From contig CAJVZC010000009.1 of NCBI GenBank assembly GCA_913019935.1, positions 1 to 34,688 on the forward strand: a stretch of 34,688 bases of DNA. The letters run 5' to 3'. Positions 1-34,688 of the stretch are shown in pieces. Source of the stretch: an uncultured Methylococcales bacterium (GTDB taxonomy: Bacteria; Pseudomonadota; Gammaproteobacteria; Methylococcales; Methylomonadaceae). Every line of letters starts with the position of its first letter. Positions within the stretch are counted from its first letter, which is position 1. The notes below the pieces were generated by a model, which worked only from the letters and a program-made list of their open reading frames with translations, was not told the DNA's origin and searched no databases. The translations under genes were made by a program, and so were the position numbers.

Positions 1-123
1 CCTGAGTTTGATCATTTATTTGATGTGCAACAAATGATTAAAGATGGTCAAGAATTTGATTTCAATAATGTTCCAGAACATATGATTGAACGTAGTTGGA
101 TTCCTTCTTATTGTAAAGTATAA
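1..123 (+). CDS. C-terminal end of an unidentified protein (5' truncated by window)
   Basis: An open frame runs from the first base to a TAA at 121-123 and encodes the last 40 residues of a protein. The tail is acidic to neutral and ends in SWIPSYCKV. I do not recognise the family and no catalytic motif is visible in so short a piece. It faces the minus-strand genes that follow, so the two transcription units converge around 124-226. No strong terminator is visible there. That it is coding is inferred from the open frame and its ordinary composition. Confidence 0.5.
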   Translation, partial: PEFDHLFDVQQMIKDGQEFDFNNVPEHMIERSWIPSYCKV

Positions 124-226
124 ATCCTATTTGTCTTAACAGGGGCCTTTTCAATCGGCTCATGTTTTTTGCGGAGCTGTTAATGGTGATAAATAATTGA
201 GATTTTCAAATTTCTCAGTGCTCTAA

Positions 227-403
227 CTAATCTTCTTTGCTATACCGTGCGGTTCTATGGCCGCACCGTTGGCATTCAACTTTTTCAACGGTATCGCCTA
301 CACTAAATCCAAAGGTTACGGAAATAACGATATAGTCATGTTCTCCAAGAAAACAGAGGATACGGCCTAATAGTTTAGGGAGTTGTTTCTTTTTTGTGCT
401 CAT
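227..403 (-). CDS. Small zinc-ribbon-like protein, DUF1660-like (58 aa)
   Basis: A 58-codon frame with ATG at 403-401 and TAG at 229-227. The protein is basic at its start (MSTKKKQLPK) and has a Cys at residue 17 followed by GEHD. It ends with a knuckle CQRCGH at residues 44-49. A Cys and Gly-[EH]-His segment followed by CxxCG resembles small zinc-ribbon proteins such as the DUF1660 phage/prophage group; that link is from memory and tentative. It lies 72 bases downstream of psd on the same strand, so it may be the last gene of a queF-psd-small gene unit. No clear Shine-Dalgarno precedes the ATG. The function is unknown; metal binding is inferred from the cysteines. Confidence 0.55.
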   Translation of the reverse strand: MSTKKKQLPKLLGRILCFLGEHDYIVISVTFGFSVGDTVEKVECQRCGHRTARYSKED

Positions 404-475
404 GATTATAAGTTTTTTTGATCGATTTTATTAAAAATAACGATTTGGGTGGCTACGCTGATAGTTTTATCACCG

Positions 476-1339
476 TTACGGTTCATAAGCTACACCTAAT
501 TGTTGACCCAGTTGAATTTTATCACCTGCTTTTAAGTTCGATAACCAGTTCATTTGATCTTGACCAAAAAGGACGATAATCGTTGAGCCCATATTGAAGC
601 GGCCCATTTCTTCAGCAAGGTTTAATGTGGGTGGGTTATCAGGGTATTGCCAGCGTCTTATTTCTTTAGCACTTGGGGGCGTGACCACACCGTGCCAGAC
701 GGTTTCAATGCTAGATACAAAAATAGCACCTACTTGGATGAGCGCCATCGGACCGGTTTTGGTTTCATAAAGCGTTACCACACGCTCATTTCTGGCAAAA
801 AGATTATCAACCGCTTCAGTAGTGGCGGTATTGACACTAAATAATCGACCCGGAATATGGATCATTTCTTTTAACGTGCCTGCTATAGGCATATGGAGGC
901 GATGGTAGTCTTTTGGCGATAAATAAATGGTGGCAAATTGACCATTCTTAAAAATATCAGCTGTCGCCGGGTCACCGCCTAATAATGTTTGGGCAGAAAA
1001 GCTTTTCCCTTTTGCTTGGATTATTTGGCCCTGATCTATGGTGCCAATTTGGCTAATGGCGCCATCAGCAGGACTAATTACGGCATGCGGTTCTGGGCAG
1101 ATGGGTCGCGAACCCGGTTTAAGTGTTCGGGTAAAAAAGTCATTGAAATGGCTGTAAGAGGTCGGGTCTGAATTAATCGCTTCCGCCATGTTAACTTTAT
1201 AATGGTTAATAATTAATTTGATCGCAAAGTTTTTCCAGGGTTCAAAGGTAGACTCAGTAAAAACCTGCATCAATCGGGATAATAAGTGATGGGGAAGCAG
1301 GGATTGAACAAATGCGTTTATTTGTTGTGATAAGGCCAT
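476..1339 (-). CDS. psd: Phosphatidylserine decarboxylase proenzyme
   Basis: Decarboxylates phosphatidylserine to phosphatidylethanolamine at the inner membrane, the last step of the main bacterial PE pathway. The 287-residue length fits the short proteobacterial type. Visible family motifs are SPADG (Asp92), YHRLHMP (His149) and the self-cleavage site GST at 251-253. Ser252 would become the pyruvoyl group after autocleavage, giving a large beta chain and a C-terminal alpha chain of about 36 residues. The cleavage motif reads MGST rather than the usual LGST; the catalytic Ser is kept, so activity is expected. It lies 51 bases downstream of queF on the same strand, and no obvious Shine-Dalgarno precedes the ATG. 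Identification is very secure. Confidence 0.97.
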   Translation of the reverse strand: MALSQQINAFVQSLLPHHLLSRLMQVFTESTFEPWKNFAIKLIINHYKVNMAEAINSDPTSYSHFNDFFTRTLKPGSRPICPEPHAVISPADGAISQIGTIDQGQIIQAKGKSFSAQTLLGGDPATADIFKNGQFATIYLSPKDYHRLHMPIAGTLKEMIHIPGRLFSVNTATTEAVDNLFARNERVVTLYETKTGPMALIQVGAIFVSSIETVWHGVVTPPSAKEIRRWQYPDNPPTLNLAEEMGRFNMGSTIIVLFGQDQMNWLSNLKAGDKIQLGQQLGVAYEP

Positions 1340-1390
1340 TTTATAAATAAAGAAAGTGGAGGGTTAAATGCAAATAGATTCAGTTGATTT

Positions 1391-1780
1391 TTAAGGCAGT
1401 GTGATTAAATCATCCGGTTGCCAATCCGGATTGCGGTGCTCTGCGATGACTGTTGTGGAAATTCCACCTCGAACCCAAAATTCAGCATTAACGCGCATAA
1501 AGTTAGGTGCAATGGCAGTGACGATATCATTTAATATTTTGTTCGTGACGGCTTCATGAAAAGCGCCTTGATTTCGGTAAGACCAGTAATAAAGTTTTAA
1601 TGATTTGAGTTCAATGCAGGCGTGATTAGGAATATATTCAAGGGTGATTGTTGCAAAATCAGGTTGCCCTGTTTTCGGGCATAAACAGGTGAATTCAGGG
1701 GTCTCAATACGAATGGTGTAGTTTCGCCCAGGTTGTGGATTATCAAAGGATTCAAGGTTTTGAGTAGGTTGTGTAGTCAT
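1391..1780 (-). CDS. queF: NADPH-dependent 7-cyano-7-deazaguanine reductase (short QueF)
   Basis: Reduces preQ0 to preQ1 with NADPH in the cytoplasm, a step of queuosine synthesis for tRNA wobble position 34. The 129-residue length matches the single-domain (Bacillus-type) QueF rather than the long two-domain E. coli form. Residues 33-41 carry the active-site stretch, with Cys34 as the thioimide-forming nucleophile and Asp41 as the acid. The family motif [11 protein letters not shown] spans 57-67, and His75-Glu76 follow in the substrate-binding region. Transcription diverges from smc; psd follows on the same strand. No other queuosine genes are in the window. Confidence is high. Confidence 0.96.
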
Positions 1781-1804
1781 GTCGTCAATTGAGCAAGGGA
1801 ATTG

Positions 1805-1810
1805 ATTATA
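1805..1810 (-). promoter_or_regulatory. Possible -10 element for queF-psd
   Basis: Read on the minus strand this is a perfect TATAAT. It lies 24 bases upstream of the queF ATG in the 160-base gap shared with smc. No good -35 sits at the right distance (the hexamer 17 bases upstream reads CTAACT), so this is a weak prediction. No convincing promoter for smc was found on the other strand of the same gap. Confidence 0.35.
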
Positions 1811-1940
1811 AGAGGTGAATGTTCTATAGTTAGTGGTCAGAAAAGTATCGTCTCGGACCTTTTTTACCGGTTTTTATCGTAATGTCAAAAGCGTCCATTT
1901 GGCTAAAAGTACACTTTAAAATAGGGATATTCTACCAGTA

Positions 1941-4900
1941 ATGCGACTGGAAAAAATCAAACTTTCAGGCTTTAAATCATTTGTTGATCCAACTACGGTT
2001 CATTTGACCAGCAATCTTATTGGGATTGTCGGTCCTAATGGGTGTGGTAAATCAAATATTATTGATGCTGTGCGTTGGGTCATGGGCGAAAGTTCAGCTA
2101 AACATCTGCGCGGGGGTAGTATGGTAGATGTTATCTTTAATGGTTCAGCTACACGTCAACCTGTCAGTCATGCGTCGGTGGAATTGTTTTTTGATAACAA
2201 TGACGGTGAATTAGGCGGTGTGTACGCACAATACGCGCAAATTTCAGTCAAACGTCAGCTTAACCGTGAGGGTCAGTCCGTTTATTTCCTAAACAACTTA
2301 CGGTGCCGTCGGCGAGACATTGTTGATATTTTCTTAGGAACAGGTTTAGGTGCCAGAAGTTATGCCATTATTGAGCAAGGTACTATTTCCAAAATGGTTG
2401 AATCAAAGCCTGAGGAATTAAGAGAGCATATAGAAGAAGCAGCAGGGATCTCAAAGTATAAAGAAAGACGCCATGAAGCTGAAATCAGGATCCGTCATAC
2501 GCGTGAAAATCTTGACAGATTGAACGATATTCGTACTGAGGTGGAAAAGCAACTAAGACGCTTAAAATCTCAGGCTAAAAAAGCAGAAACATTCAAGCAG
2601 TTAAAGCAAGAAGAGCGTCAATGCCGCGTTGAATTGTTAGCTTTGCGCTGGCAGGGTTATGACGGTGAAGTTTCGGGCTATGAAAATAAAATTAAGCAAA
2701 TAGCCGAAACACACAATAAATCATCGGTACAACAGATAGAATTAAAGGCAACTATTACAACGACTCAGGCGTTACTTAGCAAGCACCGTGAATCTTTAAC
2801 GCAACAACAAGAGTATTATTATCAGTCGATTGCTCAGTTTGATCAGTTGGCTCAGAAGATTGATCATGTGAGTCAAAATAATGAACGATTACAGCTTGAA
2901 ATCACACGATTGAGAGGGCAAGAAAAGAATGTGGTGATTGAAATTGCTGCCGATAAGCAACAGCTGCAAAAGTGTCTTGATGAAAGCAGTGTCGCAAAAG
3001 CGGACTATCAACGGGCTGCTGAAAAAGAATTGCAACTTTCAACGCATGCGCAAGAAGCCTTGGTCAAACAACAACAATGGCAAGATGAGTGGGACACGTT
3101 TAATGACCGCTATGTAACCGTAAAAGGCCAGATTGAAGTTCAGCAGTCTAAAGTTATTCAATTTGAACGCCAGCATACCCAAACGCAGAACCAATTAATT
3201 CAGTTACAAAATGAAAAAAAAGAGTTATCAGATACCACGATACAGTTTGAAATTGAGGCGTTGGGGCGTTCAATTGAGGAGATTAGTGCAAAGCAGGCAG
3301 AATTTCGCCAGCAATTAGAGCAGCAAGTAGAAGAGATAACGCAATGTCGGCAACAGGTAAAAAATAATCGTGATGGACTCAATGTTCTGAATGCTCAAGC
3401 GCATGCTTTGAATGGGAAAATTGAATCGTTAATATTGTTGCAACAGCATTCAATGGGGAAAAAGAATAAAAAATTAGTGCAGTGGTTGCAGGCGAATGCC
3501 TTGATGAATGAGAAGCGGTTGGCTGAGATGATCGAAGTTGATCACGGGTGGGAGCTGGCTGTAGAGATGGTCTTGACGCGTTGTTTAGATGCAATTTATG
3601 TTGATGATTTAGACAATTATATTGATGCATTGGAGTCGTTAGAAGATGAAACGCTAACGCTTTTTACCGGTTCGTTTGAGGGTCGACAGCAGAGTGAAAC
3701 CCCGTTGCCATTACTGATAGATAAAATCCAAGTGCCTGACGGAGCCGCCGTGTTTTTGGAGGGCATTTATTGTGCTGATACGTTGAGAGATGCTTTCAAT
3801 GGTATGAGGACTTTATCTCAGCATGAGTCTATCATCACCCCTAAAGGCATTTGGCTAGGGAATGGATGGGTAAAGTTAACGCAGAGCAATACACCACAAC
3901 AGGGCATATTGCAGCGAGAGAAAGAATTAAGAGCATTGAAACAAGAGCAGTCGCTTTTGGACTCAACGCTACGGGAACAGGAAAGCTCTTTAGCTTCATT
4001 TGAGAATCGCTTGAAGCAGGCAGAAGAGCAGCGTGAACTTTTTCAGCAAAAAGATAAGATTATCGCAGAGGAGTTGACAGCCAAGAGTGCTGAATTCAGT
4101 GCGAGTTCTGCGCGATTAGAACAACAGAGTCGTCGTTTAGAGCAGGTTCTGCGTGATATTGATGCGATGACAGTACAATTGGCCGATGTGGATTTAGCTA
4201 TAAAATGCTCGAATGAAGAAAAAGTTCAAGCGGTTGGGTTAATGACCGGGTTAGAGAAAGAAAGGCAAGATTTGGGTCTTCAGAAAGATATACTTCAGGA
4301 GAAGTGGCAAGAGGCAAATCGGCAAGCGGGACAGGCAAAACAAATAGTTGTAGAGTTACAAGCGCATATTGAATCATTACAAAACACACAGAATTTAATT
4401 CAAAAACAAATTGATCGATTATCAGAAATGTCGAAACAGGATGATGATCGACTGCAAGAACTTGAAGATAAATATAAGACCTCTATTGGGCCTTTAAGCC
4501 ATGATAAAATCACATTAGCAGAGCTGGATTCTAAAAAGAAGCAAGGCCATGTGACTGTTCAGGATATGACAGAGCAGTTGCAAGACATGGAAGCAATGCT
4601 GGATCAGCATGTTAGTAACGAGGATCGACTTGATCAACAAATAAATGGTTTTAAAGAAGAATTGAACAGGCATCGATTGCTTCAAGAAGAAAGTAAAATA
4701 AGGCAAAAAACAGTTGATGAGCAATTGGCAGAATTAAATGCGTCGGTTGCAGAGATTATTAAAATTTGTCCGGAAGATGCTGAGGAGCATTCATGGAAAC
4801 GCAAATTGGATGATTTAGTCAGTGCCATTGAGAAGTTGGGTGCGATTAATTTAACGGCCATAGAGGAGTTTGATGCTGAGCAGCAACGAATGAGTTTTTT

Positions 4901-5450
4901 AAATGAGCAGCATGCTGATTTAACCGAGGCGATGGATAAGCTCGAGCAAGCGATTCATAAAATTGATCAGGAAACACAAGCTTGTTTTAAAGAAACATTC
5001 GACGCTATCAATTCAGGCCTTCAGCAAAAATTTGAAAAGTTATTTAGTGGTGGTCGCGCCTATCTTGAATTAACAGAGGGTGATGCATTAGAGGCAGGTG
5101 TTAATATTGTGGCTCAACCACCTGGCAAGAAAACACGATCAATACACTTGTTATCAGGTGGAGAAAAAGCGTTAACAGCCGTGGCGTTGGTGTTTTCTTT
5201 TTTTGATTTGAATCCAGCACCATTTTGTATGTTAGATGAGGTGGATGCACCATTGGATGATACTAATGTTGCACGGTTTTCAAAATTAGTTGAGGAAATG
5301 TCAGAGAATGTGCAGCTCCTGTTTATTTCGCATAATAAGGCAACAATGGAAATTGCAAAGCAATTGGCGGGTGTCACGATGAGAGAGTCGGGCGTTTCTC
5401 GAATGGTTGCTGTAGATATTGATGAAGCATTAGACTTGGTGGAAAGTTAA
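1941..5450 (+). CDS. smc: Chromosome segregation protein SMC
   Basis: A structural-maintenance-of-chromosomes ATPase that, as a dimer with ScpAB, organises and helps segregate the nucleoid. At 1169 residues it has the full architecture. The N-terminal head has Walker A GPNGCGKS at 31-38. A long coiled coil rich in Gln, Glu, Lys and Leu runs to about 505. The hinge lies at about 510-660, followed by a returning coiled coil. The C-terminal head has the ABC signature LLSGGEKA near 1069-1076 and Walker B MLDEVDAPLDD near 1097-1107. Having SMC rather than MukB argues against Enterobacterales. No clear Shine-Dalgarno is seen before the ATG. zipA starts within its stop codon (TAATG), so the two are probably cotranscribed and coupled. 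scpA and scpB are not in the window. Confidence 0.97.
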   Translation: MRLEKIKLSGFKSFVDPTTVHLTSNLIGIVGPNGCGKSNIIDAVRWVMGESSAKHLRGGSMVDVIFNGSATRQPVSHASVELFFDNNDGELGGVYAQYAQISVKRQLNREGQSVYFLNNLRCRRRDIVDIFLGTGLGARSYAIIEQGTISKMVESKPEELREHIEEAAGISKYKERRHEAEIRIRHTRENLDRLNDIRTEVEKQLRRLKSQAKKAETFKQLKQEERQCRVELLALRWQGYDGEVSGYENKIKQIAETHNKSSVQQIELKATITTTQALLSKHRESLTQQQEYYYQSIAQFDQLAQKIDHVSQNNERLQLEITRLRGQEKNVVIEIAADKQQLQKCLDESSVAKADYQRAAEKELQLSTHAQEALVKQQQWQDEWDTFNDRYVTVKGQIEVQQSKVIQFERQHTQTQNQLIQLQNEKKELSDTTIQFEIEALGRSIEEISAKQAEFRQQLEQQVEEITQCRQQVKNNRDGLNVLNAQAHALNGKIESLILLQQHSMGKKNKKLVQWLQANALMNEKRLAEMIEVDHGWELAVEMVLTRCLDAIYVDDLDNYIDALESLEDETLTLFTGSFEGRQQSETPLPLLIDKIQVPDGAAVFLEGIYCADTLRDAFNGMRTLSQHESIITPKGIWLGNGWVKLTQSNTPQQGILQREKELRALKQEQSLLDSTLREQESSLASFENRLKQAEEQRELFQQKDKIIAEELTAKSAEFSASSARLEQQSRRLEQVLRDIDAMTVQLADVDLAIKCSNEEKVQAVGLMTGLEKERQDLGLQKDILQEKWQEANRQAGQAKQIVVELQAHIESLQNTQNLIQKQIDRLSEMSKQDDDRLQELEDKYKTSIGPLSHDKITLAELDSKKKQGHVTVQDMTEQLQDMEAMLDQHVSNEDRLDQQINGFKEELNRHRLLQEESKIRQKTVDEQLAELNASVAEIIKICPEDAEEHSWKRKLDDLVSAIEKLGAINLTAIEEFDAEQQRMSFLNEQHADLTEAMDKLEQAIHKIDQETQACFKETFDAINSGLQQKFEKLFSGGRAYLELTEGDALEAGVNIVAQPPGKKTRSIHLLSGGEKALTAVALVFSFFDLNPAPFCMLDEVDAPLDDTNVARFSKLVEEMSENVQLLFISHNKATMEIAKQLAGVTMRESGVSRMVAVDIDEALDLVES

Positions 5451-6103
5451 TGGATAAAGAAGTACTAAGAATGGTGATAGTTGGATTGGGGTTGGTTGTC
5501 GTGATTGCCTTGTTTGTGGTCTCGCATTTTAAAAACAAGTCCTCGAGGAGCCGGGATTTATATAAGGGCACGAGTAGCCTTGGAACAATTGATGATTCAT
5601 TAGTGATAAAAACAGACCGTGATGAATTTGATATTATTCCTCTTGATTCTTCAACTGAGGTAAATGATGATCAAGTAAGAGCCGTGGATGAAAATGAGAG
5701 CCCTCAACCACCAGCCTTCATTCAGTTCAGTGTCGTAGCCCATTCAGAACAAGGTTTTAATGGGCTTTCTTTACAGCAGGAATTTGAGTCTCTGGGGTTG
5801 GTTTTTACAGACTTACAGATCTATCAAAGTATCAGTGCTAACAGTGATGTTCGTTTTAGTATTGCCTGTCTTGTTGAGCCGGGTGTTTTTCCTATTAACG
5901 AGATGAGCGCGTTTTATTGTCCGGGAGTGGTATTTTTTATGCAGCCTGATGAAATGGATGATCCGGTTCACTGTTTTGATGAATTAGTGACTTCCGTTAA
6001 TCATATTGCTCAAACACTTCATGGTGAAGTTAGAGATGCAGCTCATGACCCGCTAAGTGCTGAGTCGCTACAAGCCATTAGGCATGCTTTGACTCGCAGT
6101 TGA
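5450..6103 (+). CDS. zipA: Cell division protein ZipA
   Basis: An inner-membrane protein that anchors FtsZ to the membrane during Z-ring assembly. The N-terminus carries one hydrophobic helix at about 8-26, followed by a basic patch (KNKSSRSR). A polar linker runs to about residue 90. The C-terminal domain (about 92-217) matches the ZipA FtsZ-binding fold, including the stretch YCPGVVFFMQPDEMDDP. At 217 residues it is shorter than E. coli ZipA (328); the linker accounts for the difference. Its ATG overlaps the smc stop by one base. In many gammaproteobacteria ligA follows smc-zipA; here a small phosphatase gene follows instead. Confidence 0.93.
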   Translation: MDKEVLRMVIVGLGLVVVIALFVVSHFKNKSSRSRDLYKGTSSLGTIDDSLVIKTDRDEFDIIPLDSSTEVNDDQVRAVDENESPQPPAFIQFSVVAHSEQGFNGLSLQQEFESLGLVFTDLQIYQSISANSDVRFSIACLVEPGVFPINEMSAFYCPGVVFFMQPDEMDDPVHCFDELVTSVNHIAQTLHGEVRDAAHDPLSAESLQAIRHALTRS

Positions 6104-6164
6104 TGGAGTATTTGATCAGGAGCCGGATGATTATCTTTTTCTTAGGCTTGAACGGGACGGCTAC

Positions 6165-6170
6165 AAGGTG
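6165..6170 (+). promoter_or_regulatory. Ribosome binding site deciding the phosphatase start
   Basis: AAGGTG ends six bases before the ATG at 6177. It overlaps the competing in-frame GTG at 6168, so the ATG is the better start. Confidence 0.6.
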
Positions 6171-6176
6171 CATCAG

Positions 6177-6659
6177 ATGACAATTAAAGTTTTATTCGTT
6201 TGCATGGGCAATATATGTCGTTCACCGACGGCCGAAGGTGTTTTTAAAAAAACAATTACTCAAAGTAATGTGGCGCAGAATTTTATCGTTGCTTCAGCGG
6301 GAACGCACGCCTACCATATTGGTGATGCCCCGGATCATCGTTCTCAACAGGCTGCTTTCGCGAGAGGTGTTGATTTGTCCCGGCAGCGAGCGCGAAAATT
6401 TATCCGGGGTGATTTTGAAGACTTTGATTACATTTTAGCTATGGATCATGAGAATTTCAAAATTTTAACGGCGGCATGCCCTGCTGAATTTAAGCATAAA
6501 ATCCATTATTTTCTGGATTTTGCGCCGGAATTAAATACGCGTGAAGTGCCAGATCCCTATTATGGCGGCCCATTTGGTTTCGAGGAGGTTTTAGATTTAG
6601 TAGAAACAGCCTCAGGTGCCTTTCTTGCCGAACTCATGACTCAGAAGGGTATGTTATGA
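6177..6659 (+). CDS. Low-molecular-weight protein-tyrosine phosphatase family protein
   Basis: A cytoplasmic enzyme that hydrolyses phosphotyrosine through a cysteinyl-phosphate intermediate. The P-loop is right at the N-terminus (VCMGNICRSP). Counting from the chosen ATG, Cys9 is the nucleophile and Arg15 the phosphate-binding residue. The general acid lies in VPDPYYGG near the C-terminus. The length of 160 residues is normal for the family. The frame could start at GTG 6168, but AAGGTG fits the ATG at 6177 better. In other bacteria relatives dephosphorylate BY-kinases of capsule export. No kinase or polysaccharide gene is nearby, so the substrate is unknown. Its stop overlaps the next gene's start by four bases (ATGA). 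Confidence 0.92.
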   Translation: MTIKVLFVCMGNICRSPTAEGVFKKTITQSNVAQNFIVASAGTHAYHIGDAPDHRSQQAAFARGVDLSRQRARKFIRGDFEDFDYILAMDHENFKILTAACPAEFKHKIHYFLDFAPELNTREVPDPYYGGPFGFEEVLDLVETASGAFLAELMTQKGML

Positions 6660-7051
6660 AAACAGTGCTTCTGGGTGTCTGTTTGGCTTTGTTTCTGCTG
6701 TTTTTTTCTTCCTCAAGTTACGCGGGAACCGGCGCATCCAACCAAAAAATAACCCATGTGATTATTGTTTGGTTAAAAAAGCCTGGTGATGCTGTGCAGC
6801 GACAACGATTTGTGGATGCCAGTAGAAAATTGAACAATCTCCCGGGTATTATTAACCGGCATGTTGGCGTGATTAAGCCTGGCCACGGGCATGGGCAGGA
6901 TACTGGTTTTGACGTGGCTGTATCGGTCACCCTTGAAAACCAACAAGCATTGGATACGTATATGAATTCGCCGGTACATCAACAGATCATAAAAAAACAA
7001 TTGGCACCGTTAGTACGTAAAATGGTCACCTATAACTTTAGTGGCGAATAA
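6656..7051 (+). CDS. Exported Dabb (stress-responsive alpha/beta barrel) domain protein
   Basis: A 131-residue protein with a clear Sec signal peptide: MK, a hydrophobic core over about 4-17, and an SYA-G cleavage site near residues 22-24. The mature part starts its domain with ITHVIIVWLKKPGD and ends with LVRKMVTYNF. The pattern fits the Dabb ferredoxin-like barrel: an initial His-containing strand, a VAVSVTLEN strand and a helix LDTYMNSPVHQQ. The family has no single function; members act as stress proteins or small barrel enzymes. Export to the periplasm is inferred from the signal peptide. It overlaps the phosphatase gene by four bases and is followed six bases later by the hydrolase gene, so the three are probably one transcript. 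Confidence 0.82.
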   Translation: MKTVLLGVCLALFLLFFSSSSYAGTGASNQKITHVIIVWLKKPGDAVQRQRFVDASRKLNNLPGIINRHVGVIKPGHGHGQDTGFDVAVSVTLENQQALDTYMNSPVHQQIIKKQLAPLVRKMVTYNFSGE

Positions 7052-7057
7052 TCTCTT

Positions 7058-7777
7058 ATGTCTTTAACCACCACAACCATAGACTATTACGATAGGGATA
7101 CCCTTTTACAGGGCTATCTGGCTTTCGATTCTACAGTAGAAGAGTCTCGGCCAGTGGTTCTCATTGCACACGCTTGGGGCGGTCGTGATGACTTTGTGGA
7201 AGCAAAGGCGCGGTCGTTGGCAGAAATGGGCTATATCGGTTTTGCAGTAGATATCTATGGTAAAGGCGTTTTAGGGCGTGGTCCTGACGACAATGCGCAG
7301 TTGATGCAGCCATTTATGGAAAATAGGGCGTTGTTACAGCAACGCATCGGTGCGGCACTTGATACGGTGAAGCAATTACCTTTTGTCAATAATGACAAGA
7401 TCGCAGCAATTGGTTTTTGTTTCGGTGGTCTGTGTGTTTTGGATTTAGCGCGCACGGGTGCGCCCATTCAAGGTGTGGTAAGTTTTCATGGCTTGCTGCT
7501 ACCGGCGCATAATATACCGCAGCCCGAAATCAGCGCGAAAGTTTTAGTTCTACATGGCCATGATGACCCGATGGTGTCATCGGATCAAGTGGTTGAACTG
7601 CAGCATGAGTTAACCCAATCAGGTGCTGATTGGCAATTGCATCAGTATGGGAATACGATGCATGCATTTACTAATCCTTTGGCAAACGACCCCGATTTCG
7701 GCACTGTTTATCAGCGTAATGCAGATTATCGCTCTTGGCTTTCGATGCAGCATTTTTTGGCAGAGTTATTTGCTTAA
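7058..7777 (+). CDS. Dienelactone hydrolase family protein
   Basis: A cytoplasmic alpha/beta hydrolase of 239 residues. The nucleophile elbow GFCFGG puts Cys121 in the place of the usual Ser, as in dienelactone hydrolases. The rest of the triad is probably Asp170 (in HGHDDPM) and His202 (in NTMHAF). An oxyanion-hole segment AHAWGG lies at 38-42. True dienelactone hydrolases open lactones in chlorocatechol breakdown, but no aromatic degradation genes are nearby, so the substrate is unknown and the name describes the family only. No signal peptide is seen. It is the last gene before the gyrA promoter. Confidence 0.88.
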   Translation: MSLTTTTIDYYDRDTLLQGYLAFDSTVEESRPVVLIAHAWGGRDDFVEAKARSLAEMGYIGFAVDIYGKGVLGRGPDDNAQLMQPFMENRALLQQRIGAALDTVKQLPFVNNDKIAAIGFCFGGLCVLDLARTGAPIQGVVSFHGLLLPAHNIPQPEISAKVLVLHGHDDPMVSSDQVVELQHELTQSGADWQLHQYGNTMHAFTNPLANDPDFGTVYQRNADYRSWLSMQHFLAELFA

Positions 7778-7793
7778 AAGTCCACGGTATAGG

Positions 7794-7822
7794 TTCAAAA
7801 AATAAGCGTTTTTTGTTATAAT
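7794..7822 (+). promoter_or_regulatory. Probable sigma70 promoter of gyrA
   Basis: TTCAAA (7794-7799), a 17-base spacer and a perfect TATAAT (7817-7822). A start near 7829 would give a leader of about 120 bases before the gyrA ATG. Confidence 0.65.
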
Positions 7823-7951
7823 TGTCTATGTTTTCTATCTACGCTAAATACACGTAAGGGATATGTGGCTTAGTCTGCTTCTCCATGATTTTCACAAGTC
7901 ACGCCGGTTTAGTTTGTTGCTAATCCGGCATTTCTTTTATGAATAAAATAT

Positions 7952-10522
7952 ATGTCTGAATTTGCTAAAGAAATAGTACCGGTAAACTTAGAAGATGAGA
8001 TGAAGCAGTCTTATCTTGACTATGCAATGAGCGTTATTGTGGGTCGAGCCTTACCGGATGTTAGGGATGGTCTTAAGCCAGTGCATCGTCGAGTGTTATA
8101 TGCGATGCGTGTGCTGGGTAACGATTGGAATAAACCTTACAAGAAGTCAGCGCGGGTTGTGGGTGATGTGATTGGTAAATATCACCCACACGGTGATACT
8201 GCCGTTTACGATACCATTGTTAGGATGGCACAGCCTTTTTCGATGCGACATTTGATGATTGATGGGCAAGGAAACTTTGGTTCGGTTGACGGAGATTCTC
8301 CGGCGGCAATGCGGTATACCGAAGTTAGGATGGCTAAGATTGCGCACGAATTGTTGGCGGATTTAGATAAAGAGACGGTCGATTTTATTCTTAATTACGA
8401 TGAGTCTGAAAGTGAGCCCGCTGTTTTACCGACTAAAGTCCCAACATTATTAATTAATGGTTCTACCGGTATTGCCGTTGGGATGGCCACTAATATACCC
8501 CCGCATAACTTGGCTGAGATTATTAATGCCTGTCTGGCGCTAGTTGATAACGCTGATCTTGGGCCAATGGATTTAATGACCCATATACCCGGACCAGACT
8601 TTCCAACTGCGGCGATGATCAATGGTGCACAAGGGATTCGTGATGCTTATTTAACGGGTCGAGGTAAGATTCACCTTAGAGCCAGAGCTGTTTTTGAAGA
8701 AGTGGGTGAGAGTGGTAAGCATGCCATTATCGTTACTGAATTACCGTATCAGGTTAATAAAGCACGACTGCTTGAGAAAATAGCCTTTTTGGTTAAAGAA
8801 GGAAAGCTGGAAGGTATAACGGCATTGCGTGACGAGTCTGATAAGGATGGTATGCGCATGGTGATTGAGTTGCGTCGTGGTGAAGTCCCCGCGGTTATAT
8901 TAAATAATTTGTATCAAAACACGCAATTACAAACTGTTTTTGGTATCAATATGGTTGCATTGATTAACGGTCGCCCTAAGTGCATGAATCTAAAGGAGGT
9001 GTTGGCTGCTTTCATTGATCATCGTCGTGAGGTCGTTACACGGCGAACAATTTTTAATTTAAGGAAGGCGCGGGAGCGGGCACATGTTCTTGAAGGTCTT
9101 GCTGTCGCAATGGCTAATATTGATGAAATGATTGCCTTGATTAAGGCGGCTAGCAATCCTGCTGAAGCTAAAACAGGATTATTGGCACGCACGTGGGCGT
9201 CGGGTATTGTTGCGACCTTGTTAGAGCGTGCCGATGCGGAACGATCAAGACCTGAACAATTGCCTGAAGAATTTGGTATGCACGGACAAGAATACCGCCT
9301 CTCCAGTGAGCAAGCACAGGCAATACTTAATCTGCAATTGCACCGGTTAACCGGTCTTGAGCAAGATAAAATTGTTTCCGAATATCAAGGGTTACTTGAG
9401 CAAATTGATGATTATTTGGATATTTTATCCAGTACGCAGCGGTTAATGACAGTTATACGAGAAGAGCTTAACGATATTAAAGAGCAATTTGCGGATGATC
9501 GCAGAACTGAGATTCTTCAAGAACATCTTAATTTATCTGCTGAGGACCTTATCACGGAAGAAGATGTTGTTGTTACCGTGTCGCATGAGGGTTATGTGAA
9601 ATCGCAATCACTGGAAACTTATAAGTTACAGCGTCGAGGCGGACGGGGTAAATCAGCCACTAAAACCAAAAACGCTGATTTTATTGATCAAATTATTGTT
9701 GCGAATACGCACGATATTATTTTATGTTTTTCCAGTACAGGTAAAGTGTATTGGTTGAAGACTTATCAATTACCCTCTGCCAGTAGGGGTTCTAGAGGGA
9801 AGCCTTTTATTAACTTGTTCAATTTGGATAAAAATGAACGAATTAATGCCATTTTACCGGTTCAAGAATATACTGATAACCAATTTATATTTATGGCAAC
9901 CGCGCAAGGAACGGTTAAGAAAACACCCTTAAGCGAGTTTAAACGGCAGCGCGCCAGTGGCAAAATTGCTATTGACCTTAAAGAAAATGATCGCCTAGTA
10001 GGCGTTGCAATTACTGATGGCCAGCAAGATGTTCTTCTGTTTAGTAGTGCCGGTAAATCAGTTTGTTTTAATGAAACAGATGTCCGTTCTATGGGTCGAA
10101 CGGCGGCAGGTGTTCGTGGGATTCGATTAGCGCAAGATCAGCGGGTTATTTCGTTAATTATTGCTACAGATGGGACGGTGTTGAATATCACTGAAAATGG
10201 CTTTGGTAAGCGCACCAAGTTATCTGATTTCCCTTGTCACAAGCGTGGAGGGCAAGGGGTTATTGCAATTCAAACCACAGCGCGTAATGGTGCTGTTGTG
10301 GGTGCTGTTTTGGTTTCAGATGATGATGAAATCATGTTGATTACGGATGCAGGAACACTGGTTCGTACACGGATAAATGAAATTACAGTGGTCGGTAGAA
10401 ACACACAAGGTGTGACTATCATTAAGTTAGGCCAAAATGAACGAGTAGTTGGAGTAGACCGAATAGCGGGATTACCTGATGATATCTCAGATGAAACACA
10501 GGATAAAGGAGCAGAGTTTTAA
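7952..10522 (+). CDS. gyrA: DNA gyrase subunit A
   Basis: The breakage-reunion subunit of DNA gyrase, which with GyrB introduces negative supercoils. At 856 residues it is full length. The catalytic tyrosine is Tyr122 (AAMRYTE). The quinolone-resistance region reads [10 protein letters not shown], so position 83 is Thr (Ser in E. coli, Thr in Pseudomonas aeruginosa) and position 87 is Asp. The C-terminal beta-pinwheel contains the GyrA box QRRGGRG starting at residue 560, which marks it as GyrA rather than ParC. The tail is short and acidic. It opens the gyrA-serC-pheA-hisC-tyrA-aroA-cmk run, and serC starts inside its stop codon. No strong Shine-Dalgarno is seen before the ATG. Confidence 0.98.
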
Positions 10523-11598
10523 TGAGCAGAGTTTTAAATTTTAGTGCTGGACCATCAATGTTGCCAGAGGTGGTTTTAAATCGGGCCAAGGATGAATTTC
10601 TGAATTGGCAAAACAGTGGCCAATCGGTTATGGAGATGAGTCATCGTAGTAAGACTTTTTTATCTATTGCACAAAAGCTTGAGTCGTCTCTTAGATCTGT
10701 TATGAGCATCCCTGATAACTATAAGGTATTGTTTTTGCAAGGGGGGGCATCAGCACAATTTGCAATGATTCCAATGAATTTATTACAAGGAAAACAAACT
10801 GCCTGTTATATCAATTCTGGCGCATGGTCCAAGAAAGCCATTAGCGAGGCTAAGAAATATTGCACGGTTAAAGTATCAGCCAGTGGCGAAGACGGAGGTT
10901 TTTGCACGGTTCCAAGTATTGAACAGTGGCAGATTGATCATGAGGCAGCTTATTTACATTACACCAGTAATGAAACCATTAATGGTGTTGAATTTCCTTT
11001 TGTACCCGAAGTGGGGCTTCCTTTGGTCGCGGATATGTCATCTAATATTCTTTCACGAACTTTAGATGTTAGTAAGTTTGGTTTGATTTACGCCGGTTCT
11101 CAGAAAAACATGGGTCCAGCAGGTGTGACTGTTGTCATTGTTCGGGATGATTTGTTAGACGCACAAAATGAAGCGATTCCATCGGTCTTTAGTTATGCCC
11201 AACAAGCAGCTAACGGATCAATGTTAAACACGCCGGCGACATACAATTGGTATTTGCTAGGTTTGATGTTGGAATGGTTGGAAGATTTAGGCGGTGTGAG
11301 CGCCATTGAGAAAATTAATATCACTAAGGCGGATAAGTTATATCAGGCCGTTGATGGTTCTACATTATTCCAAAATAACATTGATGTGACTTATCGATCT
11401 AGAATGAATGTTCCTTTTGTTTTGTCAGACCCTGATTTGCTACCGGAATTTTTACAGAAAGCCAGTGAAAATGGAATGGTTGAATTAAAAGGGCATCGTT
11501 CTGTCGGCGGTGTTCGTGCCAGTATATATAATGCTATGCCAGAAAAAGGAGTGGATAAGTTAATACAGTTTATGAAAGAATTTGAGCGAACACATTAG
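10522..11598 (+). CDS. serC: Phosphoserine aminotransferase
   Basis: A PLP enzyme converting 3-phosphohydroxypyruvate and glutamate to phosphoserine in serine synthesis. It also acts on the related intermediate in pyridoxal phosphate synthesis. The 358-residue length is typical. The N-terminus NFSAGPSMLP is diagnostic. The PLP lysine is Lys195 in GSQKNMGPAG, and the C-terminus has the substrate-binding GHRSVGGVRASIYNA. The ATG shares one base with the gyrA stop, and GGAG lies ten bases upstream inside gyrA. Being in the aromatic supraoperon agrees with the conserved gyrA-serC-pheA order of other gammaproteobacteria. Confidence 0.98.
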   Translation: MSRVLNFSAGPSMLPEVVLNRAKDEFLNWQNSGQSVMEMSHRSKTFLSIAQKLESSLRSVMSIPDNYKVLFLQGGASAQFAMIPMNLLQGKQTACYINSGAWSKKAISEAKKYCTVKVSASGEDGGFCTVPSIEQWQIDHEAAYLHYTSNETINGVEFPFVPEVGLPLVADMSSNILSRTLDVSKFGLIYAGSQKNMGPAGVTVVIVRDDLLDAQNEAIPSVFSYAQQAANGSMLNTPATYNWYLLGLMLEWLEDLGGVSAIEKINITKADKLYQAVDGSTLFQNNIDVTYRSRMNVPFVLSDPDLLPEFLQKASENGMVELKGHRSVGGVRASIYNAMPEKGVDKLIQFMKEFERTH

Positions 11599-11614
11599 TA
11601 GATAGCCTATTCCT

Positions 11615-12700
11615 ATGACTTCTTTTCTACCCTTAAGCGAATTAAGAGACAAAATTGATAATATTGATCAACGTATTCTTACGTTGATCAATCAGCGTGC
11701 TGAGTTAGCCATTGAAGTGGCTAAGACCAAAATGGCTGCGGGTGATGACGGCTGCTTTTATCGTCCAGACCGAGAAGCTTTAGTGCTACGGCGGATTCGA
11801 GAAATTAACGAAGGCCCGCTGGACGACGATGTTGTTATGAGTTTTTTTCGGGAAATAATGTCAGCATGTCTGGCGCTAGAAAAACCTCTGGCCGTTGCTT
11901 TTTTAGGGCCTGAAGGGACATTTACCCAGCAAGCGGCTGTTAAGCACTTTGGCCAAGGTGCGCACTGCGTTCCGGTATCATCGATTAATGATATCTTTTG
12001 GTCGGTAGAAAATAAGCATTGTCAATTTGGCGTGGTGCCGGTTGAAAACTCTACCGGGGGTGTCATCACACATACACTAGACCGATTTACTAAGTCTGAG
12101 CTGAGTATTTGCGGTGAGGTTGAAATAAGGGTTAATCAAAATTTAATGACCCGTGAAAATGACTTAAGTGCGATTTCGACGGTTTTTTCACACGAACAAT
12201 CGTTAAAACAATGTCAAAAATGGTTGGATGATAATTTGCCCGGTGTTCTACAAAAGTCTGTGAGTAGTAATGCTGAAGCTGCGAAGCTTGCAGCAGAGCA
12301 GGAAAATAGTGCGGCGATTGCGCCTGTGGTTGCTGCTGGATTATATGGTTTGAATGTTTTGCAGCGTAATATTGAAGATGAAGCCGACAATACTACGCGG
12401 TTTTTGATTATTGGCGATCAAACAGCTTCTACAACCGGTGATGATAAAACCACGTTATTAATTTCAACGGGTAATCAGTCGGGGGCATTACATAAGATCT
12501 TACAACCGTTTGCAAAATATAATATTAGTATGACACGAATTGAGTCTCGACCCTCTCGTCAAGGTCTTTGGGAGTATGTTTTTTTTATTGATATTGAAGG
12601 GCATATTGAAAATAAAGAAGTTTCTCTGGCGTTGAGTGAATTGGAAGATTCAGTCAATATGTTGACTATTCTAGGCTCATACCCTAGAGCTGTTATTTAG
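11615..12700 (+). CDS. pheA: Bifunctional chorismate mutase / prephenate dehydratase (P-protein)
   Basis: Turns chorismate into prephenate and then phenylpyruvate, the committed branch to phenylalanine. Three domains are visible in its 361 residues. The AroQ-type chorismate mutase (about 5-90) has LRDKIDNIDQRIL. The prephenate dehydratase (about 93-268) has GPEGTFTQQAA, VPVENSTGGV and the catalytic TRF at 261-263. A C-terminal ACT domain (about 279-355) carries GALH and ESRP, the motifs that bind phenylalanine for feedback inhibition. It follows serC by 16 bases and precedes hisC by 10. Neither start has a strong Shine-Dalgarno. Confidence 0.98.
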   Translation: MTSFLPLSELRDKIDNIDQRILTLINQRAELAIEVAKTKMAAGDDGCFYRPDREALVLRRIREINEGPLDDDVVMSFFREIMSACLALEKPLAVAFLGPEGTFTQQAAVKHFGQGAHCVPVSSINDIFWSVENKHCQFGVVPVENSTGGVITHTLDRFTKSELSICGEVEIRVNQNLMTRENDLSAISTVFSHEQSLKQCQKWLDDNLPGVLQKSVSSNAEAAKLAAEQENSAAIAPVVAAGLYGLNVLQRNIEDEADNTTRFLIIGDQTASTTGDDKTTLLISTGNQSGALHKILQPFAKYNISMTRIESRPSRQGLWEYVFFIDIEGHIENKEVSLALSELEDSVNMLTILGSYPRAVI

Positions 12701-12710
12701 TTAAAAACAC

Positions 12711-13838
12711 ATGAATTTAGAAACGAATCAGATTTGTCAGTTGGCACTTCCGGGTGTCCGTGCGCTTATTCCTTATCAGCCCGGAAAGCCCATGAGTGAA
12801 CTTGAAAGGGAATTGGGTTTATCCAGAATTATTAAGCTAGCCTCGAATGAAAACCCTAAGGGACCCAGTCAAAAGGTTGTGTCTACCATGCAGACTGTTT
12901 TGGCTGAGGTTTCTCGTTATCCTGATGGTAATGGCTTTTCCCTGAAGACGGCATTAGCACAGCACCTTGCCGTTGAAGCAACGCAAATCACACTAGGTAA
13001 TGGCTCTAATGATGTCTTGGAGATTATTGCTAGAACATTTGTATCCGAGAGTTCTGAAGTGATCTTTTCTGAATATGCCTTTGCTGTTTACCCTATTGTG
13101 ACTCAAGCCATGGGCGCTCAAGCGGTTATTTCCAAAGCGTCAGTGGGAGGGGAATACCCCTGTTATGGGCATGATTTATCTGCGATGTTAAAACAGGTCA
13201 CTGAAAAGACTAAATTAGTGTTTATTGCGAACCCTAATAATCCAACGGGCACATTCTTAACATCAGAGCAACTGCATGGTTTTCTTTCTAGTCTTCCTAA
13301 GCAGGTTCTTTGTGTGCTTGATGAGGCGTATTTTGAGTATGTTCGTCCTGAAGATCGATCAGATTCAGTTGCCTGGTTAACACGTTTTCCTAATTTAATC
13401 ATTACCCGTACTTTTTCCAAAGCCTATGGCTTAGCGGGAATGAGGATTGGCTATAGTGTCTCTAGTTCTGAAGTGGCTGATTTACTGAACCGGGTTCGGC
13501 AACCTTTTAATACCAATATAGTCGCATTATCAGCAGCAGAAGCCGCTTTAGCGGACATTGACTATCTTAGCGAAACTATCGCCTTAAATGACCAGGGTAT
13601 GGGGCAGCTAACCACGGCTTTTAGCGAATTAGGGCTCAGTTGGATTCCCTCTAAAGGGAATTTTATTACGGTAGATTTGGGTCGCTCTGCACTGCCTATT
13701 TATGAAGAATTATTAGCAGCCGGCGTTATCGTCAGACCGGTAGCCAATTATGGCTTACCCCATTTTTTGAGAATAAGTATTGGCACAGAAGCTGAAAATT
13801 TATTTTTTATCAATGCATTAACTCGGATACTGGACTGA
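12711..13838 (+). CDS. hisC: Histidinol-phosphate / aromatic aminotransferase HisC
   Basis: A PLP aminotransferase of family I beta, 375 residues. Motifs include ASNENP at 44-49, NPNNPTG at 174-180, the DEAY loop near 204, the PLP lysine Lys237 in TFSKAYGLAG and RIG at 245-247. The protein family makes histidinol phosphate. Its position between pheA and tyrA, as in Pseudomonas (hisC2), suggests that here it mainly transaminates phenylpyruvate or hydroxyphenylpyruvate, perhaps in addition to histidinol phosphate. No other his genes are in the window, so the true substrate cannot be decided. The tyrA ATG overlaps its TGA by one base. Confidence 0.93.
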   Translation: MNLETNQICQLALPGVRALIPYQPGKPMSELERELGLSRIIKLASNENPKGPSQKVVSTMQTVLAEVSRYPDGNGFSLKTALAQHLAVEATQITLGNGSNDVLEIIARTFVSESSEVIFSEYAFAVYPIVTQAMGAQAVISKASVGGEYPCYGHDLSAMLKQVTEKTKLVFIANPNNPTGTFLTSEQLHGFLSSLPKQVLCVLDEAYFEYVRPEDRSDSVAWLTRFPNLIITRTFSKAYGLAGMRIGYSVSSSEVADLLNRVRQPFNTNIVALSAAEAALADIDYLSETIALNDQGMGQLTTAFSELGLSWIPSKGNFITVDLGRSALPIYEELLAAGVIVRPVANYGLPHFLRISIGTEAENLFFINALTRILD

Positions 13839-14719
13839 TGTTTAATAATTTATCGGTTATTGGCGTGGGTTTAATGGGGGGCTCTATAGCTTGTAAAGCA
13901 CGCGAGCAAGGGTTGGCTAAACACATCGTTGGTGTGGGTTACCCTGCGCAGGCGTTAAATTTACAGCGTGCTGAATCATTAGGGGTTGTTGATCAGGTCA
14001 GTTATTTTGGGGGCACAGCCGAAGAAGTATTGGCACAATCAGATTGTGTGATCATTGCGGTTCCGGTTGGGTCTATAGAGCAGATATTTTTAGAATTAAA
14101 GGGTGTCTGGAATCCGGATGCCGTGTACTCCGATGTTGGAAGTACTAAAGGAAGTGTGATTCAATCAGCGCGCAATGTTTTTGGCGATGTACCCGATAAT
14201 TTTGTGCCGGTTCACCCGATTGCGGGTGCGGAAAATAGCGGTGTCGATGCGGCTCAACTTGATTTATTTGCCGGTAAACGGGTGATTTTTACGCCGACAG
14301 AAAACAGTTCTGCTAATGCTCTTTTGCAACTTCGTATTTTCTGGGAAAAGCTGGGCGCGCGCGTTTCTACGATGGCTATTGAGCATCATGATGCGGTTTT
14401 AGCTGCTACGAGTCATTTACCCCATGTGTTAGCTTTTTCATTAGTACGCTTGCTGGATAAAAAAGATAGCCATGATGAGATTTTTAAATATGCAGCCGGT
14501 GGGTTCAAAGATTTTACCCGTATTGCCTCGAGTGATCCGAGTATGTGGCTTGATATTTGTATGAACAATAAAGATGAGATTATTCCTCTTATTCGTCAGA
14601 TAAATGATGAACTGGAGGAGGTGGCTCAATTTTTAATTAAGGGTGATTCAGAAAGTGTTTTTAAAACCTTTTCGACTGCAAAATCAGCCCGTCAACGTTT
14701 TTTAGATCAGTGTGATTAA
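13838..14719 (+). CDS. tyrA: Prephenate (or arogenate) dehydrogenase
   Basis: Oxidatively decarboxylates prephenate (or arogenate) on the way to tyrosine. The 293-residue protein begins with a Rossmann nucleotide-binding loop GVGLMGGS at 9-16. It continues with the family stretches SDVGSTKGSV (98-107) and HPIAGAENSG (126-135), and later EHHDAVLAATSHLPH. No chorismate mutase or ACT domain is fused, so this is the stand-alone type. Cofactor preference (NAD or NADP) and substrate cannot be settled by eye. It starts within the hisC stop (TGATG) and aroA follows six bases after it. In Pseudomonas the two are fused as tyrA-aroA; here they are separate genes. Confidence 0.96.
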   Translation: MFNNLSVIGVGLMGGSIACKAREQGLAKHIVGVGYPAQALNLQRAESLGVVDQVSYFGGTAEEVLAQSDCVIIAVPVGSIEQIFLELKGVWNPDAVYSDVGSTKGSVIQSARNVFGDVPDNFVPVHPIAGAENSGVDAAQLDLFAGKRVIFTPTENSSANALLQLRIFWEKLGARVSTMAIEHHDAVLAATSHLPHVLAFSLVRLLDKKDSHDEIFKYAAGGFKDFTRIASSDPSMWLDICMNNKDEIIPLIRQINDELEEVAQFLIKGDSESVFKTFSTAKSARQRFLDQCD

Positions 14720-14725
14720 ATAAAT

Positions 14726-16042
14726 ATGTCCGATTCAATAATTTTTACAGTACAACCCGGTGGTTCTTTGAACGGTGAGATTCGTGTACCAGGCGATAAA
14801 TCTATTTCTCATCGTTCTATTATTTTGGGGTCAATAGCAGAAGGGACAACGCATGTTACGGGCTTTTTGGAGGCCGAAGATGCCTTGGCAACGCTGAAAG
14901 CTTTTCGAGCGATGGGCGTTGAAATTGAAGGCCCTGACGACGGTAAAGTCACAATCTATGGTGTGGGTTTAAAGGGGCTTAAGGCACCTGAAGGGCCGCT
15001 TTATTTAGGAAACTCAGGTACTTCAATGCGTTTGCTTTCTGGTTTGTTGGCTGGCCAATCATTCAATTCGGACTTAACCGGTGATGATTCATTATCAAAA
15101 AGGCCCATGCGACGCGTAACCTTGCCTTTGGCGCAAATGTCGGCACAAATACAGACAGAAGAGGATGGTACTGCACCGCTGTCCATTACCGGAACTTCTG
15201 AGTTAACCGGTATTCATTATGATATGCCGATTGCGAGTGCTCAGGTTAAGTCTTGCTTATTGCTCGCAGGACTTTATGCGGAGGGAGAAACAACCATAAC
15301 TGAACCTGCTCCGACTCGAGACCATACAGAGCGAATGTTGCAAGGGTGTGGGTACCCCATTGAGCGAAAAGGTAATCAGGTATCGATTACTAGCGGGCAT
15401 CGCTTACAGGCTGTAAATATTGATGTGCCCAGTGATATTTCATCGGCCGCCTTTTTTCTAGTAGGTGCTTCAATTGCCACAAACTCATCTGTTCGTTTGA
15501 ATCATGTTGGTATTAACGAAACCCGTACGGGTATTATCGATATCTTAAAGTTAATGGGTGCTGATATTACGCTAACCAATGAGCGTGAGGTTGGCGGAGA
15601 GTGGGTGGCAGATATTCACGTTAAGTCGAGCCAGCTGAAAGGCATTGTCATTCCTGAACAGTTAGTTCCGCTAGCCATTGATGAGTTTCCGGTATTATTT
15701 GTGGCGGCAGCCTGTGCAGAAGGGGTAACGGTCCTTACCGGTGCTGAAGAATTACGTGTTAAAGAGAGTGATCGTATTCAAGTAATGGCCGATGGCTTAC
15801 AGCAATTACAGGTGAATGCAGAAGCTACGCCTGATGGCATGATTATTCGCGGAGGTGACATTGAAGGTGGTGAAGTAATTTCACACGGTGATCATCGCAT
15901 TGCTATGGCTTTTGCGATTGCGGGGTTGCGTTCAAAAGCGCCTATAGTGATTCGCGATTGTGAGAATGTTAATACGTCTTTTCCTCAGTTTTTATCTTTA
16001 GCCAGTGAGTTAGGGCTTAATATCGCGCAAAATAAACCATGA
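14726..16042 (+). CDS. aroA: 3-phosphoshikimate 1-carboxyvinyltransferase (EPSP synthase)
   Basis: Joins shikimate 3-phosphate and phosphoenolpyruvate to give EPSP, the sixth shikimate-pathway step. Its 438 residues carry GDKSISHR (23-30), LGNSGTSMRLL (94-104), SLSKRPM, SAQVKS, TRDHTERML, a catalytic DEFP segment, KESDR and DHRIAM. The wording of these motifs is closer to the class II enzymes (Agrobacterium CP4 type) than to the E. coli class I form. The glycine at 98 aligns with E. coli Gly96 and with Ala100 of CP4, so it has the glycine typical of inhibitor-sensitive enzymes. cmk begins four bases before its end (ATGA). Confidence 0.97.
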   Translation: MSDSIIFTVQPGGSLNGEIRVPGDKSISHRSIILGSIAEGTTHVTGFLEAEDALATLKAFRAMGVEIEGPDDGKVTIYGVGLKGLKAPEGPLYLGNSGTSMRLLSGLLAGQSFNSDLTGDDSLSKRPMRRVTLPLAQMSAQIQTEEDGTAPLSITGTSELTGIHYDMPIASAQVKSCLLLAGLYAEGETTITEPAPTRDHTERMLQGCGYPIERKGNQVSITSGHRLQAVNIDVPSDISSAAFFLVGASIATNSSVRLNHVGINETRTGIIDILKLMGADITLTNEREVGGEWVADIHVKSSQLKGIVIPEQLVPLAIDEFPVLFVAAACAEGVTVLTGAEELRVKESDRIQVMADGLQQLQVNAEATPDGMIIRGGDIEGGEVISHGDHRIAMAFAIAGLRSKAPIVIRDCENVNTSFPQFLSLASELGLNIAQNKP

Positions 16043-16695
16043 AACATCCTGTTTTAACGATAGATGGTCCTAGCGGCGCGGGCAAAGGAACGGTGAGTCG
16101 TGTTATTGCTAATCAGCAAGGCTGGCATTATTTAGACAGTGGCTCTATTTATCGTGCTTTAGCAATTGCAGTGTTAGATCAAGCTATTGATTTAGCGAAT
16201 AAAGTAGAAATTGTTCATTTAGCGCAAAGAATGGTGCTGGAGTTTTCAGGTATTGAAGTTTTGACGGTTAAGTTGAATACAGTGGATATTACCGCCCGTT
16301 TAGGGACTGAAACTACAGGAGGTGTAGCCTCTCAGATTGCAGTAATTCCAGAGGTTAGAGCCGTGTTATTGCAAAAACAACGTGATTTTAGTCAGGCGCC
16401 AGGGCTTGTGGCTGATGGTCGAGACATGGGTACAGTGGTATTTCCAGCTGCGGCGTATAAGGTGTTCTTAACGGCTTCAGCTGAAAAAAGGGCGTTAAGA
16501 CGGCATAAGCAGTTGATAGAAAAAGGATTTAATGCTAATCTAGAACAGATAACTCGGGAGATAGAGGAGCGAGACCTGCGTGATAGTCAACGTGCAACGG
16601 CACCGTTGGTACAGGCGGAGGGTGCGCTTTATGTCGATTCAACGGATAAAACCGTTGAGCAGGTCATTGAAGAGGTCCTTTTATTGATCCTCTGA
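16039..16695 (+). CDS. cmk: Cytidylate kinase
   Basis: Phosphorylates CMP and dCMP with ATP in the cytoplasm to feed nucleotide pools. The 218-residue length is typical. The P-loop GPSGAGKGT starts at residue 10. YLDSGSIYRALA follows as the nucleotide monophosphate-binding region, and DGRDMGTVVFP marks the core. The LID area includes RDLRDSQRATAPL. The start overlaps aroA by four bases. Downstream is a hairpin with a T tract, then rpsA, matching the widespread aroA-cmk-rpsA order. Confidence 0.97.
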   Translation: MKHPVLTIDGPSGAGKGTVSRVIANQQGWHYLDSGSIYRALAIAVLDQAIDLANKVEIVHLAQRMVLEFSGIEVLTVKLNTVDITARLGTETTGGVASQIAVIPEVRAVLLQKQRDFSQAPGLVADGRDMGTVVFPAAAYKVFLTASAEKRALRRHKQLIEKGFNANLEQITREIEERDLRDSQRATAPLVQAEGALYVDSTDKTVEQVIEEVLLLIL

Positions 16696-16707
16696 TGTTA
16701 TCAGGTG

Positions 16708-16740
16708 AACCTTAAATACATTGAAATTTAAGGTTTTTTT
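16708..16740 (+). terminator. AT-rich terminator-like hairpin between cmk and rpsA
   Basis: AACCTTAAAT (16708-16717) pairs perfectly with ATTTAAGGTT (16726-16735) around an eight-base loop, and the right arm runs into seven Ts. The stem is AT-rich, so termination may be partial. rpsA begins only 54 bases later with no evident promoter in between. The hairpin may therefore set the relative levels of cmk and rpsA rather than end the transcript. Confidence 0.55.
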
Positions 16741-16758
16741 ATCAACTAACAGAGAAAT

Positions 16759-16781
16759 GTTTGTTTGAAGTTAAAACAAAC
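16759..16781 (+). promoter_or_regulatory. Hairpin in the rpsA leader next to the ribosome binding site
   Basis: GTTTGTTT (16759-16766) pairs with AAACAAAC (16774-16781) across a seven-base loop. It ends three bases before the GGGAAAG Shine-Dalgarno of rpsA. In E. coli, S1 represses its own translation through a structured leader. A comparable role here is inferred only from position. Confidence 0.4.
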
Positions 16782-16783
16782 GC

Positions 16784-16790
16784 GGGAAAG
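16784..16790 (+). promoter_or_regulatory. Ribosome binding site deciding the rpsA start
   Basis: GGGAAAG lies four bases before the ATG at 16795. It supports that start over the upstream in-frame TTG at 16765, and the resulting N-terminus matches other S1 proteins. Confidence 0.65.
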
Positions 16791-16794
16791 AATT

Positions 16795-18471
16795 ATGAGC
16801 GAGAGCTTTGCAGAATTATTTGAAGAGAGTCTAGCTAAGACTGAAATGCGCACAGGAGCCATGTTGTTGGGGACTGTTGTAGAAATTGATAGTGATAAAG
16901 TCATTGTTAACGCAGGATTAAAATCAGAAGGTGTTATTCCTAAATGGCAGTTTTTGGATGCGAATGGTGAATTAGAAGTTGAAGTCGGGGACGAAATAGA
17001 AGTCGCCCTAGACTTAATTGAAGATGGCTTAGGCGCTACATTACTTTCCCGTGATAAAGCAAAACGTAATAAAGCTTGGATGGAGCTTGAAAAAGCATTC
17101 GAAGCAAATGAAACAATTACCGGTCGCATTAATGGTCGCGTTCGGGGTGGATTAACAGTCGCTATTGGCGCCTTACAAGGCTTCTTGCCAGGTTCTTTAG
17201 TTGATGTTCGTCCTATTAGAGATACCAGTTTCTTGGAAGGGCGTGATCTTGATTTCAAAATCATTAAGATTGATCAAAAACGCAATAATGTTGTGGTTTC
17301 TCGTCGTGCAGTTGTTGAGACAGAATACAGTGCTGAGCGTGAAGAATTACTGAAATCATTGAAAGAAGGCCTTATTTTACCGGGTATCGTTAAGAATTTA
17401 ACTGATTACGGTGCTTTCATCGATTTAGGTGGTGTTGATGGCTTATTGCATATCACTGATATGGCGTGGCGTCGTATCCGTCATCCTTCTGAATGTGTAG
17501 AAATCGGTCAGGAAATACAAGTTAAGATTCTAAAGTATGATGAAGAGAAGAATCGTGTTTCATTAGGTATGAAACAAATGGGTGAAGATCCTTGGCAAAA
17601 TATCGCTAGAAGATACCCATCTGGCGCTAAGTTATTTGGTAAAGTTAACAATCTAACTGATTACGGTTGTTTTGTTGAGATTGAAGAGGGCGTCGAAGGT
17701 TTAGTTCACGTTTCTGAAATGGATTGGACCAATAAGAATGTTAACCCTTCTAAATTAGTTCAGTTAGGTGATGAAGTTGAAATTATGGTTTTGGAAATTG
17801 ACGAAGAACGCCGTCGTATTTCATTAGGCATGAAACATTGTCAAACAAATCCATGGGAAGAGTTCGGCGCGTTACATAACAAAGGCGATAAAATCACCGG
17901 TAAAATTAAATCGATTACAGATTTTGGTATCTTTATTGGGCTTAGTGGAAACATTGATGGTCTGGTTCATATGTCCGATATCTCTTGGTCAGAAAGTGGC
18001 GAAGATGTAGCTCGCGACTATAAGAAAGGCGATGAAATTGAAACCGTTATTTTAACCGTTGATACAGAGCGTGAGCGTATTTCGTTAGGTATTAAACAAT
18101 TAGAACAAGATCCGTTCCAAGGTTTCTTAGCACAACATGAGAAAGGCACACCGATTAAAGGTGTTGTTACTGAAGTTGATGTAAAAGGTGCGGTTGTTAG
18201 AATTACTGATAGTATTGAAGGCTACATTAGAGCGTCTGAAGTTAAGCGTGATCGTGTTGAAGATGTTCGTACACACCTCAAAGAAGGTGATGAGATTGAA
18301 GCCAAATATATCGGAATCGACAAGAAGAATAAGTCAATTTCCTTATCTATTAAAGCATTAAGTGAAGATGAAGAAACGGCAACTATAAAGGATTATAAGA
18401 AAAAATCTTCTGGTTCAGTTGATACATCTGCACCAACATTAGGTGATTTATTCAAACAAATGGATAAATAA
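16795..18471 (+). CDS. rpsA: 30S ribosomal protein S1
   Basis: The large RNA-binding protein of the small subunit, which helps recruit mRNAs with weak Shine-Dalgarno sequences. I start it at ATG 16795, giving 558 residues and the standard beginning [13 protein letters not shown]. The frame is open further upstream to a TTG at 16765, but that start lacks a binding site. Six S1 (OB-fold) repeats are visible, at roughly 21-87, 105-171, 192-260, 277-347, 364-434 and 451-520. The last four have the clear pattern G-x-V-x-x-[IL]-T-D-[YF]-G and end in RxSLG-like strands. The tail is acidic to basic and low in complexity. A strong terminator follows, separating it from ihfB. Confidence 0.98.
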
Positions 18472-18485
18472 CCATAGGACTTATT

Positions 18486-18518
18486 AAGGCAGCTACAGGG
18501 TGTGGCTGCCTTATTTTT
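18486..18518 (+). terminator. Intrinsic terminator after rpsA
   Basis: AAGGCAGC (18486-18493) pairs with GCTGCCTT (18505-18512). Inner ACA/TGT pairing extends the stem, which is followed by a TTTTT run at 18514-18518. This is the best-looking intrinsic terminator in the window. Confidence 0.8.
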
Positions 18519-18543
18519 AAGTGTTAAATAGGAACAATCACTT

Positions 18544-18849
18544 GTGACAAAATCAGAATTAATTGAAGAGTTGTCAAAAAAACAACCGCATTTATCGCCT
18601 AAAGATGTTGAATTGGCCGTAAATTGTATGCTGGAGCAGGTCAATCAATCCTTATCGTCCGGTGAAAGAATAGAAATACGTGGTTTTGGCAGTTTCTCTT
18701 TACATTACCGCCCTTCGCGTATGGGTCGAAACCCTAAAACGGGTAGCGCTGTTGCATTAGCACCGAAGTTTGTCCCTCATTTTAAGCCAGGCCGTGAACT
18801 TAAGGAGCGTGTTGATGCTTCTAAAGACAATCATAAAATAACCTGTTAA
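18544..18849 (+). CDS. ihfB: Integration host factor beta subunit
   Basis: A DNA-bending protein that pairs with IHF-alpha to shape promoters, replication origins and recombination sites. It starts at GTG 18544, with AGGA about ten bases upstream. The N-terminus [10 protein letters not shown] is nearly that of E. coli IhfB. The core [25 protein letters not shown] contains the beta-arm with the DNA-intercalating proline region, and the end is [13 protein letters not shown]. At 101 residues it is about seven longer than the E. coli protein because of an extra polar C-terminal tail ending in Cys. Its place after rpsA is conserved in gammaproteobacteria. The ihfA gene is not in the window. Confidence 0.97.
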
Positions 18850-18998
18850 ATCCTCTTTTTTTGAAGCATTGGTTTTTTTAACTAATTGCGGATAGTCTAA
18901 TTTCAAGATACACCTTGTGTTACAAAAGCTAAGGCGCGGAAAATTATTTTTTGGTGTCAGGGCGCTAGCGTAGCAGCAATCAATATGATGCTCTCAGA

Positions 18999-19027
18999 TG
19001 GAAAATAAAGTTAATTTAGATTATAAT
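18999..19027 (+). promoter_or_regulatory. Probable promoter of feoABC
   Basis: TGGAAA (18999-19004), a 17-base spacer and a perfect TATAAT (19022-19027). The -10 lies inside the Fur box, so bound Fur would block RNA polymerase. Confidence 0.6.
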
Positions 19028-19040
19028 GAGAATCATTATT
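19022..19040 (+). promoter_or_regulatory. Fur box upstream of feoA
   Basis: The 19 bases contain ATAATGA-G-AATCATTAT and match the classical Fur consensus GATAATGATAATCATTATC at 16 of 19 positions. The site overlaps the -10 and ends 26 bases before the feoA ATG. It predicts repression of the operon when iron is plentiful. Confidence 0.85.
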
Positions 19041-19066
19041 AATTAGAATCTTAATTAGGTTGCTCT

Positions 19067-19312
19067 ATGGTATCGCTTATTTTTCAAGATCTTGTCGTTG
19101 GGGACAGTGCTCGAATTATTGGTTTTGATAATGCGGGGCGAGCTTACCGTAAACGATTGCTGGCTATGGGGTTAACACCAGGAACTGAATTCATTGTTTC
19201 TCGGTTTGCACCTATGGGCGATCCAGTTCAAATCAAATTACGAGGTTTCTCTTTGTCATTAAGAAAAGATGAGGCTCGTGTCTTATTATTAGAATCTGTT
19301 ACCCATGACTAA
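19067..19312 (+). CDS. feoA: Ferrous iron transport protein A
   Basis: A small cytoplasmic SH3-like protein of 81 residues needed for FeoB-dependent Fe(II) uptake. It probably acts by contacting FeoB. The family pattern is clear: DSARIIGFDNAGRAYRKRLLAMGLTPGTEF, then a turn before IKLRGFSLSLRKDEA. The end overlaps feoB by eight bases, indicating coupled translation. The operon is preceded by a Fur box. Confidence 0.96.
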   Translation: MVSLIFQDLVVGDSARIIGFDNAGRAYRKRLLAMGLTPGTEFIVSRFAPMGDPVQIKLRGFSLSLRKDEARVLLLESVTHD

Positions 19313-21653
19313 TTTTTCTATTGCGGTAGTCGGTAACCCAAATTGTGGGAAAACAACCTTATTCAATGCCTTGACCGGTGCAAGGCAGCATGTGGGTAAT
19401 TGGCCAGGTGTGACAGTTGAACGTAAAGAAGGTGAATACTATCATAATGCTATTAAAATTGAGTTGGTTGATTTACCGGGCACTTATTCATTAGAAGTGA
19501 CCGATGACAGTGTATCTCTGGATGAAAAAATAGCACGTGATTATGTGGTCTCGAATGAGTCAGATTTAATTATCAATATTATTGATGCTTCTAATATTGA
19601 GCGGAATCTGTACCTGACAACACAATTGTTGGAAATGAAAGTGCCCATGATGGTGGTGCTTAATATGATGGATACCGCCAAGAATAGCGGTATTGATATC
19701 AATATATCCACTTTGTCTGAACGCTTAGGTTGCGCAGTCGTTCCTATCGTTGCCTCAACGAGACAGGGTATTGATGCATTGAAAGAGGCGATCAATACGG
19801 CCTTATTCTCACCCAGTATCCCAGATATTATCATTGACTATGATCCTAGTTTAGAGCAGGCGATTTCTGAGTTGTCTGAACAGGTTTCTGGTATTGCTAA
19901 AGAAAAATGCAATGCTAATACCCGTTGGTTAGCCCTAAGACTTTTAGAAGGAGATACGTTAGCGAAACAATTAGTCAGTGATGAAATGGTAACCGTAGCG
20001 GGACAATTAGCGGAGCGTGTTGAATTGGCGGCGGCTGAGGAAATTGACATTTTAACAGCGGATGCACGGTACAGTTTTGCGAACAAAATAAATTATCAAT
20101 GTATTCATAAGTTAACTGAGGTGTCGCGTCAGTTTTCCGATTCGGTGGACCAAATTGTATTAAATCGGTTTATGGGTATCCCTATATTTTTATTGGTGAT
20201 GTATTTAATGTTCATGTTCACAATCAATATAGGTAGTGCGTTTATTGATTTTTTTGACCAATTCACAGGTGTTTTTTTCGTTGACGGTTTAAGGTTTTTA
20301 TTGGAAGGGTGGAATTTCTCTGATTGGTTGATTGTTTTAATTACCGAAGGGTTAGGCGGTGGTGTTCAGGTTGTCGCAACTTTTATACCGATTGTTGGTT
20401 TTCTATTTTTGTTCTTATCAGTACTTGAAGATTCAGGTTACATGGCTCGTGCCGCCTTTGTAATGGATCGATTTATGCGATTAATCGGTTTGCCGGGGAA
20501 ATCATTTGTACCCATGATTGTCGGTTTTGGCTGTAATGTCCCTGCAATTATGGCGACACGGACCTTAGAAAGTTCGCGTGATCGAATCTTAACTAACTTG
20601 ATGAATCCTTTTATGTCATGCGGTGCGCGGTTACCGGTTTATGCCTTATTTGCAGCAGCCTTTTTTCCTGAGGGCGGCCAAAATTTAGTTTTTGGCTTAT
20701 ATTTAATTGGCATTTGTGTTGCCGTTTTAACAGGCTTAATTATGAAATGGGCCTTATTTGGTGGCAACTCCATGCCATTTATTATGGAACTACCGCCTTA
20801 TCATATGCCTACGTTACGGGGTATTTTAATTAGGGCTTGGGAGCGCTTAAAAACATTTATCTTTAATGCTGGGAAAGTGATCGTTCCGATGGTTTTAGTG
20901 TTGAATTTTATGAGTTCAATGGGTATGGATGGCAGCTTTAGTCGTGGAAATAGTGAGCAATCCATTTTGAGTGAAGTGGGTCGTGAGTTAACCCCTATGT
21001 TTGAACCGATGGGTATTTCCTCTGATAACTGGCCAGCTACGGTAGGTATTTTTACCGGTTTACTGGCTAAGGAAGCGGTTGTGGGTACTTTAGATGCGCT
21101 ATACAGCGAACGGGCAGTAAAACTTGAGGGCCACAGTGAAAAACCAGAAGCTTTTAGTTTATGGGGCGGTATTAGTGACGCTTTTTTGACGATACCTGAA
21201 AATCTTATCGACGTGGTTGATAATGTCTTTGATCCTTTAGGGTTAGATATTGGTGATACCCAAGATGTTTTAGTTGCAGCAGAAGAGCAAGAGGTCAACA
21301 GTGGAACGTATAAAGCGATGCAGTTAAGTTTTAATGGCAAGGCAGGTGCATTTGCGTATTTGTTGTTCATTTTGCTTTATGCCCCGTGTGTCGCTGCAAC
21401 AGCAGCTATTTATAAGGAAACCAATATGGCTTGGGCTATATTTGTGTTGTTTTGGACGACGGGTATTGCTTATATGGCAGCGGTTATTTCTTACCAAGCA
21501 CTGACGTTTCAGGATAATCCTTTAGGCGCTATGATGTGGATTCTTAGTTTATTAGGCTGTTTTTTGGGCGTTGTCTTATTGTTGAAGGTGTGGGGGAATA
21601 AGCAAAACCGAGCAATATCGACAGATTTTCCAGATTCAACGGGTGAAGTATGA
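19305..21653 (+). CDS. feoB: Ferrous iron transporter FeoB
   Basis: An inner-membrane Fe(II) permease with a GTPase domain, 782 residues. The N-terminal G domain has G1 GNPNCGKT (10-17), G3 DLPG (56-59) and G4 NMMD (120-123). A helical spacer domain follows (about 170-260). Several membrane segments then run from about 285 to 760. They include the two Gate motifs, with GFGCNVPAIMATR near 407-419 and NPFMSCGARLPVY near 433-446; their cysteines are thought to line the iron path. The start lies inside feoA and the end overlaps feoC by four bases (ATGA). Confidence 0.98.
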   Translation: MTNFSIAVVGNPNCGKTTLFNALTGARQHVGNWPGVTVERKEGEYYHNAIKIELVDLPGTYSLEVTDDSVSLDEKIARDYVVSNESDLIINIIDASNIERNLYLTTQLLEMKVPMMVVLNMMDTAKNSGIDINISTLSERLGCAVVPIVASTRQGIDALKEAINTALFSPSIPDIIIDYDPSLEQAISELSEQVSGIAKEKCNANTRWLALRLLEGDTLAKQLVSDEMVTVAGQLAERVELAAAEEIDILTADARYSFANKINYQCIHKLTEVSRQFSDSVDQIVLNRFMGIPIFLLVMYLMFMFTINIGSAFIDFFDQFTGVFFVDGLRFLLEGWNFSDWLIVLITEGLGGGVQVVATFIPIVGFLFLFLSVLEDSGYMARAAFVMDRFMRLIGLPGKSFVPMIVGFGCNVPAIMATRTLESSRDRILTNLMNPFMSCGARLPVYALFAAAFFPEGGQNLVFGLYLIGICVAVLTGLIMKWALFGGNSMPFIMELPPYHMPTLRGILIRAWERLKTFIFNAGKVIVPMVLVLNFMSSMGMDGSFSRGNSEQSILSEVGRELTPMFEPMGISSDNWPATVGIFTGLLAKEAVVGTLDALYSERAVKLEGHSEKPEAFSLWGGISDAFLTIPENLIDVVDNVFDPLGLDIGDTQDVLVAAEEQEVNSGTYKAMQLSFNGKAGAFAYLLFILLYAPCVAATAAIYKETNMAWAIFVLFWTTGIAYMAAVISYQALTFQDNPLGAMMWILSLLGCFLGVVLLLKVWGNKQNRAISTDFPDSTGEV

Positions 21654-21877
21654 TTCTTTCTGATTTACGGCGTTATATCGAGGCGCATAAACGCGTTGCA
21701 TTGATTGATTTAGTGAATCATTTTGATATGGATGCTGATGTGATTCGAGGAATGCTCGGAAAATGGATCGCTAAGGGTAAAGTCAAAAAAATGGCTATGG
21801 ATAAGGGCTGTGGAACGCAGTGTTGCCAGTGTGATCCGCGGTTAGTTGAATTCTATGAGTGGGTTGAGCCAAGATAA
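21650..21877 (+). CDS. feoC: FeoC-like winged-helix protein with cysteine cluster
   Basis: A 75-residue protein encoded at the end of the feo operon. The first 45 residues fit a small winged-helix fold (LSDLRRYIEAHKRVALIDLV, then a second helix). A cysteine cluster follows, with Cys54, Cys58, Cys59 and Cys61 in CGTQCCQC. Relatives in enterobacteria bind an oxygen-sensitive Fe-S cluster in this wing and affect FeoB stability. The same role is inferred here from position and cysteines. It overlaps feoB by four bases. Confidence 0.85.
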   Translation: MILSDLRRYIEAHKRVALIDLVNHFDMDADVIRGMLGKWIAKGKVKKMAMDKGCGTQCCQCDPRLVEFYEWVEPR

Positions 21878-22041
21878 CGCAGCGGTTACCGTGTTTACTT
21901 TAGTTTGATAGTCATGATTTCAAAATAAGCGCAATAATACATTTTTTACACCAGAAAGTCCAAATCCGTTATCGGGCTGTTCAAAGCCGTCTAAGTGTTA
22001 AATAGATTCAATCTCTCGCGCCAAAAAACGACCTGATCAAG

Positions 22042-22047
22042 TATAAT
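22042..22047 (+). promoter_or_regulatory. Possible -10 element of prfC
   Basis: A perfect TATAAT 25 bases before the prfC ATG, in the 195-base gap after feoC. The hexamer at the -35 distance (CGCCAA) is poor, so the call rests on the -10 alone. Nothing else convincing was seen in this gap. Confidence 0.4.
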
Positions 22048-22072
22048 ACTGCACTTTTCTCACTGAATAATT

Positions 22073-23653
22073 ATGGCGGATTTTTTAACTGAACTACAGC
22101 GTCGGCGTACCTTTGCGATTATTTCGCATCCTGATGCAGGAAAAACAACACTCACAGAAAAGTTATTATTATTTGGCGGTGCCATTCAATTAGCGGGATC
22201 AGTCAAGGGCCGAAAAGCGGCGCGTCATGCAACCTCTGACTGGATGGAAATGGAAAAGCAGCGGGGAATTTCAGTCACTACGTCGGTCATGCAATTTGAT
22301 CATAATGACAAAATTATGAACCTATTAGATACCCCTGGGCATGCTGATTTCTCTGAAGACACTTATCGCACCTTAACTGCTGTTGATTCTGCTTTGATGG
22401 TTATTGATATTGCCAAAGGGGTTGAAGAAAGAACCGTTAAATTAATGGAGATATGTCGGTTACGAGATACGCCTATTTTAACGTTTATTAATAAATTAGA
22501 TCGAGAAGGACGAGATCCTATCGATCTTTTGGATGAAGTTGAAGATATATTAAAAATAGATTGTGCGCCAATGACATGGCCAATTGGAATGGGAAAGCGT
22601 TTCAAGGGCGTTTATCACATTTATCGTGATGCAGTACATTTGTTCTCCCCTAATCATGGCGGAAAAGTTGCTGAAGGTACAGTGATTGAGGGGCTTGATA
22701 ATCCAGAGCTTGATGCGCTTGTTGGTGATCAGGCCGATGAGTTGCGTGAAGAAATTGAGCTCATAAAGGGTGCAAGTCATACCTTTAATATAGAGGAATA
22801 TTTACAGGGTAAACAGACACCGGTTTTTTTTGGTTCTGCAATTAATAATTTTGGAATTAAAGAGTTATTAGATGCTTTCGCGCAATATGCACCGATGCCA
22901 CAGAGTCGCAAGGCTATTCAGCGAACCGTTGAATCTTCTGAAAAGGATTTTACGGGTTTTGTTTTTAAAGTGCAGGCCAATATGGATCCCGCTCATCGTG
23001 ACAGAGTCGCATTTATGCGGGTTTGTTCTGGGCAGTTTAGTAAAGGGATGAAAATGAATCATGTGCGCGTAGGCAAAAATATTCAGATTGGGAATGCGAT
23101 TACTTTCCAGGCAGATAGCCGTAAAAATGTAGAACAAGCATTTCCCGGAGATATTATTGGTTTACATAATCACGGCACTATTCAGGTCGGTGATACTTTT
23201 TCTCAAGGTGAAACATTGAAATACAGTGGTATCCCATTTTTCGCACCTGAATTATATCGAAAGGTTGTTTTAAAAGACCCGCTTAGAATGAAGGCACTAC
23301 AAAAAGGATTGGCGCAGTTAACTGAGGAAGGAGCGACACAGTTATTTAAACCACTCAGGAATAATGACCAAATTTTAGGTGCTGTGGGGGTGCTTCAATT
23401 TGATGTGACGGCATTTAGATTAAAAGGCGAATATAATGTCGAGTGTATTTATGACACGGTGAGTATTTTTGGTGCTCGCTGGATTACTTCGGAGGATCCA
23501 GAGCAATTGGCGTTATTTAAGAAAAAAGCTTTTGATCATTTAGCCGAAGATGGCGGTGGTTATTTGGTGTACTTAGCGAGTAGCCGTGTGAACTTGCAAT
23601 TGGCAGAAGAGCGCTGGCCTAAAATTAATTTTAATGCAACACGTGAATTATAA
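22073..23653 (+). CDS. prfC: Peptide chain release factor 3
   Basis: A translational GTPase that removes RF1 or RF2 from the ribosome after peptide release. At 526 residues it has the normal RF3 length. The G domain has G1 SHPDAGKTT (18-26), the RF3-type switch region [19 protein letters not shown]3 DTPGH and G4 NKLD. Domains II and III follow, and the typical C-terminal end is [12 protein letters not shown]. This motif wording separates it from EF-G and other GTPases. It is probably transcribed alone, from the gap after feoC, and converges with the DUF1499 gene 16 bases further on. Confidence 0.97.
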
Positions 23654-23669
23654 GGCTGGAGTTGTTGGG

Positions 23670-24119
23670 TTAATAAATGATCCCTGCTTGTTGTAAGCGG
23701 TTACGTAAAGATGTGACACGGTTACGGTTGACCCCTAAGTCACTATAACCGACTCTAGAGGCAGAACGAACATCAATGGTTTGTTCTTTTTCATGAAGTA
23801 ATAACGTCATGTCATCAACAAAGCGAAAAACAAGACTGGTTATTTCGGCTTTGATAAGGTTATTTGTAACCACCGTAAGTTTTGTTCTAGGGTGTTGTTT
23901 GAGTGCTTCTATAATATAAGGCCAAGCTGTTGATGAATTTTCTTTAAGGGCAAAGGGTTCTATGAAATGCTCGGTGTCTGATGGTGCTGCCCCACTTGAA
24001 ACACAGTTTGGGGTATTGGGGCATGGATCTAATGGTAAGGTGTTTTGGGTGCGAGCTTGTGAAGGCATTGACATAGTTATTAATAAAAAAGTTATTAAGG
24101 TGCAGAAATGAATACTCAT
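23670..24119 (-). CDS. Exported DUF1499 family protein
   Basis: A 149-residue protein with an N-terminal hydrophobic stretch (residues 5-18) and a likely Sec signal cleavage after SQA at about 22. The family signature CPNTPNCVSS lies at 33-42, with Cys33 and Cys39 possibly forming a disulfide in the periplasm. The conserved end VRSASRVGYSDLGVNRNRV is typical of DUF1499. The biochemical role of the family is not known. It stands alone on the minus strand, converging with prfC and diverging from dusA. The start has no clear Shine-Dalgarno. Confidence 0.85.
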   Translation of the reverse strand: MSIHFCTLITFLLITMSMPSQARTQNTLPLDPCPNTPNCVSSGAAPSDTEHFIEPFALKENSSTAWPYIIEALKQHPRTKLTVVTNNLIKAEITSLVFRFVDDMTLLLHEKEQTIDVRSASRVGYSDLGVNRNRVTSLRNRLQQAGIIY

Positions 24120-24349
24120 TTTTCAGAATTAGCTGAGAATAGAGGGGCGTTGTGTTTTGCAGTAAAGCAGAATAAGCTTCACTATAAACTTTTTCTGACT
24201 AATTAAAAATACGGCGCTTGATAATTTTTGCGCTGGAGTAGACGAGAGCGGTGCGGTTCATATGAGGCACAGTAAGGGTGCTCTATGGTATTTTTTGTTT
24301 AAGCCTGCATTTAAAAAGGCACCAATACGAATGATTTGTTCAAATAGAT

Positions 24350-25318
24350 ATGGGTAAGAAAATAAACCGGACAGTCTGTGTGGCGCCGATGATGGATTGG
24401 ACAGATAAGCATTGTCGTTTCTTTCACCGTTTAATTTCTAAGCATACGGTGTTATACAGTGAAATGATAACGAGCAATGCGTTATTACACGGAAATAGAG
24501 ACACGTTGTTAGCCTTTGAGCCGTGCGAGTCTCCCATTGCTTTACAATTAGGGGGTTCTGATCCCAAGGCTTTAGCAGAGTGCAGCGTGATTGCCGAAGA
24601 TTTTGGTTATGATGAAATAAACCTTAATGTGGGTTGTCCGAGTGACCGTGTGCAAAATGGTCGTTTTGGTGCCTGTTTAATGGCAGAGCCAGAAACAGTA
24701 GCAGAATGCATTTTTGAAATGCAAAACAAAGTGAATATTCCGGTGACGGTTAAAAACAGGATTGGGATTGATGGTCAAGAAACATACCATGATTTATCTG
24801 CCTTTATAGAAACGGTTGCACAAGGCGGCTGTGAGGTTTTTATTATCCATGCTCGGATCGCGGTATTAACTGGGTTGTCGCCTAAGCAAAATAGAGTCAT
24901 TCCTCCTCTGAATTATGCTTATGTTAATCAGATAAAGGCGGCATTTCCTGCTTTGGAGATTATTGGTAACGGTGGCGTTCAAACCTTGAATCAAATGGAG
25001 ACACATTTACAAAATCTTGATGGCGTTATGATTGGTCGGGAGGCTTATCACAACCCTTATTTGCTTTCAGCGGTTGACGCTTGTTTTTATCATGACCCAG
25101 TGCCTTGTTTAACACGTCGTGAAGTTGTTGAGGCCATGATTCCTTATATCCAGAAGCATTTAGCAACAGGGGGCCGTTTAAATCAAATAACACGTCATTT
25201 GTTAGGCTTGTTCCATGGTGTTTCTGGTGCAAGAAGATGGCGGCGTTATTTAAGTGAAAATGCACATAAAGACGGTGTGAATGAATCTGTGGTGTTAACA
25301 GCTTTAGATTATGTCTAA
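24350..25318 (+). CDS. dusA: tRNA-dihydrouridine(20/20a) synthase DusA
   Basis: A flavoenzyme that reduces uridine 20 and 20a in the tRNA D-loop. The 322-residue TIM-barrel protein has VAPMMDWTDKHCR at 11-23 and the catalytic Cys96 in NVGCPSDRVQ. FMN contacts are suggested by VKNRIG and GNGG, followed by GVMIGREAYHNPYL. The wording is that of DusA, not DusB or DusC. One oddity is the stretch after the conserved HAR, which reads HARIAVLTGLSPKQNR. DusA proteins I remember have HARKAWL at this place, so Lys and Trp are replaced. No clear Shine-Dalgarno precedes the ATG. The 230-base gap upstream holds nothing I can identify. Confidence 0.95.
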   Translation: MGKKINRTVCVAPMMDWTDKHCRFFHRLISKHTVLYSEMITSNALLHGNRDTLLAFEPCESPIALQLGGSDPKALAECSVIAEDFGYDEINLNVGCPSDRVQNGRFGACLMAEPETVAECIFEMQNKVNIPVTVKNRIGIDGQETYHDLSAFIETVAQGGCEVFIIHARIAVLTGLSPKQNRVIPPLNYAYVNQIKAAFPALEIIGNGGVQTLNQMETHLQNLDGVMIGREAYHNPYLLSAVDACFYHDPVPCLTRREVVEAMIPYIQKHLATGGRLNQITRHLLGLFHGVSGARRWRRYLSENAHKDGVNESVVLTALDYV

Positions 25319-25323
25319 AACAA

Positions 25324-25350
25324 AAGGACGTTATAATAACGCCTTATTTA
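25324..25350 (+). terminator. Possible terminator between dusA and folE
   Basis: AAGG, a bulged A, then CGTT (25324-25332) pairs with AACGCCTT (25338-25345) across a five-base loop, followed by ATTTA. The T tract is short, so this is a weak call. Confidence 0.4.
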
Positions 25351-25382
25351 TCCTTATTCTTAAAAAGAGTTGAGAAACAAAT

Positions 25383-25928
25383 ATGGAAGATTATTTTTCA
25401 AAAATCATTGAATCTGTGGGTGAAGATATTAACCGTGAAGGATTGATTGATACCCCGAAGCGTGCAGCAAAAGCATTTCAATTTTTAAACAACGGCTATA
25501 ATAAAAGCCTTGATGAGGTACTCAATAATGCGATTTTTGAGGCTGATAGTGATGACATGGTTATTGTGAAGAATATTGAAATGTATTCTTTATGCGAACA
25601 TCACTTATTACCTTTTATTGGGCAGTGTCATATTGGTTATTTGCCACGTAAAAAAGTGATTGGATTGTCTAAAATCGCCCGTATTGTGGATATGTATTCG
25701 CGACGGATGCAAATTCAAGAACGCCTTACAAAACAGATTGCAACTGCCATCGGTGAGGCTGTTGATGCCCGAGGCGTTGCTGTTGTTATTGAGGCAAAGC
25801 ATCTTTGTATGATGATGAGAGGCGTTGAAAAACAAAATTCGGTGATGGCAACTTCAGCAATGACCGGTATTTTTCGTGATGAACTCAATACGCGAATGGA
25901 ATTTTTAAATTTAATTAAAGATCGGTAG
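25383..25928 (+). CDS. folE: GTP cyclohydrolase I
   Basis: Converts GTP to dihydroneopterin triphosphate, the first step of folate synthesis. The 181-residue length is typical. The zinc ligands are Cys71 and His74 (in [10 protein letters not shown]) and Cys142 (in [10 protein letters not shown]). The stretch [15 protein letters not shown] and the end [10 protein letters not shown] are diagnostic of the homodecameric type I enzyme. PreQ0, the substrate of QueF, also derives from this product, so FolE and QueF act in linked pathways although the genes lie far apart here. Confidence 0.97.
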
Positions 25929-25977
25929 TGCTTGTGTCGGTATTTTGAGGTTACAGTTGCTTGTAAGAGGGATTTAA

Positions 25978-27585
25978 ATGAAAAAAACGGTGATGGCATC
26001 TTGGGGAGATCAACCCGCTAAAATACGTTGTGTTAAGTCAGGCGATGTTGGCGAAGGCGTTATTGATGCCTCTACTTTTGAAACTTTAGAGGTAGATGAA
26101 TTATTTGATACGGTTAATTATGCAACCACTACTTTTGGTCAATCAGTATTATATCGTTCGCTGATTCAGCCTGAAGAATCATTCACTGCAGTTACAGAGA
26201 AACAAGGTGCGGTTACTGAGATTCAGGGAAATGAGGCCTTAAAAGAAAAAATAACCCATACGGTTGATCAAGTCAAAGAGCATGAGGATCGATTGTTGCA
26301 ATTATTGTATGGGCAATTTTCAGGGCTGTTTGGCTCGAATAATGAAGATAACGTGGTTGATGGTTATGGGTATATGCCGTATCGGACAGGCACACGAACG
26401 GTATTGCAATTAGTGGATAATATCAACCAGATGCCTGCTGTCGATAATGCTTATCTGAAGCACTTGTTTGATACCATAAAATCTTTTTCACAGACGCGTC
26501 AATATGGGTTAATGAAAGGCCCGGTCTACGTTAGAGAGCATTCTATTCAATCTAAACATGAGCGTTCGGGCTCTTTTATGCCGGCCATGATTTTTAAACC
26601 AACATTGCTTAAGCCTCTTTTTATTGCTTTGCTTTTTATAGTTATTTGGTTATTAGATCAATTTAATCCTTTGACTGCCAGTGACGCGGCATTTAGCTTG
26701 AGTTTTGACCCTTCTTTTTTTGTGATGTTTTTACCGCTAGCCTTGTTATATATACCGGTGATAGGGGCCTTTGATAGGGATCATTGTATTTACCCGCTGC
26801 GTGATGAATTTAGAGGTTCTGACAATGTTCAAAATACGTTAGATGCTTTAGGTCAGTTAGATGAGTTACTTTCGTTTATTAAGTTAAAAGAGGATTATCC
26901 ATCGGCAATGGTTATGCCGAAAGTGGTTGATAAAAAGCACTATGAAGTCAACCTAACGCAGGCGGTTAATCCTATTTTAGGAAAGACTATTAACAATTAT
27001 GTTGGTAATGATTTTAGTTTACAGAAAGATCGGCTAGCTTTTATAACAGGCCCTAACAGCGGGGGGAAAACTGCTTTTTGTAAAACGTTAACGCAAATCC
27101 AATTGCTCTCGCAAATAGGGTGTTTTGTACCGGCAGCAGCGGCGTCTTTAACTATTGCCGATAGAATTTATTATCAAGTGCCGGTGATTAGCCAGTTAGA
27201 TGATGGTGAAGGGCGCTTTGGTACTGAACTTAAAAGAACCAAAAATATTTTTTTATCTTCTACAGCAAAGAGCTTGGTCGTTTTAGATGAATTATCCGAA
27301 GGGACTACTTTTGAGGAAAGAATAGAAACCGGTCGGAATGTCATGGAAGGATTTTTAAAGAAAGGAAATGGCACTATTCTCATTACCCATAATCATCAGT
27401 TAGTTGATGATTTTTTTCAGCGATCTATTGGTTTGCCTTGTCAGGTTGAATTTAAACATGAGGAGCCTAGCTTTAGATTGATTGCGGGTATTTCACGTAA
27501 TAGTCATGCAGATCGCGTCGCTAAAAAGGTCGGTTTTTCTAAGAGTGATATTGAAAATTACTTAAAACAAGACGGTGATCTGTAA
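25978..27585 (+). CDS. Membrane-spanning MutS-like ATPase
   Basis: A 535-residue protein with a MutS-type ATPase at its C-terminus. Walker A is GPNSGGKT (358-365), the signature-like segment DGEGRFGTELKRTKNIF spans 409-425, and Walker B is LVVLDELSEGT (433-443). ITHNH (469-473) holds the switch histidine. The N-terminal 200 residues look helical, like a shortened MutS core/lever region. The mismatch-binding domain I, with its Phe-x-Glu, is absent. Two hydrophobic segments at about 211-226 and 247-264 interrupt the lever region and probably form a membrane hairpin. This makes it one of the membrane-linked MutS-like proteins, not the mismatch-repair MutS. A good Shine-Dalgarno (GAGGGA) precedes the ATG. 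The function is unknown; a role in mismatch repair is unlikely. Confidence 0.8.
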   Translation: MKKTVMASWGDQPAKIRCVKSGDVGEGVIDASTFETLEVDELFDTVNYATTTFGQSVLYRSLIQPEESFTAVTEKQGAVTEIQGNEALKEKITHTVDQVKEHEDRLLQLLYGQFSGLFGSNNEDNVVDGYGYMPYRTGTRTVLQLVDNINQMPAVDNAYLKHLFDTIKSFSQTRQYGLMKGPVYVREHSIQSKHERSGSFMPAMIFKPTLLKPLFIALLFIVIWLLDQFNPLTASDAAFSLSFDPSFFVMFLPLALLYIPVIGAFDRDHCIYPLRDEFRGSDNVQNTLDALGQLDELLSFIKLKEDYPSAMVMPKVVDKKHYEVNLTQAVNPILGKTINNYVGNDFSLQKDRLAFITGPNSGGKTAFCKTLTQIQLLSQIGCFVPAAAASLTIADRIYYQVPVISQLDDGEGRFGTELKRTKNIFLSSTAKSLVVLDELSEGTTFEERIETGRNVMEGFLKKGNGTILITHNHQLVDDFFQRSIGLPCQVEFKHEEPSFRLIAGISRNSHADRVAKKVGFSKSDIENYLKQDGDL

Positions 27586-27728
27586 TACATAAAGCGTTTT
27601 TTACTAGCCATTTTGCCGTTTTTTATGGGTTATCAGGCTTGTAATATGTCCTAGTGTTACTAATTTTACATTAATTTAGTGAGCTTAAGAATCTCGTCAG
27701 CTATGAGGTTCTTTGTAGATAGATTAAT

Positions 27729-27732
27729 GGGG
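27729..27732 (+). promoter_or_regulatory. Ribosome binding site deciding the HD-GYP gene start
   Basis: GGGG lies six bases before the ATG at 27739. The in-frame GTG at 27679 and ATG at 27727 lack such a site. Confidence 0.45.
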
Positions 27733-27738
27733 TTGAGC

Positions 27739-28788
27739 ATGAGTTGGGAAAATAAAAAAACTGACAATGGCGTTGTGCTTGTCGTTGATGATGCCATTGA
27801 GAACATTATGGTTATTGAAGCCATATTAGAGCAAGAGTATTGCGTTCTATCTGCAGAAAATGGTCAACAAGCAATTGATATTTGTTTAGAAGAACGCCCG
27901 CCCGATTTACTTTTACTTGATGTAGAAATGCCTGGTTTAGATGGTTTTCAGGTCTGTCGTTTTTTAAAAAATGACCCTAGAACAGTCAAGATTCCGATTA
28001 TTTTCGTGACCAGTCATACTGATAAACACGCCGAAGCCTCTGGGTTTAGTGAGGGCGGTGTAGATTTTATACCCAAGCCGATTGATGTTAATGTTCTTAA
28101 GGCTAGAGTGAAGACACATATCAATTTATCGAAAACGGAGCGATTATTAGAATCAAAGGTGCAACAACGCACAGAAGCGTTAGCGCAAGCTCAGTCAGAA
28201 GTATTGTATGCATTAGCACGTGCGGGTGAGTATAAGGATAACGAAACCGGAGCACATGTGCACAGAATGAGTCGTTATGCCAAAATTATAGCGAGTAAGG
28301 TGATTAAAAATAAAGAATGGCTGGAAGCACTTTTAGTCGCGGCACCGATGCATGATCTCGGAAAAATTGGTATTCCCGATGTCATCATGCTCAAACAAGG
28401 ACCGTTAGATGCTAATGAATGGGAAGTCATGAAAACTCACCCCCAGGTGGGCAATGAAATTATTGGCAATAATAATCACTCTGAGGTCATGCTGTTAGCA
28501 AAAGAGATCGCTTCTGGGCATCATGAGAAGTGGGATGGAAGTGGCTACCCGTTAGGTTTGAGTGGCGAAGATATCCCGTTTTCTGCACGGGTAGTTGCTC
28601 TGGCCGATGTTTTTGATGCTTTGACATCGAAGCGGCCTTATAAAGAGGCTTGGTCCGTAGAGAAGGCCGTTAATTGTATCGATGAATCTTTTGGCCAGCA
28701 TTTTGATCCTAGTTTGGCGGAGCCGTTTCATCAGGCTTTAGCTGAAATGCTGAACGTAAAAGAAGCCTTCAAGGACGCTGTAGATTAA
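27739..28788 (+). CDS. Two-component response regulator with HD-GYP domain (probable c-di-GMP phosphodiesterase)
   Basis: From ATG 27739 it has 349 residues; the frame is open back to a GTG at 27679. The receiver domain (about 10-128) has the acidic pair DD at 17-18, phospho-acceptor Asp61 in LLDVEMPG and Lys113. A charged helix (about 131-160) links it to an HD-GYP domain (about 160-345) with HDLGKIGIPD at 205-214 and HHEKWDGSGYP at 261-271. These residues bind the metals and c-di-GMP in active family members, so degradation of c-di-GMP after phosphorylation is likely. No partner histidine kinase is adjacent. It converges with maf, with 12 bases between the two stops. Confidence 0.93.
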   Translation: MSWENKKTDNGVVLVVDDAIENIMVIEAILEQEYCVLSAENGQQAIDICLEERPPDLLLLDVEMPGLDGFQVCRFLKNDPRTVKIPIIFVTSHTDKHAEASGFSEGGVDFIPKPIDVNVLKARVKTHINLSKTERLLESKVQQRTEALAQAQSEVLYALARAGEYKDNETGAHVHRMSRYAKIIASKVIKNKEWLEALLVAAPMHDLGKIGIPDVIMLKQGPLDANEWEVMKTHPQVGNEIIGNNNHSEVMLLAKEIASGHHEKWDGSGYPLGLSGEDIPFSARVVALADVFDALTSKRPYKEAWSVEKAVNCIDESFGQHFDPSLAEPFHQALAEMLNVKEAFKDAVD

Positions 28789-28800
28789 CTGGGTTCGAGT

Positions 28801-29385
28801 TCAGGGTGAAAATATATTCACATTAAAATGTTCTAGAATAGATATTAATTTAATGAGTGGTAGACCGATTAATGCACTAGGGTCTTCTGTTTCTATCCGT
28901 TTAAACAATCCAATTCCTCTTTTTTCCATTTGAAAACCACCGGCACAATGGATCGAAGGTTCAACTTTGACGTATTGTTCAATGTGTTTATTTGTTAAAG
29001 CCTTAAATTGCACCGTCGTTAAATCAAGTTCGGTTCGCTGTTTACCTGAGGCGGTATTGAGCACACTGACGCTGGTATAGAATTTAACTTCCTGATTAGC
29101 GCATAACTTGAGTTGGGCTATATTGTTTATAATTGATCCGGGCTTAGTTAATTGCTGGTTGTTGAGCATGGCCACTTGATCAGAGCCAATGATGAGGTGA
29201 TTAGGGTAATGGCTTGACAGCGATTTTGCTTTAGCTTGAGCCAGTTCTATAGCAAGTCCAGAGGGTGTCTTGTTTCGGTAATGCAGTTCGTCTATAGTAG
29301 GTGCTGCAGTGCTAAAGGGGAGTTTAATAGTCTCAAGCAATGTTTTTCTAGCATTGGACGTAGAGGCTAAAATAATTTCATGCAT
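28801..29385 (-). CDS. Maf-family nucleotide pyrophosphatase (YceF-like)
   Basis: A house-cleaning enzyme that hydrolyses modified nucleoside triphosphates; the YceF group prefers 7-methyl-GTP. I start it at the ATG at 29385-29383 (MHEIILASTS) because GGAG lies six bases upstream; the frame is open to a TTG at 29400. The 194 residues show ASTSNARKTLLE, LIIGSDQVAML, a YVKVEPSIHCAGGF stretch and the end DPSALIGLPLIKLISIL, all in the same order as E. coli YceF. As in E. coli, it is divergently placed next to yceD-rpmF, which supports the YceF assignment. Confidence 0.92.
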   Translation of the reverse strand: MHEIILASTSNARKTLLETIKLPFSTAAPTIDELHYRNKTPSGLAIELAQAKAKSLSSHYPNHLIIGSDQVAMLNNQQLTKPGSIINNIAQLKLCANQEVKFYTSVSVLNTASGKQRTELDLTTVQFKALTNKHIEQYVKVEPSIHCAGGFQMEKRGIGLFKRIETEDPSALIGLPLIKLISILEHFNVNIFSP

Positions 29386-29391
29386 TGGGTT

Positions 29392-29395
29392 CTCC
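29392..29395 (-). promoter_or_regulatory. Ribosome binding site deciding the maf start
   Basis: GGAG on the minus strand, six bases before the ATG at 29385. It favours that codon over the upstream TTG at 29400. Confidence 0.55.
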
Positions 29396-29417
29396 AACAA
29401 ATTGATTGATAAAGGAA

Positions 29418-29446
29418 TTGACGATTTGAGTCAATAAATATATCAT
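29418..29446 (+). promoter_or_regulatory. Probable sigma70 promoter of yceD-rpmF
   Basis: TTGACG (29418-29423), a 17-base spacer and TATCAT (29441-29446); each hexamer matches consensus at five of six positions. The predicted transcription start is near 29453, at or inside the beginning of yceD. Confidence 0.6.
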
Positions 29447-29455
29447 TGTATGGTT

Positions 29456-29971
29456 ATGTTAGATCGAATACCTGAATATGTAAATCCTTTGTCGCTAGCG
29501 GATAAGCGGCGTGAATTTAAAGGGGAATTTAGTCTCTTATCGATGCAACGATTGTCAGGATTGCTTGCTAATTGTGAAGGGAGAGTGCAATTTCACCTGT
29601 TTTTTTCAAAACAAGGAAAATTAGCGACTATAACCGGTGAAATTGAAGCTGAAGTTTATCTTGAGTGTCAAAATTGTCTGGAACCTATGTTGCATGACAT
29701 TCGGAAAACTGTTCAATTAGGAATAATTAATTCGATAGAAGAGATGGGCAAGTTGGGGGACCATCTTGAACCATTCGTACAGAGTGAAGATAAGATAGCA
29801 TTTAGAGAAATTGTTGAAGATGAAATTATTTTGTCAATACCAGATGTCCCGAAACACACGGAGTTGTGTTTAGAGCAGATTCTTGGGAAGGCGGAAAACG
29901 AACTGGAAAAGGGTGTTCAAAAGGAATCTCCTTTTTCGATATTGAAAGATTTAAAAAAAACCGGAGTATAA
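29456..29971 (+). CDS. yceD: YceD family protein (DUF177), upstream of rpmF
   Basis: A small acidic protein widely encoded just upstream of rpmF. In plants and bacteria the family is linked to 23S rRNA processing or ribosome assembly. I choose ATG 29456 ([17 protein letters not shown]), giving 171 residues. An in-frame ATG lies two codons upstream at 29450, but the predicted promoter would start the RNA after it. The pattern CQNC at about 72-75 matches the family's CxxC, and the late motif [13 protein letters not shown] is diagnostic. No Shine-Dalgarno is visible. Its stop precedes the rpmF ATG by two bases. Confidence 0.88.
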
Positions 29972-29973
29972 AG

Positions 29974-30156
29974 ATGGCTGTTCAAAAAAGTCGTAAAACC
30001 CGTGCGAAACGAGGAGATCGTAGAGCACATGATAGTTTGACCGCAAAAACATTAACGCAAGATCCTATGAGTGGTGAAATGCATTTGCGTCATCATGTGA
30101 GTCCTGATGGCTATTACAAAGGTCGTCAAATCGTTTCGACTACGGAAGAAGATTAA
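29974..30156 (+). CDS. rpmF: 50S ribosomal protein L32 (bL32)
   Basis: A large-subunit protein of 60 residues beginning [14 protein letters not shown], the standard bL32 start. The chosen ATG has GGAG (29963-29966) seven bases upstream. The form lacks the four zinc-binding cysteines, like the E. coli protein. The [14 protein letters not shown] end is typical. The order yceD-rpmF-plsX is conserved across bacteria and ties ribosome synthesis to lipid synthesis. A terminator-like hairpin follows. Confidence 0.97.
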
Positions 30157-30175
30157 TCGTCCTTATGTTTTACAG

Positions 30176-30212
30176 CCATTGAGCCCGTTATATTGGGGTC
30201 AGTGGTTTTTTT
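30176..30212 (+). terminator. Terminator or attenuator between rpmF and plsX
   Basis: CCATTGAGCCC (30176-30186) can pair with GGGGTCAGTGG (30195-30205), with one G-U pair and one G-G mismatch, around an eight-base loop. Seven Ts follow. Because plsX is normally cotranscribed with rpmF, partial termination is a reasonable reading. Confidence 0.55.
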
Positions 30213-30277
30213 GTATTTGAAGATTAGAAAATGAAGTGGGTGGTTATTCTGATTATGAGTGAGTTCCGGAGTTATTT

Positions 30278-31309
30278 GTGAGTACGAGTTCAATAATTGC
30301 GATTGATGCTATGGGTGGGGATTTTGGGCCTGAAGTTACCATTCCTGCATCTTTAGAGCGTCTTAAAGATAATGCGAATTTAAGCTTGATTTTTGTAGGT
30401 GATGAAAAGCAGATTAGTGCGCATTTAAAAGCACAAGGACAGCAGAATTCCGAGCGGGTTAAGATACAACATGCAACCCAAAAGGTTGAAATGGATGATT
30501 CTCCTGCAAAAGTACTTAGGACCAAGAAAGATTCCTCAATGCGTGTTGCTATTAATTTAGTTCGCGATGGTGAGGCAGATGCTTGTGTCAGTGCTGGGAA
30601 TACAGGCGCATTAATGGCGACAGCTCGGTTTGTTTTGAAGATGATTCCAGGTATTGATCGACCGGCTATTATTTCTACCTTACCGTCCGTATTTGGACAT
30701 ACCCATGTACTTGATTTGGGTGCTAATGTTGATAGCGGTGCGGAACACTTATTTCAGTTCGGTGTTATGGGGTCGGAGCTAGTAAAAGCCCTAGATGGTA
30801 TTGATAATCCAACGGTTGGCCTGCTGAATATTGGTGAAGAGGACATGAAAGGTAATGAGCAAGTTAAAATGGCTGCTCAATTGTTTGAAACTTCACATTT
30901 AAATTATATTGGTTTTGTTGAAGGTACGGCTCTAAATGCGGGTTCAGCAAAAGTGGATTTGATTGTTACCGATGGATTTGTGGGTAATGTGGCACTTAAA
31001 TCAATTGAGGGTGCAGCCAAAATGATCGGTGTTGCTCTCAAAGAAGCGTTTAATAAGAATTTGTTAACTAAATTAGTAGCTTTAGTGGTGATGCCTGTTT
31101 TAGCCAATTTCAAAAAAAGAATTGATCCACGTTTATATAATGGCGCAACATTTTTAGGGCTTCGTGGTACTGTGGTAAAAAGTCATGGTGGGGCAGATGT
31201 TGTTGCATTTGCTAATGCAGTGAAAATTGCTGAAGTTGAAATAACACACAACGTAACAAAAAAAATAAGCGAACGCGTCCAACTTGTTTTATCTGAGAGG
31301 GAAAGCTAA
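30278..31309 (+). CDS. plsX: Phosphate acyltransferase PlsX
   Basis: Makes acyl-phosphate from acyl-ACP, the donor for PlsY in phosphatidic acid synthesis; it works at the inner face of the membrane. The 343-residue protein starts at GTG 30278, with GGAG (30268-30271) six bases upstream. It carries [21 protein letters not shown] and [13 protein letters not shown]. The fabH ATG overlaps its stop by one base (TAATG). It opens the fatty-acid part of the cluster and links acyl-ACP made by the downstream genes to phospholipid. Confidence 0.97.
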
Positions 31310-32271
31310 TGGCTGTGTACTCACGTATCGCCGGCACGGGTGGTTATTTGCCGGATGAAATTCGTACGAATAACGATATTTCTAAAATCGTTGATACTTC
31401 AGATAGTTGGATTTATGAACGTACAGGGATTAAAAGCCGACATGTAGCTGCACCCGACGAAACCGCTTCAAGTATGGGTGAATTTGTCGCCCGTCAGGCG
31501 CTTGAAATGGCGGAAATGGGGGCTGAAGAAATTGATTTAATCGTCCTAGCGACAAGTACACCCGACCGGGTTTTCCCCAGTGCAGCATGTTTACTACAGC
31601 AACGACTCGGCATTCGTAATTGTGCCGCTTTTGACGTTTCAGCGGCGTGTTCTGGTTTTATCTACGCATTAAGTATCGCGGATCAATATATTAAGTCGGG
31701 AGCAGCTAAGAAAGTATTAGTGGTGGGTTCTGAGCTTAATACCCGTGTCGTGGACTGGACTGACAGAGGGACTTGTATTCTATTTGGTGACGGTGCCGGA
31801 GGTGTTATTCTTGAGGCTTCGGAAGATCCAGGTATTTTATCGACACATATACATTCCGATGGGAAATATCAAGATTTACTCTATTTGCCAAATCCCCAAG
31901 CTGATATTGAATCGGATCAAGAGGGGCATATTGTTATGAAAGGTAACGAGGTTTTCCGTATTGCAGTGAATACCTTGGGGCGGATCGTTGATGAGACTTT
32001 GGCGGCTAACAATATGACAAAAGCAGAGATTGATTGGCTAGTTCCCCATCAGGCCAACACACGTATTATCGCGGCGACGGCCAAAAAATTAAAAATGTCG
32101 ATGGATCATGTGGTCATGACGCTTGAAACGCAGGGGAATACCTCATCGGCATCGGTTCCATTAGCGCTTAATGAGGCGGTTCGTGATGGTAGAATTCAAC
32201 GCGGTCAGACGATCTTATTGGAAGCATTTGGTGGCGGTTTTACCTGGGGTTCCGCATTAATAAAATATTAA
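31309..32271 (+). CDS. fabH: 3-oxoacyl-ACP synthase III
   Basis: Starts fatty acid synthesis by condensing acetyl-CoA with malonyl-ACP. The 320 residues contain the Cys-His-Asn triad: Cys114 in SAACSGF, His247 in VPHQAN and Asn277 in QGNTSSAS. The FabH-specific start [12 protein letters not shown] and the [16 protein letters not shown] stretch distinguish it from FabF/FabB. It overlaps plsX by one base and precedes fabD by 18 bases. Confidence 0.98.
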
Positions 32272-32274
32272 TTT

Positions 32275-32280
32275 GAGGTG
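32275..32280 (+). promoter_or_regulatory. Ribosome binding site deciding the fabD start
   Basis: GAGGTG lies nine bases before the ATG at 32290. The in-frame GTG at 32278 is part of this site and is therefore unlikely to be the start. Confidence 0.6.
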
Positions 32281-32289
32281 AATATTTTA

Positions 32290-33240
32290 ATGAATGATCA
32301 ACAAAGTAATTTAGCATTTGTATTTCCGGGACAAGGTTCACAATCTGTTGGAATGCTAACTAATCTAGCGGAGAATTATCCTGAAGTTAAGCACGTTTTT
32401 GAACAGGCTTCAGACGTTCTTAGTTTTGATATTTGGAAATTAATTCAAGAAGGGCCTGTTGAGGCACTAAACAAAACACAAAACACACAGCCGATCATGT
32501 TGGCAGCGGGCGTGGCTACATGGCAAGTTTGGTGTAATCAAACGAATAGTAGACCGCAGTATGTTGCAGGACATAGTCTGGGTGAATATACCGCTTTAGT
32601 GGCCGCTGAAGCGCTAACTTTTGAAGATGCCATTCTATTGGTTGCTGAGCGCGGGCGTTTAATGCAGGAGGCCGTTCCTGAGGGCATTGGTGCAATGGCT
32701 GCTATTTTAGGGTTAACGGATGAGCAGGTTGTTACGATCTGTGAAGAAACGGCTAATGGCGAAGTTGTTTCAGCAGTAAATTTTAATTCACCGGGACAAG
32801 TTGTTATTGCAGGTCATGTTGGCGCTGTTGATCGAGCGATGGTGGCGGCAAAAGATGCAGGCGCTAAACGAGCGCTACTGTTGCCAGTAAGTGTTCCTTC
32901 GCATTGTGCATTGATGGAACCTGCGGCTAATCAACTGGCGGAGGTACTTAATCCTATAGCCATCAATTCGCCGAAGATGACATTAATTCATAATGTTGAT
33001 GCTGCGGCCCATTCAGATACTGAAATGATTAAGTCGTTACTTAAAGCGCAGTTATCTCAACCCGTTCGTTGGGTGCAGACGGTTCAACACCTACAAAATC
33101 AAGAGGTTGAGCATTTTATTGAATGTGGCCCAGGTAAAGTGTTAATGAGTTTGAATAAACGTATTGCTAAAGGTAGAAATCATTTGGCAATTCTTGATTC
33201 TTCAACCCTAGAAAATGTATTGGAGACAGTTAATGACTAA
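32290..33240 (+). CDS. fabD: Malonyl-CoA:ACP transacylase
   Basis: Moves malonyl groups from CoA to ACP for fatty acid elongation. Starting at ATG 32290 it has 316 residues. FVFPGQGSQSVGM marks the N-terminus. Ser96 in GHSLGE is the acyl carrier, Arg121 binds the malonyl carboxylate and His205 in VPSHCALM is the base. The end has ECGPGKVL. fabG begins eight bases before its stop, with its Shine-Dalgarno inside fabD. Confidence 0.97.
   Translation: MNDQQSNLAFVFPGQGSQSVGMLTNLAENYPEVKHVFEQASDVLSFDIWKLIQEGPVEALNKTQNTQPIMLAAGVATWQVWCNQTNSRPQYVAGHSLGEYTALVAAEALTFEDAILLVAERGRLMQEAVPEGIGAMAAILGLTDEQVVTICEETANGEVVSAVNFNSPGQVVIAGHVGAVDRAMVAAKDAGAKRALLLPVSVPSHCALMEPAANQLAEVLNPIAINSPKMTLIHNVDAAAHSDTEMIKSLLKAQLSQPVRWVQTVQHLQNQEVEHFIECGPGKVLMSLNKRIAKGRNHLAILDSSTLENVLETVND
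33222..33225 (+). promoter_or_regulatory. Ribosome binding site deciding the fabG start
   Basis: GGAG seven bases before the ATG at 33233. It supports that start over the in-frame ATG at 33215, which would add six residues (MYWRQL) before the conserved MTKKIALITG. Confidence 0.65.
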
Positions 33241-33970
33241 AAAAATTGCGCTAATCACCGGAGCGAGTCGCGGAATTGGTCGGGCTATTGCAGAAAAACT
33301 CGCACAGGATGGTTTTTTTGTCATTGGTACGGCGACGTCGGAAAAAGGTGCTGAAGCCATTACGGCTTATTTAGCCGAAAATAATTTATCAGGAACAGGC
33401 TGTAAATTAAATGTTTCAGATTCCGAATCTATTACTGAGCTTATTAAAATGATTAACGAAACCTACGGTGCGCCAACGGTTTTAGTCAATAATGCAGGTA
33501 TAACGCGTGATAATTTATTGATGCGCATGAAAGATGATGAGTGGGATGACATCATTAATACTAATCTAACCTCTATTTTTAGAATGAGTAAGGCTTGTTT
33601 GAGAGGGATGATGAAAGCAAAGGTTGGGCGTGTTATTAATATTTCATCGGTTGTTGGGTCGACTGGAAATGCGGGGCAAACTAATTATTCAGCCGCGAAA
33701 GCAGGTATGGTAGGTTTTACTAAATCAATGGCGAAAGAAGTGGGTAGCCGTAATATTACTGTTAATACGGTGGCGCCTGGTTTTATCGATACTGATATGA
33801 CACGAGAATTACCCGATCAACATAAAGAAGCTTTATTAGCGTCAATTCCACTAAGCCGTCTGGGTGCACCAGAAGAAATTGCACATGCGGTTTCTTTTTT
33901 AGCTTCTGATGGCGCAGCTTATGTCACGGGCGAAACTTTACATGTGAACGGTGGCATGTATATGCCCTAA
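33233..33970 (+). CDS. fabG: 3-oxoacyl-ACP reductase
   Basis: An NADPH-dependent short-chain dehydrogenase that reduces 3-ketoacyl-ACP in each elongation round. From ATG 33233 it has 245 residues. The cofactor loop is TGASRGIG (9-16), followed by NNAG (86-89). The catalytic set is Asn110, Ser139, Tyr152 and Lys156 in YSAAK. The end VTGETLHVNGGMYM is the standard FabG C-terminus. It overlaps fabD by eight bases. A 24-base palindrome begins three bases after its stop. Confidence 0.97.
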   Translation: MTKKIALITGASRGIGRAIAEKLAQDGFFVIGTATSEKGAEAITAYLAENNLSGTGCKLNVSDSESITELIKMINETYGAPTVLVNNAGITRDNLLMRMKDDEWDDIINTNLTSIFRMSKACLRGMMKAKVGRVINISSVVGSTGNAGQTNYSAAKAGMVGFTKSMAKEVGSRNITVNTVAPGFIDTDMTRELPDQHKEALLASIPLSRLGAPEEIAHAVSFLASDGAAYVTGETLHVNGGMYMP

Positions 33971-33973
33971 GGT

Positions 33974-33997
33974 ATTGAAATGATAATCAATTTCAAT
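33974..33997. repeat. Palindrome just after fabG
   Basis: ATTGAAATGAT and ATCAATTTCAAT form an almost perfect inverted repeat with one bulged base. No T tract follows, so it is a poor intrinsic terminator. The centre TGATAATCA resembles half of a Fur box, but the whole matches that consensus at only about 14 of 19 positions. Confidence 0.5.
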
Positions 33998-34024
33998 AAG
34001 GGTATTGGATTGCAAATTTCTTGA

Positions 34025-34052
34025 GTGACATTTCCAGAAATTGACGTATAAT
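34025..34052 (+). promoter_or_regulatory. Probable sigma70 promoter of acpP
   Basis: GTGACA (34025-34030), a 16-base spacer and a perfect TATAAT (34047-34052). A start near 34059 gives a leader of about 78 bases. A separate strong acpP promoter fits the high demand for ACP. Confidence 0.65.
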
Positions 34053-34136
34053 CTAGCCGCAATTGCGACTATTCTTTTGGTTCGTTATGTTCCGTAGAGA
34101 TAGTCGAATTTTAGAGTAATTTAAGGGAAATTTAAA

Positions 34137-34367
34137 ATGAGTGAAATTGAAGCACGTGTAAAGAAGATTGTTGCAGAGCAGTTAGGTGTTAAAGAAGATA
34201 TTGCAAATGATTCTTCGTTTGTTGATGACTTAGGTGCCGATTCATTGGATACCGTAGAATTAGTTATGGCGCTTGAAGAAGAATTTGAATGTGAAATTCC
34301 TGATGATGAAGCTGAGAAAATCACAAGCGTTCAACAAGCAATAGACTACGTTAACGCTAATAAATAA
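34137..34367 (+). CDS. acpP: Acyl carrier protein
   Basis: Carries growing acyl chains on a 4'-phosphopantetheine arm. The 76-residue acidic protein has the DSL motif in [12 protein letters not shown], with Ser36 as the attachment site. The sequence is close to E. coli AcpP and only slightly shorter. AAGGGA (34123-34128) is a good Shine-Dalgarno. It lies between fabG and fabF in the usual order, with its own promoter upstream and a possible attenuator downstream. Confidence 0.98.
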
Positions 34368-34373
34368 GGTTTT

Positions 34374-34417
34374 AAAATAGCATTAGTGGGTTTGGTTTGA
34401 GCCCCGTTCTATTTTTT
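34374..34417 (+). terminator. Possible terminator between acpP and fabF
   Basis: AAAATAG (34374-34380) can pair with CTATTTT (34409-34415), and GGG/CCC pairing further in would extend it after an internal loop. The right arm merges into a run of six Ts. It would let acpP be expressed above fabF. The internal loop makes the call uncertain. Confidence 0.4.
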
Positions 34418-34449
34418 ATAGCTTTTTTCAAAGAATTTTAAGGTAATAA

Positions 34450-34688
34450 ATGAGTTCTCGTCGAGTTGTTATAACTGGATTAGGTGCGGTTACGCCTTTA
34501 GCGAATACGGTCACTGAAACATGGGACGGTATCGTTAATGGTAAAAGCGGTATCACTAATATTGATTCATTTGACATATCACCTTTTGCATCTCGTTTTG
34601 GGGGTGTGATTAGGGATTTAGATATTGGTCAATATATTCCACTAAAAGATGCCAAGCGTATGGATGGGTTTATCCATTATGGGCTGGC
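34450..34688 (+). CDS. fabF: 3-oxoacyl-ACP synthase II, N-terminal part (cut by window end)
   Basis: The first 79 codons of a beta-ketoacyl-ACP synthase that elongates acyl-ACP chains. The start SSRRVVITGLGAVTPL and the following TWDGIVNGKSGI and DAKRMDGFIHYG are typical of FabF rather than FabB. AAGG (34440-34443) precedes the ATG by six bases. The catalytic Cys-His-His residues lie beyond the right edge. Placement directly after acpP agrees with FabF. Confidence 0.95.
   Translation, partial: MSSRRVVITGLGAVTPLANTVTETWDGIVNGKSGITNIDSFDISPFASRFGGVIRDLDIGQYIPLKDAKRMDGFIHYGL

Follow-up and report, generated by a model that had tools for sequence, protein, structure and literature searches.

A MutS-like ATPase family with a predicted membrane hairpin at the clamp position, found in lineages that carry copper membrane monooxygenases

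The stretch of DNA analysed here (34,688 nt of contig CAJVZC010000009.1 from an uncultured Methylococcales bacterium, hereafter the window) was found to encode a 535-aa MutS-like protein at 25978-27585 of the forward strand, which is probably a membrane-anchored MutS-type ATPase. Sequence comparison supported its placement in a distinct family of membrane MutS proteins that forms a clade of its own, and a hairpin of two hydrophobic segments, together with its position at the place of the MutS clamp, was well supported at the sequence level. In the genomes sampled, the gene was seen only in three lineages with copper membrane monooxygenases (CuMMO), an order and two families; this restriction is new here and had been missed in the original prediction. 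The ATPase and lever engine of MutS appears to have been re-used with a membrane hairpin in place of the clamp. As judged from PF02461 (the CuMMO A subunit, taken as the CuMMO marker) and from record names, the carrier lineages presumably oxidise methane, hydrocarbons or ammonia. Even if the CuMMO link carried no function, labelling members of this family as mismatch repair proteins would probably be misleading.

The gene started with ATG and had no internal stops, and the reverse frame opposite to it was full of stops. Its membership in the MutS superfamily followed from the Pfam match of MutS_V (domain V, the ATPase) at residues 355-522 (27040-27543), with an E-value of 4.7e-27 and 95.6 bits against a cut-off of 30.2, and a MutS_III match at residues 41-300 (E=3e-7) stayed below its cut-off with 31.4 vs 34.1 bits. 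The MutS-type motifs named in the original prediction were all located, namely Walker A (GPNSGGKT, residues 358-365, 27049-27072), Walker B (VVLDE within VVLDELSEGT, residues 434-438, 27277-27291) and a switch-type histidine, H471 (27388-27390), which was invariant in 34/34 family sequences. The lack of a mismatch-recognition domain was borne out as well, as neither MutS_I nor MutS_II gave a Pfam match in the protein, both being present in the MutS1 controls (L057, L124). Smr was likewise unmatched by Pfam and was present in the MutS2 control (L116). MutS_IV had no Pfam match in the protein and none in the same MutS2 control, so its absence is no proof of an absent clamp. The NCBIfam equivalogs for MutS (TIGR01070; score 103.5, cut-off 641.7) and MutS2 (TIGR01069; score 102.5, cut-off 400) both scored far below their cut-offs, and the protein was therefore assigned to neither MutS1 nor MutS2; the best PDB match by sequence was a MutS2 (7vuf, E 8.7e-24). 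Residues 30-200 (26065-26577) made up a domain III-like N-terminal half of the MutS core with two family-specific motifs, GYGY (129-132) and GPVY (181-184). A return arm of lever-like helices (residues 266-306, 26773-26895), beginning with D266 and carrying a PLR motif at 273-275, formed the joint between the hairpin and the ATPase.

The two hydrophobic segments, originally placed at about 211-226 and 247-264, were found by hydropathy at residues 208-226 (26599-26655) and 247-265 (26716-26772), separated by a poorly conserved, K/R-poor and predicted periplasmic loop (residues 227-246, 26656-26715). Their Kyte-Doolittle 19-residue means were 2.26 and 2.34, and their Wimley-White octanol sums were -14.2 and -13.9, respectively. 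Twenty proteins of the window served as the yardstick: the FeoB spans ranged from 1.82 to 2.66 and from -6.8 to -16.3, the ZipA span gave 2.88 and -8.2, and the extremes of the presumed soluble proteins, reached by different proteins, were 1.86 (AroA) and -6.2 (SerC). A third segment after Walker A (376-394; 1.64 and -2.5) had an octanol sum that was not membrane-like. Counting the window's own protein, the family set comprised 41 distinct sequences; with strict cut-offs both segments were present in 37 of them and one segment in the other four, and with relaxed cut-offs the pair was seen in 40/41. The pair is conserved in the homologues. Among the proteins of family f181 the pair was found in 10/11 with strict cut-offs, the eleventh showing it at relaxed ones (11/11). 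Across 40 family sequences the mean number of K/R was 2.95 in the 15 aa before the hairpin, 0.33 in the loop and 2.45 in the 15 aa after it, with no K/R at all in the loop of 28/40; by the positive-inside rule both hairpin flanks should therefore be cytoplasmic. K212, at the start of the first segment, and D266, just past the second, were invariant in 34/34, and the loop was variable. The hairpin (residues 205-268) is under strong purifying selection, its dN/dS against three close relatives being 0.026, 0.074 and 0.059 vs 0.094, 0.089 and 0.140 for the whole gene. That the segments are buried helices of a soluble protein, as the four sequences with a single strict segment might suggest, is very improbable, since their hydropathy falls within the FeoB/ZipA range, their charge bias agrees with the positive-inside rule, and strict-cut-off segments were absent from all 52 MutS1 and all 3 MutS2 sequences.

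The original prediction had the hairpin inserted ahead of the ATPase domain; the hairpin itself is conserved, but the alignments put it at the place of the DNA clamp (domain IV) and not just somewhere before the ATPase. In the profile-profile alignment with 52 MutS1 sequences (probability 99.9, 454 columns, residues 24-527), the hairpin faced the template's clamp region (MutS_IV, 390-481 of L057), where the hhalign columns were not confident, and MAFFT inserted it within the MutS1 clamp. According to PMC12292046, MutS1 and MutS2 have the domain order core-clamp-core-ATPase, and the MutS2 clamp contacts DNA and the ribosome. A first AlphaFold model, made from a five-row alignment without MutS1, was poor (pLDDT 42.6). 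The second reached pLDDT 66.7 and pTM 0.66, with a weak hairpin (pLDDT 43-63 per block), and matched MutS and MutS2 chains in the PDB (best Foldseek E 2.4e-19); the 50 VIA-align rows listed had Z-scores of 25.2-31.5, those of MutS/MSH spanning 25.2-31.5 and those of MutS2 26.6-29.5. This likeness to MutS is biased and partly built in, because 16/22 rows of the alignment were MutS1.

In a tree of the ATPase part of 47 proteins, the family formed one clade (100/100), apart from MutS1 (93/96), MutS2 (100/99) and a membrane-bearing Bacteroidota/Staphylococcus clade (100/99). The family paired with MutS2 (92/81) on long branches and fell outside the MutS2 clade itself; several stems of this tree were long, and the tool warned that long-branch joins may be false. 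At the signature-like loop (residues 412-417, 27211-27228, located by alignment), Gly412-Arg413-Phe414 and E417 were invariant in the family (34/34 aligned for Gly-Arg-Phe). MutS1 has a Ser-Thr-Phe motif plus E at the aligned position, with Ser-Thr-Phe in 52/52. In E. coli MutS, the signature-loop serine touches the ATP of the partner subunit. That an invariant Gly-Arg replaces Ser-Thr here suggests that the contact in trans with ATP is built differently.

From the homology to MutS, the protein would be expected to dimerise through domain V, the dimer would close upon ATP binding, and the core and lever would pass this movement on to the hairpin. The mechanical output would then act within the inner or intracytoplasmic membrane, along its plane, and not on a DNA clamp. 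The coupling of ATP-driven motion to something at the envelope, as originally proposed, may hold by the same analogy, and we consider a membrane protein complex in these organisms to be a likelier substrate than mismatched DNA.

The distribution of the gene was determined in genomes of its own phylum. The window genome is 65.55% complete (1.02 Mb), and the named relatives at 92-95% identity were Methylococcaceae/Methylococcales genomes, including OPU3_GD_OMZ; a Cycloclasticus symbiont had a relative of 41% identity. The gene was present in 54/61 genomes of its own order (in G023 as short fragments only) and absent from seven, in 5/274 genomes of the class sample (three of the own order plus G088 and G233, both of family f36), and in 2/398 genomes of the phylum sample (the window genome itself and G422, of f181). 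At most five candidates per genome were scored in the class sample and at most three in the phylum sample, where the cut-off was E 1e-30, and fragments may therefore have escaped detection. In f181 the gene was carried by 99/120 genomes, with 76/80 in genus g269, 23/23 in g458, 0/9 in g457 and 0/8 in g459. The small-genome members g457 and g459, in which the gene was absent 17/17, had PF02461 in 5/17. Two gene copies were seen in each of two genomes (G049 of f8, G059 of f7), and two copies of the gene (8920-10624 of L212, contig C66 of G233, and 6053-7663 of L015) were apparently frameshifted, by assembly error or decay.

A role on mobile elements was considered and rejected, as no family member was present among the plasmid records (108 matched) or the phage records (31 matched), none of the matches covering at least 80%. 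The viral collection gave one fragment relative (L018) and one family member (L117, IMGVR_UViG_3300009746_000005); the contig end of the latter reads dus-folE-hemH-gene, as in methanotroph chromosomes, and we read it as host DNA. The scan of this collection was also the source of MutS1 rows, 80/336 being kept. An antiphage role was likewise rejected, the PADLOC matches being weak and limited to the Walker A region (mad8 7.3e-4, LmuB 0.028).

PF02461 was matched in 8/274 genomes of the class sample and, over the cut-off, in 2/398 of the phylum sample. Outside the own order (654 genomes, the union of the samples), all three carriers of the MutS-like gene were among the eight genomes with PF02461 (hypergeometric 1.2e-6 with kinship ignored, two of the three carriers being of one family), and the other five (G070, G197, G272, G309, G506) had PF02461 without the gene. 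Among the 61 genomes of the own order, 45 had both, 9 the gene only, 6 PF02461 only and 1 neither; co-occurrence within the order was set aside as uninformative for a CuMMO link. In f181, whose members are presumably ammonia oxidisers as judged in part from this marker, PF02461 was present in 67 of the 120 genomes; 62 had both, 37 had the gene without PF02461, 5 had PF02461 without the gene and 16 had neither. The gene-only and the PF02461-only genomes show that neither gene requires the other. The own, incomplete genome was among the nine carriers of the order without a PF02461 match, and carriers without one that were rated 100% complete included G007 and G051; the PF02461-less carriers might, as a guess, reflect assembly gaps at repeated operons.

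It is quite possible, if somewhat short of probable, that the association with CuMMO reflects shared ancestry or gene exchange within a niche, and that the function is unrelated, such as a general part in envelope stress or one in lipids. The genus-level pattern in f181, seen although all four genera show PF02461, and the absence of the gene from 7/61 genomes of the order are in line with this, but chance alone is an unlikely cause, given how rarely the gene occurs elsewhere.

A functional link, in which the protein would use ATP to help assemble or reactivate CuMMO of the pMMO/AMO type, or the intracytoplasmic membranes in which these enzymes sit, is proposed by analogy with KamC and appears unlikely. 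The overlap outside the order, the presence of PF02461 in 45/54 carriers of the order and 62/99 of f181, and the match to the KamC model (E=5e-26, far below cut-off in score) point towards it, as does the finding of a PF02461 gene and the MutS-like gene on one 13.4-kb contig of G233. On the other side, 9/54 carriers of the order and 37/99 of f181 had no PF02461 match, 6/7 non-carriers of the order, 5/21 of f181 and the five genomes outside the order named above had PF02461 without the gene, and the gene lay outside pmo/amo operons in all loci read. On the G233 contig (L212), positions 159-2952 contain in succession the PF02461 gene, a PmoB/AmoB-like ORF (assigned by eye) and the gene of a 187-aa protein that had no Pfam match. 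The more exact proposal, that a MutS motor with the clamp exchanged for a hairpin is a dedicated factor for the assembly, remodelling or reactivation of pMMO/AMO or of the membrane stacks, is rather unlikely, and it is put forward because of the distribution only. Active pMMO and AMO are difficult to obtain outside the organisms that make them. If the link were functional, the family would be a testable candidate for the maintenance machinery of pMMO/AMO, and if the protein were such a factor it would be their missing helper.

Co-evolution with PmoA was assessed by a mirror-tree analysis, with MutS1 as the species proxy, and the outcome was discarded as evidence. The partial correlation of the window's family with PmoA was 0.526 (p 0.0002, 18 genomes); within the own order it was 0.804, and 0.299 (p 0.034) without f7 and f8. 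For control genes near mutS, labelled by eye, the values were 0.518 (RseP), 0.665 (DsbC), 0.556 (CdsA), 0.301 (Dxr) and -0.331 (UppS), and those of the family protein in the matching subsets were 0.134, 0.789, -0.134, 0.172 and -0.069 in the same order. The signal was therefore unspecific, and it was not used because unrelated control genes behaved alike.

The protein could alternatively be a DNA-acting MutS paralogue that is just tethered to the membrane, for instance a nucleoid or recombination factor, which we likewise regard as unlikely. The solved relatives found are the DNA-acting MutS/MSH and MutS2, whose core and ATPase it keeps, and PMC12292046 describes MutS2 as acting also on ribosomes. 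Against this, the clamp appears to be replaced by the hairpin, domains I and II went undetected, and genus mates (G002-G004) have a separate MutS-like ORF of ~860 aa.

The gene neighbourhood was inspected for possible partners. Upstream on the same strand lie dus (dihydrouridine synthase, 24350-25318) and, with a gap of 49 bp, folE (GTP cyclohydrolase I, 25383-25928), and downstream an HD-GYP response regulator (27679-28788). The setting between folE and a c-di-GMP regulator without evident operon partners, as originally described, was only partly general: in the own genus the order was dus-folE-gene-HD-GYP-maf, but HD-GYP was directly downstream in that genus only among the loci read. Other f1 genomes commonly showed folE-hemH-gene-purT-transglycosylase (Pfam on L019), with purT as the next gene in 9/13 of those read and overlapping by 4 nt in 8 of these 9; in G422 of f181, purT lay ~3 kb downstream. 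The search for a recurring neighbour, which would have marked a membrane family with a common partner, turned up no gene that came back from family to family among those read, in loci where many neighbours were left unannotated, and no operon partner can therefore be named. This lack of a recurrent partner gene that would indicate a membrane substrate counts against the membrane-anchored motor.

A partnership with tripartite efflux pumps or with another envelope transport system (MacAB-TolC, RND, ABC) would fit several of these settings and is improbable. In f181, macA-lolD-macB lay within three genes in 7/7 g269 loci (Pfam on L215) and a TolC-sized (outer-membrane-factor) gene upstream in 4/4 g458 loci (OEP by Pfam in L225); f36 had an ABC/GldG-like cluster in 2/2 loci, with mutM by eye in 2/2, and in f7 an AcrB/HlyD pair was 4-5 genes away in L037, L041 and L044, with homologues around L042 of f8. 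However, none of the f1 loci read had genes assigned to such systems, nor had L017 and L045 of f7 or L038 and L043 of f8; pumps of this kind are common, and each setting amounts to one syntenic event.

Returning to the membrane-anchored motor, we compared the protein with known MutS-like systems; among the matches listed, no report of a membrane MutS, or of a MutS with CuMMO, was found in the open-access literature. NCBI names KamC (NF052383, a 508-position model) a MutS-like reactivase for lysine 5,6-aminomutase; it offers, by name only, a non-DNA precedent. The window protein matched this model over 281-477 with a score of 91.5 vs a cut-off of 300 and is thus not a KamC equivalog, and inspection of the window ORFs by eye revealed no lysine 5,6-aminomutase genes. 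MutS1/MSH proteins share with the family protein the core and the ATPase with Walker A and B, whereas the family protein has no detected domains I/II, has Gly-Arg for Ser-Thr and has a membrane hairpin. MutS2 (T. thermophilus 7vuf/7vuk, B. subtilis 7qv3) likewise lacks domains I/II and consists of core plus ATPase, 7vuk aligning to the second model with a Z-score of 29.1 across 361 residues; the family protein differs in having no Smr match, a hairpin at the clamp position and a separate clade.

The last group comprises proteins of Bacteroidota and Staphylococcus annotated as 'MutS family DNA mismatch repair protein' (L111, L113, L118-L121; Flammeovirga L112), with a MutS ATPase and membrane segments. 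Those of L111, L113 and L119-L121 (Bacteroidota) are MutS-like proteins of ~600 aa with 3-5 membrane-like segments and belong to a second membrane MutS clade, and a Staphylococcus epidermidis plasmid (L118, 2787-4397) encodes a MutS-like protein with three hydrophobic segments that is annotated as DNA mismatch repair; 13 staphylococcal plasmid records matched the ATPase part of P0002, L118 being the one examined. P0002 gave no match at E 1e-25 in 94 class genomes, in a search without positive control, and the viral collection held nothing for the Bacteroidota protein. These proteins have 2-5 segments, N-terminal ones included, whereas the window protein has no N-terminal segment, and in the Bacteroidota proteins the stretch from the internal segments to Walker A is longer than in the window's family. 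They share with it hydrophobic segments that follow the N-terminal part and precede the ATPase, and membrane segments are thus not unique to the window's family among MutS-like proteins.
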